From: Thalassotalea euphylliae
GTDB lineage: Bacteria; Pseudomonadota; Gammaproteobacteria; Enterobacterales; Alteromonadaceae
NCBI RefSeq assembly: GCF_003390395.1
Contig: NZ_QUOV01000001.1
Span: 1,054,001 to 1,118,000, forward strand
Reading direction: 5' to 3'
Length of the DNA: 64,000 nt
Made by a program: the position numbers and the translations under genes. The notes under the pieces were generated by a model. It had not been told where the DNA came from. It saw only the letters and a list, made by a program, of their open reading frames with translations, and made no database searches. Shown here one piece after another: positions 1 to 64,000 of the stretch. The first letter of the stretch is position 1. Each line of letters opens with the position of its first letter.

Positions 1-7
1 GTAGTGG

Positions 8-1197
<1,190 letters not shown>

Positions 1198-1229
1198 TCA
1201 ATTTTATGAGGTGATGATACCACCTCTAA

Positions 1230-2060
1230 CTAGGTGGCCAAATTTGTTATACCACTACAAGCTGACAAGGACATACCACCTGCGATAGATGCTGCCATTT
1301 CCTTAATGTTCTTTGCACCAATAACCATGATAAGAATTACTACCCATATAGGAGCTAACTCTGCCATACGATAATTTTTTGCTGTCTCCTCTAGTGTATC
1401 AAGACGGCTATCTAGCAAATTTCCGAATATGGCTAAGTAAGCAACAATCAGTAGGAATACCATTTGAAAGCTTATTAGCTGAACAAACCAACGCTCAAAC
1501 CAACCTTTAGTCTTGTCGGATAAAAGACTAAGAAACATAAGAGGGCCGAAAGATAATAGGACGCCTGTTGTGATTTTCGCTATTAGATAGATGGCAAAAA
1601 TAGTTACTCCGTATGTTAACGCTAGAGCGGTGTTAACACCTGACAACAATACCCCTACAACCATATTGTTAGCTTCATTGATTTTAGCGTTCAGTAGCAT
1701 TACTTTGGTTGCTTGACTATCAAGTAACTGAGGAATGGATTCAAAGCTTGGGATAATAGTTTGAATCAAGGTCATAGGTGTTTCAGTAAAAACACCATGT
1801 ACCCAGTAGGTGTAACCAAACGCATTTAATCCTAGAGAGAATATGACGAATAAGGTGAAAATATGTCGCATGAATTCTTTCATTGATATATCAACTACAC
1901 CGCGCCACATTGCTAAACCTAGCATGACAACCCACAAGACAAATACAGGCTGAAAAAATTCATACCCTTGAGAAAATATGTTAGCAAGAGAGTTAGTAAC
2001 AGCGTCATCAATATTGGTAACGATAGTCTCCTCTAGTCCTTCAAAATTTAAACTAACCAC
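1230..2060 (-). pseudogene. VirB6/TrbL-like type IV secretion membrane protein, 3' end cut by IS
   Basis: A polytopic inner-membrane protein with about six hydrophobic segments (for example FFQPVFVLWVVMLGLAMW, LLSFGPLMFLSLLS, IWVVILIMVIGA) and the C-terminal MAASIAGGMSLSA segment typical of VirB6/TrbL channel components of type IV secretion systems. It starts at a GTG, 2 bp after the stop of the upstream gene. The last roughly nine residues are read from the insertion sequence (right IS end near 1254-1258), so the native C-terminus is lost or lies beyond the IS, outside the window. The remaining 267 native residues cover most of the membrane core. Function is probably impaired. Confidence 0.75.
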
Positions 2061-2062
2061 AA

Positions 2063-2560
2063 CTATCCCTTACGCTTAGCTTCAAACGCTTCAAGGCTCT
2101 GCTTCTGAACTTGCATTAACTCCCTAGCGTTTCTATTTTTTTCTATTTGCTCTTTAGAATATTTATGGCTATTTAGTACGTTACCTGAAGCATCTTGTCG
2201 TAATGTTCCTGATGTAAGCTTTCTAGCCTTACTTAACACGTCCTTCCGCATAGCCCAATAAAAAGAGCTTTTTAACTCCTCGACAGAAGCTTCAATACCG
2301 TATTTTTTAAACAGAGCTACTTGCCTCTGCCACATTTGTTGGCAGCGCATACCGTTATCACCCATAAAGTCGATCATTTCTTTTTTACAATCATCTGGAT
2401 ATGGAAACGCATCGAGTATCAAAGCATTTTCTACTGATAGGTAGCTAGTTAACGGGTGTTCGGCTGCTACTGCCTTTCCGAAGTTAGTTAACATCGTTGG
2501 TAGCATATAAACAAACCACACACCTGCACCAATAACAAACGCCTTTAAAAACTTATCCAT
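2063..2560 (-). CDS. Unknown membrane-anchored or exported protein linked to VirB6-like gene
   Basis: A 165-residue protein with a hydrophobic N-terminus (residues 4-23, AFVIGAGVWFVYMLPTML), then a polar helical region with a conserved-looking Cys pair (DDCKKEM ... MRCQQMW) and a basic, coiled-coil-like C-terminus. I do not recognise the family. It sits 2 bp upstream of the VirB6-like gene on the same strand, which suggests an accessory role in the conjugation or secretion apparatus, perhaps a small periplasmic VirB5- or entry-exclusion-like subunit. That role rests on position only. Confidence 0.6.
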   Translation of the reverse strand: MDKFLKAFVIGAGVWFVYMLPTMLTNFGKAVAAEHPLTSYLSVENALILDAFPYPDDCKKEMIDFMGDNGMRCQQMWQRQVALFKKYGIEASVEELKSSFYWAMRKDVLSKARKLTSGTLRQDASGNVLNSHKYSKEQIEKNRNARELMQVQKQSLEAFEAKRKG

Positions 2561-2828
2561 AACAACTCCTCTATATAGATCTAAGTAAATTTGAGTGAAT
2601 CCGAGAGAATCACAGTTGAATTATGAAAGTAAAGCGTGATACAGTCAAATCTGTTTTGATAAAAAGGCTATATAAATCAAATAGATATATACCGTATTTG
2701 GTACTTTTTGAAAAATGATGGTAGGTGTAGAGTGCGACTACTTGGGAAAGGACTCCCGCTATTTGTAAAGACTGAATTAAAAGGCAAATGTTGCACGTGT
2801 TTAATTTGAGATAGTGTGAGGAGACGTT

Positions 2829-3044
2829 ATGAGTAGTACGTTTTTATCAAAAGACGAAGTGGCAGATTTAACTGGTGTGAAGCGGAAAACAACGCAAATG
2901 GAGCAACTCGCCAAGCAAGGAATTAAATTTGTATTGGGTAGAGATGGCCACCCCAAAGTATTGCGAAAGTCTATTGAAGATAGATTAGGAGTGATAAAGC
3001 CCAAAAATACAGAGCAGGAGCCTATACTTTTTAACAAAGTATAG
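2829..3044 (+). CDS. DUF4224 domain protein (excisionase/regulator-like)
   Basis: A 71-residue protein of the DUF4224 type: FLSKDEVADLTGVKRKTTQMEQLAKQG ... FVLGRDGHPKVLR is the family signature, an AlpA/excisionase-like winged helix. These proteins are routinely found just upstream of tyrosine integrases in phages and genomic islands and probably act as recombination directionality factors or regulators. A good GGAG ribosome binding site precedes the ATG. The gene ends 12 bp before the integrase, on the same strand, so the two are likely co-transcribed. Confidence 0.8.
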   Translation: MSSTFLSKDEVADLTGVKRKTTQMEQLAKQGIKFVLGRDGHPKVLRKSIEDRLGVIKPKNTEQEPILFNKV

Positions 3045-3056
3045 GGAGGCTAAATT

Positions 3057-4115
3057 ATGGGTAGGCAGCGTTCAACAGGAAACATGCATCTTCCAAAAGG
3101 CATGATCTTCAACAAGAAGGGAAGCGTTTATTATTATCGAACTTCAGGGCAAAAAGATATAAGGCTTGGTAAAACTTTTACGGAGGCCTTTATTGCTTAT
3201 GAAGAGCTTACAGGCGCTATCTGTTCCTTGATAACAATGAATGACGTTATAAATAGGTATTTGGTTGATGAGTCTCCTAAGAAGGTTTTATCAACGCAAA
3301 AAGAAGATCTGAGAATAGCTAAAAAGCTAAGAGCAGCAATAGGACATTTTCTTCCTTCCCAAGTGAAAGCAAAACATGCGGTTCAGTATCTTCATCATAG
3401 AGCAAAGGAAGGCTCTCCAGTAGGTGGTAATAGAGAATATTCATTGTGGTCAGCTATTATGACCGCTGCATTTAATTGGGGAATTATTGAAGAACAACCA
3501 TTCCTAAAAGCTGGTATTAAAAAAAATCCAGAAAAGCCAAGAGACAGGTTAGTAACTGACGAAGAGGTCGCAGCGTTTTTAAAACACGTTCCTGAATGGC
3601 TAAATTTATACGTTCAACTTAAGTTAGCAACAGGGTTACGTCAACGAGATATGTTGCGCCTTGATAACACTCACTGGAATACTTTAGAAGGGTTGAGGGT
3701 AGGGACTTCGAAAACATCAGTTAGAATAAATTTTGAATCAACTCAACACTTATCTGACATTGTAAACGATATCAAAAGACTAAATGGTTACACATCTAAA
3801 GGAGCTACAAAGTTTAAGTGGCATTTTTTTACAAGTAGACTGAACAAGCCTTACACAGAAGGAGGGTTTGAGACTATGTGGAGAAGGTATATGAACGACG
3901 CAATATCTTCAGGTGACTTGAAAGAAAGGTTCCAAGAACGAGATTTAAGAGCCAAAGCTGCAACTCAGTGTGAATCGTTGGTACAGGCATTTGAATTATT
4001 AGGCCATAAGAACATTTCTACGACGAAAAAAATTTATAGAAGAGGGTACAGTAAGGTCACGCCGTTATCGCCTTATGATGAGTCGGGCAATGAACAAAAC
4101 ATTGAAAAAAAATAA
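3057..4115 (+). CDS. Tyrosine site-specific integrase of the island
   Basis: A 352-residue phage-type integrase. The N-terminal 60 residues look like an arm-binding domain (KKGSVYYYRTSGQKDIRLGKT), followed by a core-binding helical domain and the catalytic domain. Visible catalytic residues are R195 (TGLRQRD), K219 (TSKT), R298 (ERDLRAK), H317 (LLGHKN) and the nucleophile Y327 (KKIYRR). The usual His of the HxxR box is Arg (R295). A GGGAGG ribosome binding site precedes the ATG. The gene runs toward the 3' end of a tRNA-Thr gene 150 bp away, the usual arrangement for an island integrated at a tRNA. Confidence 0.9.
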   Translation: MGRQRSTGNMHLPKGMIFNKKGSVYYYRTSGQKDIRLGKTFTEAFIAYEELTGAICSLITMNDVINRYLVDESPKKVLSTQKEDLRIAKKLRAAIGHFLPSQVKAKHAVQYLHHRAKEGSPVGGNREYSLWSAIMTAAFNWGIIEEQPFLKAGIKKNPEKPRDRLVTDEEVAAFLKHVPEWLNLYVQLKLATGLRQRDMLRLDNTHWNTLEGLRVGTSKTSVRINFESTQHLSDIVNDIKRLNGYTSKGATKFKWHFFTSRLNKPYTEGGFETMWRRYMNDAISSGDLKERFQERDLRAKAATQCESLVQAFELLGHKNISTTKKIYRRGYSKVTPLSPYDESGNEQNIEKK

Positions 4116-4230
4116 TTAAGTAGGCATTATCTGAAAAAGATCTTTAAAGGACTAAAGATTTAATTCGCTAAGGAATGTTATTAAAGCATATAGCGGATTT
4201 TTGTAGGAAACAGTGTGTTTTGTAGGAAAG

Positions 4231-4256
4231 AAAAAAGCCCCAGCATTGCTGAGGCT
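4231..4256 (-). terminator. Intrinsic terminator of the tRNA operon
   Basis: Read on the minus strand, AGCCUCAGC-AAU-GCUGGGGCU forms a 9-bp stem with one U-G pair and is followed by six U. It lies 9 bp past the CCA end of the last tRNA and would end the tRNA transcript before it runs antisense into the integrase gene. Confidence 0.8.
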
Positions 4257-4265
4257 CTTTGTAAA

Positions 4266-4341
<76 letters not shown>

Positions 4342-4428
4342 ACACAAAACTGTGTGCGATAAACAAGAGTTTACCTTGGCACCGAATAATCGAAATTTAA
4401 ATTAATAAATGTCCACTATTCAAAAGAG

Positions 4429-4504
4429 TGGTGCCCAGAGGCGGAATCGAACCACCGACACGGGGATTTTCAATCCCCTGCTCTACCGACTGAGCTATCT
4501 GGGC
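4429..4504 (-). tRNA. tRNA-Phe(GAA), copy 1
   Basis: A 76-nt tRNA with encoded CCA. The anticodon stem GGGGA/TCCCC closes the loop TTGAAAA, giving anticodon GAA (phenylalanine). The acceptor stem is GCCCAGA/TCTGGGC. The sequence is identical to the second copy at 4744-4819. Confidence 0.95.
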
Positions 4505-4580
4505 AATTTATTCGAAAAATTATCCGAATAATGTCTAACTTACTTAGACGTAGCAAATGCAATGCATTGGCTAGAAAGAA

Positions 4581-4656
<76 letters not shown>

Positions 4657-4743
4657 ACACAAAACTGTGTGCGATAAACATAAGTTTATCTTGGCACCGA
4701 AATATCGAAACTTATGATTGTAAATATTCGCTATTTCAAAATA

Positions 4744-4819
4744 TGGTGCCCAGAGGCGGAATCGAACCACCGACACGGGGATTTTCAATCCCCTGCTCTA
4801 CCGACTGAGCTATCTGGGC
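4744..4819 (-). tRNA. tRNA-Phe(GAA), copy 2
   Basis: Identical to the tRNA-Phe at 4429-4504, with encoded CCA and anticodon GAA. It is the first intact tRNA behind the operon promoter. Confidence 0.95.
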
Positions 4820-4848
4820 TTCGGTAATAAAATCTCTTTCTAACAGAA

Positions 4849-4899
4849 GGGGATTTTCAATGCTATTCCAAATGGCTCTACCGATTGAGCTATCTGGGC
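4849..4899 (-). pseudogene. Degenerate tRNA-Phe remnant
   Basis: The 5' half of a tRNA-Phe is recognisable: acceptor strand and D arm (GCCCAGATAGCTCAATCGGTAGAGC, one change in the D arm), then a disrupted anticodon region that still holds TTGAAAATCCCC. The T arm and 3' acceptor strand are absent. It lies between the operon promoter and the first intact tRNA, so it is probably transcribed as part of the leader. Confidence 0.8.
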
Positions 4900-4969
4900 A
4901 AATTCTTCAAGCTACTTAAAAGTGCTATTTGAATCTTGTCTTTTTGGCCGTGCCTTGAAGACGGGCGCT

Positions 4970-4998
4970 ATTAAACTTCTTTTGCTAATTCAGGTCAA
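4970..4998 (-). promoter_or_regulatory. Stable-RNA sigma-70 promoter of the tRNA operon
   Basis: On the minus strand the sequence shows -35 TTGACC, a 17-bp spacer, -10 TTTAAT, and then a GC-rich AGCGCCCG discriminator. A GC-rich discriminator is the hallmark of stringently controlled rRNA and tRNA promoters. It lies 70 bp upstream of the tRNA-Phe remnant. Confidence 0.75.
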
Positions 4999-5071
4999 CT
5001 ACTTTTTTTAAATAATTATTTGTTTGCTGGTTTTTTACACGTTGTCGCTATTTAGTGTACAAATATCGGAA

Positions 5072-5362
5072 CTAAGCGCTGTAAATGGTCCAAATCCCGA
5101 TAGTTATAAAGCCAACACCTGCAATGTAAGCCAATACTTTTTCACTTATATAAGCAGATAAAAATGTGCCTGCGATTACGCCAACGGCGGAAGCCACAAT
5201 TAAGGCAGCTGACGCGGCGGCAAAAACCATCCACTTACTGATTTCTTTATCTGCTGCAAACAACATAGTGGCGAGCTGGGTTTTATCACCCAACTCTGCA
5301 ATAAACACGGAAGCGAATATTGTGAAGAATACGCGCCAGTCGATACTAAAAAAACTGTCCAT
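5072..5362 (-). CDS. TMEM165/GDT1 family (UPF0016) single-repeat cation transporter
   Basis: A 96-residue membrane protein with the family signature ELGDKTQ at residues 23-29 and three hydrophobic helices. Members export Mn2+ or exchange Ca2+/Mn2+ for protons. Most bacterial MneA-type members have two such repeats in about 190 residues. This one has a single repeat, so it probably works as a homo- or hetero-oligomer; no second half gene lies nearby. It is the last gene of a minus-strand run (mutY, HD protein, yggX, this gene), 28 bp after yggX. The cation is inferred from the family. Confidence 0.8.
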   Translation of the reverse strand: MDSFFSIDWRVFFTIFASVFIAELGDKTQLATMLFAADKEISKWMVFAAASAALIVASAVGVIAGTFLSAYISEKVLAYIAGVGFITIGIWTIYSA

Positions 5363-5390
5363 TACTTGGTTAACGTTCTTTAGTTAGCGA

Positions 5391-5666
5391 CTAAGACTTG
5401 TTGACCGGTACGTAACCTTCAATTTCAGGCTCTTTACCTTCGAATAAGTAACCCACCATGGCTTGTTCTAGAAAAGCGCGATCATCAGGGTTCATCATGT
5501 TCATCTTTTTCTCGTTGATTAGCATGGTTTGTTTTTTCTGCCAGTTACCCCAAGCTTCTTTGCTAATGTTGTCGAATATACGCTTACCAATTTCACCAGG
5601 GTATAGTTGAAAGTCTAAACCTTCGGCTTCTTTTTGTAGGTTTTGGCAAAATACTGTTCTGCTCAT
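5391..5666 (-). CDS. yggX: Fe(II)-trafficking / oxidative damage protection protein YggX
   Basis: A 91-residue protein of normal YggX length starting [17 protein letters not shown], with the family's single N-terminal Cys (C7) and the [21 protein letters not shown] core. YggX protects Fe-S clusters and limits free-iron damage. It lies in the same transcriptional direction as mutY, whose product carries a 4Fe-4S cluster; the mutY-yggX linkage is also found in E. coli. Confidence 0.95.
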
Positions 5667-5809
5667 GATTGTTCTCGTCTTAAAAAATTGGTTTTGATTA
5701 TACGTATAAGTAGCCAGCTAGAAAATGGTCCAGCAATTCATTGTCGTGATTCTTTAATCAAGGATGCATTGATTAAAGGGGGCATTAGTTCAAAGATGCT
5801 TTAATTCAA

Positions 5810-6403
5810 TTATTCTTCGAGCAACCAACCGTTAGCAGTGGCGATATCTATCTGCTCTAAAACATAAGCCCAAAGTTTAGGGGCTGAAGTTGCTAAATGC
5901 TTATTGCGATTGATAACTTGTTGCTTGTAAACCGTGTTCTGTGCCCAACTGCCACCATCGTTCTTCATGTTTTGAATAAGCGGTAAAATACGATCCATCG
6001 CTTTAGCAAAGCTAGCGTCAGGTGTTTCAGCTTGTTCAAACTCATGCCACAGCGCTGTGAAGTATTCTTTTTGCGTTTCAGGCAATAGGCCAAAAATACG
6101 ATTGGCAGCAGCAATTTCTTTATCCGATTGCTCGTCGAGTATTGCTTTTTCATCAAAGGCAAAGGTATCGCCGGCATCAATTTCTACAATATCGTGCAGC
6201 AGCAACATCAGTGTTACGCGTGAGATGTCGATTTTACCTTCTGCATAGGGTGCTAGTACGTGTGCCGTTAGGGCGATGTGCCAACTGTGCTCGGCACTGT
6301 TTTCAAAGCGGTTATTGTCGGTTTTGATCAGGGCGCGGCGATAAACCGCTTTTAATTTATCTAACTCTAAAATGAAATCGAGTTGTTGAGATAGTGCTTC
6401 CAT
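5810..6403 (-). CDS. HD-domain phosphohydrolase (HDDC2/YfbR-like)
   Basis: A 197-residue metal-dependent phosphohydrolase. The HD fold is visible: His in ENSAEHSWHIA (about residue 40), HD in LMLLLHDIVEIDAGDT, and an acidic residue in the following helix. Length and motif order match the HDDC2/5'-deoxynucleotidase group, which dephosphorylates nucleoside monophosphates; the exact substrate is unknown. It lies between mutY and yggX on the same strand, an insertion relative to the E. coli mutY-yggX order. Confidence 0.8.
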   Translation of the reverse strand: MEALSQQLDFILELDKLKAVYRRALIKTDNNRFENSAEHSWHIALTAHVLAPYAEGKIDISRVTLMLLLHDIVEIDAGDTFAFDEKAILDEQSDKEIAAANRIFGLLPETQKEYFTALWHEFEQAETPDASFAKAMDRILPLIQNMKNDGGSWAQNTVYKQQVINRNKHLATSAPKLWAYVLEQIDIATANGWLLEE

Positions 6404-6465
6404 TACGGCTCCATTAATGAAATGTGGTGGCTAATTTGGGTAAAAGTGCTTAGCGTTAGCTAATG

Positions 6466-7551
6466 TTAAATAGCCTCTAATTCTTGTATTTCACCTAATA
6501 TTTTTACGGTAGAAGCAGCAAAACCAAGTGCTGTTTCTTGTGAAATAGTTAGCCAAGTGTGTGTACTTGGTTCATTTACGGTGTTGCTTTGAGCGTGCTC
6601 ACAGTCAACGAGTACGGGGGTTATATCTAAATGAAAGTGACTAAAGGTGTGTCTAAACTCAGTCAGCTTTGTTGTTTTAATACTCGTTAAGCCAAGCTTA
6701 TCGAGCGTTGCTGGAATTTGGCTTTGGCAGTCGGTTTCTAAAAAGCACCAGAGGCCACCCCATATGCCTGACGGTGGTCTTTTTTCCAGTAGCACTTGCT
6801 CGCCAACTTTGGGAATAATCATCACGCATTGTTTAACTGGCGTTTCTTTCTTTGGCTTTTTTTGCGGAAAGTTCGCTTGTTCGCCAGTGGCATTGGCAAG
6901 GCAAACTTGCTCGACTGGGCAAATGTCACATTTAGGTTTGCTGCGTGTGCAAATGGTAGCGCCCATATCCATCATAGCTTGATTAAAAAACTGCACGCCA
7001 TCAGCTGGCGTCAGCTTTTCGGCAATTGGCCAAAGAGTTCTTTCGTACTTAGCTTGGGCGTTGTGACCTTCTACTAAGTAACAGCGCGCTAAAACACGTT
7101 TCACGTTGCCGTCTAAAATAGGGTGGTGCTGACCAAGTGATAAACTCAGTATTGCTCCCGCTGTAGAGCGACCTATACCGGGTAAGGCGATCACCTGTTC
7201 AATCTCGGTTGGAAACTCACCGCCGTGCTGAGCGACTATTTGCTTGGCCGCTTTGTGTAAATTTCGCGCTCGCGCGTAGTAGCCAAGCCCCGTCCAGTGA
7301 TGGAGTACATTGTCTTCATCTGCTTGCGCTAGTGCTTTCACGTCTGGAAAGCTCGCCATAAACCGTTCGTAATAGGGGATAACAGTGGCGACTTGAGTTT
7401 GTTGCAGCATAATCTCGGAAACCCAAACGCGATAGGGCGTTTTATTCTGCTGCCAAGGTAGATGCTTTCTACCCTCTTTGTGATACCAAGTAAGAATGTC
7501 GTTACCAAATGCTTTGGCTGACTGGGCGGATATAGTGATTTGATCTGTCAT
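6466..7551 (-). CDS. mutY: A/G-specific adenine DNA glycosylase MutY
   Basis: A 361-residue base-excision repair enzyme that removes adenine mispaired with 8-oxoguanine. The N-terminal HhH-GPD domain has catalytic E46 ([10 protein letters not shown]), the [12 protein letters not shown] hairpin and D147 ([10 protein letters not shown]). The 4Fe-4S cluster cysteines are C201, C208, C211 and C217 with the canonical 6-2-5 spacing. The C-terminal NUDIX-like domain ([14 protein letters not shown]) recognises 8-oxoG. It is the first gene of the minus-strand mutY-HD-yggX-GDT1 run and is divergent from yggL. Confidence 0.97.
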
Positions 7552-7737
7552 AGCGGCGACAGTGTAGCGAAAACTGACACTGGAAAAAAGCTGATAAAAA
7601 GGGTTAACAAAGGCTTACAACGCAAAGCATATAAAAGATCAGTAAAAAGTTGGTGCAAAACCTTGTCTGATGATACCTATTCACTCTATGCTCATGCCAG
7701 AAATTTTATTTACGCTTACTTTAATGGACATACAGAA

Positions 7738-8073
7738 ATGAAAGCTGAAGCAAAAAATCGCAGCCGCCGATTAAGAAAAAAATTACGTGTTGATGAATTC
7801 CAAGAGCTAGGATTTGATGTTGCATGGCAATTAGCTGCTGACGCCAGCGAAGAGCAGGTTGATACGTTTGTCGATGACTTTATCGTGCAGGTGATTGAGC
7901 CTCGTGGTTTAGGTTTTGGCGGAGAAGGTGATACTTTGTGGCATGGTTTGATTTGCACAATGGATATTGGCAAGTGCACTGAAGAAGATCGCCAAGCAGT
8001 TGAAAGCTGGTTAAAAGACCAAGGTGCAGTAGCTGTTTCGGTATCTGCGCTTTACGATGTTTGGTGGGGATAG
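7738..8073 (+). CDS. yggL: YggL family protein (DUF469), 50S ribosome-associated
   Basis: I place the start at the internal ATG at 7738, because family members begin near MAKNRSRRLRKKL and the open frame upstream of it lacks family similarity. This gives 111 residues, close to the 108 of E. coli YggL. The body matches well: VDEFQELGFDVAWQL, FIVQVIEPRGLGFGGEG, GLICTMDIGKCTEEDR and the terminal LYDVWWG. The E. coli protein is reported to bind the 50S subunit. Its position between mutY and trmB mirrors the yggL-trmB-mutY neighbourhood of enterobacteria. Confidence 0.92.
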   Translation: MKAEAKNRSRRLRKKLRVDEFQELGFDVAWQLAADASEEQVDTFVDDFIVQVIEPRGLGFGGEGDTLWHGLICTMDIGKCTEEDRQAVESWLKDQGAVAVSVSALYDVWWG

Positions 8074-8171
8074 CTCCACCAAACCACGCTAACAATCGGT
8101 TTTAGCTTTAGTCTAAGCTTTTGTTTAGGCCACCGGAAAAGAGCTAGGAAAAAGCACAGGGAAGACTAAAT

Positions 8172-8729
8172 TTGACACAAGCGTTACTTTCTCCTCATCA
8201 AATAACCGAACAACTGGCGCTGCTGCCATTAACCGCTGAAGACGCCTCACCGCTATTTACCCTTATCCAGAAAAATCGCGCTAACTTAGCCAAATATCTT
8301 TATTGGGTAAGTGATGTAACCGATGTTGCATCAACCGAACGCTATATTCTTGAGCGTGTGAATAGCGGCCTACCATCAGCTACTTGGCTGAAAATTCTTG
8401 ATAATCAGCAAATCTGTGGTGTTTTCGGGATTAAATATATTGATGCTGACAAACAATTGGCAGAAGTGGGCTATTGGTTAAGCAGTGACAGCCAAGGAAG
8501 AGGCATTATTAGCCAAGTTATCCGTTACATGACTCATATACTCGCCAAACATAAAGTTCGCTATTTGAATATTGCGTGCTTAGAACAAAATGCAGCCAGT
8601 ATACGTGTTGCTGAAAAGGCGGGTGGTCAGCTTGTGAGTGTTGAGCCTAAGTTCTTGAAGGTCAATGGCGATTGGCAAGCGTTACTGACCTTTCAAATCC
8701 CTCTGAAACATAAACACGCCCTTGTGTAG
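8172..8729 (+). CDS. GNAT acetyltransferase, RimJ/RimL type
   Basis: A 185-residue GNAT-fold N-acetyltransferase. Family marks are LLPLTAEDASPLFTLIQKNRANLAKYLYW at the N-terminus, the acetyl-CoA loop SDSQGRGIISQVIRY and the C-terminal IACLEQNAASIRVAEKAGG. RimL-like enzymes acetylate N-terminal residues of ribosomal proteins or small molecules; the substrate here is unknown. The start is a TTG with an AGGGAAG ribosome binding site; no ATG lies near. It sits between yggL and trmB. Confidence 0.85.
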   Translation: MTQALLSPHQITEQLALLPLTAEDASPLFTLIQKNRANLAKYLYWVSDVTDVASTERYILERVNSGLPSATWLKILDNQQICGVFGIKYIDADKQLAEVGYWLSSDSQGRGIISQVIRYMTHILAKHKVRYLNIACLEQNAASIRVAEKAGGQLVSVEPKFLKVNGDWQALLTFQIPLKHKHALV

Positions 8730-8832
8730 AGGCTAGTAGATATTACATTTTGGCTTCTAGCGACTCTTTCTTGAGTTTAAGCTGCTAACATAAGATAATA
8801 CGCCGCCATTTTAACCGCTAAGATGATTTTCG

Positions 8833-9555
8833 ATGACAGAAAGAACCCACAAAACCATTGAACAAGCAAAGCAGGAAGGTAAGTACATTCGTACGGTACG
8901 TAGCTTTGTTAAACGTGAAGGACGCTTAACTAAAGGTCAGGCGCACGCGTTGGATAACCACTGGCAAGACATGGGCTTAGATCATCAAGACGGTATGCTC
9001 GATTACGCCCAAATCTTTGGCAACGACAACCCAGTCGTGTTGGAAATTGGCTTTGGTATGGGCAAGTCATTGGTTGAAATGGCTAAGAACGCACCAGAAC
9101 TAAATTACATTGGTGTTGAGGTTCATCGCCCAGGTGTTGGTGCTTGTATTGGACTAGCTGTAGAGCAAGAAGCCAATAACCTAAAAGTATACGAGCACGA
9201 CGCGATTGAAATTTTAGCTGACTGTATTCCAGATAACAGCTTAACAACAGTACAGTTGTTTTTCCCTGATCCGTGGCACAAGAAAAAGCACCATAAGCGC
9301 CGCATTGTAAAACCTGAGTTTGTTGAAACTATTCGCCAAAAGCTAAAAGTTGGTGGCGTTTTCCATATGGCAACTGACTGGGAAAACTATGCAGAGTGTA
9401 TGCTAGAAGATATGCAAAGTGCGCCAGGCTATGAAAACTTATCTGCAACTAATGACTATGTGCCTCGTCCAGATAATCGCCCGCTGACTAAGTTTGAAAA
9501 CCGTGGTCAGCGTTTAGGCCATGGCGTTTGGGATATTCAGTTTAAGAAACTGTAA
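8833..9555 (+). CDS. trmB: tRNA (guanine-N7-)-methyltransferase TrmB
   Basis: A 240-residue SAM-dependent methyltransferase that makes m7G46 in tRNA. The sequence shows an N-terminal [17 protein letters not shown] segment, the SAM-binding motif [16 protein letters not shown], the family-specific [17 protein letters not shown] motif and [16 protein letters not shown] near the C-terminus. Length is normal. A terminator hairpin follows within 25 bp. Confidence 0.97.
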
Positions 9556-9576
9556 TAATACCAAAGCACTTAAAAC

Positions 9577-9612
9577 AAAAAGCAGAGCTATAAATTTAGC
9601 TCTGCTTTTTTA
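9577..9612. terminator. Intrinsic terminator after trmB
   Basis: AAAAGCAGAGCTA pairs with TAGCTCTGCTTTT around a short AT-rich loop, followed by T residues. The A/T-flanked stem could serve both trmB and the convergent gene at 9646-10047. Confidence 0.85.
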
Positions 9613-9645
9613 TGAGTCTATTTTATTGGCACTAAATCCTAAGAT

Positions 9646-10047
9646 TTAACGGGCTTCTTCCTCTTCATTAACTTCTATTACTTCACTGGTCAGTCGCTCG
9701 GTAAATTCTGCGAGCTTGTCTTGCTCAACGAAAAATAGATGCTGACTGTAGCGCTTGTTGCCGGTTCGCACTAACCAATCGTCATCAATAATTTGCCAAT
9801 GAAGCGCCGCTTGTAATACTCGGCTAGGGTATTGTCCCCAATAAAATTGGCTGGCGTCGATATGGGCTTGATTATTGGGCGTGAGTTCACTGCGCTCTTC
9901 AATTAGCCTTTGTTCAAGGTGCGCTAATACTTTTGGTTTTAGCGATGTCATGATCTCGCGTTTAAAGCGATTAAAACTTTTGGCTCGGTAAAGTTGCCAA
10001 GCCATCCAAATAAGCAATATGGCTGCGGCTAATGCTAAAATTTCCAC
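9646..10047 (-). CDS. Unknown protein with an N-terminal membrane anchor
   Basis: A 133-residue protein with one N-terminal hydrophobic segment (residues 3-20, ILALAAAILLIWMAWQLY) and a cytoplasm-type basic stretch after it (RAKSFNRFKREI). The rest is soluble, with a WxIIDDDWLVRTGNKRY segment and an acidic tail (EVNEEEEA). I do not recognise the family. It converges on trmB and lies upstream of the flavin oxidoreductase on its own strand order, with no clear operon partner. Confidence 0.65.
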   Translation of the reverse strand: MEILALAAAILLIWMAWQLYRAKSFNRFKREIMTSLKPKVLAHLEQRLIEERSELTPNNQAHIDASQFYWGQYPSRVLQAALHWQIIDDDWLVRTGNKRYSQHLFFVEQDKLAEFTERLTSEVIEVNEEEEAR

Positions 10048-10137
10048 TGCAACTACTCTGTGTCAATCACTGCAAATAATATAGCGCGCATACTAGCAGT
10101 AAATTGCGAAAAACATAAGGCGTGGCCAGCTAGCCCC

Positions 10138-11388
10138 TTAAGACAACTCTTGTTGATATTGCTTGCGATAACGTTTGGTTAGCTTAGCTTTATTGAGCTG
10201 ATCTTTAACAAGGCAGCACAGTGCCGACGGATATAGGTTCGGTTTCTTACCTTGGCCTAAACGTTTAAGCTGCTGTTTTACAATCGCCATCGTGGCTGCG
10301 CCGCTCAGCGTTTTATCATTCCAGTTAACCACGGGTAATGGGCTGACGTAATCCGGTTGCTTTTGCCACTTATTTGGCAGTTGTGGCGTCATCGCCAATG
10401 CGGTTGCCATGCCAATTAGCTGAATATTTTCAGCCAGTGCTTGCTCTGCAATGGCAAGGCGTTTAACGCCACCTGTCACCATAATCGGCATTGTAGCCTT
10501 AGCTGCTAGTTGGCTCGCAAATGATAAAAAATAAGCTTCTCGCGCAAGTGTTCTTTCATCTGCACTGCGACCCTGCATGGCAGGAGCTTCATAGCTTCCA
10601 CCTGATACTTCGATAAAGTCCAGATTGTAGGGAGCCAACATTTCAAGCACTTGCTCAGCATCATCAATATCAAAACCGCCTCTTTGGAAATCGGCTGAGT
10701 TGAGTTTTACCGACACAATAAAATGCTCATCGACATTGGCTTTGATGAGTTTAACGGTTTCAACCAAAATACGGGCACGATTTTCAATGCTGCCGCCCCA
10801 ACGATCGTTTCGCTTGTTGGTTAGTGGAGATAAGAATTGGCTGAGCAAGTAACCATGAGCCGCGTGAATTTCAACACCGTCAAAGCCAGCTTGTTGCGCA
10901 CGCTGGGCGGTAATTGCAAAGCGGTTGATAACGTCTTGAATATCATCTTCGCTCATTGGTGTTGGTTTAGGGAACATATGACTGTGCTTACCCATGTCCA
11001 TTGCGATGTCTGATGGTGAAATCGCTTTACCGCCTAAATTTTTGAAGACTTGTCTACCCGGGTGATTGATCTGCATTACCACTTTTGTATCGCCGTGTTT
11101 TGCCGCTTGTGCCCAAGTGCGAAAGGCAGTTAAGTCGGTTTCTGCTTCCAGCGCTACGCCACCAGGTCCAGTCATGGCAAGATGATCAACCATTACATTC
11201 CCCGTAATAATCATACCAACACCACCTTGTGCCCAAGTGCTATATAGGCGCATTAATTCAGTGCTCGGCAGTTGATTATCGGTCGCCATGTTCTCTTCCA
11301 TCGCGGCTTTTACCAAACGGTTTTTCACTTGAATGCCACTGCTAAGCTCAAGCGGCGAATAGATTGGCGAAGTATTGGGAGATTTCAT
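10138..11388 (-). CDS. NADH:flavin oxidoreductase, old yellow enzyme family
   Basis: A 416-residue TIM-barrel FMN enzyme. Typical elements: the N-terminal NRLVKAAMEENMA, the substrate-binding region QINHPGRQ, the HAAHGYLLSQFLSPLTNKRNDRWGG signature (H-x-x-H and the NxRxDxYGG variant), and C-terminal phosphate-binding MVTGGVK ... IGMATALA. It lacks the Fe-S and second flavin domains of 2,4-dienoyl-CoA reductase, so it is a plain OYE-like ene-reductase. The physiological substrate cannot be told from sequence. Confidence 0.9.
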   Translation of the reverse strand: MKSPNTSPIYSPLELSSGIQVKNRLVKAAMEENMATDNQLPSTELMRLYSTWAQGGVGMIITGNVMVDHLAMTGPGGVALEAETDLTAFRTWAQAAKHGDTKVVMQINHPGRQVFKNLGGKAISPSDIAMDMGKHSHMFPKPTPMSEDDIQDVINRFAITAQRAQQAGFDGVEIHAAHGYLLSQFLSPLTNKRNDRWGGSIENRARILVETVKLIKANVDEHFIVSVKLNSADFQRGGFDIDDAEQVLEMLAPYNLDFIEVSGGSYEAPAMQGRSADERTLAREAYFLSFASQLAAKATMPIMVTGGVKRLAIAEQALAENIQLIGMATALAMTPQLPNKWQKQPDYVSPLPVVNWNDKTLSGAATMAIVKQQLKRLGQGKKPNLYPSALCCLVKDQLNKAKLTKRYRKQYQQELS

Positions 11389-11514
11389 TTAGGTAGTTAC
11401 GTTATTGTTATCATTATAGATTGCTAAATAATAACCAGTTTATGCAAAATGCCTAGCAGTTTTATGCTTTGAGCTAGATATTGGATCCCTATTTTAAAAG
11501 CTAGGGTTCAAAGG

Positions 11515-11994
11515 CTAAGGTTTAAAGTCAGCTTGTTCATGCATTAACAGTTTTGCTTTTAATGCCAAACCACCAGCGTAACCTGTTAGTTTTTTGTTAG
11601 CACCAATCACTCGATGGCAAGGAATAATCAACGCAATTGGATTTGCACCATTTGCTGTGCCAACTGCTCGCACCGCTTTTTCATTATTAATGCTTTTTGC
11701 TAACCAGCCGTAACTGACGGTTTTACCAAAAGGAATTTCTGTGAGTGCTTGCCATACCGTTTGTTGAAACGGAGTGCCTTGTGGGGCAAGTGCTAAATCA
11801 AATTGTGTTCTTTGCCCAGCAAAGTACTCGGTTAATTGTTGTGTAACTTCGCTAAATTGCTTATCGCTTTGCGTTGAGTTTTGGGCGAACTGTATCGGCG
11901 CAGCACCTTGCTGAAAGGCGAGTGCAGTGATGCCGTCATCATTGGCGGTGATTGCTATCTCACCTAGCGGTGAGTGGTAAATAGTGTGGTACAT
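11515..11994 (-). CDS. ogt: Methylated-DNA-protein cysteine methyltransferase
   Basis: A 159-residue suicide repair protein that transfers O6-alkyl groups from guanine to its own Cys. The acceptor is C126 in IIPCHRVIG, followed by the KLTGYAGG loop; the HTH region is TPFQQTVWQALTEIPFGKTVSYG. The length fits stand-alone Ogt. It starts 95 bp after the stop of the Ada/AlkA fusion gene on the same strand, so the two form an alkylation-repair pair and supply together what E. coli splits among Ada and AlkA. Confidence 0.95.
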   Translation of the reverse strand: MYHTIYHSPLGEIAITANDDGITALAFQQGAAPIQFAQNSTQSDKQFSEVTQQLTEYFAGQRTQFDLALAPQGTPFQQTVWQALTEIPFGKTVSYGWLAKSINNEKAVRAVGTANGANPIALIIPCHRVIGANKKLTGYAGGLALKAKLLMHEQADFKP

Positions 11995-12089
11995 AGCGCT
12001 GATCCTGAGTTTAGTCGTTTTTGCTTTAGTAATTAGTTTCAGTAACTGGTTTTAGTCATTTTGTTAGTTATGTTTTTTAGTTATCCAGA

Positions 12090-13565
12090 TTATTGCGCTT
12101 TGAGCGATAGCCAAAGGTATAAAGTTGCGTATGCTCGCCACGGTTGCCATTGCTCGGCGCGTGCCAATATCTGCTTCACATTGGGCTTATTATCTTCAAC
12201 TGTAAGAGCCTTGATGACCCCAAGGTCACTGGCTGGAAAAGCATTTGGGTCACTTAAACCGCGCATTGCAAGGTAGTTTACTGTCCATGGACCAATACCT
12301 TTAAGCTCCACCAGTGTTTTGGTCAGCTCATCAAGCGATTGGTAATCGGTAAATAATGCTTCGTTTTGTTGATAAAACTCAACCCAGCGAATAAGTGTAT
12401 CAATGCGAGACTGCGTCAATCCAAGCCCCGCGAAATCAGCCATTTTAAGATCACTAACCGATGGGAAGCACTTATTCAACTCGGGGTGGTTTATCGATAG
12501 TGGTTGCCCGTATTTTTCAGCAATACGACCCGCATAGGTAGTAGCTGCTTTAACCGAAATTTGTTGACCGAGAATAGCGCGAATAGAGAACTCGAAAATG
12601 TCCCAGCAGCCAGGCAGGCGAATCCCTGGATTTTGCTCAATTTGTTTTGCCAATAGCTGATCACAAGCCAGGTGTTGGTGAATTGCATCCATATCTGCGT
12701 CTAAATCAAATAACTTTCGCACTTTGGCAATCACTTGGTCGAGCACGGATAGATCATCAAGCGCGACAGTTAGTTTTAACGCATGCTTATCAGCAACATC
12801 TGTTACGCTTATCCAGCCAGCCACTTCGCCGAGTAAAATACTTCGCTGATAGGTGTGCGCGCCAACAATTTCGACACCAGGTAGTTGACGAAGCCTGAAA
12901 AATTCAAGCATGGCCTGCCAATCAAAAGGCGGGCGGTAACTGAGCAATACGGAAATTTCGCTACCTTGTAGCTTTTTGCTCAACCGATTGCGAACTTGTT
13001 GAGGCGTTTCTTGATAAGTAGCTTTTACTGCCTCGTTGAATCGTCGAATACTGGTAAAGCCAGCAGCAAAGCAGACATCAGCAATCGGTAAGTTAGTGCC
13101 CGTGAGCAGTTGTCGGGCCTTTAGTAGCTTTTGATGTTGGGCGTACTTACTCGGTGGCAAGCCAAAATGCTGTGAAAATAACCGCCTTGCTTGGCGCTCT
13201 GAAATGTCAAAACGTGTTGCCAGCTCGCTGAGTGATAATCCTTCTTCAATAGCATCTGCTAGCTGCTGAATTGCTGGGGCGAGCTTTTGTGCAGGCGCTA
13301 ATTCTGGTAAACAGCGCTTACAGGGCATGTAGCCAGCGTTTTGCGCTTGCGCTGCGGTGTGAAAATAACGAACATTTTCCTCTTTGGGCGCGCGTGCAGG
13401 GCAAATGGGACGACAGAAAATGCCAGTAGTTAGCACTGCGGTATAAAATTTACCATCAAATCGGGCATCTTTGCTTAGTCGAGCCCGCTGACAAACATCT
13501 GGGTTGAGTTCAGATTCGCAGCTTAAGCTGTTGTCAGGTGAAGAAACATCGTCCAAGCGAAGCAT
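12090..13565 (-). CDS. Ada-type sensor/AraC regulator fused to AlkA 3-methyladenine glycosylase
   Basis: A 491-residue three-part protein. Residues about 20-95 form the Ada methylphosphotriester-sensing zinc domain, with Cys ligands C51, C55, C82 and C85. Residues about 100-190 are an AraC-type double helix-turn-helix (LSLSELATRFDISERQARRLFSQHFG ... VCFAAGFTSIRRFNEAVK). Residues about 200-491 are AlkA: N-terminal domain, then the HhH-GPD (LKGIGPWTVNYLAMRG) with catalytic D447. It would sense methylated DNA backbone, activate its own operon and excise alkylated bases. The Ada methyltransferase domain is missing but ogt lies directly downstream. Confidence 0.93.
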   Translation of the reverse strand: MLRLDDVSSPDNSLSCESELNPDVCQRARLSKDARFDGKFYTAVLTTGIFCRPICPARAPKEENVRYFHTAAQAQNAGYMPCKRCLPELAPAQKLAPAIQQLADAIEEGLSLSELATRFDISERQARRLFSQHFGLPPSKYAQHQKLLKARQLLTGTNLPIADVCFAAGFTSIRRFNEAVKATYQETPQQVRNRLSKKLQGSEISVLLSYRPPFDWQAMLEFFRLRQLPGVEIVGAHTYQRSILLGEVAGWISVTDVADKHALKLTVALDDLSVLDQVIAKVRKLFDLDADMDAIHQHLACDQLLAKQIEQNPGIRLPGCWDIFEFSIRAILGQQISVKAATTYAGRIAEKYGQPLSINHPELNKCFPSVSDLKMADFAGLGLTQSRIDTLIRWVEFYQQNEALFTDYQSLDELTKTLVELKGIGPWTVNYLAMRGLSDPNAFPASDLGVIKALTVEDNKPNVKQILARAEQWQPWRAYATLYLWLSLKAQ

Positions 13566-13897
13566 AGTGATTTAGTCAGCAACTTGTGTTTCGTTCAGTG
13601 TATCAAAAAAACAAAATTGCACTGGCGGAAATCGGCCATCTATTCAGTATTAGCGTTCAACTTATTCTACGATTCAACGCCCGAATCTGGTTTACCTGTT
13701 GCGATATGTAAACAGGCTGGGTAATAGTTACACAGCTCATTATGTAGTTGTTGCTAAATTGTTAATTAATCGAGCAAAAGTCGGGATTTTATTGACAAGT
13801 TTTTCAAACTCGCTATAAAAGGTGTTTAATCTGTATGCTTTGCCGTGCCATTGAATAAAATACGTGCAAGCTGCGAGTCCTTTTTCGAGCGTATGGA
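13566..13897 (+). promoter_or_regulatory. Divergent intergenic region with sigma-70 promoter for the kinase gene
   Basis: This 332-bp region separates the Ada/AlkA gene (minus) from the sensor kinase (plus). A good plus-strand promoter is seen: -35 TTGACA at 13792-13797, a 16-bp spacer and -10 TATAAA at 13814-13819, with transcription expected near 13826. I see no clear operator or terminator in the remainder. Confidence 0.65.
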
Positions 13898-15490
13898 ATG
13901 CCAATGAGTGACATGTTTTACTATGACAATAGATTAAGTCGACGCGTACTCGGCTATATTCTACTGTGCAGTGTAATTTTGTCGCTAGTCTCTACCACCA
14001 TTCAGCTTTATTCCGATTACAACGATTCCCTAGAGCGACTCGAACAACGCTTTAATAATATTGAAACCAGCTATATTCCCTCCATGGCGACGAGCTTGTG
14101 GGATTTTAATAAGTCGTTGATGGAGCAGCAAATCAAAGGTATTGCTGACCTGCCAGATATTTCTTACGTGAAAGTGATTACTGATTTAGGCAGTAGTTAT
14201 GAAGTAGGGGATGAAGACGCAATAGTTAAAGAGCTATATCGCAACTATCAAATAAATTACGGTGAGAATGAAATTGGTGTTTTGGAAGTGTACGCCAATT
14301 ATGAAGATATATATCAGCGCTTATGGCAAAAAGCGGGTGTTATTATCGCCACTGAAACCATTAAAATTTTTATTGTTACCTTCGTTATTATGTTGGTGGG
14401 ACACTGGCTTGTTGCCCGCCATATCTATCGCATTACTGACTATGCACAGCAGCTTGCAACCGACAATTTAGACGTAAGCTTGACGTTGGATGGTCGACGC
14501 AAAAATAAAGATGAACTCGACATTCTAGTCGATGCAATCAACACCATGCGTCTGCGCATCAAGCAAGACATTGTTAAACTTGAAGAAGCAGAAAACGCTT
14601 TGCTTAGTTTAAATGGTGAATTGGAAGTTAAGGTGTTTGACCGCACTGCTAAGCTGCAAGAGAGTAATGCCCAGCTTCAGCAATCACTCGATGATTTAAC
14701 CTTGGCAAAAGACCAATTAGTGCAGTCAGAAAAAATGGCATCACTTGGTCAACTGGTCGCAGGTGTGGCGCATGAGGTGAATACACCGCTCGGTATCTGC
14801 GTGACTTCAATTACTGCATTGAAAGAAAAAGTCGATGCATTGAAAAAGGCAGTTGATGATCAAGAGCTGACCAAGTCGCAATTGTCAGACACGTTAGATC
14901 TGTTAACGGAATACCAGCAGATTATTGAGCGTAGTTTGAATAAATCTGTTGAACTGATCCGTGGCTTTAAGTCTGTGGCGGTTGAACAACATACAGATCC
15001 TGAGCACAAAATTAATTTAGCGCAACATGTTAATGATGTGGTGAACACAGTGAAAACCATGTTTAAGCGCAAGAAATACAACATTCATATCGATTTAGAT
15101 AAAGACTTTGAATTTGTGACTTTCCCCAGTGCTTGGAACCAAATTCTGACGAACTTTTTAATGAATTCCCATATTCATGGTTTTGAAGGGCGTGACGAGG
15201 GTGAAATTTCGATTAAATTCTCTGAGAACAACGGGTATCTCACCATGCTTTATCAAGACAACGGTCACGGCATTGATGCTGAATTAAAGAAAACTATTTT
15301 TGACCCATTCGTTACTACTAAACGTGGTCAAGGTGGTTCGGGGCTAGGCTTAAATATTGTGTTTAACTTAGTGCACTCTAAACTGGGCGGCACAATAACT
15401 TGCCCAGATGTAGACGCTGGATGTTGTTTCAAGGTTAAAGTGCCAGTTGAGTTTGTTGAAAAGGCCGTTTTTAAAGAATCTATGGCCTAA
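13898..15490 (+). CDS. Membrane sensor histidine kinase (orphan)
   Basis: A 530-residue kinase. An N-terminal membrane helix (about 17-37) and a second one (about 147-172) bracket a periplasmic sensor of roughly 110 residues with the SLWDFNKSLMEQQIKGIADLPDISYVKV motif common in Alteromonadales kinases. Then come a HAMP segment, a coiled coil (about 225-280), the HisKA box with phospho-acceptor H292 (AGVAHEVNTPLG), and an HATPase with N, G1 (DNGHGID) and G2 (GGSGLGL) boxes. There is no receiver domain and no response regulator nearby, so its partner is elsewhere. ATG codons at 13904 and 13913 are alternative starts. Confidence 0.92.
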   Translation: MPMSDMFYYDNRLSRRVLGYILLCSVILSLVSTTIQLYSDYNDSLERLEQRFNNIETSYIPSMATSLWDFNKSLMEQQIKGIADLPDISYVKVITDLGSSYEVGDEDAIVKELYRNYQINYGENEIGVLEVYANYEDIYQRLWQKAGVIIATETIKIFIVTFVIMLVGHWLVARHIYRITDYAQQLATDNLDVSLTLDGRRKNKDELDILVDAINTMRLRIKQDIVKLEEAENALLSLNGELEVKVFDRTAKLQESNAQLQQSLDDLTLAKDQLVQSEKMASLGQLVAGVAHEVNTPLGICVTSITALKEKVDALKKAVDDQELTKSQLSDTLDLLTEYQQIIERSLNKSVELIRGFKSVAVEQHTDPEHKINLAQHVNDVVNTVKTMFKRKKYNIHIDLDKDFEFVTFPSAWNQILTNFLMNSHIHGFEGRDEGEISIKFSENNGYLTMLYQDNGHGIDAELKKTIFDPFVTTKRGQGGSGLGLNIVFNLVHSKLGGTITCPDVDAGCCFKVKVPVEFVEKAVFKESMA

Positions 15491-15548
15491 ATTTCCGCTA
15501 TGTCAGCTTCAAGGTTGTTCAAACTATCATTATTAATGACAGGTACAA

Positions 15549-15558
15549 TTGTATACTA
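15549..15558. promoter_or_regulatory. Candidate GntR/FCD operator
   Basis: TTGTATACTA fits the FadR-subfamily consensus TNGT-N(0-3)-ACNA. It lies 96 bp before the GntR-family gene, where an autoregulatory site would be expected. Short degenerate motif, so weak evidence alone. Confidence 0.4.
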
Positions 15559-15653
15559 AGACATCGTTTACTAATACATAAACGCACCGTGCTCATTAAC
15601 GACTTCACACTATTTTCCACACTAATAACAATAAATAAGAAAGGAAATCCAAT

Positions 15654-16322
15654 ATGGCAATCGTATACAAGACAAGGACGCAACTTGTAGTAGAGACCAT
15701 TCGAGAAAAAATTCTAAGTGGTGAAATTACCGCTGGCCAGCCTTTGCGCCAAGCAGCGCTTGCCGAAGAACTAAATGTTAGCCGTATTCCGGTGCGCGAA
15801 GCCTTGTTGCAATTAGAAGCAGAAGGACTAGTCGCTTTTGAACCGCACAAAGGTGCAACGGCAACTGAATTAAACGTTGACCAAGTTGATGAGTTATTTG
15901 AACTTAGAGCAATGCTTGAAGCAGATTTACTCGCCGCATCGATTCCAAACTTGTCAGAAGAAGACTTGCGAGAAGCGAAAGTGTTATTGGACAAATTGGA
16001 AAACGCGTTAGGGAAAGAAAATGCTGCCAACACTTGGAGTCAACTTAATTCCGACTACCACAATTGCTTATATTCAGCGGCCGACAGACCACAAACCCAA
16101 GACTTAGTCGATACGTTAAATAAGAATGCTGATCGCTACATTCGTATGCACTTGCTATGGGCTGGGGGGATTTCCAAAGCTGAGTCTGAGCACAATGATA
16201 TTTTGGGCTTATGCCAGGCGGGTAATGTGGAAGGTGCGGTTGCGGTATTGAAACAGCACATCTTGGGCTCTCGCGATGAAATCAAAGCGTTTTTACTCGC
16301 TCGAGAAAAAAGCAATAAGTAA
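15654..16322 (+). CDS. GntR-family transcriptional regulator, FCD subfamily
   Basis: A 222-residue regulator. The N-terminal winged helix is typical GntR (VVETIREKILSGEITAGQPLRQAALAEELNVSRIPVREALLQLEAEGLV). The C-terminal all-helical FCD domain shows the metal/ligand residues: D and H in LNSDYHNCLYSAAD, and H in SEHNDILGLC. Such regulators sense small organic acids or sugar acids. It is followed by the SulP gene 287 bp away, which has its own promoter, so a regulatory link is possible but not shown. Confidence 0.9.
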   Translation: MAIVYKTRTQLVVETIREKILSGEITAGQPLRQAALAEELNVSRIPVREALLQLEAEGLVAFEPHKGATATELNVDQVDELFELRAMLEADLLAASIPNLSEEDLREAKVLLDKLENALGKENAANTWSQLNSDYHNCLYSAADRPQTQDLVDTLNKNADRYIRMHLLWAGGISKAESEHNDILGLCQAGNVEGAVAVLKQHILGSRDEIKAFLLAREKSNK

Positions 16323-16394
16323 AAAGTTTTAAATAACATTGCCTTGGCAGTTTTTATTAACGTATTTGTTGGTAATTACTAACTTGGGCTCTGA

Positions 16395-16423
16395 TTGACA
16401 TTTTTCATACAAATCTATAGTAT
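16395..16423 (+). promoter_or_regulatory. Sigma-70 promoter of the SulP gene
   Basis: -35 TTGACA (16395-16400), a 17-bp spacer and -10 TAGTAT (16418-16423), followed by a TCTCGCCC discriminator. It predicts a leader of about 180 nt before the SulP start codon. Confidence 0.65.
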
Positions 16424-16473
16424 TCTCGCCCTTAAAACGACCAGTAATTTAAGTTTTAACCGCCAATGCTTTA

Positions 16474-16515
16474 TGGTTGCCCGCCAACCAGAATATGGCG
16501 ATTTTGCTGGTTTTT
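16474..16515 (+). promoter_or_regulatory. Attenuator-like leader with two exclusive hairpins
   Basis: TGGTTG (16474-16479) pairs with CAACCA (16485-16490) around a 5-nt loop. The overlapping AACCAG (16486-16491) also pairs with CTGGTT (16507-16512), which is followed by a T run. The two stems cannot form together, and the second resembles a terminator. This is the layout of a riboswitch or attenuator expression platform; no known aptamer was recognised. Confidence 0.4.
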
Positions 16516-16609
16516 GACTACTTTTGTTAGCCATAACTTAAGTGGTTATTGCAAGTCATAGCAAGCCATTGCTAATCACATTTTCACTAACTTTTTACAC
16601 GAGAATACG

Positions 16610-18166
16610 ATGTTTGAAATTCATGCGAGTAAGGTTTCAAGCCTGAAAAATGATGTTCTATCAGGTTTGACCGTGGCATTGGCATTGGTGCCAGAGGCAG
16701 TTGCATTTGCCTTTGTTGCTGGTGTTGAGCCGTTAGTCGGCCTTTATGCTGCCTTTATGGTGGGACTTATCACTTCAATTTTTGGTGGCCGCCCTGGTAT
16801 GATTTCTGGGGCAACAGGTGCCATGGCAGTAGTGATGGTAAGTCTTGTTGCTTTGCATGGCGTGCAATACCTATTTGCGACCGTAGTGCTCACCGGTATA
16901 CTGCAAATACTCGCTGGTATATTCAAACTTGGTAAGTTTATTCGCTTAGTGCCACACCCAGTGATGCTGGGCTTTGTTAACGGTTTGGCGATTGTTATTT
17001 TCCTTGCTCAACTTGGTCAGTTTAAAGTGGCAAACGAAGAAGGTATTTTCGTGTGGATGCAAGGCAATCAGTTGGCCACAATGGCGGGCTTAATTGCGTT
17101 AACAATGGCTATTATTCACTTCTTACCTAAGCTAACGAAAGCGGTGCCATCATCATTAGTCGCTATTATTGTGGTGACTTTATTGGCGCAAAGCCTAGAT
17201 TTAGATGCTCGCACAGTTGTTGATTACGTTCGAGATATGACTAACGACCCAGCAGCAACAATTGCTGGTGGCTTACCGCAATTTGCGATTCCAGAAGTAC
17301 CATTTACCTTTGAAACATTGCGAATTATCTTCCCATTTGCGTTAGTACTTGCCGCTATCGGCTTAATTGAATCACTACTAACGCTAACGCTTATTGACGA
17401 GCTAACAGGCACTCGTGGTCGTGGTAACAAAGAGTGTATCGCGCAAGGTGCATCAAATACTGTAAACGGCTTTTTCGGTGCCATGGGTGGTTGTGCCATG
17501 ATTGGTCAATCAATGATTAATGTGAACTCTGGTGGTCGTGGCCGAGCTTCAGGTATCACTGCGGCACTTGGCTTGCTTGGTATTATCTTGTTTGCATCTA
17601 GCTTAATTGAACAAATTCCATTGGCAGCGCTAGTTGGTGTCATGTTTATTGTAGTCATTGGTACTTTCGAATGGTCAAGCTTCCGCATTATGCGTAAAGT
17701 ACCAAAGGCTGATGCTTTTGTTATCGTGCTAGTATCTGGTGTTACGGTTGCTACTGACTTAGCCGTCGCAGTAATTGTTGGTGTTATTGTCTCAGCGTTA
17801 GTATTTGCTTGGGAGCATGCTAAACACGTAAATGTTAGACGCTCTGTTAACAACCAAGGTTCAACAGTATACGAAGTTAATGGCCCATTATTCTTCGGTT
17901 CTGTATCTAGCTTCCTTGATCAGTTTGATATGGAAAACGATTCAAACGACGTTATTGTTGAATTTAAAAACTCTCGTGTTGCTGACCACTCTGCGATTGA
18001 AGCGATTGATACTTTAGCCGAACGCTATATTGCTCGTGGTAAAACCATGCATTTAGTGCACTTAAGCTCAGAGTGTAAGCAGCTACTAGAAAAAGCAGGC
18101 GACTTGGTTGAAGTGAATGTGATTGAAGATCCTGATTATCACATTGCCACCGACAAACTTGCCTAA
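16610..18166 (+). CDS. SulP/SLC26-family anion transporter with STAS domain
   Basis: A 518-residue inner-membrane permease with about 12-14 hydrophobic segments and the SulP signature near the N-terminus ([27 protein letters not shown]), [14 protein letters not shown], and a core ending near residue 400. The C-terminal 110 residues form a STAS domain ([19 protein letters not shown] ... [20 protein letters not shown]). Family substrates are sulfate, bicarbonate or dicarboxylates; without a linked carbonic anhydrase or sulfate-assimilation gene the anion is undecided, although this short type is often annotated as a bicarbonate/sulfate carrier. Confidence 0.9.
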
Positions 18167-18177
18167 TAAGTTGGTTG

Positions 18178-18199
18178 AGCGCTGACATAGTGCAGCGCT
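18178..18199 (+). terminator. Possible terminator after the SulP gene
   Basis: AGCGCTG (18178-18184) and CAGCGCT (18193-18199) form a 7-bp stem with an 8-nt loop directly after the SulP stop. The following T run is weak (TTTAGC), so it may be a transcript-stabilising hairpin instead. Confidence 0.45.
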
Positions 18200-18207
18200 T
18201 TAGCTTG

Positions 18208-18245
18208 CTATACTTGCCTAAATACGAGATGTTAGGCAGGTATAG
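18208..18245. repeat. 14-bp inverted repeat (stable hairpin)
   Basis: CTATACTTGCCTAA (18208-18221) pairs with TTAGGCAGGTATAG (18232-18245), with a single G-U pair and a 10-nt loop. It has no T run, so it does not look like a terminator. It lies between the SulP gene and the DUF1289 gene. Confidence 0.7.
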
Positions 18246-18296
18246 TGGCTTATTTGCTCCATTAAATTTTGCTACATCAAATAATGTAGAGAAAGT

Positions 18297-18692
18297 ATGC
18301 AATTAGAGTTTTTTGACGTTCCTAGCCCTTGTATTGGTGTTTGCCAATCAGACGAAAAAGGGCACTGTTTGGGCTGTTTTCGCACTCGCGAAGAACGACA
18401 GCAGTGGATTACTTTATCTTCCGACGATAAGCAAAAAGTCATTAAGCGCTGTGTGCAACGTAAGAAACGCAAAGACAAAGCTAAGCTAACTCCAAGCAAT
18501 CCATTGCAAAATAGTTCGGTAAAAAGCAGCTCAGTGCAAAACAGTTCCGCAGAGTCTTCTTCTCAGACATCACAAGAACAAGCTGAACAACAAATTATTC
18601 AACCATCCTTACTTGATCCAACACCCAAAAGCACAGCTAAAACTACCACTTCGTCAAACGATGAGATGGACTTTGGTGATTTTGAACTTTAG
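18297..18692 (+). CDS. DUF1289 family protein with a polar Ser/Gln-rich tail
   Basis: A 131-residue protein. Residues 6-55 are a DUF1289 domain with its Cys set (PSPCIGVCQSDEKGHCLGCFRTREERQQWI ... VIKRCVQR), probably a small metal- or Fe-S-binding module. The second half is low complexity, rich in Ser, Gln and Thr (repeated NSS and KSS motifs), and ends in DEMDFGDFEL. Most DUF1289 proteins lack such a tail. Function is unknown. Confidence 0.85.
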   Translation: MQLEFFDVPSPCIGVCQSDEKGHCLGCFRTREERQQWITLSSDDKQKVIKRCVQRKKRKDKAKLTPSNPLQNSSVKSSSVQNSSAESSSQTSQEQAEQQIIQPSLLDPTPKSTAKTTTSSNDEMDFGDFEL

Positions 18693-18740
18693 TTTTCAGC
18701 TTTACTAATCAGCTTTATCAGTCAGCTTTGCCATTCTGCT

Positions 18741-20543
18741 TTAATAGCCTTGCGCTTGTCCGTCTTTACGCATTTCGCTGGCACCATGGTAAACCCCAGT
18801 TTTAGGGTCTTTAAGAATCGCTTGATAGCCACCAAAAGGACCACTGGTGATATGTATTTTATGACCGCGCCTTTGTAACTCTTTGACTGTATTTGCTTTC
18901 ACGCCACTTTCTAACTCAAGTACACCACCATCTTTCATTCGGCCTTCCCAAGTAGGCGATGTTGAACCTTTGTGGTGGAATCGAGCGGCATCACCAGCTT
19001 GCTGCACATTCATGCCAAAATCGACAATATTAGTCACCATTTGCACATGTCCTTGCGGTTGCATTGCACCGCCCATTAAGCCAAAGCTCATATAAGGTTT
19101 ATTGTCTTTGGTAATGAATGCCGGAATTATCGTGTGGAAAGGACGTTTTGCTGGCGCGTAAACGTTTGGATGGCCTTTGGTCAGAGAGTATTGTGCGCCG
19201 CGGTTTTGGAAAATAAAGCCCAGACCATCAGCGACTAAGCCTGTGCCCATACCGCGATAGTTACTTTGAATTAAGCTCACCATCATGCCATTGGCATCGG
19301 CAACTGTTAGGTAAATTGTATCGCCTTCGATAAGTTTAGGATCGCCATGTTCAACTTGCGTGGCTGCGCTGTTTATGTTGATAAGCTTAGCTCTGGCTTT
19401 GCCATATTGCTTAGACAACAAGTAATCTAAATTTATGTTTTGGTAATCAGGATCTGCGTAGAATCTGGCGCGGTCTTCAAAGGCAAGCTTTTTCGCTTCG
19501 GTCATGACGTGCAGATAGTCTGCACTATTGTGTCCCATGGCTTTTAAATCAAAGTTTTCTAGTACGGTAAGCATTTGCAGCGCGGCAATACCTTGGCCAT
19601 TGGGCGGTAACTCCCAAACATCATATCCACGATAATTGACAGAAACTGGTGTAACCCAAGTACTGTTGTGGCTGGCAAAGTCTTCATATCTTAGTGGGCC
19701 GCCTATGCGTTTAAAGTAGGCATCCATAGTTTTGGCTATTTCACCTTGATAAAAAGCGTCGCGCCCACCCTTAGCAATTTGTGACAGTGTGTTCGCTAAA
19801 TCAGGGTTCTTGAATACTTGGCCTTCGACTGGTGCTTTGCCGTTAATTAAGAAGGTTGCTTGATAGTTAGCAATTTCTTCAATTTCACCCGCTTTATGTA
19901 GTTTTTCATAGCGTTTTTGATAGATGTCCATGTAGTAGGCGATAACTTCTGTAACGGGAAAGCCTTGCTTTGCATAAGTAATTGCTGGTGCTAGATTTTG
20001 CGCCATCGATAGCTTGCCAAATTTTTTGTGAAGTTCGAACCAAGCGTCAACGGTTCCGGGGACTGTCACTGGTGGCGTTCCCCAGTTTGGAATTTGCGAA
20101 ACATCACCAATTTTCGCTTTTAACTGAGCGAGAGTTTGTCCTTTGGCTGACCGCCCTGAGCCATTTAATCCGTGTAGCTTTTCGGTTTTGGGGTCCCAGA
20201 CAATCGCAAATAGATCGCCGCCGATACCGTTCCCCGTTGGCTCCATGAGCCCTATGGCTGCATTAGCAGCAATAGCCGCATCCATTGCGCTGCCGCCACC
20301 TTTTAATATGTCGATTGCTACTTGGCTGGCGAGTGGGTGAGAGGTTGCTGCCATACCATTCATCGCTAGAACTGGTGAGCGAGTAGCCCAAGGTGCGCCA
20401 ACAACGCGGTCGCCTCTGCCGTCTTCCCGTAAAGTCACGGTTTTACCAGTTACATCATCGACGATAGTGCTGGCTTCAGTGGTAACAACCAAAGATAAAG
20501 CCATTGATACACTGAGAATTGAAGGAAAAGCGCAGATTTTCAT
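18741..20543 (-). CDS. ggt: Gamma-glutamyltransferase (glutathione hydrolase precursor)
   Basis: A 600-residue periplasmic Ntn-hydrolase that cleaves gamma-glutamyl bonds such as those of glutathione. I choose the ATG at 20543 since GGAG lies 6 bp upstream and the resulting N-terminus is a signal peptide (MKICAFPSILSVSMALSLVV). The upstream ATGs have no ribosome binding site. The large subunit has GLMEPTGNGIGGD and the PNGQGIAALQML loop. The autocatalytic Thr that begins the small subunit is T409 (EGDTIYLTVADANG), and SNYRGMGTG and FGLMGG follow. Length is normal and no lesion is seen. Confidence 0.93.
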   Translation of the reverse strand: MKICAFPSILSVSMALSLVVTTEASTIVDDVTGKTVTLREDGRGDRVVGAPWATRSPVLAMNGMAATSHPLASQVAIDILKGGGSAMDAAIAANAAIGLMEPTGNGIGGDLFAIVWDPKTEKLHGLNGSGRSAKGQTLAQLKAKIGDVSQIPNWGTPPVTVPGTVDAWFELHKKFGKLSMAQNLAPAITYAKQGFPVTEVIAYYMDIYQKRYEKLHKAGEIEEIANYQATFLINGKAPVEGQVFKNPDLANTLSQIAKGGRDAFYQGEIAKTMDAYFKRIGGPLRYEDFASHNSTWVTPVSVNYRGYDVWELPPNGQGIAALQMLTVLENFDLKAMGHNSADYLHVMTEAKKLAFEDRARFYADPDYQNINLDYLLSKQYGKARAKLININSAATQVEHGDPKLIEGDTIYLTVADANGMMVSLIQSNYRGMGTGLVADGLGFIFQNRGAQYSLTKGHPNVYAPAKRPFHTIIPAFITKDNKPYMSFGLMGGAMQPQGHVQMVTNIVDFGMNVQQAGDAARFHHKGSTSPTWEGRMKDGGVLELESGVKANTVKELQRRGHKIHITSGPFGGYQAILKDPKTGVYHGASEMRKDGQAQGY

Positions 20544-20730
20544 GTTGAACTCCATATTTGGGCTTGTTGTTAATATAGCGTTTGTCGGCAATAAAGTTCA
20601 ATTTATAGGCTATTCAAGATGTTATCACTATGATGGGCATGAGTTATTTAAAGGAACTATTTAAATGAATTGTGTGAAAGAATTATCTAGCGCTTTGCTA
20701 GGTTCTTATTAATCTTGAAGGTATAAGATC

Positions 20731-20757
20731 AAAAAAGCCTCACCAGTAGGTAAGGCT
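20731..20757 (-). terminator. Intrinsic terminator after yceI
   Basis: On the minus strand, AGCCUUACC-UACU-GGUGAGGCU forms a 9-bp stem with one U-G pair and is followed by six U. It lies 96 bp past the yceI stop. Confidence 0.8.
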
Positions 20758-20758
20758 C

Positions 20759-20800
20759 TAGCATTTAGGTATTAGCATTTAGGTACTAGTACTTAGGCAT
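20759..20800. repeat. Three 14-bp tandem repeats
   Basis: Three consecutive 14-bp units: TAGCATTTAGGTAT, TAGCATTTAGGTAC and TAGTACTTAGGCAT. They lie between the yceI stop and its terminator. Short tandem repeats of this kind can vary in copy number between strains. Confidence 0.8.
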
Positions 20801-20852
20801 TTTAATACTGGATATTTTAGTATCGTGTCACACAATACCCACTAAATAGTGG

Positions 20853-21410
20853 TTATTGACGGACACCTTCAATATGCAGGTCAAACATAATATTGCCAAA
20901 GTCCATTTTATAGCCGAAATCTTTCATCGCGATTTGGGTTGAACCTTCAAAACCTGCGCGGTAGCCACCCCAAGGATCTTTGCCTTCGCCAACTTTTACT
21001 GCATCAATCACAATTTCTTTGTCCATGCCCTGCAGAGTTAGGGTGCCGGTAATTTTGAGTTTGTCGTTACCCAAGTCTTCTACTTTAGTGCTAACAAACT
21101 CAGCTGTTGCAAACTTACTAACATCAAGGAAGTCGTCGTTGCGAATATGCTTGTCACGCTCAGCGTGGTTTGAATCGACGCTGCTAGTGTCGATTTTTAG
21201 CATAATTTTGCTGTCTGCAACTTTATTGGCGTCATAGCTAAAGTTACCTGAAAACTTGTTAAAGCGACCAGTAACATAGCTATAACCTAAATGACTGACT
21301 TTAAAGTTAATCGCGGCATGCGCGCCTTTAGTGTCGATCACATAGTCGGCTGCCATTGTTGGTAATGTAGTTGCTGCGCTCAATAGCGCTGCTAAAGCTA
21401 GTTTTTTCAT
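20853..21410 (-). CDS. yceI: YceI family periplasmic lipid-binding protein
   Basis: A 185-residue secreted lipocalin-like protein. A signal peptide (MKKLALAALLSAATTLPTMA) is followed by the YceI barrel: DYVIDTKGAHAAINFKVSHLGYSYVTGRF, IDTSSVDSNHAERDKHIRNDDFLDV, TGTLTLQGMDKEI and FEGSTQIAMKDFGYKMDFG. YceI proteins bind isoprenoid quinone-like lipids. It lies downstream of a cytochrome b561 gene on the same strand, the same pair as yceJ-yceI of E. coli, which suggests a periplasmic redox or quinone role. Confidence 0.95.
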   Translation of the reverse strand: MKKLALAALLSAATTLPTMAADYVIDTKGAHAAINFKVSHLGYSYVTGRFNKFSGNFSYDANKVADSKIMLKIDTSSVDSNHAERDKHIRNDDFLDVSKFATAEFVSTKVEDLGNDKLKITGTLTLQGMDKEIVIDAVKVGEGKDPWGGYRAGFEGSTQIAMKDFGYKMDFGNIMFDLHIEGVRQ

Positions 21411-21595
21411 GGAATTATTTCCTATTTACTTTTGTACGCTTGGTGGTGTGATCACTCGTTAATACATTTAATATCCGTGAGCTAACGCCAATAAGCAGGT
21501 TAGTTTTTTGCCCGCAACGATGTGATGTTTCACTGCTGCAAGGCAGGTAGTTTTCCAAGCAAAATTCTTCGATTAATTGCGTTTAGACATTGTCA

Positions 21596-22147
21596 TCAAA
21601 TCATTCGACGTAGCGTTTCATCTTTGTCGATGAAATGATGCTTTAATGCCGCCAATGCGTGTACGACAACTAATGCAATTAGTGTGTATGCCAAATATTC
21701 GTGTACTACGCCGGCGATGTCTTCTTGGTTTGCAAACAATTCACCCAGCGAGCCGACATTAAACCAAGTGAAAACTTCTATGGCTCTGCCGTCCGCTGTT
21801 GAGATCAAATAACCACTGGTCATTATTAAAATAAGCAGCAGATAAAGCAGGTAGTGCATGATAGTAGCTGCTTTTTGTAAACTTGCAGAGGAAGATTGAA
21901 CGGCCTTTGGTGAAGGCGTTAAAAGTTTCCACAGCAAACGTAGAAAGGTCGCGATAAATAGCAAAATTCCGATACTTTTATGCCAATGTGGCGCGGTTTT
22001 GTACCATTGACTGTAATAGCTTAAATCAACCATCCAAAAGCCAACGGCAAATAAGCCAATGACCACAATACCACTTAACCAGTGAAAGGATTTGGAGACC
22101 ATGCCGTATTGGCTTTCACTGTCTTTTAACATCTCGACTTTCCTCAT
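21596..22147 (-). CDS. Cytochrome b561 family membrane protein
   Basis: A 183-residue four-helix membrane cytochrome. Candidate haem ligands are the His residues in SFHWLSGIVVIG, PHWHKSIGILLF, MHYLLYLLLILI and VVVHALAALKHHF. These proteins pass electrons between membrane quinol and periplasmic acceptors such as superoxide. It lies 185 bp upstream of yceI on the same strand. This is the yceJ/cybB-like pairing seen in enterobacteria. Confidence 0.92.
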   Translation of the reverse strand: MRKVEMLKDSESQYGMVSKSFHWLSGIVVIGLFAVGFWMVDLSYYSQWYKTAPHWHKSIGILLFIATFLRLLWKLLTPSPKAVQSSSASLQKAATIMHYLLYLLLILIMTSGYLISTADGRAIEVFTWFNVGSLGELFANQEDIAGVVHEYLAYTLIALVVVHALAALKHHFIDKDETLRRMI

Positions 22148-22579
22148 TAACCTTTATTTCAATTAGTATTACATACCGCTGAATTTAAGCTCTCAGCGCC
22201 GTTCGCATTAAGATTTCAATTATTGGTGTTTATCTACAAACCGCAATTTGTACTAATTCACAATTTTGTGTTTGCTTGTATTCACCTTCACCTTCACCTT
22301 CGCAAGCGCGAAAGTTATACAACGCAAAGGACGAGCTAAATGACCTAAGTGCTAGCCATTTGATTACAGCTTAGCTGGCATCTTTGCATTTCTTTGCATT
22401 AGCCTTTAAAAAATTATTGCTCGATGCTTATCTTAAGGTATTGAAACGAGTCGTGGGATAGTCTCATTTGTATATTCTCTGTAAAGGTTGCTCGAATGTG
22501 ATTCAAACTGGTGTCGGCTAATGACTAACGATAAAATAGCTAGTCTTTTCTTTTCTACTTATTCTGTTAAGAAGCTTCT
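22148..22579. other. 432-bp intergenic region
   Basis: This lies between divergent cytochrome b561 and aldehyde dehydrogenase genes and must hold promoters for both. Visible features are a short hexamer run (TCACCT three times at about 22284-22301) and a duplicated TTTGCATT near 22383-22400. I see no clear operator, hairpin or coding sequence. Confidence 0.5.
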
Positions 22580-24019
22580 ATGGATAATCTTATTCGTCAA
22601 TGTTCCTTTATTGCGGGGCAATGGCTGCCAAGTGAGCAATTGTTTCCAGTAACAAACCCAGCTAACAACCAAACGGTGATTGAAGTCTATGATGCTGGAG
22701 CTGCTGGTGCTGTGACGGCAGTTGAGGCAGCGTATTCGGCAATGCCGAGTTGGTCAAAAAAAACTGCGCAACAACGAGCAGATCTTATGCTTAGTTGGTT
22801 TGCTTTGATCATGGAACATCAAGATGAACTTGCCCGTTTATTGACGTTAGAGCAAGGTAAGCCGCTGGCAGAAGCAAAGGGAGAAGTTAGCTACGGTGCA
22901 TCATTTCTGCAATGGTTTGCTGAAGAAGGTAAGCGAGTTTACGGTGATATTATTCCGCAAACCAACGACAGCCAACGTTTATTGGTGCTGAAGCAACCAG
23001 TAGGCGTGGTCACGGCGATCACACCTTGGAATTTTCCCAATGCAATGATCATGCGCAAGGCTGCAGCTGCACTAGCCGCAGGTTGCAGTTTTGTGGTTCG
23101 TCCTGATCCGCAAACACCACTTTCCGCATTGGCGCTGGCCGCGCTGGCGGAACAAGCGGGCATTCCTGCTGGTGTTTTCAATGTTATTGTGTCGGAGCAA
23201 GCGCAAGCAGTAGGCGAAGTGTTAACAACGCACCCCAAGGTAGCTAAGTTTACTTTTACCGGTTCAACCCAAGTGGGCAAATTGTTGATGAGCCAATGTA
23301 GCCAAGGGATCAAAAAGGTTTCTATGGAGCTTGGTGGTAATGCGCCGTTGATTGTTTTTGACGATGCCGATCTTGAATTAGCGGTGCAGGGCGCGATTCA
23401 ATCTAAATATCGCAATGCTGGGCAAACTTGTATCTGTACTAACCGTATTTACGTGCACAATCGTATACGTGAGCAGTTTACTGAGCGCTATGTCGCAGCG
23501 GTAAAGCAACTGAAGCTAGGTGATGGGTTGCGTGAAGGCATCGACGTTGGTCCATTAATTTCAGAGAAAGCGGTTGATCGCATGCAAAGTCTTATCGATG
23601 ACAGCTTAGCGATGGGCGCAACCTTGGTTACTGGTGGTCGTGGTGTATCAAAAAGTAACTTTTTCGAACCTACTGTACTCACTAACGTGACTGATGAAAT
23701 GCCTGTGGCGGGAGAAGAAATATTTGGTCCTATATCGCCGATTATTGGTTTCGATGACGAGGCTGAGGTTATTAGCAGTGCTAATGCTGTTGAGGTTGGC
23801 TTAGCTGCTTACTTTTACAGTGAAAATATTCGTCGAATTTGGCGCGTCGCAGAACAGTTGGCATTCGGCATGGTCGGGATTAACGATACTGCGATCTCAA
23901 ATGCGGTTGCGCCATTTGGTGGTATCAAGCAGTCAGGCTTTGGCCGTGAGGGTTCTAAATATGGATTGGATGACTACTTAGTGACTAAGTACTTATGCTT
24001 AGGAAGCTTGTCTGATTAG
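22580..24019 (+). CDS. NAD(P)-dependent succinate-semialdehyde dehydrogenase-like enzyme
   Basis: A 479-residue aldehyde dehydrogenase closest in motifs to GabD. Catalytic residues are E250 (VSMELGGNAP) and C284 (NAGQTCICTNRIYV), with the TPWNFP substrate-side loop and FTGST near the cofactor. GabD oxidises succinate semialdehyde to succinate at the end of GABA breakdown. The usual Lys of the VKPA cofactor motif is Arg (R174 in FVVRPDPQTP), an unusual change that may alter NAD/NADP use. No gabT or GABA transporter is adjacent. Confidence 0.88.
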   Translation: MDNLIRQCSFIAGQWLPSEQLFPVTNPANNQTVIEVYDAGAAGAVTAVEAAYSAMPSWSKKTAQQRADLMLSWFALIMEHQDELARLLTLEQGKPLAEAKGEVSYGASFLQWFAEEGKRVYGDIIPQTNDSQRLLVLKQPVGVVTAITPWNFPNAMIMRKAAAALAAGCSFVVRPDPQTPLSALALAALAEQAGIPAGVFNVIVSEQAQAVGEVLTTHPKVAKFTFTGSTQVGKLLMSQCSQGIKKVSMELGGNAPLIVFDDADLELAVQGAIQSKYRNAGQTCICTNRIYVHNRIREQFTERYVAAVKQLKLGDGLREGIDVGPLISEKAVDRMQSLIDDSLAMGATLVTGGRGVSKSNFFEPTVLTNVTDEMPVAGEEIFGPISPIIGFDDEAEVISSANAVEVGLAAYFYSENIRRIWRVAEQLAFGMVGINDTAISNAVAPFGGIKQSGFGREGSKYGLDDYLVTKYLCLGSLSD

Positions 24020-24067
24020 CTGTTTCAAAATATTGGATTGTTGATGATAAATGAGCGCTGAAACAGC
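24019..24067 (+). repeat. Inverted repeat after the aldehyde dehydrogenase gene
   Basis: GCTGTTTCA (24019-24027) and TGAAACAGC (24059-24067) are perfect 9-bp arms separated by 31 bp, starting at the last base of the stop codon. A long loop and no T run make a simple terminator doubtful. Confidence 0.5.
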
Positions 24068-24188
24068 CAAGGATGGTTTTTGAGTTTTTTATTACCTTGT
24101 TTAAGTACTCATCAAGATTTTTCGCGAGCAAATGATGACAGTTGAAGATGCAAAAAGCTGATAGTTAACGCAAAGATGAATTAGCCAT

Positions 24189-24407
24189 TTATAAGGCTAA
24201 TTCAATTACCATTTCGCGCAGCTCTTCTTTGGAGATTGCGTTGTCGTGGTTTTTATCAAAACGCTTAAAGATACTCTCACACATGCGAATACCTTTGTCT
24301 TGTAACAAACAGTCAATCAGTTCAACGAACTCGCTACGGTTAATCATGCCATCGCGATCTTCGTCAAATACTTCAAATAGCTCGTCTACCCATTGGTTAA
24401 GTTCCAT
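24189..24407 (-). CDS. Two-EF-hand calcium-binding protein
   Basis: A 72-residue acidic protein made almost wholly of two EF hands. Loop 1 is D15-E26 (DEDRDGMINRSE) and loop 2 is D51-E62 (DKNHDNAISKEE); both have ligands at positions 1, 3, 5, 9 and 12. Loop 2 has Asn in place of the usual Gly at position 6. There is no signal peptide, so it is a cytoplasmic calmodulin-like protein, either a calcium sensor or a buffer. No partner gene is evident next to it. Confidence 0.88.
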   Translation of the reverse strand: MELNQWVDELFEVFDEDRDGMINRSEFVELIDCLLQDKGIRMCESIFKRFDKNHDNAISKEELREMVIELAL

Positions 24408-24604
24408 AACACTCTCTTAATGCCAGGTAAAAACAGGATTAAAACTTTATCGCGTCTAGCGAGATAATGGAATGAATTATTTCAAATTTCTGATTGGTCG
24501 TAGCAGTAACCGAGCAAATCTATAGCAGTTAGACGCTAATTTGCTCGTTACTATCAATATTAGAGTGCCTTATCATGCTTATTGAAAGGGTAAGAATTAA
24601 CTGC

Positions 24605-24627
24605 TGCTTAGCTTAGCTTAGCTTAGC
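24605..24627. repeat. GCTTA pentamer tandem repeat
   Basis: About four and a half copies of GCTTA in a row, overlapping the stop codon (24623-24625) of the minus-strand membrane protein gene. A change in copy number would alter the 3' end of that gene only slightly. Confidence 0.75.
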
Positions 24628-25066
24628 CAAGGCATAACTGTTCTATTCTATTGATTAGCGCTGTTTGTTGCCGATAATTGCTATCAGTCAGCGTTGTAAT
24701 TGGGTAAAAGTTCTCTGCTGTGAACACTGCCACTACACCCGCATTGCGATTACCTTTAAGCCCTTGATGAGTTTGTGTGCGAACTTCCTTGATATCGTCA
24801 AATGTTAGCAAGACACGGCGCTTGCCTCGCAATGAAAACTGGCTGATCAGCAATTTACGACTGGTGCTATCAAAGATAGACAATTTGAAATCAAGCACGA
24901 GTAAACAAATGGTCGGGACAAAGAAGCCCAGTAAAATAGCCGCAAGCGATAACTGCTGATGTAGTGTGGTAAATAAGGTCAGTGACACCACGGCGAGACA
25001 TGCAATGGCTAGTTTGTAAGGATAGCTGGAAACAATCAGCAATTCACCTTTCTCAATAACTTTCAC
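24623..25066 (-). CDS. Small membrane protein of unknown function (PH-domain-like)
   Basis: A 147-residue protein with two closely spaced membrane segments (residues about 17-35 and 40-58, separated by a short turn) and a beta-rich cytoplasmic C-terminal part (STSRKLLISQFSLRGKRRVLLTFDDIKEVRTQTHQG). This layout resembles bacterial PH-domain (bPH2) membrane proteins. No family can be assigned with confidence. Confidence 0.6.
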   Translation of the reverse strand: MKVIEKGELLIVSSYPYKLAIACLAVVSLTLFTTLHQQLSLAAILLGFFVPTICLLVLDFKLSIFDSTSRKLLISQFSLRGKRRVLLTFDDIKEVRTQTHQGLKGNRNAGVVAVFTAENFYPITTLTDSNYRQQTALINRIEQLCLG

Positions 25067-25247
25067 AAAACCTCTTTAACACCTGTTGTTAGGGGTTATA
25101 AGTTCAATTTTAGCTGATAATTTGGGTTAGTTTGATTTGGCTTTACTTCGAAAGCTCACACAGCCGTTGAATAACGTTTCGATTGGCTTGTCTTTAATTC
25201 ACTAATTCCTTTTTTATTATTTTTTACAGTTGGCTGTAATAAATTTT

Positions 25248-25299
25248 AGAAAGAACAGACTAGTAGGCGTGTTAGTTCTTTCTGTTACTTCAGTCTGTT
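25248..25299 (+). promoter_or_regulatory. Leader with overlapping alternative stems
   Basis: AGAAAGAAC (25248-25256) pairs with GTTCTTTCT (25275-25283). AACAGACT (25254-25261), which overlaps the first arm, pairs with AGTCTGTT (25292-25299). The two helices compete for AAC. The region lies 65-115 bp before the hydrolase-ABC-sigma operon and may be a regulatory leader or a composite operator. Confidence 0.4.
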
Positions 25300-25363
25300 A
25301 CTGATTGCGATTAAGTAGAGCCTTAATATTAAGTTTAGTATTAACAAGGGATTTAAAATAATA

Positions 25364-26857
25364 ATGTGGAAATTAAAACGTAAAGTCGTTTGTTCAGCCC
25401 TATTAGCCTCTGGGCTGCTGACAAGCTCGATGATGACAAGCGCTGAGCAAACATCGTCAATATCTTCACAGTCAAACCTGTCTATCGAAAATTGTCATGT
25501 TGATGGCATAAAAGAGCAAATCAAATGTGGTACTTTGACTGTGCCAGAAAATTACCAATTGCCAGCAGGTCAACAAATTGACTTACATTTTACGGTGTTG
25601 CCAGCAATTGATAATTCAAATAACAAAATTCCCTTAATGTTTTTAGCAGGTGGGCCAGGGCAGGCGGCAACAGAGTTGGCTGCAATGTTACGCAATCGCT
25701 TTTATGAAGTGCGCAAAACGCATGACATTATTTTGGTTGACCAGCGTGGAACGGGTCAATCATCCCAACTTAAATGCGATGATGAAGCGTTTACCGCGCA
25801 AAGTGTTTATGAGTCACTGACGTTCGATTTCGAGGTGAGCGAAGTACAAGATTGTATCGCTGACTTTACTCAAGACCTGAGCCAATACAATTCAGAAAAT
25901 GCGATTCGCGACTTTGATGCCGTGCGCGGCGCATTGGGGCATGACAAGATTAACGTTTATGGTGGTTCGTATGGCACGCGAGCTGCACTGATTTATATGC
26001 GCATGTTTCCCGAGAGCCTCAATAGCGTGGTGTTAGACAGTGTTGCCCCACTCGATATGCGCATTGGTTTATTTGGTCAAAGTGGTGCCCGTTCTTATGA
26101 ATTATTATTAAACAATTGTCAGGCGGAAGAAAGCTGCCAAAAGGCTTTCCCAAATTTAGATCAAGACTACCAAAAAGTGTTTGCTGAGTTAGTGGCAAAG
26201 CCGGTTGAACTAAGCATTCCACATCCTCGCTTAGGCACTGCGACCAAGCTAATTATTGATGCTGATAAGTTCGTTTCAACGATTCAACAACAACTCTACA
26301 GCTTGACTGGGCGTAGCATGATGCCATTGGTAATCAATCAAGCGGCGCAAGGTAACTTTATGCCATTCGTTGGTGTGCTTGCCCAAGCAGATGAAAAACA
26401 GCCGCGTGGCTCTGTTTATACCAATTTGCTAATGAATATTGCCTGTAATGAAGATTTCCCTTTGATTGCTGAACAAGATTGGCAAGCCGATGCAAGCAAT
26501 CAATTTGCTCGAAATATCAGTCATCGTGGTGTTCGATTAGTTTGCCCGTTATGGCCGAAATATCGTCCTGAAGCGAGCTTTTATGAGCCGGTTAACAGTG
26601 ACATTCCAACCTTAATTTTGTCTGGCAACTTAGACCCTGTGACACCACCTGAAAACGGTGAGCGAGCGGATCAGATGTTAGCAAATAGTCGTCATATTGT
26701 TGCTGAGCATTTATCACACATTGTTGCGGTTAACGATTGTGGCGTTGGGCTAGTAGCTAAATTTATTGATGAGTTGGATTTAGAAGGCTTAGACGCGAGC
26801 TGTTTAGCTGAATTACCCGCAGAAACATTTATGACCAGTCTTAACGGCAATACTTAA
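25364..26857 (+). CDS. Secreted alpha/beta hydrolase (TAP-like peptidase/esterase)
   Basis: A 497-residue exported serine hydrolase. A signal peptide covers residues 1-27. The fold is that of the proline iminopeptidase/tripeptidyl aminopeptidase group: LMFLAGGPGQAA (oxyanion hole), DQRGTGQS, nucleophile S202 in YGGSYGTRAAL, a C-terminal TAP-like region with D in SGNLDPVTPP and H in EHLSHIVAV. It begins a five-gene same-strand operon; the ABC ATPase starts 9 bp after its stop. The link suggests that its product or substrate relates to the exported compound, which is unproven. Confidence 0.88.
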   Translation: MWKLKRKVVCSALLASGLLTSSMMTSAEQTSSISSQSNLSIENCHVDGIKEQIKCGTLTVPENYQLPAGQQIDLHFTVLPAIDNSNNKIPLMFLAGGPGQAATELAAMLRNRFYEVRKTHDIILVDQRGTGQSSQLKCDDEAFTAQSVYESLTFDFEVSEVQDCIADFTQDLSQYNSENAIRDFDAVRGALGHDKINVYGGSYGTRAALIYMRMFPESLNSVVLDSVAPLDMRIGLFGQSGARSYELLLNNCQAEESCQKAFPNLDQDYQKVFAELVAKPVELSIPHPRLGTATKLIIDADKFVSTIQQQLYSLTGRSMMPLVINQAAQGNFMPFVGVLAQADEKQPRGSVYTNLLMNIACNEDFPLIAEQDWQADASNQFARNISHRGVRLVCPLWPKYRPEASFYEPVNSDIPTLILSGNLDPVTPPENGERADQMLANSRHIVAEHLSHIVAVNDCGVGLVAKFIDELDLEGLDASCLAELPAETFMTSLNGNT

Positions 26858-26866
26858 GGAACGAGC

Positions 26867-27604
26867 ATGATAAAAGTTGAAAATTTACATAAAACCTTTG
26901 GTAAAACCGTCAAGGCATTAGACGGTTTATCTTTTACTGCCAACGATGGCGAGATCACTGGCATTTTGGGGCCAAATGGCGCTGGTAAAACAACCTGCTT
27001 ACGAACCCTTTACGGCTTGCTAAAAGCGGATGAGGGTATTGCCACTATTGATGGTATCAGTGCTTTAGAACAACCGATCTTAGCGCGCGCCCAGTTGGGG
27101 ATATTTCCAGATAAATTTGGTTTGTATGAGCGCTTAACGGCTTATGAGCAAATTGACTATTTCGCCAGTATTCACGGTTTATCTGGCGGTAAAAAGAAAG
27201 CGTCAATCGAGCAAATCCTTAAAGATCTAGAAATGGAAGAGTTAGCACATCGTAAAACACAAGGTTTCTCGCAAGGTCAACGCATGAAAGTGACCTTGGC
27301 ACAAGCGTTAGTGCATCAGCCAAAGAACTTTGTCTTGGATGAGCCAACTCGCGGCTTGGATGTGATGAGTACACGAATTCTTCGAGATTATTTACGTCGC
27401 TTTAAAGAGCAAGGACACTGCATTTTGTTCTCTTCGCATGTCATGCAAGAAGTTGCTGCGCTATGTGATCGCGTGGTTATTGTCGCTAATGGTCGATTGG
27501 CGGCAGAAGGCACACCAGAGGAGCTTTGTCAGTTAGCCGGAGAAAGCCAACTGGAAGAAGCTTTTGTGAAATTAATTGGTTCAGACGAAGGAGTGGCAGC
27601 CTAA
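26867..27604 (+). CDS. ABC transporter ATP-binding protein (NatA-like)
   Basis: A 245-residue ATPase. Walker A is GPNGAGKTT (35-43), Walker B is FVLDEPTRGLD, and the H-loop is LFSSHVMQE. The signature motif is FSQGQ, a variant of LSGGQ found in NatA/CcmA-type exporters. Its stop TAA shares its last base with the ATG of the next gene, so ATPase and permease are translationally coupled. NatAB-like pairs export sodium or small hydrophobic compounds; the substrate here is unknown. Confidence 0.93.
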   Translation: MIKVENLHKTFGKTVKALDGLSFTANDGEITGILGPNGAGKTTCLRTLYGLLKADEGIATIDGISALEQPILARAQLGIFPDKFGLYERLTAYEQIDYFASIHGLSGGKKKASIEQILKDLEMEELAHRKTQGFSQGQRMKVTLAQALVHQPKNFVLDEPTRGLDVMSTRILRDYLRRFKEQGHCILFSSHVMQEVAALCDRVVIVANGRLAAEGTPEELCQLAGESQLEEAFVKLIGSDEGVAA

Positions 27605-28779
27605 TGAGTGCAGGATTTAGCCAATTGAAGGCGCTTATCATCAAAGAGTTCAAAGAAGCGTTTCGTGACAAGCGCGCGATGATGGTGGCGTTTAGTATGT
27701 CGTTGTTAGCGCCAGTGATGATTATGGTGATGTCAAAAACCATGATCAAAGAAATGGTTGATAAACCACCTGTGTATGCAGAGTTTGTCGGTGCTGAATA
27801 TGCCCCTAAACTTGTTAAAGATTTAGCGGATGAAAATATTTTACCGTTAGCTGAAGCCGAAGAAAGTGATCTGCGAATTTGGCAAGAGCGCGGTATTACC
27901 ATCACCATTCCTGAAACTTATGGTCAGGACATGATTGAGGGTAAGATCATTAACGTCGTGCTTAATGCCGACTACAGTGACAAGCCAAGCTTAGCGCCGA
28001 TTCGTCGTATTAAAGATGTGGTACGCGATCACGCCCGAGCGATTGGCTACAAACGTTTGATTATGCGCGGTGTTGATGTTCGTATTCTACAGCCACTTAA
28101 TTTAGTGGAACAAGATCGCGCCCAGCCAAGCAGCAATGCCATGATGATTAGCATTATGTTGGGCTTGTACCTATTAATGGGCGCCTTTATGTCAGGCCTG
28201 TCGATTGCGATTGATTCAAGTGCGGGTGAGCGTGAGCGTAACGTTTTAGAAATGTTGCTATGTCAGCCGGTAAGTACCACCAAAATCGTACTGGCCAAGT
28301 TGTCTTGCTCTGCATCTATTTCGATTCTATCGATTATCTTAATGCTGGTCGTTACTTCAATCTCAATCGGCTTTGTGGACCTGTCAAAAATTGGCGCAAC
28401 CTTTAGCATTGACCTTTACATGTTTGTTGCCTTGCTTGGCCTGTTAATTCCAATTTGTATTTTGGCGGCAGCGTTACAGCTATTCTTCTCGTTTCAAGCG
28501 AAAAGTTTTAAAGAGGCGCAATCAACCGTCACTATGCTGATTATGCTGCCAGCCTTTGTACCTTTTATTTTGATGTTTATTGACGATAGACCAATGTGGC
28601 TTGATTGGCTGCCAGTTGCCGGTCAATCCATCATCATGGAAGACTTGTTTAAAGGTTTGGTAATTAACTGGTCGGCATTTGCCTTTACCAGTGTCACCAC
28701 AGTTGCATTATCTGCAGTGTTGGTAATGACATTGGCACAAAAGCTGAAATCAGAAAAAGTGGTCATGGCGCTTAGCTAA
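27604..28779 (+). CDS. ABC transporter permease (NatB-like)
   Basis: I start this gene at the ATG at 27604, which overlaps the preceding stop by one base; upstream codons in the same frame only mirror the ATPase gene. The 391-residue product has an N-terminal membrane helix, a large extracytoplasmic domain (about 45-190), and five or six C-terminal helices (from MMISIMLGLYLLMGAFMSGLSIAID onward), as in ABC-2 type exporters. The SSAGERERNVLEMLLCQPVSTTKIVLAK coupling segment is family-typical. It pairs with the ATPase. Confidence 0.92.
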   Translation: MSAGFSQLKALIIKEFKEAFRDKRAMMVAFSMSLLAPVMIMVMSKTMIKEMVDKPPVYAEFVGAEYAPKLVKDLADENILPLAEAEESDLRIWQERGITITIPETYGQDMIEGKIINVVLNADYSDKPSLAPIRRIKDVVRDHARAIGYKRLIMRGVDVRILQPLNLVEQDRAQPSSNAMMISIMLGLYLLMGAFMSGLSIAIDSSAGERERNVLEMLLCQPVSTTKIVLAKLSCSASISILSIILMLVVTSISIGFVDLSKIGATFSIDLYMFVALLGLLIPICILAAALQLFFSFQAKSFKEAQSTVTMLIMLPAFVPFILMFIDDRPMWLDWLPVAGQSIIMEDLFKGLVINWSAFAFTSVTTVALSAVLVMTLAQKLKSEKVVMALS

Positions 28780-28830
28780 ACCAGCCTTTATTTGGCTGAT
28801 ATAATCCAGCGTGGCTTAGAGATTTTTCAT

Positions 28831-29451
28831 ATGATACAGTTGGTTGCTAATAATGATTATTCAGTAATATCGAGTGCTGGCACACCTGAGAGTGCGTCAG
28901 TGTTACCTGATAGTCACATTTGCAGTACTAATCACTGTCCTAAGGAAAGTCTTTTGAGCCACCAGCAAACCTTCATGCAATGGATGGATTCGCATGAAAA
29001 AATGCTTAAACATATCATTATGGGCTTTGAGGCTAAGCCAGCAATTCAAGAAGAGCTCTTTCAGGAAATCGCGCTTAACATTTGGCAAGCCTTACCTAAA
29101 TTTAAAGGCCAAGCATCGGTAAAAACCTTTGTCGCTAAAATTGCTCACAATATTTTAGCCACTCATGTAGCCAAAGCCGTTCGAACAGTAAAAGCCGATA
29201 GTGAACTTGATGACCAACCACTGACTGATGCTAGTTCAACTCCTTATCAATCTCTTGATAAAGCGCAAAGGCAGCAACGTCTTAGACAAGCCATTCGGCA
29301 GCTTAACTTTGAACAACAGCAAATTGTGACACTGGCGCTTGAAGGCATGAGCTATCAAGAAATGGCGGATATTTTGTCGATTAGCGTCAACTTAGTAGGC
29401 GTTCGTTTACAGCGCGCCAAAACGGCCTTGATGAAGTTGTTGGAGGCATAA
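28831..29451 (+). CDS. ECF-type RNA polymerase sigma factor
   Basis: About 206 residues from the ATG at 28831 (AGAG ribosome site); a TTG at 28792 and starts near 28976 are alternatives. Region 2 is visible (LFQEIALNIWQALPKFKGQASVKTFVAKIAHNILATHV) and region 4 carries the HTH (LNFEQQQIVTLALEGMSYQEMADILSISVNLVGVRLQRAKTAL). The first 60 residues are not conserved sigma sequence, so the true start may be later. Its stop overlaps the start of the next gene (TAATG), the usual linkage with an anti-sigma factor. Confidence 0.85.
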   Translation: MIQLVANNDYSVISSAGTPESASVLPDSHICSTNHCPKESLLSHQQTFMQWMDSHEKMLKHIIMGFEAKPAIQEELFQEIALNIWQALPKFKGQASVKTFVAKIAHNILATHVAKAVRTVKADSELDDQPLTDASSTPYQSLDKAQRQQRLRQAIRQLNFEQQQIVTLALEGMSYQEMADILSISVNLVGVRLQRAKTALMKLLEA

Positions 29452-30071
29452 TGACAGATAAGCAGCTAACCGACGTTGAATTACACGAGATGCAAACTGG
29501 CGAGCCGAGTGTACTTGATGAACAGTGGTCAGAATTAGTTGACGATTGGCAATCACAGCCATACGAAAAAGTTGATATTACTCAACTGGTTAAACAATTG
29601 AAAAAGCGTACGCTAGCAGCAAAAACTGTACTCGGGCTTGATGTGTTGGCGACAATTTCATTGTTTGGAGCTCTTGTTTACTCGCTGAGCGAGCAAGTTA
29701 TCGACTGGGCAACCGTTATTTATTTGAGCTTTGGCGCATTTGGGTCACTGGTTTATACCGTCATCGAGTTCAATATTCGTATTAAAACTTGGCGCATGGA
29801 TGCCAGCGATCCCAAGCAGGCGTTTGAAAAAAATATCAGTGGTATTAAAGGGGCGATTCAATTTGCCAACCTTTGGCTAATTAGTTGCTTCGCCATATTG
29901 CCGATTGGTAACTGGTATATCTGGGAAATTTCCAAAACCAGTGAGAAACCGATTTGGCCAGCATATTTGTTTGCTAACTTGCTAATTGTCGTGATGTTAG
30001 TGGGTGCCTACCTTTACAAGCGCAAACGGGTTAAAGAGCTTAATGAGTTAAATGAAATAATAAATGGTTAA
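29451..30071 (+). CDS. Probable membrane anti-sigma factor
   Basis: A 206-residue protein with a cytoplasmic N-terminal 60 residues and four membrane segments (about 66-84, 88-108, 143-162, 172-192). The N-terminal part is acidic and helical (ELVDDWQSQPYEKVDITQLVKQLKKR). Its ATG overlaps the sigma stop codon by one base, the hallmark of sigma/anti-sigma pairs. I do not see a zinc-binding ZAS motif, so the anti-sigma role is inferred from coupling and topology alone. Confidence 0.65.
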   Translation: MTDKQLTDVELHEMQTGEPSVLDEQWSELVDDWQSQPYEKVDITQLVKQLKKRTLAAKTVLGLDVLATISLFGALVYSLSEQVIDWATVIYLSFGAFGSLVYTVIEFNIRIKTWRMDASDPKQAFEKNISGIKGAIQFANLWLISCFAILPIGNWYIWEISKTSEKPIWPAYLFANLLIVVMLVGAYLYKRKRVKELNELNEIING

Positions 30072-30395
30072 GTGTTTTTTATTTGATTTTAATTTTGTTT
30101 ATTGCGGTCAAGGTTGAGTTAAATTCCTCTGGTTGCGCTTTAACCTCTTTTTTATTCTGTTTTCGTTCTCTTTTTTATTAGGTATAGTTAGCTAATCTCG
30201 TAGCGTAAAGTTTCGCTTAGAGGCGCAATATATTTCGCTTAGAATTACTGCATATAACCAAGTTGTTCCCTGCAAATATATTGGAATAAACGAGCGCACA
30301 AATTTCGCTGGTTTATCGTGTACAAATTACCCTAGTTCGGGCAGAATATTCTGCCTCAAAATCATTATCAACGTTATCACTTTAGAGGATAAAAC
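30072..30395 (+). other. 324-bp region upstream of glyA
   Basis: AT-rich region holding the glyA promoter and a long leader. I looked for PurR- and MetR-type sites, which control glyA in enterobacteria, and found none convincing. A repeated TTTCGCTTAGA motif occurs near 30209-30221 and 30234-30244, and a GAGG ribosome binding site precedes glyA. No coding sequence is evident. Confidence 0.5.
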
Positions 30396-31652
30396 ATGCT
30401 GACTCGGGATATGAATATTGCTGATTTCGATGCGGAATTGTGGCAGTCAATGCAAGATGAAGTAGCACGCCAAGAAGCTCACATCGAATTAATTGCCTCA
30501 GAGAACTACACCAGCCCACGTGTACTTGAAGCGCAAGGTTCACAACTAACTAATAAGTATGCCGAAGGCTACCCAGGTAAGCGTTACTACGGTGGTTGTG
30601 AGCATGTTGATAAAGCAGAGCAATTAGCGATTGAGCGTGCTAAAGAATTATTTGGTGCAGATTACGCGAACGTGCAGCCACACGCTGGTTCACAAGCTAA
30701 CGCTGCGGTATTCCAAGCATTAGTGACACCAGGCGCTAAAGTGTTAGGTATGAGCTTGGCTCACGGTGGTCACTTAACTCACGGCTCACACGTTAATTTC
30801 TCTGGTAAATTATACGAAGCAATTCAATACGGTTTACATCCAGAAACTGGTGATATCGATTACGAAGAAGTTGAGCGTTTAGCGCTTGAGCACAAGCCTG
30901 AGATGATCATCGGTGGTTTCTCAGCATTCTCTGGTGTTGTTGATTGGGCTCGCATGCGTGAGATCGCTGATAAAGTAGATGCTTACTTTATGGTCGATAT
31001 GGCACATGTTGCCGGTCTTGTTGCTGCTGGCTTGTATCCAAACCCAGTACCACATGCCCATGTTGTTACAACAACTACTCACAAAACACTTGCGGGCCCG
31101 CGCGGTGGCTTGATTGTTTCTGGTTGTGGTGACGAAGACGTATACAAAAAACTAAACTCTGCGGTATTCCCAGGCGGCCAAGGCGGTCCATTAATGCACG
31201 TGATTGCTGCAAAAGCTGTAGCATTTAAAGAAGCATTACAGCCTGAGTTTAAAGCATACCAACAAGGTGTTTTAGATAACGCCAAAGCGATGGTATCTGT
31301 ACTTCAAGAACGCGGTTACAAAGTTGTGTCAAATGGTACAGAAAACCACTTATTGTTGTTAGATCTTATCGATAAAGATATCACTGGTAAGGATGCTGAC
31401 GCAGCCTTAGGTCGTGCACATATCACAGTAAATAAAAACTCTGTGCCAAACGATCCTCGCTCACCGTTTGTTACTTCTGGTTTACGTTTAGGTACACCAG
31501 CTATTACGCGCCGTGGTTTTGGTGTTGAAGAGACTAAGCAGTTAACGGGTTGGATTTGCGATATTTTAGATGATATTGAAAACGAAGACGTTAACACTAA
31601 AGTTCGTGAACAAGTTCAAGAAATTTGTTCACGCTTCCCTGTATATGCGTAA
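30396..31652 (+). CDS. glyA: Serine hydroxymethyltransferase
   Basis: A 418-residue PLP enzyme that interconverts serine and glycine with tetrahydrofolate, the main one-carbon source. The PLP lysine is K230 in [15 protein letters not shown]. Other family marks are [28 protein letters not shown] and [20 protein letters not shown]. Length matches E. coli GlyA (417). A TTCG-loop terminator follows at 31736. Confidence 0.98.
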
Positions 31653-31735
31653 AGTATATACCTAAGCTCAATGAGTAAGGTATATGAGTAAGATATAGAC
31701 AAAACGCGATACTAATTGCGTTAAAAACTTATTTG

Positions 31736-31762
31736 AAAAGGTCACTTCGGTGGCCTTTTTTA
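31736..31762 (+). terminator. Intrinsic terminator after glyA
   Basis: AAAAGGTCAC-TTCG-GTGGCCTTTT: a 10-bp stem with one G-U pair, a stable UUCG tetraloop and a T run. Confidence 0.9.
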
Positions 31763-31819
31763 TTGCCAAAAATTTTTGTTGCCTTTTTGTTGCCTAAAGT
31801 ATGGTGCCAAATAAGAGGG

Positions 31820-31837
31820 TGTAATTATATGTGTACA
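31820..31837. promoter_or_regulatory. TyrR-like box, upstream (weaker)
   Basis: TGTAAT-N6-TGTACA matches the TyrR consensus TGTAAA-N6-TTTACA at 10 of 12 positions and keeps the key G-N14-C pair. It lies 5 bp upstream of a stronger box, so the centres are 23 bp apart, about two helical turns. Confidence 0.65.
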
Positions 31838-31842
31838 TTTGC

Positions 31843-31860
31843 TGAAAATAAAACTTTACA
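31843..31860. promoter_or_regulatory. TyrR-like box, strong, overlapping the -35
   Basis: TGAAAA-N6-TTTACA matches the TyrR consensus at 11 of 12 positions with the essential G and C in place. Its right half TTTACA is also the -35 hexamer of the aroF promoter, so binding would block RNA polymerase. Confidence 0.7.
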
Positions 31861-31883
31861 ACTGTAACGGTGCTGGCTATCAT
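31855..31883 (+). promoter_or_regulatory. Sigma-70 promoter of the aroF-tyrA operon
   Basis: -35 TTTACA (31855-31860), a 17-bp spacer and -10 TATCAT (31878-31883); each hexamer differs from consensus by one base. It predicts a transcript start near 31890 and a leader of about 280 nt before aroF. Confidence 0.7.
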
Positions 31884-32021
31884 GGCCTCAAATTAGCTTA
31901 GGCTAGCAGTAACTTAAACAGTGAAATTATTATTTCGTTGCGCAGTTCTTTGTAAGCCAAGACACTATTCAATTTGGTTTAAAGCCAAACAGACCAACTG
32001 AACATACTGAGCACTATTGAA

Positions 32022-32078
32022 ATGTTAAAAAGTTATCGATATTACCGCTCTACCTCTTTTTGTAAGGTAAGCGTTTAA
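32022..32078 (+). CDS. Tyr-rich leader peptide of aroF-tyrA
   Basis: A short frame ATG...TAA encodes the 18-residue peptide MLKSYRYYRSTSFCKVSV, with three Tyr codons within four positions (Y5, Y7, Y8), plus a Phe. It lies in the leader of a tyrosine-biosynthesis operon and is followed 6 bp later by a possible terminator hairpin. That is the design of ribosome-mediated attenuation. The ribosome binding site is weak (GAG), and translation is not proven. Confidence 0.55.
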   Translation: MLKSYRYYRSTSFCKVSV

Positions 32079-32120
32079 ACACCAAAGCCCGCAATTTAGG
32101 CTTTTTAACGCGTCGCTTAC
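32051..32120 (+). promoter_or_regulatory. Candidate attenuator structures before aroF
   Basis: Three pairings are visible. TACCT (32051-32055) with AGGTA (32065-32069) sits inside the leader peptide just after the Tyr codons. AAAGCC (32084-32089) with GGCTTT (32099-32104), followed by further T, is terminator-like. GTAAGCG (32067-32073) with CGCTTAC (32114-32120) would enclose the latter. The first and third compete for the same strand, so ribosome position could switch the fold. The T run after the terminator stem is short. Confidence 0.45.
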
Positions 32121-32173
32121 TGACACCTTTACTCTATAATTTATTTTAATTAACGACTTCACTGGAAACGATT

Positions 32174-33256
32174 ATGGGCACACAACCACATGTAAAGACC
32201 TTGAACGACATTCACGTTAATGCCGAAGAGGTATTGATCACACCTGAACAATTGCGCGACGAGCTGCCGCTAAGTGAAGAGGGGCGTGAATTTGTCAAAG
32301 CTTCGCGCCGTACCATTTCAAACATTATTCACAAGAAAGACCATCGCTTATTAGTGATCAGTGGTCCATGTTCAATTCACGACATTGAAGCGGCGAAAGA
32401 GTACGCCCGTAATTTAAAAGCAATGCATGACAAGTACCAAGACAGCTTGTTTGTTGTGATGCGTGTTTACTTTGAAAAGCCAAGAACAACTGTTGGCTGG
32501 AAAGGGTTAATTAACGACCCACATATGGATGGCTCATTTGATGTCGAAACTGGCCTACGCAAAGCTCGTGAGTTACTGCTCTACTTAACAGAGCTTGGCT
32601 TACCACTCGCAACAGAGGCGCTAGACCCAATTAGCCCACAATACCTAGCGGAGCTATTTAGCTGGTCAGCCATTGGTGCGCGTACTACCGAATCTCAAAC
32701 TCACCGTGAAATGGCCAGTGGTTTATCTATGCCGATCGGCTTTAAAAATGGTACCAATGGTAGCTTAGATGTTGCCATAAATGCGATGCATTCAGCGGCG
32801 TCTTCACATCGTTTTATGGGCATTAACAAGCAAGGACAAGTGGCGCTTATCAAAACTTCTGGTAACCCAGATGGTCATGTGATTTTACGTGGTGGTAAGC
32901 AACCTAACTACGATTCAGTCAATGTTGCTTTATGTGAACAAGACTTAGTGAACCAAAAACTTGAACCAGCAATCGTAGTTGATTGTAGCCACGGTAATTC
33001 AAACAAAGACTACAGCCGCCAACCATTGGTTGCAGACAATGTAGTTAACCAAATTTGTGAAGGCAACAAGTCAATTATTGGTATTATGTTAGAAAGCCAT
33101 ATCAATGCTGGCAATCAAAGCGCAAACTTACCAAAAGATGAGCTGAAATACGGTGTGTCGGTCACTGATGCTTGTATTGATTTTGCAACAACAGAGGCGT
33201 TGTTTGCGCAAGCCGATGCTAAATTAGCCGGCGTGTTAAAAGCAAGAATTGCCTAG
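32174..33256 (+). CDS. aroF: 3-deoxy-7-phosphoheptulonate (DAHP) synthase, class I
   Basis: A 360-residue AroFGH-type enzyme that condenses phosphoenolpyruvate and erythrose 4-phosphate, the first step of the shikimate pathway. Marks: VISGPCSIHD, MRVYFEKPRTTVGWKGLINDP, GARTTESQTHREMASGLSMPIGFKNGT and VVDCSHGNSNKDY (metal and substrate residues). The symbol aroF (tyrosine-sensitive isozyme) is inferred from linkage to tyrA and from the TyrR-like boxes upstream, as in E. coli aroF-tyrA. Confidence 0.93.
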   Translation: MGTQPHVKTLNDIHVNAEEVLITPEQLRDELPLSEEGREFVKASRRTISNIIHKKDHRLLVISGPCSIHDIEAAKEYARNLKAMHDKYQDSLFVVMRVYFEKPRTTVGWKGLINDPHMDGSFDVETGLRKARELLLYLTELGLPLATEALDPISPQYLAELFSWSAIGARTTESQTHREMASGLSMPIGFKNGTNGSLDVAINAMHSAASSHRFMGINKQGQVALIKTSGNPDGHVILRGGKQPNYDSVNVALCEQDLVNQKLEPAIVVDCSHGNSNKDYSRQPLVADNVVNQICEGNKSIIGIMLESHINAGNQSANLPKDELKYGVSVTDACIDFATTEALFAQADAKLAGVLKARIA

Positions 33257-33359
33257 TAGGCATACTTGCTGTTGGCAAATTCTCATATCGCCCATGCGAA
33301 GGCTAGCACGAAAACAAACGAAACAAATACGAAAAAAATAAGTTAACAACGATAAGCAT

Positions 33360-34487
33360 ATGAAAGATATCACTGAAGCGCTGGCGCAATGCCGTGCCGA
33401 AATTGATCAACTAGATAGTGAGCTAGTCCAGTTATTGGCAAAACGCCGACAGGTGACTAGTCGGGTAGGTGCGCTAAAAAGTGAAGTTGGCATGCCAATT
33501 TATGCCCCAGATCGCGAAGCGAGTTTAATTGAGCAGCGTCGCAAGCAGGCCAGTGAGCAAGGCGTAAATCCTGATCTTGTGCAAGATATCTTGCGTCGAA
33601 TTATGCAAGATTCCTATTCAAGCCAAGATGAAAGTGGCTATCGTTGTGTTAACCCTGATTGCGGTGAAGTGGTTGTTATTGGCGGTCAGGGCCAACTTGG
33701 ACGTATCTTTGTTGATTTGTTTACTCGCTCTGGTTACACAGTACACATTATTGAAAAAGATGATTGGGATCACAGTGAAGCGATTCTAGCCAAAGCTAGC
33801 TTAGTGATTGTTGCTGTGCCAATTCGCTTTACGGCGATGATTATTAAACAATTAAAGCACTTGCCTTCGTCATGCATTTTGGCTGATGTGACTAGTGTTA
33901 AAGAGTCTCCTTTGTATGAAATGTTAAACGTGCATCAGGGACCTGTTCTTGGTTTGCACCCAATGTTTGGTCCTGATGTTGGCAGTTTGATCAAGCAAAC
34001 CATTATTTCCTGTGAAGGTCGTGGCAGCGAACATTACCAATGGGTACTTGAACAATTTAAAGTGTGGGGCGCAACTATTTACCCTGTATCTGCAAATGAG
34101 CACGATCGTGCAATGGCAATGGTGCAAGTAATGCGTCACTTTTCCACAATTGCCTACGGTTACCATTTAATGACTGAAGGTGCTGATTTACAGCAACTTG
34201 TTGATATGAGCTCACCGATTTATCGCTTAGAGCTTATTATGGTGGGACGTTTGTTTGCGCAAAATCCAGAACTATACTCGGATATTATTTTCTCCAATAG
34301 CGACAACATTGCTATGATGAAGCGCTTTGCTTACCGTTTCTTAGAGTTGTTGGAAGACGTTGAAATGGGCGATAAAGAAGCTTTCGTCACAATGTTTGAC
34401 CAAGTTTCAGCTTGGTTTGGTGATTACGCGAATATATTCTTAGCTGAAAGCAAAGGCATGTTAGCTAAAGCCAATGAGATAAAATAA
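33360..34487 (+). CDS. tyrA: Bifunctional chorismate mutase/prephenate dehydrogenase TyrA
   Basis: A 375-residue fusion. Residues 1-90 form an AroQ-type chorismate mutase (IDQLDSELVQLLAKRRQVTSRVGALKSEVGMPIYAPDREASL). Residues about 100-375 form prephenate dehydrogenase with the NAD-binding VVVIGGQGQLGRIFVDLFTRSGYTV and the active-site His in GLHPMFGPDVGSL. It makes 4-hydroxyphenylpyruvate for tyrosine. It lies 103 bp after aroF with no terminator between, so the two are one operon. Length matches E. coli TyrA (373). Confidence 0.97.
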   Translation: MKDITEALAQCRAEIDQLDSELVQLLAKRRQVTSRVGALKSEVGMPIYAPDREASLIEQRRKQASEQGVNPDLVQDILRRIMQDSYSSQDESGYRCVNPDCGEVVVIGGQGQLGRIFVDLFTRSGYTVHIIEKDDWDHSEAILAKASLVIVAVPIRFTAMIIKQLKHLPSSCILADVTSVKESPLYEMLNVHQGPVLGLHPMFGPDVGSLIKQTIISCEGRGSEHYQWVLEQFKVWGATIYPVSANEHDRAMAMVQVMRHFSTIAYGYHLMTEGADLQQLVDMSSPIYRLELIMVGRLFAQNPELYSDIIFSNSDNIAMMKRFAYRFLELLEDVEMGDKEAFVTMFDQVSAWFGDYANIFLAESKGMLAKANEIK

Positions 34488-34509
34488 GGTTACAATGGCG
34501 GCATAAGCT

Positions 34510-34790
34510 AGGGCGTGTTGGACTTTCAGGGTTGTTTTTGCAGCAGTCTGTTTGGGGTTTGTACAAGGCGGCACTTGTGCAGTGTAGTCATTCTCCATAA
34601 GCAAGTGCCAACACAGTAGAAAACTCAAACAGACGCTGCCCCTTTTGATTTATTAGATTGGGTTCATCTAAACGCTTCCTGCTCATTGTTGCTCGCTTTT
34701 TACATAGAACGACTATGCGACAAAGCGAGCGCCGCGATCAGAAAGCGTTTAGAATGAACAAAATTCAACCTCGAAAGTTCAACACGCCCT
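34510..34790. repeat. Nested-palindrome repeat element (MITE-like, three-way junction)
   Basis: A 281-bp element whose ends are inverted: AGGGCGTGTTGGACTTTC at the left and, as reverse complement of the right end (34766-34790), AGGGCGTGTTGAACTTTC. Inside are two long hairpins. Arm A pairs 34540-34556 with 34624-34639 and contains GGCACTTG/CAAGTGCC. Arm B pairs 34662-34681 with 34739-34759 and contains GCTCGCTTT...AAAGCGAGC (34691-34730). Together they form a stem closing two side hairpins. No frame is coding and no transposase is present. It fills the tyrA to lipoprotein gap almost exactly. Confidence 0.8.
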
Positions 34791-34791
34791 T

Positions 34792-35334
34792 ATGACAATT
34801 AAAAAAATTATGCTGCCTTTCCATTCAAAATCATCACAATACTTAGTTGTAGGGCTAACCGTCAGTCTACTCGCTGCTTGTCAAACAACTGCTGATTCAT
34901 CTTCTTCCATTAAAGCACAACAAAACCATCAAAAAGCCTATATTACCGGCGATGTTACCGAACAAACGCTGTTTAAAGACTACCCATACTTTGCCAAGGG
35001 TTACCAAAGTTATCAGCTTAGCCAGCAGCAAGTGGCGCTGGTAAAAAGCCTACCGAGCAACATTAGCTTAGATGTTTACTTTGGTGCTTGGTGCCATGAT
35101 AGTCAGCGCGAAGTGCCACGCTTGCTAAAAGCGCTGAGTGTTAACCCAAACATAACAACCAAGTTAATCGCGCTGGATATTCGCAAACAAGAACCACAAG
35201 GGCGAGCGGCAGCTTCCGGCGTTAAATACACGCCAACTATTATTGTTAAACAAGATGGCGAGGAAGTCGGACGTATTATTGAGCGACCAAAAACAAACCT
35301 TGTTGCTGATATTCTGTCTTTTGTCCGTTTATAG
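34792..35334 (+). CDS. Lipoprotein with thioredoxin-like fold
   Basis: A 180-residue protein with a lipobox ending at C30 (SLLAAC). The rest is thioredoxin-like: LDVYFGAWCHDSQREVPRLLKAL at the active-site position and the cis-Pro loop YTPTIIV. The motif has a single Cys (C101, WCHDS), so it is not a classical dithiol oxidoreductase; this WCxDS form is common in a marine gammaproteobacterial family. It is probably attached to a membrane facing the periplasm. The ATG lies 2 bp after the repeat element and has no ribosome binding site; ATG 34810 is an alternative. Confidence 0.8.
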   Translation: MTIKKIMLPFHSKSSQYLVVGLTVSLLAACQTTADSSSSIKAQQNHQKAYITGDVTEQTLFKDYPYFAKGYQSYQLSQQQVALVKSLPSNISLDVYFGAWCHDSQREVPRLLKALSVNPNITTKLIALDIRKQEPQGRAAASGVKYTPTIIVKQDGEEVGRIIERPKTNLVADILSFVRL

Positions 35335-35382
35335 CGGTTGTGAAAGTTAGCTAAGCAATAGTTTATTTATCAAACATAAAAC

Positions 35383-35410
35383 AAAAGGCCAATCGTACGA
35401 TTGGCCTTTT
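35383..35410. terminator. Bidirectional intrinsic terminator
   Basis: AAAAGGCCAATCGT pairs perfectly with ACGATTGGCCTTTT (14 bp, perfect palindrome). It lies between convergent genes and has A/T runs on both sides, so it can end both transcripts. Confidence 0.9.
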
Positions 35411-35437
35411 AGTCTGTATAACTATTTATTTGTTTAG

Positions 35438-36097
35438 TTAGAAAACAAACGCTAAGCCAACAGAAATTGATGTGTCGATATAAAGCGTATCGTCAAACTC
35501 TGCCGCGCAAATACTTTGTTCACAAAAGAAGTCGTCATCATCGTCGGTCAATGTGGCATAGGTTCTCAATTCGGTAACAAATGCTAATGTCGGCGAAAAT
35601 TCGTAGCGGGTACCGATGGCTATTGTGGCTGACGGGTATAGCCCACTTTCATAATCGCTATCCATAAATGTACCGCCTAAACCTAGCGAGAAGGTGGTGA
35701 CATAGTTTTGCTGACGAAATTGTGCAACACCGCTAAAGTGGGCGTAAAGCAGGGTTAGATCTTCCGTTGTGCCACCGATTTGGCTATCAAAGTCATGTTT
35801 CACATAATTGATCAACACTTGCCCTTGACCGTTTGGTGAATCTTGCCAAGAAAAAGCAATCCCCAAATGAGCGTCATCTGACATTGCGATATCACTACCG
35901 TCGGCAGCGCCAATGTCAGAGCCAAACATATAACCAACGTAAGGCGTTATTTCATTACCGTTAACGTCACCAGCGCGTTGCGCATTGGCGCTTAAACTAA
36001 AGCATGCAAGCAACAAACACATTAAACGAGCCGTGAAGCTAGTTTTGTCATTTTGTTGCCAGCGTGGCAGCCAGCTAAAACTATTCATACAAATCAT
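35438..36097 (-). CDS. Outer-membrane beta-barrel protein
   Basis: A 219-residue exported protein. The signal peptide is internal to a longer N-terminus (FTARLMCLLLACFSLSANAQ, cleaved near residue 40); the true start may be M26. Alternating amphipathic strands (ITPYVGYMFGSDIG, AHLGIAFSWQ, GQVLINYVKHDF, FSLGLGGTF) and the terminal aromatic SVGLAFVF are typical of outer-membrane barrels. An acidic loop (TDDDDDFFCEQSICAAEFDD) carries two Cys that may form a disulfide. The exact role is unknown. Confidence 0.8.
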   Translation of the reverse strand: MICMNSFSWLPRWQQNDKTSFTARLMCLLLACFSLSANAQRAGDVNGNEITPYVGYMFGSDIGAADGSDIAMSDDAHLGIAFSWQDSPNGQGQVLINYVKHDFDSQIGGTTEDLTLLYAHFSGVAQFRQQNYVTTFSLGLGGTFMDSDYESGLYPSATIAIGTRYEFSPTLAFVTELRTYATLTDDDDDFFCEQSICAAEFDDTLYIDTSISVGLAFVF

Positions 36098-36248
36098 CCT
36101 TTTTTAGTTTTTATGCTTTTATTTATAGGTGCTTTTTATCGTTACTTTTTATCGGCACTTATTATAGTTTTATTGAATTTATTGATCTTGCACTAAAGTA
36201 GTCAGCATTGCATTGCCTTAACAGGATTACAAGTCTTTAGGCGCGTAA

Positions 36249-36902
36249 TTAATGACTTAGTAGCTGATTTTTTGTTTCTAAAGCAATGGCTTGTAGTACG
36301 TACGCGCCAACGATACTCATTTGCTGTTCACTCGTGAGATGCTCATTTTTCAGCGTCAGCTGTTGCGCAATCACTTCGTGGCTTGGCTCGCCGCTAGCGG
36401 TTAACGTGATAAATAATTTATCTAGCATTAACTTGTTGATGTTTAACTGGAACTCACTGCGACCCATTAGGCCCAATTGTTGCTCAAGCGCTGGCTTTAC
36501 TAGCGTATCTAGCTGTGTTGTTAAATTGGCGAGTGCCTGCTGTGCATCTTGCTGAGGAAGTAAAACAGTCGCATCCCCAATTGTCATTTGGGTTACTTGT
36601 ACAACGGCTTTCTTTAGACTGCGTTTTTCGTATTGCCAGCTAATGTTTGTTAGCTGTATCGCTAGCAACTCGTCGGTGTTTTCAATGGGTAATAGTAGTT
36701 TAACGCTGCCAATAAAGCCTGAATCTTCAGCGGTTTTCGTTGATAAATCGCTAAGTGAAAACTCACTCCCTTCTGGCAACTGCTGATTAATGGCAACTTG
36801 ATATTCCGTTAAATATTGGTCCATTGACTGGCTGGCGGCATACCACATTAAGGCGCCGAGTGTTGCGAAAGCGGCAAAGGCAAGAGCAGCTAATTTATTC
36901 AC
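36249..36902 (-). CDS. Unknown membrane-anchored periplasmic protein
   Basis: A 217-residue protein with one N-terminal hydrophobic segment (LAALAFAAFATLGALMWYAA) acting as signal or anchor. The rest is beta-rich with an AsmA/DUF945-like feel (GFIGSVKLLLPIENTDELLAIQLTNISWQYE, FQLNINKLMLDKLFITLTASGE) and a C-terminal helix. I do not recognise a defined family. It stands alone, divergent from the RND efflux operon. Confidence 0.65.
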   Translation of the reverse strand: MNKLAALAFAAFATLGALMWYAASQSMDQYLTEYQVAINQQLPEGSEFSLSDLSTKTAEDSGFIGSVKLLLPIENTDELLAIQLTNISWQYEKRSLKKAVVQVTQMTIGDATVLLPQQDAQQALANLTTQLDTLVKPALEQQLGLMGRSEFQLNINKLMLDKLFITLTASGEPSHEVIAQQLTLKNEHLTSEQQMSIVGAYVLQAIALETKNQLLSH

Positions 36903-37224
36903 GTTAACTTCTTATTTTTTAAGGTAAGAGGCTGGATTATATACCCAAACGAAATCGCTAGGCGAGTTAAAATAGGCCGGGGAGGACTAAGCATTTTAAA
37001 TTTGTTGTGCCAAAACAAAACAAGCTGAAATAAGCGACTAATTAAACAGGTCTAGCATGGCAGCATTAATCGCAAAAGCCAACATGGCAGGGCATTAGTG
37101 CTAGTTCATCGAGGGGGAGTTAACGTTTTTTCGGTTAACGTCCTATATTTTCAGATGAATAACATCGTTGCCGAACTTGAACTCCGGTATATTTTCACGA
37201 TTAAATTTTCATGCTTAAGTTGTT
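36903..37224. other. 322-bp divergent intergenic region before the RND operon
   Basis: It should contain the efflux promoter. GTTAACGT occurs twice (37119-37126 and 37134-37141), 15 bp apart, which might be a regulator site. No TetR- or MarR-type palindrome, terminator or coding frame was recognised. Confidence 0.45.
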
Positions 37225-38295
37225 ATGTCTAGCTCTATAAAAAGTCGTTTACCTTTTATTTTTATCTTTGGCTTACTTGCTGCGCTTATTATCACTATAA
37301 ATTGGCCTGCAGAGCAGGGCGAGAAGAAAAGTCGTCAGCGCATTGTGCCAGTGAAAACTGCCGCCGCTCATACTGAAGAGTTTAAAGATGTGATTGAGGC
37401 TCTAGGTAATGCTCGTGCCAATGAGCAGGTGCTGATCACTTCAAATTATTCAGATATTGTCGAAGAAGTCTCATTTCAAGACGGTGAGATTGTAAAAAAA
37501 GGCGATATTTTAGTTCGCCTGAATAACCAAGAAGAGGCAGCGAAAGTAAGAGAGTTAGAAGCCAACCTAGCGGAGTCTGTTGCTCAGTTAAATCGCTTTC
37601 AAGACTTATTAACTAAAAGAGCAACATCGAAATCGCAAGTTGACCAGCAAGAAGCGCAAACCAAAGCGATAGCTGCTCAGCTGTTAAGTGCCCGTACAAA
37701 ACTCAATGAACTGACTATCTCGGCACCTTTTGATGGCGTGCTAGGGTTTCGTGAAATCAGTGTTGGTGCGTTTGTGCAATCAGGCGACGTGATTACGTCA
37801 CTTGACGACTTAAGTACGGTCAAAGTGGATTTCTCAGTACCTGAGCGTTTTTATACCACGATTGCGGTCGGGCAGGCGATTGAAGCAACGAACACTGCAT
37901 ACGACGATAAAGTCTTTATGGGTAAGATTGTCTCAGTTGATCCGCGTATTGATAATGCAACTCGCATGGTAAAAGTGCGCGCGGAAATCCCTAATTCTGA
38001 TTATGCGCTACGCGCAGGTATGCTATTGAGCATTAACGTTGAACGTAGTGTTGAACAAGTACTGCAAGTGCCAGAAAGTGCCATTATTCCAATTGAAGAC
38101 AACCACTACGTGTTTGTGGTTAATGATGGTAAAGCGATGCGTAAACAGGTGATTGTTGGCCGTCGTAAGCCGGGTATGGTGGAAATTAAAAGTGGTTTAG
38201 ACGAAAACCAACCAGTCGTGGTTGAAGGGGCATTGAAACTCAGAGATGGAACACAAGTGAAGGTTCTTGAGCCGAAAGTACAGGAGCCATCATAG
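37225..38295 (+). CDS. RND efflux periplasmic adaptor (membrane fusion protein)
   Basis: A 356-residue HlyD/AcrA-type adaptor. An N-terminal membrane anchor (about 10-25) is followed by the barrel-sandwich region (NARANEQVLITSNYSDIVEEVSFQDGEIVKKGDILVRL), an alpha-hairpin (about 95-150), the second lipoyl half (APFDGVLGFREISVGAFVQSGD) and a beta-barrel. It links the inner-membrane pump to an outer-membrane channel. The stop TAG shares its last base with the GTG start of the pump gene, so the two are coupled. No outer-membrane factor is encoded nearby. Confidence 0.93.
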   Translation: MSSSIKSRLPFIFIFGLLAALIITINWPAEQGEKKSRQRIVPVKTAAAHTEEFKDVIEALGNARANEQVLITSNYSDIVEEVSFQDGEIVKKGDILVRLNNQEEAAKVRELEANLAESVAQLNRFQDLLTKRATSKSQVDQQEAQTKAIAAQLLSARTKLNELTISAPFDGVLGFREISVGAFVQSGDVITSLDDLSTVKVDFSVPERFYTTIAVGQAIEATNTAYDDKVFMGKIVSVDPRIDNATRMVKVRAEIPNSDYALRAGMLLSINVERSVEQVLQVPESAIIPIEDNHYVFVVNDGKAMRKQVIVGRRKPGMVEIKSGLDENQPVVVEGALKLRDGTQVKVLEPKVQEPS

Positions 38296-41200
38296 TGATT
38301 TTATCTGACTTATCAGTTAAACGTCCGGTCTTTGCCACGGTTGTCAATCTGCTTATTGTCACCTTCGGTGTTGTTGCGTTTTTTCTATTACCGCTGCGTG
38401 AATACCCTGATATTGACCCGCCAGTAGTTAGTATCAATACCTCATACCCCGGTGCATCAGCGGCGATCATTGAAACTAAAATTACTCAGCTCTTAGAAGA
38501 TCGCATCAGTGGTGTTGAAGGGGTTAAAAATATTACCTCAACCAGTCGTGTTGGTCGTTCTAGCATTACCATTGAGTTTGAACTAGATCGCGATATTGAT
38601 TCGGCGACCAACGATGTGCGCGATAGAATCTCACGCGCACTTCGCCAATTGCCAGAACAGGCAGATCCGCCAGAAGTGTTTAAATCTGACAGTGATGCCA
38701 ACGTAATTGTTTGGTTTGTAATGCAAAGTGACACCATGAGTACCTTGCAACTTACTGACTATGCCGAGCGTTATATTGTTGACCGCTTTGCTGTGGTTGA
38801 CGGTGTTGCGCAGGTGCGTGTGGGTGGCGGTCGCACCTATGCGATGAAAGTCTTTTTAGATCGCGTTGCTATGGCGGCACGCGGCGTCACGGTCGATGAC
38901 ATTGAAACCACATTACGTGCGCAAAATGTTGAATTACCGGCAGGTGAAATTGAGTCAGTTGACCGCGACTTTTCGATAAGAGTCGAGCGCAGTTATCGCT
39001 CAGAAACAGATTTTGCCCGCATGGTGGTTGCCAAAGGTAACAATGGTGAGCTGGTGCGTTTAGCGGATGTTGCTCGAGTTGAGGTGGCTGCTGAAGACGA
39101 TGAAAACATGTTCCGCGGTAACGGTAAAAACATGGTCGGCCTTGGTATTATTAAGCAGTCGAAAGCAAATACCTTAGACGTGGTAAAAGCGGCGCGTGCT
39201 GAGATGGGAAAAATTCGCGAATCACTGCCAACAGGCACTACCATTCGCAACAGTTACGACTCATCAGTGTTTATTCAAGGCTCAATCGACGAAGTGTACA
39301 ACACCTTGTTCATCGCCATGATGATGGTGATTTTGGTGATTTTCTTGTTCTTAGGCAATATTCGCGCAACCATCATTCCCGCGGTCACTGTACCTGTGGC
39401 GCTGATTGGCTCGATGATGGCGTTATCGGCGCTTGGCTTCTCCATCAACCTGTTGACTTTGCTCGCTTTGGTGTTAGCCATTGGTTTAGTAGTCGATGAT
39501 GCAATTGTGGTCTTAGAGAACATTTATCGCCGTATCGAACAAGGACAAACGCCATTAATGGCGGCCTATGAAGGTGGGCGTGAAGTTGCCTTTGCTGTAG
39601 TGGCGACGACTTTAGTGTTAGTGGCTGTATTTGTGCCGTTGATCTTTATCTCCGGTAATATGGGTCGATTATTCACTGAGTTTGCCTTAGCGATTGCTGC
39701 CGCGGTTGTGTTTTCAAGTATCACAGCATTGTCGTTAACACCTATGCTGTGTTCAAAAATGCTAAAACACCGTGAGCGCAGTTCTTCGTTTGGTCAGTTG
39801 CTCGATAAAGGCTTTGCCCGATTAGAAGCCAGTTATGCCAATGCGTTAAAAAGCTCAATTCATCAGCCAGTGTTGTTAGTTGCCATTGTTATCGCTTCGC
39901 TATACGCCGTGTATAGCCTATTTCTGCAATTGCCTAACGAGTACACGCCAAAAGAAGACCGAGGCGATCTGTTTATTATTATGAACAGTGCCGAAGGGGC
40001 AAGCTACGAAAGTAATGTTAAGAACATGCAGCAGATTGAGAGTAAACTTTTAGCTTATCAAGAGCGTGGCGAATTAGACCGCGTGCTAGTGCGTGTGCCA
40101 GGGTTTGGTGGTTCAAGTGGTATTGCTATTGTTGGTTTACCTAAATGGGATGAACGTGCGTTTTCAACGGCTGAATTTGCGGGTCGAATGAATGGTGAAT
40201 TGTCATCGGTAACCGATGTGCGAGCGTTTGCGATTATGCGCCAAGGTCTGCGCGGTTCCGGTAATAGTCAGCCAGTAGAGTTTGTGATCCAAGGAAACAC
40301 CTACGAAGAGTTAGCGAAGTGGCGAGATATTGTTGTTGCCAGAGCGCAAGAAAATCCTAATTTACAAAGCGTGCAAAGTGATTACAAAGAAACTTTCCCT
40401 CAGTTGCTTGTGGAAATAGATCACAACCGTGCTTACGACTTAGGTGTACCAATTGGTGATATCGGTAAAACCCTTGAAACTATGTTGGGTCAACGCCGCG
40501 TTACTACATTTGTTGACCGTGGTGAAGAGTACGATGTTATCTTGGAAGGTGATGAAGCTGATTTTGCTAGCCCGACAGACATCAATAACGTATACGTGCG
40601 CTCGCGTGAAACTAATGAACTTATTCCGCTATCGAACTTAATTACGATTAGAGAAAATGCGACGTCATCGCGTTTAAATCGCTACAACCGCTTACGTAGT
40701 GTCACGATTACTGCCAACTTAGCTGACGGTTACTTACTCGGTGATGCGTTGGACTTCCTCAACCAAGTGGTACGAGATGAACTGCCGGATGAAGCGCAAG
40801 TGGATTACAAAGGTCAGTCATTGTTATTAAAAGAATCAGGCACCTCTATTCTGTTTATTTTCGCACTGGCTCTATTGATCACATACTTTGTACTGTCAGC
40901 ACAATTTGAAAGCTTTGTTCATCCATTTGTTATTTTATTGACTGTACCCTTAGCGTTAGTGGGCGCACTAGCGGGGCTAGAATATATGGGCATGAGTCTG
41001 AATATCTACAGCCAAATTGGTATTGTTATGCTAATTGGTTTAGCGGCGAAAAACGGTATTCTAATTGTTGAATTTGCGAACCAGTTACGTGACAAAGGCG
41101 AAGCGTTTGAAACGGCATTAATTCACGCTTCTCAGCAGCGATTACGCCCTATCATAATGACCACTTTCACGACTGTGACTAGTGCGATTCCTTTAGTGAT

Positions 41201-41390
41201 GGCACAAGGTCCGGGCCATGAAAGTCGCATGGTGATTGGGGTAGTGATTTTCGCTGGTGTATCGCTGGCCAGTATCTTCACTTTATTTGTTGTGCCTAGT
41301 GCATACTACTGGTTGTGCCGTAATACAGGCTCACCAGAAGCTATTGCCCATGAACTAGATAAGCTGCAACAACAAGAGCAGCAAGGCTAA
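38295..41390 (+). CDS. RND multidrug efflux pump, inner-membrane subunit
   Basis: A 1031-residue HAE1-type pump with 12 membrane helices and two large periplasmic loops. Visible marks: N-terminal LSVKRPVFATVVNLLIVTFGVVAF, REYPDIDPPVVSINTSYPGAS, the proton-relay aspartate pair in IGLVVDDAIVVLENIYR, and the helix-10/11 segment IGLAAKNGILIVEFANQLRD. It starts with GTG overlapping the adaptor stop. The type resembles MexI/VexF-like pumps; substrates are unknown. A strong terminator follows. Confidence 0.95.
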   Translation: MILSDLSVKRPVFATVVNLLIVTFGVVAFFLLPLREYPDIDPPVVSINTSYPGASAAIIETKITQLLEDRISGVEGVKNITSTSRVGRSSITIEFELDRDIDSATNDVRDRISRALRQLPEQADPPEVFKSDSDANVIVWFVMQSDTMSTLQLTDYAERYIVDRFAVVDGVAQVRVGGGRTYAMKVFLDRVAMAARGVTVDDIETTLRAQNVELPAGEIESVDRDFSIRVERSYRSETDFARMVVAKGNNGELVRLADVARVEVAAEDDENMFRGNGKNMVGLGIIKQSKANTLDVVKAARAEMGKIRESLPTGTTIRNSYDSSVFIQGSIDEVYNTLFIAMMMVILVIFLFLGNIRATIIPAVTVPVALIGSMMALSALGFSINLLTLLALVLAIGLVVDDAIVVLENIYRRIEQGQTPLMAAYEGGREVAFAVVATTLVLVAVFVPLIFISGNMGRLFTEFALAIAAAVVFSSITALSLTPMLCSKMLKHRERSSSFGQLLDKGFARLEASYANALKSSIHQPVLLVAIVIASLYAVYSLFLQLPNEYTPKEDRGDLFIIMNSAEGASYESNVKNMQQIESKLLAYQERGELDRVLVRVPGFGGSSGIAIVGLPKWDERAFSTAEFAGRMNGELSSVTDVRAFAIMRQGLRGSGNSQPVEFVIQGNTYEELAKWRDIVVARAQENPNLQSVQSDYKETFPQLLVEIDHNRAYDLGVPIGDIGKTLETMLGQRRVTTFVDRGEEYDVILEGDEADFASPTDINNVYVRSRETNELIPLSNLITIRENATSSRLNRYNRLRSVTITANLADGYLLGDALDFLNQVVRDELPDEAQVDYKGQSLLLKESGTSILFIFALALLITYFVLSAQFESFVHPFVILLTVPLALVGALAGLEYMGMSLNIYSQIGIVMLIGLAAKNGILIVEFANQLRDKGEAFETALIHASQQRLRPIIMTTFTTVTSAIPLVMAQGPGHESRMVIGVVIFAGVSLASIFTLFVVPSAYYWLCRNTGSPEAIAHELDKLQQQEQQG

Positions 41391-41415
41391 TTGACTCAGG
41401 CGCTAACAGAAAAAC

Positions 41416-41445
41416 AAAAAGGCACGCTAATTAGCGTGCCTTTTT
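41416..41445. terminator. Bidirectional terminator between RND pump and pheA
   Basis: AAAAAGGCACGCTAA and TTAGCGTGCCTTTTT form a perfect 15-bp palindrome between the convergent genes. Confidence 0.92.
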
Positions 41446-41472
41446 GTTAGGTGTTTTCTATATCAAATACGA

Positions 41473-42648
41473 TTAGATTTCTGCAGCCGGTACGCTGGTT
41501 GGCGAAATATGTTCGATAGGGTAGCAGCCTAGCACTTTGATAAACTTAGTTAACTCAGTTAATTCACCGATAGCTTCTTGCATTGCCGCTGATTTAAGGT
41601 TGGCTTCCACATCAATATAAAACATTTCTTCCCATGGGCGACCTTGAATAGGGCGAGACTCTAATTTACACATGTTAATGCCTTTCTCTTTTAGCACTAA
41701 CAAACACTCCACCAAGGCACCTGGTTTTTGACCTGTTGCCAGAATAAAGGTCGTTTTCGCAGGAATTTGCTCAGCAACATCAACTGGCTTTCGTGCGACA
41801 AGAATAAAGCGGCTATGGTTTTCATCCTGATTGGCAATAGACTTTTCTAAGGCGTGTAACTGGTACAAGTGGCCACCTTCTTCACTGCCAATAACGGCAA
41901 CCGTTTCATCTTGTAATTCATAGACTTTTGCCATCGCATCGGCTGTGCTATCGCAATATTCAATACGAATGTCGTGTTGCTTGTCTAAGAAATTACTGCA
42001 CTGTGTAAATGGTTGACCGTGTGCGTAGATGGTTTTGATATTCTCTAAACGAGTATTAACCGCTGTTAGCAAGCAATGCTCAATGGGTTGTGTGATTTCG
42101 CCAACAATTGCAAGGTTAGTATGTTGCAGCAGATCGTAAACCTCATTGATACTACCTGAGCTTGTATTTTCAATGGGTAGCATGCCGTAATCAACGTGGC
42201 CAGCTTCAACCTGTTGCATAATATCAGCAAAGCTTTGACAGCCTGATTCAATAATTTTTTCCGCGCGGCGTGAGAAGTAACGGTGACTAGCAAGGTAGCT
42301 GTATGAACCCTTGTTGCCTAAGAAGGCCACGCTGACCATCGGCAATTGTAAGTTAGGGTTGGTGAGAGTTTGTAGGTATGCCTGCTGGTTAAGCACTGAA
42401 TCTTCAATAATGGTTTGGAACACGCTGGTCACGTAGTGGGCATCCAACCCTAATTCTTTACCTTGTTTGATCAAGCGAATCAGCAATTCTTGCTCACGCT
42501 GTTGATCACGTACTGGACGCACCTGATGTGCTTTACTTTTGGCAACATTGAGTGTGAGCGAACGGCGCTTGGCAAAGAGCTTGAGCAATTGCTGGTCGGT
42601 TTCTGTAATTTGTGCTCTTATTTCGTTTAGGTCTAATGATTGCTCCAC
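41473..42648 (-). CDS. pheA: Bifunctional chorismate mutase/prephenate dehydratase PheA
   Basis: A 391-residue fusion: an AroQ chorismate mutase (residues 1-95, IRAQITETDQQLLKLFAKRRSLTLNVAKSK), prephenate dehydratase (about 105-285, VAFLGNKGSYSYLASHRYF, GMLPIENTSSGSINEVYDLL) and a C-terminal ACT domain with the Phe-binding GALVECLLVL and ESRP motifs. The usual TRF catalytic motif reads SRF (HSRFILV). It makes phenylpyruvate. The start codon is a GTG or a nearby ATG after AAAGGAG. A Phe-rich leader peptide and terminator precede it. Confidence 0.96.
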   Translation of the reverse strand: MEQSLDLNEIRAQITETDQQLLKLFAKRRSLTLNVAKSKAHQVRPVRDQQREQELLIRLIKQGKELGLDAHYVTSVFQTIIEDSVLNQQAYLQTLTNPNLQLPMVSVAFLGNKGSYSYLASHRYFSRRAEKIIESGCQSFADIMQQVEAGHVDYGMLPIENTSSGSINEVYDLLQHTNLAIVGEITQPIEHCLLTAVNTRLENIKTIYAHGQPFTQCSNFLDKQHDIRIEYCDSTADAMAKVYELQDETVAVIGSEEGGHLYQLHALEKSIANQDENHSRFILVARKPVDVAEQIPAKTTFILATGQKPGALVECLLVLKEKGINMCKLESRPIQGRPWEEMFYIDVEANLKSAAMQEAIGELTELTKFIKVLGCYPIEHISPTSVPAAEI

Positions 42649-42701
42649 GTTGACTCCTTTGCTTTAGCTTGTTGCTAATATAGTACCGTTAAAAAATAGA
42701 T

Positions 42702-42730
42702 AAAAAAAAACCTCCAGTGTGGAGGTTTTT
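42702..42730 (-). terminator. pheA attenuator terminator
   Basis: On the minus strand AAAAACCTCCA-CAC-TGGAGGTTTTT forms an 11-bp stem followed by a long U run. It lies 31 bp after the leader peptide stop codon and 54 bp before pheA, exactly where an attenuator should be. Confidence 0.88.
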
Positions 42731-42760
42731 CGGGTTAATTTTTGCCGCAAAAAACGCTCC

Positions 42761-42862
42761 TCAACGAGAGAGGATAAAAAACAGGCTAAAGAAACGAGTG
42801 CCTGATAAAACGTTTTTGATTGCGCTTTTTACTGCGCTTTCGATAGCGGAAGTAATGTTCAT
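42761..42862 (-). CDS. pheL: PheA leader peptide (Phe-rich)
   Basis: A 33-residue frame on the minus strand starting MNITSAIESAVKSAIKNVL and ending GTRFFSLFFILSR. Four Phe codons lie in the last 10 residues, directly before a terminator hairpin and pheA. This is the classical arrangement for ribosome-mediated attenuation by phenylalanyl-tRNA. It is longer than E. coli PheL (15 residues), having an extra Phe-free N-terminal half. Confidence 0.85.
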   Translation of the reverse strand: MNITSAIESAVKSAIKNVLSGTRFFSLFFILSR

Positions 42863-42868
42863 GGCTTT

Positions 42869-42897
42869 AATGTATCGACAGTCCTACTAGAGTTCAA
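42869..42897 (-). promoter_or_regulatory. Possible promoter of pheL-pheA
   Basis: On the minus strand: -35 TTGAAC, a 17-bp spacer and -10 TACATT. It would start transcription almost at the leader ATG (42862), giving a near-leaderless mRNA, so a further upstream promoter is also possible. Confidence 0.4.
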
Positions 42898-42921
42898 GCA
42901 CTATTTTCTAACTATAAATGC

Positions 42922-45366
42922 CTAATATGGCAGCAACGTTAGCGTATAGCGAGTTTCACCCGGTAAAAATGGGCTAGGTTTACCTGCAACCCAGTCGCTA
43001 TGTCCTTTGCCAAAGTATGGGCTCCAAGGATGACCAGCCTGGCTGGTAGGCATATGAAAAATGCCAGACTCTTCATGCCCAGGCGAAACGATCATACGCT
43101 CTGATGCGCCAAAGCTGCCACCATCAACTCTTGGCATGAAGCCGTCGCCAGGTAATGGTTCTGCTGGCATGTTAAGGTAACCACCGAAAAGAGGGATAGC
43201 GCTACTCAGCGGGTGTTTAATCTCAGCGGCATTATGTTGACCCCAAGTGGCATCTGCAAGGCTTTGCTGTTCGGTAATTTCATTAAGCGCTTGGTCTAAC
43301 GACTCTGTTAGCAATGTTTGCCAGCTCATGTCTTGTGCTAGATAGCCCACAGGTTGTTCAGTCACTAATTGCCAAAGTGGTTCTTCTAAAGAATTTCGCA
43401 CGGTTTTTAGTGAAAAGTTTTTATCTTGCTCACTAAGGTAACTTTCCAACTGTTTAAAGACTTGAGCTTTGACCTTAGATTTAAATGCTTTAACGATGCG
43501 GTAGCCAACGGAATCAACACTGGCCATCAGTGGCTGCTGACTGATAAAAGGCAGAGCTGCTTGCCAATGAGGATTCGCGCTTAGTGCGGGCTCAGTTAAT
43601 ATTTGGTCTAGCAACAGCTCTTGCCAGCGCGACAGGTAAATGGCTTCAGTATCAAGCGCGATATCAAGTAAAGCTTGTTCGTCGAACGCTTGTTGCTCAA
43701 ACAGTCGGGTTTTAATTTGCTGAGCGCGAGCACCCAGTGCGTAGCCGCCATTACCGATATGCTGGTACATCTGACCGCCAACAACACGAGAGTTGGCTGT
43801 CCATAGTCGTCGTTGTGCAGGGGAGATAACCTTAGGGTAATCTTCAGGGGCTAGGTAACCTTTCCAGCCAAACTCGCCAGTCGACCAATCTTTTGGTAGT
43901 TCTCCTATGTCACCGTGTTTTACTGGAATTTGCCCCATGATTGTCCAAGCAATATCACCTTGGCTATCAGCAACCATTAAGTTCTGTGCAGGTATGCCTG
44001 CACTTGCTGCAATCTTTACAGCCTGTTCAACATTGGTGGCTGTTTCTAATTTTATATGCGCTAAGTTGACCGCGTTTGTATCATGCGCCACCCAGCGATA
44101 TGCCAGTAGATTGCCGTTTTTATCTTCACCAATCACCGGCCCCCAAACGGTTTCTTGCGTTTGAATTTCGACGGTTTTTTGATCTTTGACGGCAATCATG
44201 TGGTTGCGCTGAGTAAAATCTTCAAAGCCACTGGGTGTTAAGTATTGGCTTTTGTCTTTGTTTGTTTTAAGTAGGACGACGTCACTCCAGTCGCCGTAGC
44301 TATTAGTGAAGCCCCAAGCAATATGTCCATTACTGCCAACGATGACATTGGGGGTGCCAGGCAAGGTCGCGCCTGTTACCTTAATCGGACTGCCATCTGG
44401 CAACTTGTACTCTAATGATGCTCGATACCAAGTGTTGGGCACGCGAAGCCCTAAGTGCATATCGTTAGCCACAATTGCACTACCCGTTTTAGTCAGTGCG
44501 CCAGATACGGCCCAGTTGTTTGAACCGACAAAGTTTTGTTCTGTTAGTTGTGTGCTAATAAAGGAAAGGGACGCTTGTGCTTCTTTATTACTTGTTTGAG
44601 AATTGTTTAAGTCAGAAACAACTAAGTCAGATGAGAATTCCTTAGATGATATGCTAGCTGGAAAGCTAGTTGGCATAGTGGCTTGCGGCATTTGCGTGCC
44701 ATCTATTGCTGCGTCCCACTGTGTACCTTTTGGGGTTAAAAAAGCAAAGAGGTCTTCAGGCAATGATTGCTGCATAGCGAAAAGACTTAACTCGCGCTCA
44801 CCGCCAGCGTACTGTAAATCAAGGTACATGCTAAATACGGTCAGTATGGTGTCTTCCTCTTGCCAGAGCACTGGGGTTTGTCGTAGTAACAAATATTCGA
44901 ATGGATTGGCACCAAGTCGCTGAATACCTTGATTAACGCCCCGAGTATAGGCCTTAATCAGTTCAAATTCGTTCTTAGAAAGCTTATTAATAATTGCTCT
45001 GGCACGTTCTCTAAAACGGTGTACACGAATTTTTTTATCATAATCAAGGGCAACTTCACCAAACAAGCTAGAAAGCTCACCCGCTGAGTTTCGGCGCAGC
45101 AGATCCATTTGGAAAAAGCGCTCTTGGCCATGAACAAAACCAAGCGCCATGGCGGCATCCAAACGGCTGTCGGCTTGGATTGTTGCGATACCGTATTCAT
45201 CACGAGTGATTTCAACTTTTGCGTTAAGACCATATAACGCGGTATTGCCGTCTAGTTGCGGCATCGCATTGTATATGCTGCTGTATATCCAGGCTGATGC
45301 AGTAGCTAGAATAAATACCAGTAAAATGACAGCACCCAGTAAAAAAGGTTTGATTTTGTTCATCAC
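42922..45366 (-). CDS. Penicillin acylase family N-terminal-nucleophile hydrolase
   Basis: An 814-residue exported amidase made as one precursor. The N-terminal hydrophobic segment (about 7-28) is a signal or anchor. The alpha chain holds VEITRDEYGIATIQADSRLDAAMALGFVHGQER. The new N-terminus after self-cleavage is S282 (NFVGSNNWAVSG), followed by AIVANDMHLGLRVPNTWY. Family members hydrolyse beta-lactam side chains, N-acyl-homoserine lactones or other amides; the substrate cannot be read from sequence. It ends 60 bp before the pheL leader on the same strand. Confidence 0.92.
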   Translation of the reverse strand: MMNKIKPFLLGAVILLVFILATASAWIYSSIYNAMPQLDGNTALYGLNAKVEITRDEYGIATIQADSRLDAAMALGFVHGQERFFQMDLLRRNSAGELSSLFGEVALDYDKKIRVHRFRERARAIINKLSKNEFELIKAYTRGVNQGIQRLGANPFEYLLLRQTPVLWQEEDTILTVFSMYLDLQYAGGERELSLFAMQQSLPEDLFAFLTPKGTQWDAAIDGTQMPQATMPTSFPASISSKEFSSDLVVSDLNNSQTSNKEAQASLSFISTQLTEQNFVGSNNWAVSGALTKTGSAIVANDMHLGLRVPNTWYRASLEYKLPDGSPIKVTGATLPGTPNVIVGSNGHIAWGFTNSYGDWSDVVLLKTNKDKSQYLTPSGFEDFTQRNHMIAVKDQKTVEIQTQETVWGPVIGEDKNGNLLAYRWVAHDTNAVNLAHIKLETATNVEQAVKIAASAGIPAQNLMVADSQGDIAWTIMGQIPVKHGDIGELPKDWSTGEFGWKGYLAPEDYPKVISPAQRRLWTANSRVVGGQMYQHIGNGGYALGARAQQIKTRLFEQQAFDEQALLDIALDTEAIYLSRWQELLLDQILTEPALSANPHWQAALPFISQQPLMASVDSVGYRIVKAFKSKVKAQVFKQLESYLSEQDKNFSLKTVRNSLEEPLWQLVTEQPVGYLAQDMSWQTLLTESLDQALNEITEQQSLADATWGQHNAAEIKHPLSSAIPLFGGYLNMPAEPLPGDGFMPRVDGGSFGASERMIVSPGHEESGIFHMPTSQAGHPWSPYFGKGHSDWVAGKPSPFLPGETRYTLTLLPY

Positions 45367-45728
45367 TAATTATTGTTATTTCGTTTGGGTTTTGAGCTTA
45401 GATTACTGCGATTTGTCGAGATGTGCACGGAAAATGCAGCAAAAGTGCGAGTTTTTTATGCAATTTATTGACATAAGTTAATGTTTTTGCTTAGGTTGAA
45501 AAATAGTCAATAATTCAATGGTATTTTTGGCCTGACAAATGACATAATGTGGCCTCGTTGTAACACCACTGTAGTGAAAAACTGCTAAGTTACAAAAGTT
45601 GTTAATTTAGATGTTGTTAATGTGACTATGGTTGATCATGGAAGAATTGTCTGTAGAAAGGAAGTCTTTAGCTAGTAGCTAAACAGGATTACTTTTAACG
45701 CAACGAAAATAACAATAACGGAGTTTGC
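45367..45728. other. 362-bp intergenic region
   Basis: AT-rich region between divergent acylase and unknown-protein genes. It should hold both promoters. I recognise no operator, hairpin or short coding sequence. A good ribosome site (ACGGAG) precedes the downstream gene. Confidence 0.45.
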
Positions 45729-46094
45729 ATGTCAGACAATTTTAATCGCTACATACAAGTAGGTGAGTGGTGCTTTGAGCTTAAAATGGTTAGGGCACTT
45801 AAAGTAGAAGAATACGGTAAGCCATATAGTGCTATTGCCAACTGCAATATCAATGGTGATTCGATGTATATTGACGGCCTAGTAACCAAAGATGGTGAAG
45901 AGTTTACCAAAGATGACTTTATGACCTTTCACCAGTTTACTGAAATGCTTGGTTTAGATAATTTTTCTTACCATAGATACCAAGATGGGCGTTCCGTTAC
46001 ACGGGAAGTAAAGGTTAGAAAAACAGCTCAGCGAAAGGCTCAGAAAAAAAATATTCAAACTCAAGATCCTGAGTATATAAAGTTAGTTCAATAG
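45729..46094 (+). CDS. Conserved-looking unknown protein
   Basis: A 121-residue soluble protein with no signal or membrane segment. The first 90 residues look like a compact alpha/beta domain (YIQVGEWCFELKMVRALKVEEYGKPYSAIANCNINGDSMYIDGLVTKDGEEF). The tail is strongly basic (VRKTAQRKAQKKNIQ), which could contact nucleic acid. I cannot name a family. It has its own ribosome site (ACGGAG) and stands alone. Confidence 0.65.
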   Translation: MSDNFNRYIQVGEWCFELKMVRALKVEEYGKPYSAIANCNINGDSMYIDGLVTKDGEEFTKDDFMTFHQFTEMLGLDNFSYHRYQDGRSVTREVKVRKTAQRKAQKKNIQTQDPEYIKLVQ

Positions 46095-46436
46095 CTAGGC
46101 TTCTTTATTTTTATCTATCGATGTTCAACAATTTCTAGTCAAACAACATCTAGTCATTTATTGGCTAGGTGTTGTTTATTGATTTTGAGGAGATTTATCA
46201 CTTTCTGGTTTTGCTGATTAGTTTTGCCAATTAGTTTTGCTTAAAGGGGGAGGCAAACTCCAGAAAGCATCCTCACCCGTGGCAAATAGCCCAAAAACTT
46301 AACGCTTTTATCTACCCAATTCAATTTTTCATACTTTTTTACTACAACTGTTATTGCTCGTGCCAATTTATAACGTATCATTTTTTGACTTATCAGTATG
46401 TGAAACATCGGCACATGAGGTAATTGGGTATTTCAT
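46095..46436. other. 342-bp intergenic region
   Basis: It precedes the cofactor nucleotidyltransferase gene. It contains a duplicated GATTAGTTTTGC/AATTAGTTTTGC motif near 46216-46242, but no clear promoter, terminator, operator or coding frame. Confidence 0.45.
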
Positions 46437-47072
46437 GTGAATATCACAACTAAAGATTTTGCAATTTTAATTTTAGCCGCAGGTAACTCTTCGCGCTTAG
46501 GAGAAGCTAAGCAACTAGTTCAAATCGACGGTGAATATCTACTAATCCGCCAAATTAAACTCGCCTTAAAGCTCAGCAATAACGTAACGGTTGTCATTGG
46601 TCATGACGCTGAAACTTACCAAGAATTATTAGCGACTTGGCCGGTGAACTTAGTTGAAAATAGCAAGTGGTCAACGGGAATGGGTTCCTCTATTGCTTGC
46701 GGGGTTGGCAATATTATCAATGCTTCTAATGCTAGCGGTGTATTACTAATGCTAGTAGATCAATGGCAAGTCACTGAGCAAGATATTGCAAAGTTGATGA
46801 CTGCGCACTCAATGGGAGAGCAACTTGCAACCATAAGCTGTTGGAATGAAACAGATAATAGTTCCGTTGAATTTGGCCCGCCAGTGATATTCTCGCAAGC
46901 GCTTTTTGATCAACTTAGTAAGCTAGACGGCAAACAAGGTGCAAAGTTTGTGCTGGCGAAATTGCGAGCTCAAAATAAGCAATTAGTCGAGCAGATTGAG
47001 CTTATTAACGCAAAAGCCGATTTAGATACGCCAGAGCAACTCAGAAAACTGCAACTTCAACGCAAAGTTTAA
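46437..47072 (+). CDS. Molybdenum cofactor nucleotidyltransferase-like protein (MocA type)
   Basis: A 211-residue MobA-like NTP-transferase. The nucleotide-binding motif is ILAAGNSSRLGEAKQLVQIDG (12-32), with LMLVDQWQVT and GPPVIFSQALFDQLSKLDGKQGAKFVL matching the MocA/YgfJ group that adds CMP to molybdopterin. The start is a GTG. It lies 159 bp upstream of the two subunits of a molybdenum hydroxylase on the same strand, so it likely makes their molybdopterin-cytosine-dinucleotide cofactor. Confidence 0.88.
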   Translation: MNITTKDFAILILAAGNSSRLGEAKQLVQIDGEYLLIRQIKLALKLSNNVTVVIGHDAETYQELLATWPVNLVENSKWSTGMGSSIACGVGNIINASNASGVLLMLVDQWQVTEQDIAKLMTAHSMGEQLATISCWNETDNSSVEFGPPVIFSQALFDQLSKLDGKQGAKFVLAKLRAQNKQLVEQIELINAKADLDTPEQLRKLQLQRKV

Positions 47073-47231
47073 ACATATCAGCCAGTTTTGGCGTATAGTT
47101 ATAGCTGTCAAAGTAACCTTTCTATCCTTTAGAAAAGTAAGCTAAAAATAATAAAATCAACGATGTAAAGTCAATGATACAAAACATTGCAGTAGTGATA
47201 ACAACCTAGTGAAGCTATCAAGGAAGCAAAC

Positions 47232-47762
47232 ATGATCACCTTAAATGTAAACGGTCGCGCGCACCAATATAGCGATGATGAAAATATGCCGCTATTGTGG
47301 GCGCTGCGCGATATTCTTAATTACACAGGTACTAAGTACGGTTGCGGTAAAGGGCTATGTGGCGCTTGTACCGTTCATTTGAATGGCCAACCTGTGCGCT
47401 CTTGTGCCACCCCAGTCTCGGCTGTTAATGGGCAAAAAATTACTACCATTGAAGGCTTATCAAACGATGGTGACCACCCTGTTCAACAAGCGTGGCAAAA
47501 ACTGAATGTGCCACAATGTGGTTATTGTCAATCGGGTCAAATGATGTCTGCGGCTGCGTTACTTGCTGCCAACCCAACCCCTAATGATGCGCAAATTGAA
47601 CAAGCCATGAGTGGCAACATTTGTCGTTGTGGCACTTATGAAAGAATTAAAAAAGCGATTCATTTAGCGGCAGATTTATCAACCAAAACCGCGAGTGTCG
47701 ACGATTTGGCTGTTGATGTTGGTTCAACTGGCAAACTCTCAATCGGTAAACAAGGGGCATAA
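47232..47762 (+). CDS. Molybdenum hydroxylase small subunit, 2x[2Fe-2S] (IorA-like)
   Basis: A 176-residue electron-transfer subunit. The N-terminal plant-type [2Fe-2S] domain has CGKGLCGAC plus a later Cys (VRSC); the C-terminal domain has CGYCQSGQ and CRCGTYERI for the second cluster. This matches the isoquinoline 1-oxidoreductase/aldehyde dehydrogenase alpha type of xanthine dehydrogenase family. It ends 2 bp before the large-subunit gene. The last 30 residues are variable. Confidence 0.93.
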
Positions 47763-47764
47763 CA

Positions 47765-50023
47765 ATGACAACGAAAAATAGTGTTGAAAATGTTAGCCGT
47801 CGCTCGTTTTTAAAAAACTTGGGTTTAGGCTCTGGGGCTTTGGTGCTGGCAGTTAATTTTCCAGAAGTAAGCGGTTTGCCGAAAGCCTTTGCCGCTCCTG
47901 CTACCACTAAATTTGAACCAAGTGTTTATGTTCACATTAATGCCGATGATACCGTTGGCATAATTGTTCACCGCTCAGAGATGGGGCAAGGGATTCGCAC
48001 TAGTATCCCTATGATAGTGGCAGACGAACTAGACGCAGACTGGCAAAAAATTAATGTTATTCAAGGCCTAGGTGATAAGAAATACGGTAGTCAAAATACC
48101 GATGGTTCACGCTCTATTCGTAACTTCTACCAGCCGTTAAGAGAAGCGGGTGCTACCGCTCGTACTATGCTTGAGCAAGCGGCAGCAAATCAGTGGCAAG
48201 TGCCCGTGGCTGAGTGTTATGCCAAGGCCAATCAAATTATTCACAAACCGACGGGTAAAACTGCCAGCTTCGGTTCCTTAGTGGCAGTTGCCGCTACTTT
48301 ATCAGTGCCAGATCCAATCTCGCTGAAACTTAAAAGCAAAGCAGAGTTTAATCTTATTGGTAAATCCGATATCCCGCTTGTCGACGGTCATGATATCGCC
48401 ACAGGTAACACCACATACGGTTATGACGTGCAATTGCCCGATATGGAATATGTGGTTATTGCACGGCCACCTGTGCTTGCCTCAAAACTGGTAAAATTTG
48501 ATGCCAGTAAAGCAAAAAAAATCGCTGGTGTGATTGATGTAATCGCGCTGGAAAACTTGGAAGAACCACCACTGTTCAAACCACTAGGCGGTGTTGCCGT
48601 TGTTGCCAGCAATACTTGGGCGGCAATGCAAGGTCGCGAAGCGTTGGAAATTGAATGGGAAAACAGTAGCCACGCAAGTTACGAAAGCGAGGAGTATAAA
48701 AAATCCCTAGCAGCAAGTTGTGACGCGCCTAGTGCGGTTCTGCGTAAAGCAGGCGATGTTGATGCTGCGCTAGCCAGCGCAGATAAAGTTTTTGCAGCTG
48801 ACTACTATGTGCCTGAGCTGATTCATGTGCCGATGGAGCCACCAGCGGCTGCTGCGCATTACCACGATGGCGTGTTTGATATTTGGGCTTGTACACAAAC
48901 GCCACAATCGGCACAAGGTACAGTCGCGCAACTGTTACAAGTGCCGCCGGAAAACGTTAATATCAATGTAACCCTTTTAGGTGGTGGGTTTGGTCGAAAA
49001 TCCAAGCCAGATTTCATTGTAGAAGCCGCTATTATGTCAAAACTGCGTGGTAAGCCAGTGAAAGTCTGTTGGACACGTGAAGACGAAATACAAAATGGCT
49101 ATTATCATGCGGTCAGCTATCAAAAACTGAAAGCAGGTTGGGATAGCAAACACAAGGTAACTGCTTGGCAACATAATGTTGCTTTACCCACCATAAGTTC
49201 AACCTTTGCCAAAGGTGCTGATGTTATTGCCTTTGAAGCCGACTTAGGTTTAATTGATATGCCGTACGATATTGCAAATGTGCAATGTGCTGCGGGTAAA
49301 GCGACTGCCCATACGCGTATCGGCTGGTTGCGCTCAGTGACTAATATCAACCAAGCATTTGCTGTCTGCTCGTTCGCTGATGAACTTGCCCATGAGGCGA
49401 AAATAGACCCTAAAGATTACCTATTAAGCTTGTTAGGCAATGATCGCCATATTGATCTTGCTGCGCAAAACGCTAAATACGGTAACTATGGCTCTGATAT
49501 AAAACAATACCCTATTGATACGGCGCGCTACAAAAATGTCGTTAATCGTGTTGCGAATATGGCCAATTGGGATAAGCCGCGAAAAGCTGGCTCGGCATTG
49601 GGCATCGCAGTTCACCGCAGTTTTGCCACCTATGTTGCTTGTGTAGCTGAGGTTAGCGAGCAAAATGGTAAAATCAAAGTCGATAAAATGTGGTTTAGCC
49701 TTGATTGTGGCACCGCAGTTAACCCAGAGCGTATTCGCTCACAAATGGAAGGCTCAGCAGTGTTTGGTATTTCGCTAGCTTTTTATGGTGAGCTGACTGC
49801 TAAAGGCGGTGTGATTAATCAAACCAACTTCCATGATTATCCGGTCGCGCGCATGGCAGATACACCGGTAACTGAGATCGATATTGTTGATAGCGATGCA
49901 CCTCCGGGCGGTGTTGGCGAACCGGGTGTACCACCAGTTGTGCCAGCAATTACCAATGCGATATTTGCTTTAACGGGTAAACGTTATCGTGACTTGCCAC
50001 TTGCTAAACAAGGTATTGTTTAA
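47765..50023 (+). CDS. Molybdenum hydroxylase large subunit (IorB-like), Tat-exported
   Basis: A 752-residue molybdopterin-binding subunit. A twin-arginine motif near the N-terminus (SRRSFLKNLGLGSGALVLAV) points to export by Tat. Later motifs include EMGQGIRTSIPMIVADELDADW, GGGFGRKSKPDF and the C-terminal GGVGEPGVPPVVPAITNAI with the active-site Glu. The family oxidises N-heterocycles or aldehydes; substrate unknown. No FAD subunit is present, consistent with the periplasmic IorAB type that passes electrons to a cytochrome. Confidence 0.93.
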   Translation: MTTKNSVENVSRRSFLKNLGLGSGALVLAVNFPEVSGLPKAFAAPATTKFEPSVYVHINADDTVGIIVHRSEMGQGIRTSIPMIVADELDADWQKINVIQGLGDKKYGSQNTDGSRSIRNFYQPLREAGATARTMLEQAAANQWQVPVAECYAKANQIIHKPTGKTASFGSLVAVAATLSVPDPISLKLKSKAEFNLIGKSDIPLVDGHDIATGNTTYGYDVQLPDMEYVVIARPPVLASKLVKFDASKAKKIAGVIDVIALENLEEPPLFKPLGGVAVVASNTWAAMQGREALEIEWENSSHASYESEEYKKSLAASCDAPSAVLRKAGDVDAALASADKVFAADYYVPELIHVPMEPPAAAAHYHDGVFDIWACTQTPQSAQGTVAQLLQVPPENVNINVTLLGGGFGRKSKPDFIVEAAIMSKLRGKPVKVCWTREDEIQNGYYHAVSYQKLKAGWDSKHKVTAWQHNVALPTISSTFAKGADVIAFEADLGLIDMPYDIANVQCAAGKATAHTRIGWLRSVTNINQAFAVCSFADELAHEAKIDPKDYLLSLLGNDRHIDLAAQNAKYGNYGSDIKQYPIDTARYKNVVNRVANMANWDKPRKAGSALGIAVHRSFATYVACVAEVSEQNGKIKVDKMWFSLDCGTAVNPERIRSQMEGSAVFGISLAFYGELTAKGGVINQTNFHDYPVARMADTPVTEIDIVDSDAPPGGVGEPGVPPVVPAITNAIFALTGKRYRDLPLAKQGIV

Positions 50024-50084
50024 AAACTCGCGCGTAACTCAATATTCAGATTTAGCCTGAGCTAAATTTTAGCTAAGCCGAAAG

Positions 50085-50114
50085 GCCGTTAGTTCTTACT
50101 AACGGCTTTTTTTA
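50085..50114 (+). terminator. Intrinsic terminator after the molybdenum hydroxylase operon
   Basis: GCCGTTAGT-TCTT-ACTAACGGC, a 9-bp perfect stem followed by a T run (TTTTTTT). Confidence 0.9.
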
Positions 50115-50256
50115 TGTCAATTAACCCTGCCATATAATCAACTTTTTTGTCTGATTAGTCGCGCACTAAACCTGAATTTTGTACACTTACCGCCAGAAAA
50201 TTTATGCAAGCTTTGGGGTTGCCCAAAGGTTTAATGTTTTGAGTAAAGGGTAGGTT

Positions 50257-50805
50257 ATGGCCTCATTGCAAGATCAGCTGTTAAAAGCGGGTTTAACAAC
50301 TAAGCAGAAAGCGCGACAAGCTAATAGCGACAAGCGCAAAAAGAACAAACAAAAACGCAGTGGTGCGCAAGTTGAAGCCAGTATGCAAGAGCAAGTTAAA
50401 CAAGACATTGCTAAGCAGAAAGAGCAAAAACTAGCGAAAGATGCTGCATTAAATGCCGAAAAACAAGAGCTGCTAGCCGCGAAAGAATTACATCAACGCA
50501 TATTACAAATTTTAGCGCATCATCAAGTCAAAGATATAGCCGGAGAAGTGGAATATAACTACACCTTTGGTACTAAAGTGAAAAAGCTTTTGGTCAATGA
50601 ATTAACGCAAAAAGCCTTAGTTAATGGCCGATTATCTATTTGTGGTCTAGATGATGTTACTTATGTGGTTACCAAAGAAACTGCCGATAAGCTTGCGACG
50701 CTTGATGAAAGCGTGGTGCTACTCAGCAACGACAAAGTTGAAGAATCCGTTGATGAAGATGACCCGTATGCAGCTTACCAGATCCCAGACGATCTGATGT
50801 GGTAA
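50257..50805 (+). CDS. yaiL: DUF2058 family protein (YaiL-like)
   Basis: A 182-residue soluble protein. The N-terminal half is highly basic and helical (LLKAGLTTKQKARQANSDKRKKNKQKRSG, then a Lys/Gln-rich coil). The C-terminal half holds the conserved YNYTFGTKVKKLLVNELTQKALVNGRLSI and DPYAAYQIPDDLMW. It is annotated elsewhere as nucleoprotein or polynucleotide-associated; actual function is not established. Confidence 0.88.
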   Translation: MASLQDQLLKAGLTTKQKARQANSDKRKKNKQKRSGAQVEASMQEQVKQDIAKQKEQKLAKDAALNAEKQELLAAKELHQRILQILAHHQVKDIAGEVEYNYTFGTKVKKLLVNELTQKALVNGRLSICGLDDVTYVVTKETADKLATLDESVVLLSNDKVEESVDEDDPYAAYQIPDDLMW

Positions 50806-50900
50806 GAGCAGCAACAAGCGAAACATGTAAAACACATTACGCCAAGCAAGTACATAACGCTTAAAGACAAATTACTTTTCCAAATATTTAAGGTAAATCT

Positions 50901-51299
50901 ATGAAATTATTACGCTGGTTAGTTGGCCGAATTGTTATTTTAGTTAACTTTCTGACTCAACCTAAATCACCTAAATTAACCGCGCAGCGTCAACAGGAAA
51001 TTGCAGAGCTGACTAAACATTTAAGCTTATATCATCTGCCAACTTGTCCGTTTTGCGTGAAAGTGCGTCGTGCCATGAAGCGAGAAGGTATTGAGTTACC
51101 GTTAATGAATATTAAAGATAACAATTACGCGGTGCGCGAAGAACTTATTAACGGCGGTGGCAAGCCAACCGTTCCGTGTTTAAAAATTACGGATGCTGGT
51201 GAAAACAAGGTCGAATGGTTGTATGAGTCTGACGATATTATTGCGTACTTGCAAAAAACAGTTCAACAAGGTGCGCAACAGGCAGCAAAGGCGGCATAG
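50901..51299 (+). CDS. Glutaredoxin-like protein with N-terminal anchor
   Basis: A 132-residue protein. Residues 1-20 are hydrophobic (LLRWLVGRIVILVNFLT) and may anchor it to the inner membrane. The glutaredoxin domain follows with a CPFC active site (YHLPTCPFCVKVRRAMKREG), a cis-Pro TVPCLKI and ESDDIIAYL. This glutathione S-transferase N-terminal-like form is common in Alteromonadales. It would reduce disulfides or glutathionylated proteins at the membrane. Confidence 0.88.
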   Translation: MKLLRWLVGRIVILVNFLTQPKSPKLTAQRQQEIAELTKHLSLYHLPTCPFCVKVRRAMKREGIELPLMNIKDNNYAVREELINGGGKPTVPCLKITDAGENKVEWLYESDDIIAYLQKTVQQGAQQAAKAA

Positions 51300-51309
51300 G
51301 CTCTCCGTT

Positions 51310-51336
51310 GCCATTGTGCCATTGTGCCATTGTGCC
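51310..51336. repeat. 8-bp tandem repeat GCCATTGT
   Basis: GCCATTGT is repeated three times plus a partial copy, just after the glutaredoxin stop codon. Likely variable in copy number. Confidence 0.8.
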
Positions 51337-51462
51337 TTGCTATTGAAATCATTAATAGCCTCCAACGCTAGCTGACAGCATAGAAATAATCTGAGTGAAT
51401 TGAAAATTAATTCACTCATGTGCGGTCTACAATTGCTATAAGCACCTATTTCGTAGGTTGCG

Positions 51463-51514
51463 TTAAGTTAATCTTGCTGGCTTTAAGTTATATATGCTGA
51501 CTTTAAGTCAGCAT
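51463..51514. promoter_or_regulatory. Phased TTAAGT repeats and palindrome before msrP
   Basis: TTAAGT occurs at 51463, 51483 and 51503, exactly 20 bp apart. The last two copies lie in a longer direct repeat (GCTGGCTTTAAGT and GCTGACTTTAAGT). The third is also the centre of a near-perfect 21-bp palindrome (51494-51514, arms ATGCTGACTT and AAGTCAGCAT). Spacing of two helical turns puts all sites on one DNA face, as for an activator of msrPQ. Confidence 0.55.
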
Positions 51515-51533
51515 TGTTGTATCTGGAGGTTGT

Positions 51534-52550
51534 ATGCTGATCAAATCTAAAAAATCTTATCAATTAACGGATAACGATGTTACCGATGAACAAGTCTATG
51601 TTAATCGTCGTCAACTGTTAAAATCTATGGGCTATATTGGCGCAGGCACATTGCTTAGCCAATCGATTGCCCGTTCAGCAAGTGCAGCGCCATTCGACTT
51701 TTGGGGTGGATCTGACCAAGCAAGCTTTACCCAGCAAGCGCTAAACTATCAAAAAGCTCCAGCAACAGACGAGTTGTTAACACCGGAAGCTAAAGTTACC
51801 AGCCACAACAATTTCTATGAATTTGGTTTAGACAAAAGTGATCCTGCCCGAAATTCTCAAGGGCTAAAAGTCAAACCATGGCAACTTACCGTTAGTGGTG
51901 AAGTCAGCAAACCGGTTACCTTAGATTACGATGACTTATTCAAGAAATTTCCGCTGGAAGAACGTATTTACCGCCTGCGTTGTGTTGAAGCTTGGTCTAT
52001 GGTGGTGCCTTGGGTTGGTTTTTCGTTAGCGGACTTGATTAAGCAAGCCGCACCAACGTCGAAAGCTAAGTATGTTGCCTTTGAAACCTTATACGATCCT
52101 GAACAAATGCCGGGTCAGCGTAGCCGTCGTATTGGTGGTGGCATTGATTACCCCTATGTCGAAGGGCTGCGTTTAGACGAAGCAATGAATCCGCTTACCA
52201 TGCTAAGTGTCGGTTTGTACGGGAAAACTTTACCACCGCAAAACGGTGCGCCAATTCGCCTTGTAGTGCCATGGAAATATGGCTTTAAAAGTATTAAGTC
52301 GATTGTTTCGATTAAGTTGGTTGAGAAAATGCCGCCAACGACATGGAATATTTTAGCGCCGAACGAATATGGTTTTTACGCCAATGTGAACCCAGATGTA
52401 TCACACCCCCGTTGGAGCCAAGCAAGCGAGCGCCGTATTACCACTGGGGGCTTGTTTGCTCGTAACCGTATAGCGACATTACCGTTTAACGGTTATGGTG
52501 AAGAAGTGGCGCACTTATACAAAAATATGGATTTAGCGCGTTATTACTAA
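51534..52550 (+). CDS. msrP: Protein-methionine-sulfoxide reductase catalytic subunit MsrP
   Basis: A 338-residue periplasmic molybdoenzyme that repairs oxidised methionine in envelope proteins. The Tat signal is [18 protein letters not shown]. The molybdenum-ligand Cys lies in [18 protein letters not shown]. Other family marks are [35 protein letters not shown] and [28 protein letters not shown] ribosome site precedes the ATG. msrQ follows 49 bp later. Length is normal. Confidence 0.96.
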
Positions 52551-52599
52551 CGCGCTTGCTCTTCTTAACCTAGTGATCCTCATTTAGCGAGCGTTTTAA

Positions 52600-53187
52600 A
52601 TGATTGCTGTACTTAAAACCCTTGTTCACCTCGCCGCAGCCTTGCCGTTAGTTTGGCTTTATTACGGCGCTGTTAACGATACTATTGGCGCAGATCCGGT
52701 GGAGCGCGTGATTCACTTCACTGGTATTGGAGCGCTAAACATTTTGCTAATTTCGCTGATAATCACACCGTTGGCAAAACGCTTCAAAAAACCTGTACTG
52801 TTAAAATTTAGACGTCTATTGGGTTTGTGGGCATTTACTTATGCATTATTCCACCTACTTAATTTTCTGTTCTTTGAGTTGCAGTTTGATTGGCGTTTGT
52901 TTATCGATGAAGTGATTGACCGCCCATACATTACTGTTGGTATGTTTGCCTTTGCCATATTAGTGCCATTGGCGGTAACGTCATGGAGTAAAGTTAAACG
53001 CAAAATGGGTAAAAGCTGGCAGCAATTGCACAATTGGGTGTATATCGCCGCTGTTGCAATTTGGGTGCATTTTTACTGGTCAATAAAATCCGATATATAC
53101 GAACCGGGATTATACGCTGTCGGACTAATTTGGCTGCTCTCGCTGCGTAAAGATCGCATTAGCCGCTGGTTATTTAAGCGCAAATAA
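52600..53187 (+). CDS. msrQ: Protein-methionine-sulfoxide reductase haem-binding subunit MsrQ
   Basis: A 195-residue six-helix membrane cytochrome of the ferric-reductase-like family that feeds electrons from quinol or flavin to MsrP. His residues suited to haem ligation are seen in VIHFTGIGALN, YALFHLLNFLFF, LHNWVYIAAVAIWVHFYW. It lies directly downstream of msrP on the same strand, forming the msrPQ operon. Confidence 0.95.
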   Translation: MIAVLKTLVHLAAALPLVWLYYGAVNDTIGADPVERVIHFTGIGALNILLISLIITPLAKRFKKPVLLKFRRLLGLWAFTYALFHLLNFLFFELQFDWRLFIDEVIDRPYITVGMFAFAILVPLAVTSWSKVKRKMGKSWQQLHNWVYIAAVAIWVHFYWSIKSDIYEPGLYAVGLIWLLSLRKDRISRWLFKRK

Positions 53188-53407
53188 CCTTTGGCATGTT
53201 TTGGGTTTTAAAGCCAGCTTAGCGCGCACTTTACGCCTCTTTGCCTGAGAAAAGTGCAACTAATCGCAAAATTTACCAAAACTCATCGCACATGGCTTGT
53301 TGTTAACATTTTTTCAATATAATGTTGTTGGTTGATCCATTGTCAAAATAATATGCTCTGCGCCGCTGTAAAGTAGCGCGAAAAAAGAGCAAAACTCAGG
53401 AATAACC

Positions 53408-54790
53408 ATGAAAAAATTGATGCCATCATTGGTGATGGTAGCGGTTTCTGTTGCGCTAACTGGCTGTATGCAGTCTGAGCAACAGGACGCGAAAGTCACC
53501 ATCAATAAAAATCCGTACCCAAGTACTTATCAAACCTTACCTCAGCAAACGACTCTGATTAAAAATGCTACTGTGCTAATTGGTAACGGTGAGCGCCTTG
53601 ATAATGCTGATGTGTTGTTTGTTGACGGTAAAGTCAGTCAAGTAGGGCAAAACCTAGCGGCTGATGGTGCAACAGTAATTGATGGCCAAGGAAAGTGGGT
53701 TACACCGGGCGTGATTGACGTGCATTCTCACTATGGTGTTTATCCTAGTCCTTCAGTTGAATCACATGCTGATGGTAATGAAATGACTGCGCCAAATACC
53801 TCAGAAGTATGGGCTGAGCACAGTGTTTGGCCACAAGATCCGGGCTTTAATGCAGCACGCGCAGGCGGTGTAACTACACTACAAATTTTACCGGGCTCAG
53901 CTAACTTATTCGGCGGTCGCGGTGTTACCTTGAAGAATGTGCCAAGTCACACGATGCAAGGTATGAAATTCCCTAATGCACCCTATGGTTTAAAAATGGC
54001 CTGTGGTGAAAATCCAAAACGTGTTTATGGCGGTCGTAAAGAAGCACCAGGTACGCGTATGGGTAATATGGCTGGTTACCGTATGGCGTGGGCAGAAGCG
54101 GCAGAGTACAAACGTGCTTGGGAAAAATATGACGCTGACTATGCAGCTGGTAAAAACCCAGCAGCGCCAGTTCGTGATATTGAGCTAGACACGCTTAAAG
54201 GTGTGCTTGATGGCGAGATTTTAATTCACAACCATTGTTACAAAGCTGAAGAAATGGCCATGATGGTCGACTTAGGTAAAGAATTTAACTATCACTCAGG
54301 TACTTTCCATCACGCCGTTGAAGCGTACAAAATCGCTGATATGTTAGGTGAGAATGGTAACTGTGCAGCGATGTGGCCAGATTGGTGGGGCTTTAAAATG
54401 GAAGCCTACGACATGGTGGAAGAGAACGTTGCTATTGTCGATGCAATGAAAAATTCGTGTGCAGTAGTTCACTCAGACTCAGGCACAACTATTCAGCGCC
54501 TTAACCAAGAAGCGGCAAAAGTTATGTACCGTGCCAATGAAAATGGCTTTGCATTAACCGAAGCTGATGCGATTCGTTGGATCACCAGTAATGCTGCGAA
54601 ATCATTGGGTATTGCCGATAAAACGGGCAGTCTTGAGCAAGGCAAAAACGCTGATGTTGTCATTTGGAATACCAACCCGTTTAGCGTGTATGCATTAGCA
54701 GAGCAAGTATTTGTTGATGGCGCTAAAGTCTACGATCGCTTTGATGAAAACTATCAAGCGCAAAGTGACTTTATGTTGGGTCAGGAATAA
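53408..54790 (+). CDS. Amidohydrolase-family lipoprotein (metal-binding member of a pair)
   Basis: A 460-residue metal-dependent hydrolase with a lipobox ending at C20 (VALTGC). The first metal motif is intact: H106 and H108 in GVIDVHSHYG. Later metal and catalytic candidates are IHNHCYKAEEM, YHSGTFHHAVEAY and the Asp in VVHSDSGTT. The C-terminal GSLEQGKNADVVIWNTNPF is the composite beta-sandwich typical of imidazolonepropionase/dihydroorotase-like members. It is followed 15 bp later by a degenerate relative. Substrate unknown. Confidence 0.88.
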   Translation: MKKLMPSLVMVAVSVALTGCMQSEQQDAKVTINKNPYPSTYQTLPQQTTLIKNATVLIGNGERLDNADVLFVDGKVSQVGQNLAADGATVIDGQGKWVTPGVIDVHSHYGVYPSPSVESHADGNEMTAPNTSEVWAEHSVWPQDPGFNAARAGGVTTLQILPGSANLFGGRGVTLKNVPSHTMQGMKFPNAPYGLKMACGENPKRVYGGRKEAPGTRMGNMAGYRMAWAEAAEYKRAWEKYDADYAAGKNPAAPVRDIELDTLKGVLDGEILIHNHCYKAEEMAMMVDLGKEFNYHSGTFHHAVEAYKIADMLGENGNCAAMWPDWWGFKMEAYDMVEENVAIVDAMKNSCAVVHSDSGTTIQRLNQEAAKVMYRANENGFALTEADAIRWITSNAAKSLGIADKTGSLEQGKNADVVIWNTNPFSVYALAEQVFVDGAKVYDRFDENYQAQSDFMLGQE

Positions 54791-54805
54791 CAGGAGGCAA
54801 AGACT

Positions 54806-56071
54806 ATGACATTACGAAATAAACGTTTTAAATCATCATTAATTGCCTTAGCACTAGCCGCGGCATCTTCAGCACATGCTGCTAGCGTGGCGATTACTAA
54901 CGCAAAAGTGCACACGGTAACCGATGCTGGTGTGCTTGAAAATGCGACTGTTGTTATTGATAACGGCGTGATCACCGCGATTAATCCTGAGTCTGTTGCT
55001 GCTGATCAAGTTTTTGATGCCAATGGTAAGGTACTGACGCCGGGCTTTATTAGTTCAATGAACCAAATTGGCTTAGTGGAAGTTAGCGCGGTTGCGCACA
55101 GTCGAGATGCTGATGCGAAGAAAGCGGATATTACTTTCGATCCAAGTGTTGCTTTTAACCCTAAATCGAGCTTGATCTCTTTTACCCGTAAAGCAGGTAT
55201 TACTGCCAATGTCACGGCGCCAAACGGTGGTGACAGCATGTTTAAAGGCCAAACCTTTGCTGCCAAACTAAACGGCGAGTTCGACAGTGTCTTTAGTGCA
55301 AAAAATGGCGTACTAGTGGCACTTGGTAGCGAATCTAAAGGGTCACGCGCAACTAATTTACTAGCGTTAACGCATAAACTTGAAGATGCAAAAAAAGCGC
55401 TAGATAAAGCGGCGAAAATGGCTGCCAAAAATGGTAAAGATAGCAAAGACAAGAAAGAGCCCAAGCGCAGTGAGCAGGAAATCAATGCGCTGTTAAAAGG
55501 TGAAAAGCCGCTACTTGTTTATGTTGATCGCGCCACCGACATTTTAGCTGTGCTTGAGCTTAAGCAACGCTTCAACCTTGATTTGGTCTTGCTTGGTGCG
55601 GCTGATGCGCCATTAGTGGCGCAGCAAATTGCTGACGCTAAAGTGCCAGTCGTGATGGGGGCACTACGCAACCTACCGGGTAGCTTTGACTCGTTGCACG
55701 TTAATTTAGCAAACGCGGGCAAATTAGATAAAGCGGGTGTTAACGTGGTATTGACTGTCGATGGTGATTCGCACAATGCTCACCAGTTGCGCTTTGATGC
55801 AGGTAATGCCGTTGCTAATGGTATGGACTACCAAGAAGCTTTAGCCGCGGTTACTGCTAACGTTGCGGATGCATTTAACCTAGATACTGGCCGCATTGCG
55901 GTTGGCAAACCTGCAGATATCGTGCTGTGGAGTGCTGACCCATTTGAGCTAAGCACAACGGTTGAGCAAATGTGGATTGACGGTGAGCAGCAGCTGCTTG
56001 AAAGCCGTCAAGATAAATTGCGTGACCGCTATACAACATCTAGCGAAATGCCACGTGCCTATACCAAGTAA
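54806..56071 (+). CDS. Amidohydrolase-like protein lacking the metal motif
   Basis: A 421-residue exported protein with a signal peptide (SLIALALAAASSAHA). Its fold follows the amidohydrolase pattern, with the N-terminal sandwich strands (NATVVIDNGVITAINP) and C-terminal AVGKPADIVLWSADPFEL. However, the position of the HxH motif reads S84-M85-N86 (TPGFISSMNQIG), and the later metal His residues are absent. A charged helical insert lies near 190-215. It probably lacks hydrolase activity and may form a complex with the intact neighbour, to which it is tightly linked. Confidence 0.85.
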   Translation: MTLRNKRFKSSLIALALAAASSAHAASVAITNAKVHTVTDAGVLENATVVIDNGVITAINPESVAADQVFDANGKVLTPGFISSMNQIGLVEVSAVAHSRDADAKKADITFDPSVAFNPKSSLISFTRKAGITANVTAPNGGDSMFKGQTFAAKLNGEFDSVFSAKNGVLVALGSESKGSRATNLLALTHKLEDAKKALDKAAKMAAKNGKDSKDKKEPKRSEQEINALLKGEKPLLVYVDRATDILAVLELKQRFNLDLVLLGAADAPLVAQQIADAKVPVVMGALRNLPGSFDSLHVNLANAGKLDKAGVNVVLTVDGDSHNAHQLRFDAGNAVANGMDYQEALAAVTANVADAFNLDTGRIAVGKPADIVLWSADPFELSTTVEQMWIDGEQQLLESRQDKLRDRYTTSSEMPRAYTK

Positions 56072-56113
56072 AAATACCAAGTAAATAGGTACGCTAAAAT
56101 TTGCATTATGTCT

Positions 56114-56137
56114 AAAAACCTCATTAACTTGTTAATG
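56114..56137 (+). terminator. Intrinsic terminator after the amidohydrolase pair
   Basis: AACCTCATTAAC and GTTAATGAGGTT form a 12-bp perfect palindrome with a short TTG-containing turn, followed by a T run. Confidence 0.88.
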
Positions 56138-56154
56138 AGGTTTTTTGTTTTTAC

Positions 56155-56213
56155 GATTTAGTTTCTTAGCAAAGATTTAGTTTCTTAGCGAAAATTTAGT
56201 TATTTGGTGAAAA
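56155..56213. repeat. Three 19-20-bp imperfect tandem repeats
   Basis: GATTTAGTTTCTTAGCAAA (56155-56173), GATTTAGTTTCTTAGCGAAA (56174-56193) and a decayed ATTTAGTTATTTGGTGAAAA (56194-56213). They lie between a terminator and the start of the next gene. Confidence 0.75.
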
Positions 56214-56254
56214 TCTTTAATCAGCTAGGCACTCAATGAAAATAATGAGAAGTA

Positions 56255-56638
56255 ATGTTTAAAGCACATTGTGATTATGAAATATCTATATCTGACAGCA
56301 TTATGTACACCACGATGCGCGGGGTATGGAATGTTGAAGGTGTACAGCAGTATTTTGAAGACATAAAGCTTAAGGCTGAGTTTGTGCGTCACCAACCTTG
56401 GGTAAGGATTGCAGATACGCTAGAGTTTGAAGGGGGCGCGATGGAGCTAATGGATGCGCTAAAAGAGATTCAAGCGTGGAGCCTTAGCAATAATTGCCGT
56501 TATCTATTCTTAGTTGCACCAAAGCCGATGAACAAAACGATTCTGGATATGCATCAAGCAACCTATGAGAATATGAAGTACGTATATTCAATGGAAGAAG
56601 CTGTCAGTCAGGCAAAGGCAATATTAAAGGAAAAGTAA
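56255..56638 (+). CDS. Unknown protein, STAS/SpoIIAA-like
   Basis: A 127-residue soluble protein. The pattern of strands and helices (ISISDSIMYTTMRGVWNVEGVQQYFEDIKLKAEF ... WVRIADTLEFEGGAMELMDALKEIQAWSLSNNCRYLFLVAP) resembles the small alpha/beta SpoIIAA/STAS-like fold seen in single-domain proteins of marine gammaproteobacteria. There is no signal peptide. No function can be assigned. Confidence 0.65.
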   Translation: MFKAHCDYEISISDSIMYTTMRGVWNVEGVQQYFEDIKLKAEFVRHQPWVRIADTLEFEGGAMELMDALKEIQAWSLSNNCRYLFLVAPKPMNKTILDMHQATYENMKYVYSMEEAVSQAKAILKEK

Positions 56639-56659
56639 AACTTTATTATTTTAAGTTGA

Positions 56660-57241
56660 TTAGGTATCTAGAGGCCTGCTGCCTTCTGGCACAATTACTG
56701 GCAAGTCCATACAACCGTAATCAGCACCAAATTGACTCAACACACAAGTAAGTTGACCTCGATGGTGGGTTTGATGGTTAAATAAATGCTGAACCACATC
56801 GCTAGCGACCTTGGTCACATTGTCACCTTCTGTGGTGGTGTAGTGTATTACCATACCGCATTCTTGTTCGCTAAGCTGTTGGCAAAATTCAATTAATAGC
56901 TTATCAAGCTTAGCTCTAACACTACTTAGCTCTTCGATATGCTTAAAATAAGTATCTTGCGGTGATACTGGTGTCGGAAAATTCGCCAGTGAAGCGCTCG
57001 ATAAGCTCGCTAAATTGTTGCCTACCAGTCGGCCAAGCAAGATGAGATCACCAAATAGTAGATGATTCCAGTAGTCGGTGATGGTTGCGAAGAATGAACC
57101 AGTTGGCTTGTCTAGTAGCGCTTTGGGCAAAGCTTGACATACAGCCAGTAGTTGCTGGTTAATACGTTGATTATAGAGTGCCATCATTTGAAAATTTTGA
57201 ACAATACTCAACTGCTTTCCTTGTTTGTCATTTGATTGCAA
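56660..57241 (-). CDS. DinB family protein
   Basis: A 193-residue four-helix-bundle protein of the DinB/DfsB superfamily (not DNA polymerase IV). Metal-binding His candidates are H near ITDYWNHLLFGD and the HLFNHQTHHRGQLTCVLSQFG motif, which is characteristic. Such proteins are metal-dependent thiol (bacillithiol, glutathione or mycothiol) transferases or hydrolases. It converges on the STAS-like gene. Confidence 0.88.
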   Translation of the reverse strand: MQSNDKQGKQLSIVQNFQMMALYNQRINQQLLAVCQALPKALLDKPTGSFFATITDYWNHLLFGDLILLGRLVGNNLASLSSASLANFPTPVSPQDTYFKHIEELSSVRAKLDKLLIEFCQQLSEQECGMVIHYTTTEGDNVTKVASDVVQHLFNHQTHHRGQLTCVLSQFGADYGCMDLPVIVPEGSRPLDT

Positions 57242-57326
57242 TTTATTGGCTTATTACTAGAAATAGCTGTTATGCAAAAATTTAATGTTAGGTTGCGATA
57301 TTCGGTTTCAACTGCAACACGAGATT

Positions 57327-57740
57327 TCAACCCGAAACATTTAGTACATAGGCCTTGTATGCAATAAAAACCAGTATTGCGATTGCAAGCAAAAAGTACA
57401 TTACGATAGTACCGATGTATCTATTGTTAATAAGGGGCTTAGATAAAATCGTTTTTAATTCAGGTGCCAGCGTTGTCGTTTCTGCTACTGTCATTATGAG
57501 CACTTTTTCTAACGCGTATATCCGCTTGGTTAGAGGCAGTAAAACAGAGGCATTCATGATGATAAATAATAAAAAGCCAATAGTTAAAATAACAGCAGAT
57601 TCTATTGGAAATTCGCTGGGTTTATTGAGTGACAATAGCCAACCACTGATCGCAATAATGGCGATTGAATAGAAATTCCAGTAACTGTTTAATCGAGTTT
57701 CTAATTTCTCAATTACATCAATAATTTCTACAGTATTCAC
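57327..57740 (-). CDS. Small membrane protein of unknown function
   Basis: A 137-residue protein with three membrane segments (about 20-37, 46-67, 108-129) and a short cytoplasmic N-terminal helix (VEIIDVIEKLETRLN). The loop between helices 2 and 3 is helical and polar. It resembles uncharacterised membrane proteins with a SLATT- or RiPP-accessory-like size, but no family is recognisable. Confidence 0.6.
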   Translation of the reverse strand: MNTVEIIDVIEKLETRLNSYWNFYSIAIIAISGWLLSLNKPSEFPIESAVILTIGFLLFIIMNASVLLPLTKRIYALEKVLIMTVAETTTLAPELKTILSKPLINNRYIGTIVMYFLLAIAILVFIAYKAYVLNVSG

Positions 57741-57962
57741 TGAGTCACTCGCCTAATTAATCGTGTCGTGGGGTTATTGCCCATCTTATTGGCAACGCTG
57801 CATGTATTATTAGCTTTAAGGTTAGCAAGTATTACAGGCTTTGACGCAGACTGCCTGTATTAATAATTAAAAAATGACTTGGTTGGTTTATAAGTGGGAG
57901 GTATAGCGTAATGGGCCATTAGCTTAGTTATTCAATTAGCCCCGTCACCGAAATTAACTAGC

Positions 57963-58832
57963 TTAGCGAGCGAATCCATACCAAAGGTAAGCATTTTCAA
58001 ACATGAGTTTGGATGCTAGTGAAGCATCAACAATTGATGTTCGATAATTCTGCCATAACGCTTGGTAAGAGGTCGAAAATAGTGTTAATGGGAAATTGCT
58101 GGCGAGCATTACTCGGTGCTCACCAAAACAACCGACTGTGTAATCAACAACTTGTTGTTGCCAGTATGAGTCATAGTGACGTTTAGTCATCTCCCAACCA
58201 GAGCACTTAATCGCAACTGTGTTATAGCCTGCAAGCACTTGTATGCTTTGTTGCCAGTTGTGATCGTCTGCTAGGTTTGTGCTTGGCCAGCCAGCATGAT
58301 TAATAATAACTCTTAGCTCGGGAAGGTTATCGAGAATATCGACTAGCAAGTTTACAGCAGGTAAATCCGCTAAAGACAGTTGTAGCTCAAAGTGAAAGTC
58401 GTGTGTGGCAATCGACCTAAACTTTTCAAGAATGTCTGCTTGCGATAGCACAGAGGCAGCATCATCATCGAGTATATGGCGCACGCCAACGACAGAGGAA
58501 AAGCCTGATAGTTTAACTAGCGATTGTTTGAAGGTTGTAATATCAGCGCTCAAATCAATAGTGGCAACAGTTTTAAACGCCAATTGACAAGACGGCTTGA
58601 TAGTTTCTTCTAGCCAAGCAATTTCTCGCCATGGTGCTTGATTATCAAACCCTGCTTCAATATGAACAAAGCCTGCTAACGATAGCGGGGCATCTAGCAG
58701 TAAGTCGTGACAACTAAAATCGCGAGCTATTGTCGCCTTATCTGGCCAATATGGCGGGTTTTCACTTTTAAGCCAGTGATAATCACCTTTTGCAAGGTCA
58801 AATAGGTGTAGGTGAGGGTCAATGAGCCGCAT
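57963..58832 (-). CDS. Amidohydrolase of the sugar-lactonase group (COG3618-like)
   Basis: A 289-residue TIM-barrel hydrolase. The metal motif is DPHLHLFDL near the N-terminus, with QLAFKTVATIDL, HFELQLSL, RVIINHAGWPST and MLASNFPL (late Asp/Asn position) as in L-fuconolactonase/rhamnonolactonase-type enzymes. The linkage to a short-chain dehydrogenase 49 bp upstream suggests a deoxy-sugar or related catabolic step: oxidation to a lactone, then hydrolysis. Substrate is inferred. Confidence 0.85.
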   Translation of the reverse strand: MRLIDPHLHLFDLAKGDYHWLKSENPPYWPDKATIARDFSCHDLLLDAPLSLAGFVHIEAGFDNQAPWREIAWLEETIKPSCQLAFKTVATIDLSADITTFKQSLVKLSGFSSVVGVRHILDDDAASVLSQADILEKFRSIATHDFHFELQLSLADLPAVNLLVDILDNLPELRVIINHAGWPSTNLADDHNWQQSIQVLAGYNTVAIKCSGWEMTKRHYDSYWQQQVVDYTVGCFGEHRVMLASNFPLTLFSTSYQALWQNYRTSIVDASLASKLMFENAYLWYGFAR

Positions 58833-58881
58833 AGTGCTAATTCGAATGCTTTGCTTTAATTGCTGCCATTGCTATCTAAAC

Positions 58882-59622
58882 TTATTGAGCGGTGTAACCG
58901 CCATCAATGACCTGCAAGCTGCCAGTAATAAATTTAGCCTTATCTGACGCGAGAAATAAGGTTAGCTCGGCGACTTCTTCTGGTTGACCCAGCCTACCAA
59001 GTGGTTGCAATGCTGCTTCTTCTTGATGGACTTGCTCAATGTCTGCTCCTGAGCTTTCAACATAACGATTAATCGCATTGTGATAAAGCGGAGTTTCAAT
59101 TGTACCTGGGCATACCGCGTTAGCGCGTATGTTATGTGCGGCATAATCAAGTGCGGTGGTACGCGCCATTGAAGCAAGGGCTGACTTAGACAAGTTGTAT
59201 GCGAATGAATTTCGCTTGCCAATTAAGGCTTGATCACTGGCTATGTAGATAATTGAACCGTTTTGTTGCGCTCGCATAAAAGGCAAGCAAGCTTGTGTTG
59301 CCGCATAGGCACCTTTTACATTGATGTTAAACACGCGCTCAAAGTCAGCTTCACTGGTGTCTTCTATATTCGCAGAAAAGTGAACGCCTGCGTTTGAAAC
59401 TAAAACATCAATACTGTGTTCGTTACCGATTTTTTCAACCACATTTTTGACCGCAGAAACATCGGTCATATCACAGCGAATAAAATGACCATACTCACTA
59501 GGTTGAATGTCTAGGTTAAAGACTTGATAGCCATCATTAATAAAAGATTTAACGATGCTTAGGCCAATGCCTGAGCTACCACCAGTAATTACACAAGTTT
59601 TTGTCACAATAAGGTGTCTCAA
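58882..59622 (-). CDS. Short-chain dehydrogenase/reductase
   Basis: A 246-residue classical SDR. The cofactor motif is TGGSSGIGLSI, followed by NNAG-type VSNAGVHFS, the catalytic Ser in IIYIASDQA, and YNLSK (Tyr and Lys). An Asp at the end of beta-2 (NLDIQPSE) favours NAD. The C-terminal GRLGQPEEVAELTLFLASDKAKFITGSLQVIDGGYT is typical. It lies upstream of the lactonase-like gene on the same strand and probably oxidises the sugar or alcohol that becomes its lactone. Confidence 0.92.
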   Translation of the reverse strand: MRHLIVTKTCVITGGSSGIGLSIVKSFINDGYQVFNLDIQPSEYGHFIRCDMTDVSAVKNVVEKIGNEHSIDVLVSNAGVHFSANIEDTSEADFERVFNINVKGAYAATQACLPFMRAQQNGSIIYIASDQALIGKRNSFAYNLSKSALASMARTTALDYAAHNIRANAVCPGTIETPLYHNAINRYVESSGADIEQVHQEEAALQPLGRLGQPEEVAELTLFLASDKAKFITGSLQVIDGGYTAQ

Positions 59623-59732
59623 TAGGTTGCTAAAAGCTTAATTATTTTCGGATTAGCTATTTGTCTGCTTAGTTGTATTCATAGCAAGTTTAGCTGGTTT
59701 TACGCTGGCTATACTTACGCTCTGTTAAGACT

Positions 59733-60428
59733 CTACTCGGGCTTAGCTGTCAGGTAACCCACTATCATTGCACCAAGTTGTTTGCAGTGTTCTGCCATCA
59801 CAAGTGGCGAAGCAATTGCTGGTGTTAAGTCTTGGTAGAGAATTTTCTCAATCAGGCCGTTTATCATCATAAAGGTTGCCATATCACAAGCCATGCTAGG
59901 CTGCGGGTGATTAATTTCTGTCGAATGTTGAATTAACATTGCAGAAATCTCTCGATATTCTTGTGAACGCTCACTTAGTTGGCTAGTCGGTAAAATTTCG
60001 GGGTACAAACGCGAGTTTAAGTGCAAGGTTCTAAGTACACCGGCATTGCTGCTTAAGAACTCACAACAATTGTCGATGATATATTGCACTTGCTGGGCAA
60101 GTGATTCTTGCTTAACGGTAGTTAACGACAACACCCATGCCCGCTGTTGGGTACCGAAATCTTGGTATAAATAGGGTAATAGCGCTTCTTTATTTTTAAA
60201 ACGGCGATAAAAGGTGCCAACAGAAACGCCTGCTTGTTCGGTGATTTGAGCAATACTGATATGTTCAAAGAAGTCTTCTTTCAAACAATTATTGAGTGCA
60301 TTAAGTAACTTTTCCTGAGTTTGCTGACTACGTACCTGTTTGGCTTCAATAATTGAATCTTGCTGCATACTTTTCACTTCATCCGTTGGTTTTACTGAAC
60401 TGGCAATTGCTGAATGGCTTGTTCTCAT
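59733..60428 (-). CDS. TetR/AcrR-family transcriptional regulator
   Basis: I place the start at the ATG at 60428, 9 bp after a palindrome that ends in an AAGGT ribosome site; ATG 60368 is an alternative, and the longer frame to 60617 lacks family sequence. The HTH is TQEKLLNALNNCLKEDFFEHISIAQITEQAGVSVGTFYRRFKNKEALLPYLY; the rest is a helical ligand domain. It is on the same strand and upstream of the SDR and lactonase genes, 110 bp apart, so it likely regulates them and itself. Confidence 0.88.
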   Translation of the reverse strand: MRTSHSAIASSVKPTDEVKSMQQDSIIEAKQVRSQQTQEKLLNALNNCLKEDFFEHISIAQITEQAGVSVGTFYRRFKNKEALLPYLYQDFGTQQRAWVLSLTTVKQESLAQQVQYIIDNCCEFLSSNAGVLRTLHLNSRLYPEILPTSQLSERSQEYREISAMLIQHSTEINHPQPSMACDMATFMMINGLIEKILYQDLTPAIASPLVMAEHCKQLGAMIVGYLTAKPE

Positions 60429-60436
60429 CAGCAAAT

Positions 60437-60457
60437 TTACCTTGCAGTGTAAGGTAA
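60437..60457. promoter_or_regulatory. TetR-type operator palindrome
   Basis: TTACCTT-N7-AAGGTAA. Over 21 bp, nine of ten base pairs around the centre are symmetric. It lies just upstream of the TetR-family start codon, as expected for an autoregulatory operator. It also lies in the region shared with the divergent DUF3010 gene at 60661. Confidence 0.7.
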
Positions 60458-60660
60458 CAATTAGGCTAAGTCGAGCAAGGGAATCGCTAGCAAAGCCAAT
60501 TAATTTATCCCTCAGTAAATTTATTAGTGTAAAAGCTTCAAACCTTTGTTCGATTTTGTGCGTAATAAGGCAAAAATACTGTCCTTCACATACAGACGAG
60601 CGCATAATACCGCCCATTGATATGCAGAGAGTACGCTGGGCGTATAAAGAGGCTAAAATT

Positions 60661-61086
60661 ATGAAAGTATGTGGTGTAGAGCTTAAAGGTAATGATGCAA
60701 TTGTATGTGTAATGGCGTTGGAAAACGGCTTGTATGATTTACCGCAACTAAGGGTTGCTAAAGTTTCGATTGACGATGCCGGCGATGCTGAGCAAGTACA
60801 AAAGTTTCAGTTCGCATTTAAAAAGTTGATGGAAGACTACCAAATTGAGCAGGTGGTAATTAAGGGCAGAGCGCTAAAAGGTAAGTTTGCTGGTGGCCCT
60901 GTTGGTTTTAAGCTTGAAGCAGCAATTCAACTTATTGACAGCGTAAAAGTAGATATCGTCTCAGGTAGTTTTGTGAAGAACACGCTAGCAAAAAGCCAAG
61001 TAGGTATCGACTTTCGCGATACAGGTTTGAAAAAGTTTCAGCAAACAGCGTTTGAAACCGTGTTTGCGTTTCTAGAAGCACGATAG
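60661..61086 (+). CDS. DUF3010 family protein
   Basis: A 141-residue soluble protein of the DUF3010 type: MKVCGVELKGNDAIVCVMALENGLYDLPQLR at the N-terminus, VVIKGRALKGKFAGGPVGFKLEAAIQL and FVKNTLAKSQVGIDFRDTGLKKFQQTAFETVFAFLEA. I start at the ATG at 60661, because family proteins begin here. The RNase H-like fold is suggested for this family but the function is unknown. Confidence 0.88.
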   Translation: MKVCGVELKGNDAIVCVMALENGLYDLPQLRVAKVSIDDAGDAEQVQKFQFAFKKLMEDYQIEQVVIKGRALKGKFAGGPVGFKLEAAIQLIDSVKVDIVSGSFVKNTLAKSQVGIDFRDTGLKKFQQTAFETVFAFLEAR

Positions 61087-61231
61087 GATTATTAATAGCT
61101 TTAATGTCCAACAAGAAAAGCATAGCTATTAACAGCCACAATAGCCTTGTATAAACCAAGGTTATATTGAGCATAGATAGCTAGATTGTACTTTTAAAAT
61201 GGCTGTCAACCTTGTTAAAATGTATGGGTAT

Positions 61232-61248
61232 AACTAGTCCGACCAGTT
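61232..61248. promoter_or_regulatory. FadR-like operator before the acyl-CoA dehydrogenase
   Basis: AACTAGTCC-GACCAGTT is a 17-bp palindrome that differs from the E. coli-type FadR site (A-N-CTGGTCCGACCAGTT) only by A for G at position 5. It overlaps a possible -10 (TATAAC at 61229-61234) and lies 31 bp before the start codon, so binding would repress. Long-chain acyl-CoA would relieve it. Confidence 0.7.
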
Positions 61249-61278
61249 GGTGGTAGGATCAATTTTGAGGAAACAACA

Positions 61279-63075
61279 ATGCCAGAATATAAAGCTCCAC
61301 TGCGTGACATGCAGTTCGTGATGCAAGAATTGTTAGACTGTGAAACTCACTACCAAAACCTAGGCTATGAAGATGCAACACCTGACATGGTAAACGCAAT
61401 TATGGCCGAAGCGGGTAAGTTCACTGAAGAAGTGATTGCGCCAATTAACCAATCCGGTGACGAGCAAGGCTGTAAGTGGGAAGACGGTGTTGTCACTACA
61501 CCTGATGGCTTTAAAGAAGCATACCAACAATACGTAGAAGGCGGCTGGCCAACATTATCTCAACCTGTTGAACACGGTGGTCAGGGTTTACCGCACTCAA
61601 TTAATACTGCAATTGGTGAGTTCTTATCAGCTGCAAACCACAGTTTCGCAATGTACCCAGGCCTAAGCCATGGTGCACTAGCAACGTTAGAAGCGCATGG
61701 TACAGAAGAGCAAAAAAACATGTTCATGCCTAAGCTAGTTGAAGGTACTTGGACTGGTACTATGTGTTTAACAGAACCACACTGTGGTACTGACTTAGGT
61801 ATGTTACGTACCAAAGCTGAGTTAAATGACGACGGTTCGTACTCACTAACGGGTACTAAAATCTTCATCTCTGCAGGTGAGCACGATTTATCAGACAACA
61901 TTGTTCACATCGTAATTGCTCGCATTCCTGGTTCACCAGCAGGTACTAAAGGTATTTCTTTATTTGTTGTGCCTAAGTTCAATGTGACTGCTGACGGTGA
62001 AAAAGCTGAGCGTAATGGCGTTAACTGTGGCTCAATTGAGCACAAAATGGGGATTCACGCGAATGCGACTTGTGTTATCAATTTCGATGGCGCGAAAGGT
62101 TACCTAATTGGTGAAGTTAATCGTGGCCTAAACTGCATGTTTACCTTTATGAATGCGGCACGTTTAGGTGTTGCCAATGAAGGTGTTGCAGCGGCTGATG
62201 CATCTTTCCAAGGTTCACTAGCTTACGCACAAGACCGTCTACAAATGCGTTCATTAACAGGCCCTAAGAATCCTAACGGCGCAGCTGACCCAATTATCGT
62301 GCACCCAGACGTGCGTCGTATGCTACTTACGCAAAAGTCGATTGCTGAAGGTGGCCGTGCATTAAACGGTTACTTAGCGCAGCTAGTTGATATTGTTGAA
62401 GTAGAAAAAGATGCAGCGAAACGTGCTGAAGCTGAAAGCAAGTTAGCGCTATTAACGCCAATTGCTAAAGCTTTCCTTACTGAACTAGGCCTTGAGTGTA
62501 CTAGTCACGGTGTACAGGTGTTCGGTGGCCATGGCTTCATTAAAGAATGGGGCATGGAGCAGTTGATGCGTGATACTAAGATCAGCTGTTTATACGAAGG
62601 TACTACAGGTATTCAAGCACTTGATTTACTTGCTCGTAAAATCCTTGGTTCGAAAGGTGAGCTAATTAAGCCGTTCGCAGCAGAAGTTACACAGTTCTGT
62701 ACTGAAAATGTAACTGATGAGCAAATGAGCGAATTCATTAAGCCGATGATTACCATTGCGCCTAACTGGCAGAAAATGACGCAAGAAGTTGGCATGAAAG
62801 CGATGCAAAATCCAGATGAAATTGGCGCAGCATCGGTTGACTACCTAATGTACTCAGGTTACTTAACACTTGCTTATTTCTGGGCGAAAATGGCGAAGGT
62901 TGCTTTCACTCAGTTAGCTGAAGGCACAGAAGATAAAGCTTTCTACGAAGCGAAAATCAAAACAGCTCGCTTCTACTTTGCGCGTATCTTACCTCGTGCA
63001 CACGGTCATGCAGCATGTATCGAAAACGGTGCAGACAGCATGATGGCACATGACCTAGAAGAGTTCGTATTTTAA
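61279..63075 (+). CDS. Acyl-CoA dehydrogenase with extended C-terminal domain
   Basis: A 598-residue flavoenzyme for the first step of fatty-acid beta-oxidation. The sequence shows an N-terminal helical domain, the FAD-binding loop MCLTEPHCGTDLGMLRTKAE, GTKIFISAGEHD, and the C-terminal helices with YEGTTGIQALDLLARKI carrying the catalytic Glu of this group. The extra C-terminal 100 residues match the acyl-CoA dehydrogenase_C type (DmdC-like size). A GAGG ribosome site and a FadR-like operator precede it. Confidence 0.95.
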   Translation: MPEYKAPLRDMQFVMQELLDCETHYQNLGYEDATPDMVNAIMAEAGKFTEEVIAPINQSGDEQGCKWEDGVVTTPDGFKEAYQQYVEGGWPTLSQPVEHGGQGLPHSINTAIGEFLSAANHSFAMYPGLSHGALATLEAHGTEEQKNMFMPKLVEGTWTGTMCLTEPHCGTDLGMLRTKAELNDDGSYSLTGTKIFISAGEHDLSDNIVHIVIARIPGSPAGTKGISLFVVPKFNVTADGEKAERNGVNCGSIEHKMGIHANATCVINFDGAKGYLIGEVNRGLNCMFTFMNAARLGVANEGVAAADASFQGSLAYAQDRLQMRSLTGPKNPNGAADPIIVHPDVRRMLLTQKSIAEGGRALNGYLAQLVDIVEVEKDAAKRAEAESKLALLTPIAKAFLTELGLECTSHGVQVFGGHGFIKEWGMEQLMRDTKISCLYEGTTGIQALDLLARKILGSKGELIKPFAAEVTQFCTENVTDEQMSEFIKPMITIAPNWQKMTQEVGMKAMQNPDEIGAASVDYLMYSGYLTLAYFWAKMAKVAFTQLAEGTEDKAFYEAKIKTARFYFARILPRAHGHAACIENGADSMMAHDLEEFVF

Positions 63076-63102
63076 TTAAAATACTCGATTCTTAGTGATT
63101 TA

Positions 63103-63130
63103 AAAGGCCAGCATTTTGCTGGCCTTTTTT
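63103..63130 (+). terminator. Intrinsic terminator after the acyl-CoA dehydrogenase gene
   Basis: AAAAGGCCAGCA and TGCTGGCCTTTT form a 12-bp palindrome with a TTT turn and a T run. Confidence 0.9.
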
Positions 63131-63341
63131 GTGAGAGAGGCTCAATGCTTGGCAGGCGGTCATTGATCTCTCCATCACATATTCATATGGCAAGCACTTC
63201 ATTTCCAATCTCAGCACAATACATCTAACTAAATTACGACAACTAACTATATTACGAAAAAATTAGTAGACCTTTTATTAACCAAGTATTAATGTAAATA
63301 ATGTCTTCGTGCACAAAGGAATTGGTAGTTAAGGAGTGACA

Positions 63342-64000
63342 ATGCGTAGTTTAGCGGTTTTGATATTCGTATTTATGGTTGTTGGCTGCAGTAATCACTA
63401 TGGCGGGCAGGCGAATCAAGTAAATCAGAAAAACGCAGCGCAAGCACTACCGATCGCTTATCATCTATTTAACCCTCAAACCGTTGATATCACCTCAGAA
63501 AAAGCGCTTTTCAGTCTCAGTGCTGCCCAACAACAGCAGTTTCTTGATTATTACAACAAGGCACTAGCACATGGAGACGACAAGCATAAAATTATCAGTG
63601 ATTACTTGCTCAGTAAATTGTCAAACTTTACTTATTACGGGGAAACGCATACCGCCTCTCAAGCAATGGCTAGCTTGGAGGGCAATTGTATGAGCTTAGC
63701 TATTCTGACCACTGCTTTGGCACGTTTAGTGGGTGTTGATTTAGCTTTTAGGGAAGTGCTTACCCTACCGGTGTTTGAAAAGCAGAATAACTTGGTGTTG
63801 TCATCAATTCATGTGCAAACTAAGTTATTTGCAGCGCCCAGCGAAGGGAGCCTGAGTTCTATTTTCGCCAATGCAGGCGTTGTGATTGATTACTTTCCTG
63901 ACTCAAGCAATATAAAGAGTCGTTACCTTAAGTACCATCAGTTTGTTGCTATGTACTACAAAAATATTGCAACTGATGCATTAGTCGCAGGTGATCTGGA
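63342..64000 (+). CDS. Lipoprotein with transglutaminase-like core (cut by window end)
   Basis: At least 219 residues, with no stop before the window end. The ATG follows an ideal AAGGAG site. A signal peptide with lipobox (LIFVFMVVGC) makes it a lipoprotein. The segment LEGNCMSLAILTTALARLVGVDLAFREVL resembles the Cys-containing core of transglutaminase-like proteins (G-x-C-x-x-x-A), and a following HxxHQFVAMYYK region may supply the His. The remainder lies outside the window, so the family is tentative. Confidence 0.65.
   Translation, partial: MRSLAVLIFVFMVVGCSNHYGGQANQVNQKNAAQALPIAYHLFNPQTVDITSEKALFSLSAAQQQQFLDYYNKALAHGDDKHKIISDYLLSKLSNFTYYGETHTASQAMASLEGNCMSLAILTTALARLVGVDLAFREVLTLPVFEKQNNLVLSSIHVQTKLFAAPSEGSLSSIFANAGVVIDYFPDSSNIKSRYLKYHQFVAMYYKNIATDALVAGDL

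Follow-up and report, generated by a model that had tools for sequence, protein, structure and literature searches.

The aroF-tyrA operon of Thalassotalea euphylliae is preceded by a short reading frame with three tyrosine codons, and comparison across related genera strongly supports this frame as a tyrosine-codon leader peptide of the operon. The leader very probably acts in tyrosine sensing, and a ribosome-mediated tyrosine sensor, in which a stalled ribosome controls aroF-tyrA, is the probable explanation of the arrangement as a whole. In the window, the whole stretch of 64,000 nucleotides that was analysed, the leader and the operon comprise the following features:

32022-32078, plus strand: leader peptide reading frame, MLKSYRYYRSTSFCKVSV, 18 amino acids and a stop codon; relatives keep the frame, the start, the stop and the Tyr codons
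32034-32045, plus strand: putative regulatory codons Tyr-Arg(CGA)-Tyr-Tyr; RYY occurs in 50 of 64 curated leaders
32174-33256, plus strand: aroF (DAHP synthase), NCBIfam NF009395, 554.6 bits
33360-34487, plus strand: tyrA (chorismate mutase/prephenate dehydrogenase), NCBIfam NF008400, 565.5 bits

The leader reads ATG TTA AAA AGT TAT CGA TAT TAC CGC TCT ACC TCT TTT TGT AAG GTA AGC GTT TAA, with its start codon at 32022, its Tyr codons at 32034, 32040 and 32043, and its stop codon at 32076-32078; 152 nt separate the leader start from the aroF ATG (32174). Re-reading of the window confirms the 18-codon frame of the first-pass annotation, with Tyr at codons 5, 7 and 8, and the NCBIfam profiles bear out its gene names aroF and tyrA.

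The related loci, termed the in-group, comprise 96 AroF loci in 18 genera (handles such as g1, the genus of the window), out of 102 genomes with an AroF match at E <= 1e-185 and without genomes G142, G075, G270, G362, G369, and G337. These 102 genomes come from a sample of 395, drawn evenly from a larger group; further AroF relatives came from named contigs, as the best 80 of at least 592 loci. Loci L005 and L167 (g76) are both Thalassotalea sp. ND16A, and L007 and L181 (g62) are both Colwellia psychrerythraea GAB14E. Leaders were curated by a scoring rule with four hand exclusions (L155, L172, L178, L179) and two additions (L096, L125). By eye, the Tyr codons are still present in L155, though that frame lacks any ATG, GTG or TTG. 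The weakest curated leaders are L091, L158, and the four TTG-started leaders of g14.

By this curation, a Tyr-rich leader precedes aroF in 64 of the 96 loci and in 15 of the 18 genera, as in MYDLQYRYYYLPYFS, MQIQNLNLRYYRYTYLYY, MFNHKTRYYYYLPFFC, MILNKFSFYYFWSFYC, and MLTFSYRYYRLYSFFK. The start codons are ATG in 55 leaders, GTG in five, and TTG in four, and tyrosine makes up 27.7% of their 990 residues, compared with 2.7% in six genes of the window. A frame test for an ATG or GTG start with three Tyr in four codons, or with RYY or YRY, finds such frames upstream of 57 of 95 in-group loci, where dinucleotide shuffles predict 1.27. The corresponding outgroup count is 3 of 85 against 1.25 expected, in a set that holds the in-group locus L096, which is one of the three positives, and the duplicate pairs L014/L104 and L019/L106. 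The test was run without L001-L010, nine of which share their upstream DNA with another locus; the one that does not, L006 (Colwellia maritima), has no RYY leader and carries another Tyr-bearing frame, MLYYSY..., at -261. Furthermore, L139 differs from L132 by exactly one additional whole Tyr codon. Conservation of the Tyr codons, the start, and the stop, which the first-pass annotation had named as evidence in favour, is thus borne out over 15 genera.

The conserved CGATATTA block could in principle be a DNA or RNA site for a protein, with the reading frame incidental. Constraint at the nucleotide level agrees with such a site, since the Arg before the Tyr pair (window 32037-32039) is CGA in 49 of 50 RYY leaders, and CGA is used for 15 of 149 Arg codons in six genes of the window. 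Likewise, no third-position bias exists over the whole leader, where variation per codon position is 155/312/320 in g8 and 160/134/157 in g76. The frame itself argues the other way. The core string CGATATTAY is found in 49 of the 96 loci, and among these the Tyr frame is open to an ATG or GTG in 45, compared with two and three in the other frames and with 9.0 open Tyr frames expected from shuffled upstream DNA. Tyr runs also survive where the CGATAT string is lost (FYYFWSFYC in g22, FYYYLPFYC in g63, QYYFYYPFFS in g65). A protein-binding site alone is therefore very improbable, and the CGA preference may reflect either a nucleotide-level or a slow-codon constraint on the leader. Because third positions are no more variable than the others, the whole peptide does not appear to be under ordinary protein constraint; the parts that are kept are the frame, the Tyr or aromatic codons, and the stop region.

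The leader is not universal. No curated leader was found in g62 (23 loci), g64 (two loci), or g70 (two loci), nor in 5 of the 69 loci of the 15 leader-bearing genera, and the leader is therefore dispensable. Conservation of the Tyr codons and frame, which the first-pass annotation had made decisive, thus holds in 15 genera, with three related genera lacking the leader. Some g62 loci (e.g., L187 and L188) hold ATGTTTAATCTGTTTATTTAG, which resembles a leader remnant without Tyr codons. In L149 (g22), inspection by eye suggests a decayed leader, in which the start and the Tyr codons are gone and a hairpin of the stop-codon type is still there. Outside the group, Alteromonas sp. a30 (L041) carries MKNRESYRCPPYYHYYW 145 nt before aroF, possibly a Tyr leader and possibly a chance frame. 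Genome-wide, the leader motif has 18 matches with at most one mismatch, compared with seven for the reversed control, and loci are given for 8 of the 18; the sole other exact match in the genome lies at L192, a locus occupied mostly by one 910-aa reading frame.

At the end of the leader, a hairpin (H1) encloses the stop codon:

32066-32073, plus strand: H1 5' arm, GGUAAGCG; from the fold of the window, co-adapted across genera
32114-32121, plus strand: H1 3' arm, CGCUUACU; from the fold of the window, co-adapted across genera

The H1 5' arm contains the leader stop codon, and, counted from the leader end, the hairpin usually extends from about -10..-4 to +10..+15; in the window, a loop region of 40 nt lies between the arms. 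The segment 32060-32125 folds at -17.1 kcal/mol, and 10 of 200 shuffles fold as well. The arm pairs vary by genus (GTAAGC/GCTTAC, GCTAG/CTAGC, GCTAAAC/GTTTAGC, TACTAAGC/GCTTGGTA, and TGGTAA/TTACCA). In the folding comparison, the own 3' side of H1 does better than those of other genera in 15 of 15 genus means; g1 is marginal, its loci L081-L083 having been scored with too short a loop and so counting against H1. By duplex energy, for which the insertion in these loci was allowed, the own arms are better than swapped ones in 14 of 15 genera, and g72 fails. In consensus folds of nine groups, most show a hairpin where the leader ends, g76b being an exception; H1 is hardly formed in L120, L131, L152, and L169, and many g8 loci have a second hairpin after H1 that other groups do not share. 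By these comparisons, the arms of H1 are co-adapted across genera, and H1 is the sole such structure in the leader: of twelve further pairings among segments of the leader, the RNA downstream, and the ribosome site of aroF, none does better than swapped controls in more than 9 of 15 genera (range 2-9). Taken as a whole, the leader RNA (32022-32185) does not fold more stably than shuffled sequence, with z at 0.53 and 143 of 200 shuffles equally good.

Another reading is nascent-peptide arrest of the TnaC type, with a conserved tail such as LPYF(S) stalling the ribosome and tyrosine perhaps serving as the ligand. In its favour, tails are alike within genera (YYYLPYFS, TYLYY/W, PFFC), and a hairpin encloses the stop codon. 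However, they vary among genera, and two g26 leaders (L112 and L119) stop directly after the Tyr codons, the hairpin staying at its old place. Induction triggered by tyrosine would moreover have the wrong sign for a biosynthetic operon, which leaves peptide arrest a slim prospect.

The first-pass annotation had described competing stems and a terminator-like hairpin, and both can be located in the window:

32046-32073, plus strand: competing hairpin CGCUcUACCU/AGGUAAGCG; own arms outdo swapped ones in 5 of 15 genera
32084-32106, plus strand: inner hairpin with T5, the proposed terminator, inside the long H1 loop; present in 2 of 96 loci

These two elements are the basis for classical transcription attenuation, in which an intrinsic terminator would be formed by H1 or by the inner hairpin and its T-run, and the upstream stem would be the antiterminator. 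The stems are drawable in the window, as 32046-32055/32065-32073 against 32066-32073/32114-32121, and the upstream competitor exceeds swapped controls in five of 15 genera, namely g1, where it does so clearly, g76, g4, g13, and g9 (a tie at printed precision); it fails in the other ten. The proposed terminator (32084-32089/32099-32104, with T5 at 32102-32106) proves weak, at -4.8 kcal/mol with 26 of 200 shuffles as good. It is not a conserved feature either: the string with its T-run occurs only in L081, the genome of the window, and L082 (99% AroF identity), and in L083 (98% AroF identity) the inner stem is altered and the T-run absent. A scan of 31500-32600 for intrinsic terminators returned none (1.1 expected). 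After the leader-end hairpin, a T-tract of at least six T in nine is found in 12 of 54 loci, including g58 (L111 and L125), four g26 loci, and L146, and is missing from 42; this count leaves out 10 of the 64 leader loci, which have no leader-end hairpin by the rule of the script, and for L088, L118, L161, and L092 it uses a hairpin longer than H1. Co-adaptation across genera is confined to H1, and the antiterminator/terminator pair is not conserved. Classical attenuation is accordingly unlikely, and of the tyrosine attenuator first proposed for aroF-tyrA, the Tyr-codon leader is strongly supported and the classical switch is not.

The window offers an internal comparison at pheA, which does show a strong stem followed by T9:

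41473-42648, minus strand: pheA
42862-42761, minus strand: pheA leader peptide, 33 aa ending RFFSLFFILSR
42730-42702, minus strand: stem and then nine T in the pheA leader, resembling a classical attenuator

This pheA leader scores 35.1 bits against the Rfam Phe_leader model, below the gathering score of 55. The pheL Phe leader (Rfam RF01859) is similar to the aroF leader in being short, rich in the amino acid of its own pathway, and directly before a biosynthetic gene. Unlike the pheA leader of the window, the aroF leader carries Tyr codons; no terminator is conserved in it, and it does not match Phe_leader. No described leader family (Phe_leader, T-box, or others) reaches its gathering score in the Rfam search of the whole window, and a scan of 31600-33500 gave six weak matches up to E 5, none of a leader or T-box family. 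Elsewhere in the window, the minus strand carries an Rfam isrC match at 1067-1190 (44 bits, gathering 39), the identity of which is doubtful in this organism, and a tandem duplication of a tRNA-Thr(TGT)/tRNA-Phe(GAA) pair at 4266-4819.

Control might alternatively be exerted on translation, with the leader RNA masking the ribosome site of aroF except when a ribosome is stalled at the Tyr codons. In many g8 loci, the minimum-energy fold does pair the Tyr-codon region with the aroF Shine-Dalgarno sequence and start, and the own pairing exceeds the mean of other genera in all five g26 loci and in 8 of 13 g76 loci. Over the full set, however, it exceeds the mean for the ribosome sites of other genera in 27 of 62 loci and 5 of 15 genera, and within g8 it exceeds the swapped mean in only 5 of 17 loci. 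The modelled openness of the ribosome site is nearly flat, at 0.54 for free RNA, 0.57 with the ribosome stalled at Tyr, and 0.53 with the ribosome at the stop codon; stalling gives the more open site of the latter two states in 40 of 64 loci and in 9 of 15 genera. Translational masking is thus improbable. The idea that the Tyr-codon region pairs directly with the aroF start was set aside, as swapped partners do equally well.

Upstream of the leader lie elements of a TyrR-type promoter:

31820-31837, plus strand: TyrR-like box 1, TGTAATTATATGTGTACA, 2 mismatches of 12
31843-31860, plus strand: TyrR-like box 2, TGAAAATAAAACTTTACA, 1 mismatch of 12
31855-31883, plus strand: candidate sigma-70 promoter TTTACA-17-TATCAT, called from a consensus match only, with its -35 within box 2

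Boxes were scored as up to three mismatches to TGTAAAN6TTTACA, which is taken here to be the TyrR box consensus. At least one is present in 84 of the 96 loci, with 17.9 expected from mononucleotide shuffles, and two boxes 23 bp apart occur in 71; promoter consensus sites in the scanned region number five, with 2.6 expected. In 51 of the 64 leader loci, the leader start is preceded by a box. Because the boxes stand upstream, the leader is probably part of the transcript, and double control of the operon, by TyrR and by translation of the leader as the first-pass annotation had suggested, is supported as likely from these sites. The two elements do not always occur together. In g62, boxes are found in 23 of 23 loci and the leader is missing. 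No recognisable box was detected in 11 of 13 g76 loci or in the sole g2 locus (L092), and extension of the search to 1200 nt in L003, L005, and L092 returned none. The remaining g76 loci are L180, with weak boxes 23 bp apart, and L162, with one box at -63, downstream of the leader; each of the 14 g76 genomes searched encodes a protein with a TyrR-type domain. A TATAAT at 32135-32140, which the first-pass annotation had noted as a possible start past the leader, has by eye no good -35, and g8, g22, and g76 show nothing that clearly corresponds to it. Since strings resembling it are found past H1 in several genera (g1, g9, g26, g28, and g58, by eye and unscored), a second promoter past the leader may exist and bypass leader control.

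In most leader-bearing genera, the RNA beyond H1 is rich in C and poor in G:

32121-32160, plus strand: C-bearing, G-poor stretch reaching from H1 to the ribosome site of aroF, a possible loading region for Rho, called from composition only

Over a longer segment, which begins 36 nt ahead of the leader end and runs to the ribosome site of aroF, the C content is 1.5 times that of G or higher in 63 of the 69 loci from the 15 genera with leaders (five of the 69 have no curated leader), compared with 3 of 27 loci from the three genera without leaders and 5 of 84 loci of the outgroup; in loci without a leader, a fixed interval of -130 to -14 was used. Beyond H1 alone, genus means of C/G are 1.3-9.0 with leaders and 0.8-1.2 without them. 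In the longer segment, exceptions to the composition exist on both sides, with C/G at 1.12 in g22 despite its leaders and at 1.41 in g64 without leaders. Such C-rich, G-poor RNA hints at a loading region for Rho.

In the proposed tyrosine sensor, transcription would start at the TyrR-type promoter and the leader frame would then be translated. When Tyr-tRNA is short, the ribosome would stall on the Tyr codons and aroF-tyrA would be expressed; when it is plentiful, the ribosome would reach the stop codon inside H1, melt H1, and leave, and expression would fall. The readout would be premature transcription termination. Its most likely agent would be Rho, since intrinsic terminators and antiterminators are not conserved and since a ribosome stalled on the leader would shield part of the beginning of the unstructured, pyrimidine-rich RNA on which Rho would load, just past the Tyr codons. 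Readout through Rho is nevertheless put forward tentatively, as a possibility rather than a probability. If H1 acted as a terminator, the position of the stop codon in the 5' arm would have it blocked at plentiful tyrosine, which has the wrong sign; H1 is therefore tentatively taken as a pacing or pause element for RNA polymerase or the ribosome, although the Rho model leaves H1 unexplained.

Leader-peptide attenuators are textbook systems for Trp, Phe, His, Thr, Leu, and Ilv. No attenuator with tyrosine codons was recognised in the literature searched, from which subscription papers were mostly absent, making this weak evidence of novelty. TnaC is a stalling leader of the tryptophan type that is linked to Rho. 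T-boxes bind uncharged tRNA directly, without a leader peptide; a tyrosine T-box thus shares with the present proposal control at the RNA level by Tyr-tRNA and differs in how the tRNA is read. Tyr T-boxes are mentioned in part of PMC1262725. The Rho-linked leaders of the tna type (TnaC, and toiL as described in passages of PMC12121999) share with the aroF proposal a stalled leader ribosome that controls downstream expression with Rho involved, but are triggered by tryptophan or antibiotics and not by tRNA shortage. A likeness in conserved features is also found in the mycobacterial cys operons, whose Cys-codon leaders are conserved peptides without conserved terminator hairpins, with Rho suggested as the readout; they differ in sensing cysteine, and the relevant passages mention no stop-codon hairpin (PMC1262725).

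Leaders before aroF itself have been described elsewhere. In Corynebacterium glutamicum, AroR is a leader peptide before the DAHP synthase gene, as in the aroF leader here, but it has a Phe-Tyr-Phe motif and responds to Phe, and Tyr availability is without effect, according to the sections of PMC11802643 concerned. The uORFC-13-1 motif of Acholeplasma likewise places an upstream reading frame before aroF; unlike the present leader, it contains one or more Phe codons and has a terminator stem beside it, and it belongs to another phylum (PMC8632094, in part). The same source states that attenuation had been hypothesised for aroF in E. coli. In passages of PMC5343134, aroF-tyrA is regulated by TyrR, or by TrpR in Shewanellaceae, and trp and pheA by attenuation; those passages mention no attenuation for aroF.

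Taken together, these features can be read as a tyrosine-specific, ribosome-mediated attenuator with Tyr codons, a hairpin that swallows the stop codon, and a C-rich segment of the Rho type, lacking an antiterminator/terminator pair and trading places with TyrR between genera; in this full form, the reading is conceivable and falls somewhat short of probable. The exchange is suggested by the Colwellia-like g62, with boxes and no leader, and the Thalassotalea-like g76, with a leader and 11 of 13 loci boxless. If this is true, a repressor and a translation sensor would be stacked on one operon and apparently swapped between genera, and the aroF-tyrA leader would offer a compact case of a Tyr-stalled ribosome controlling a gene without a classical hairpin switch.
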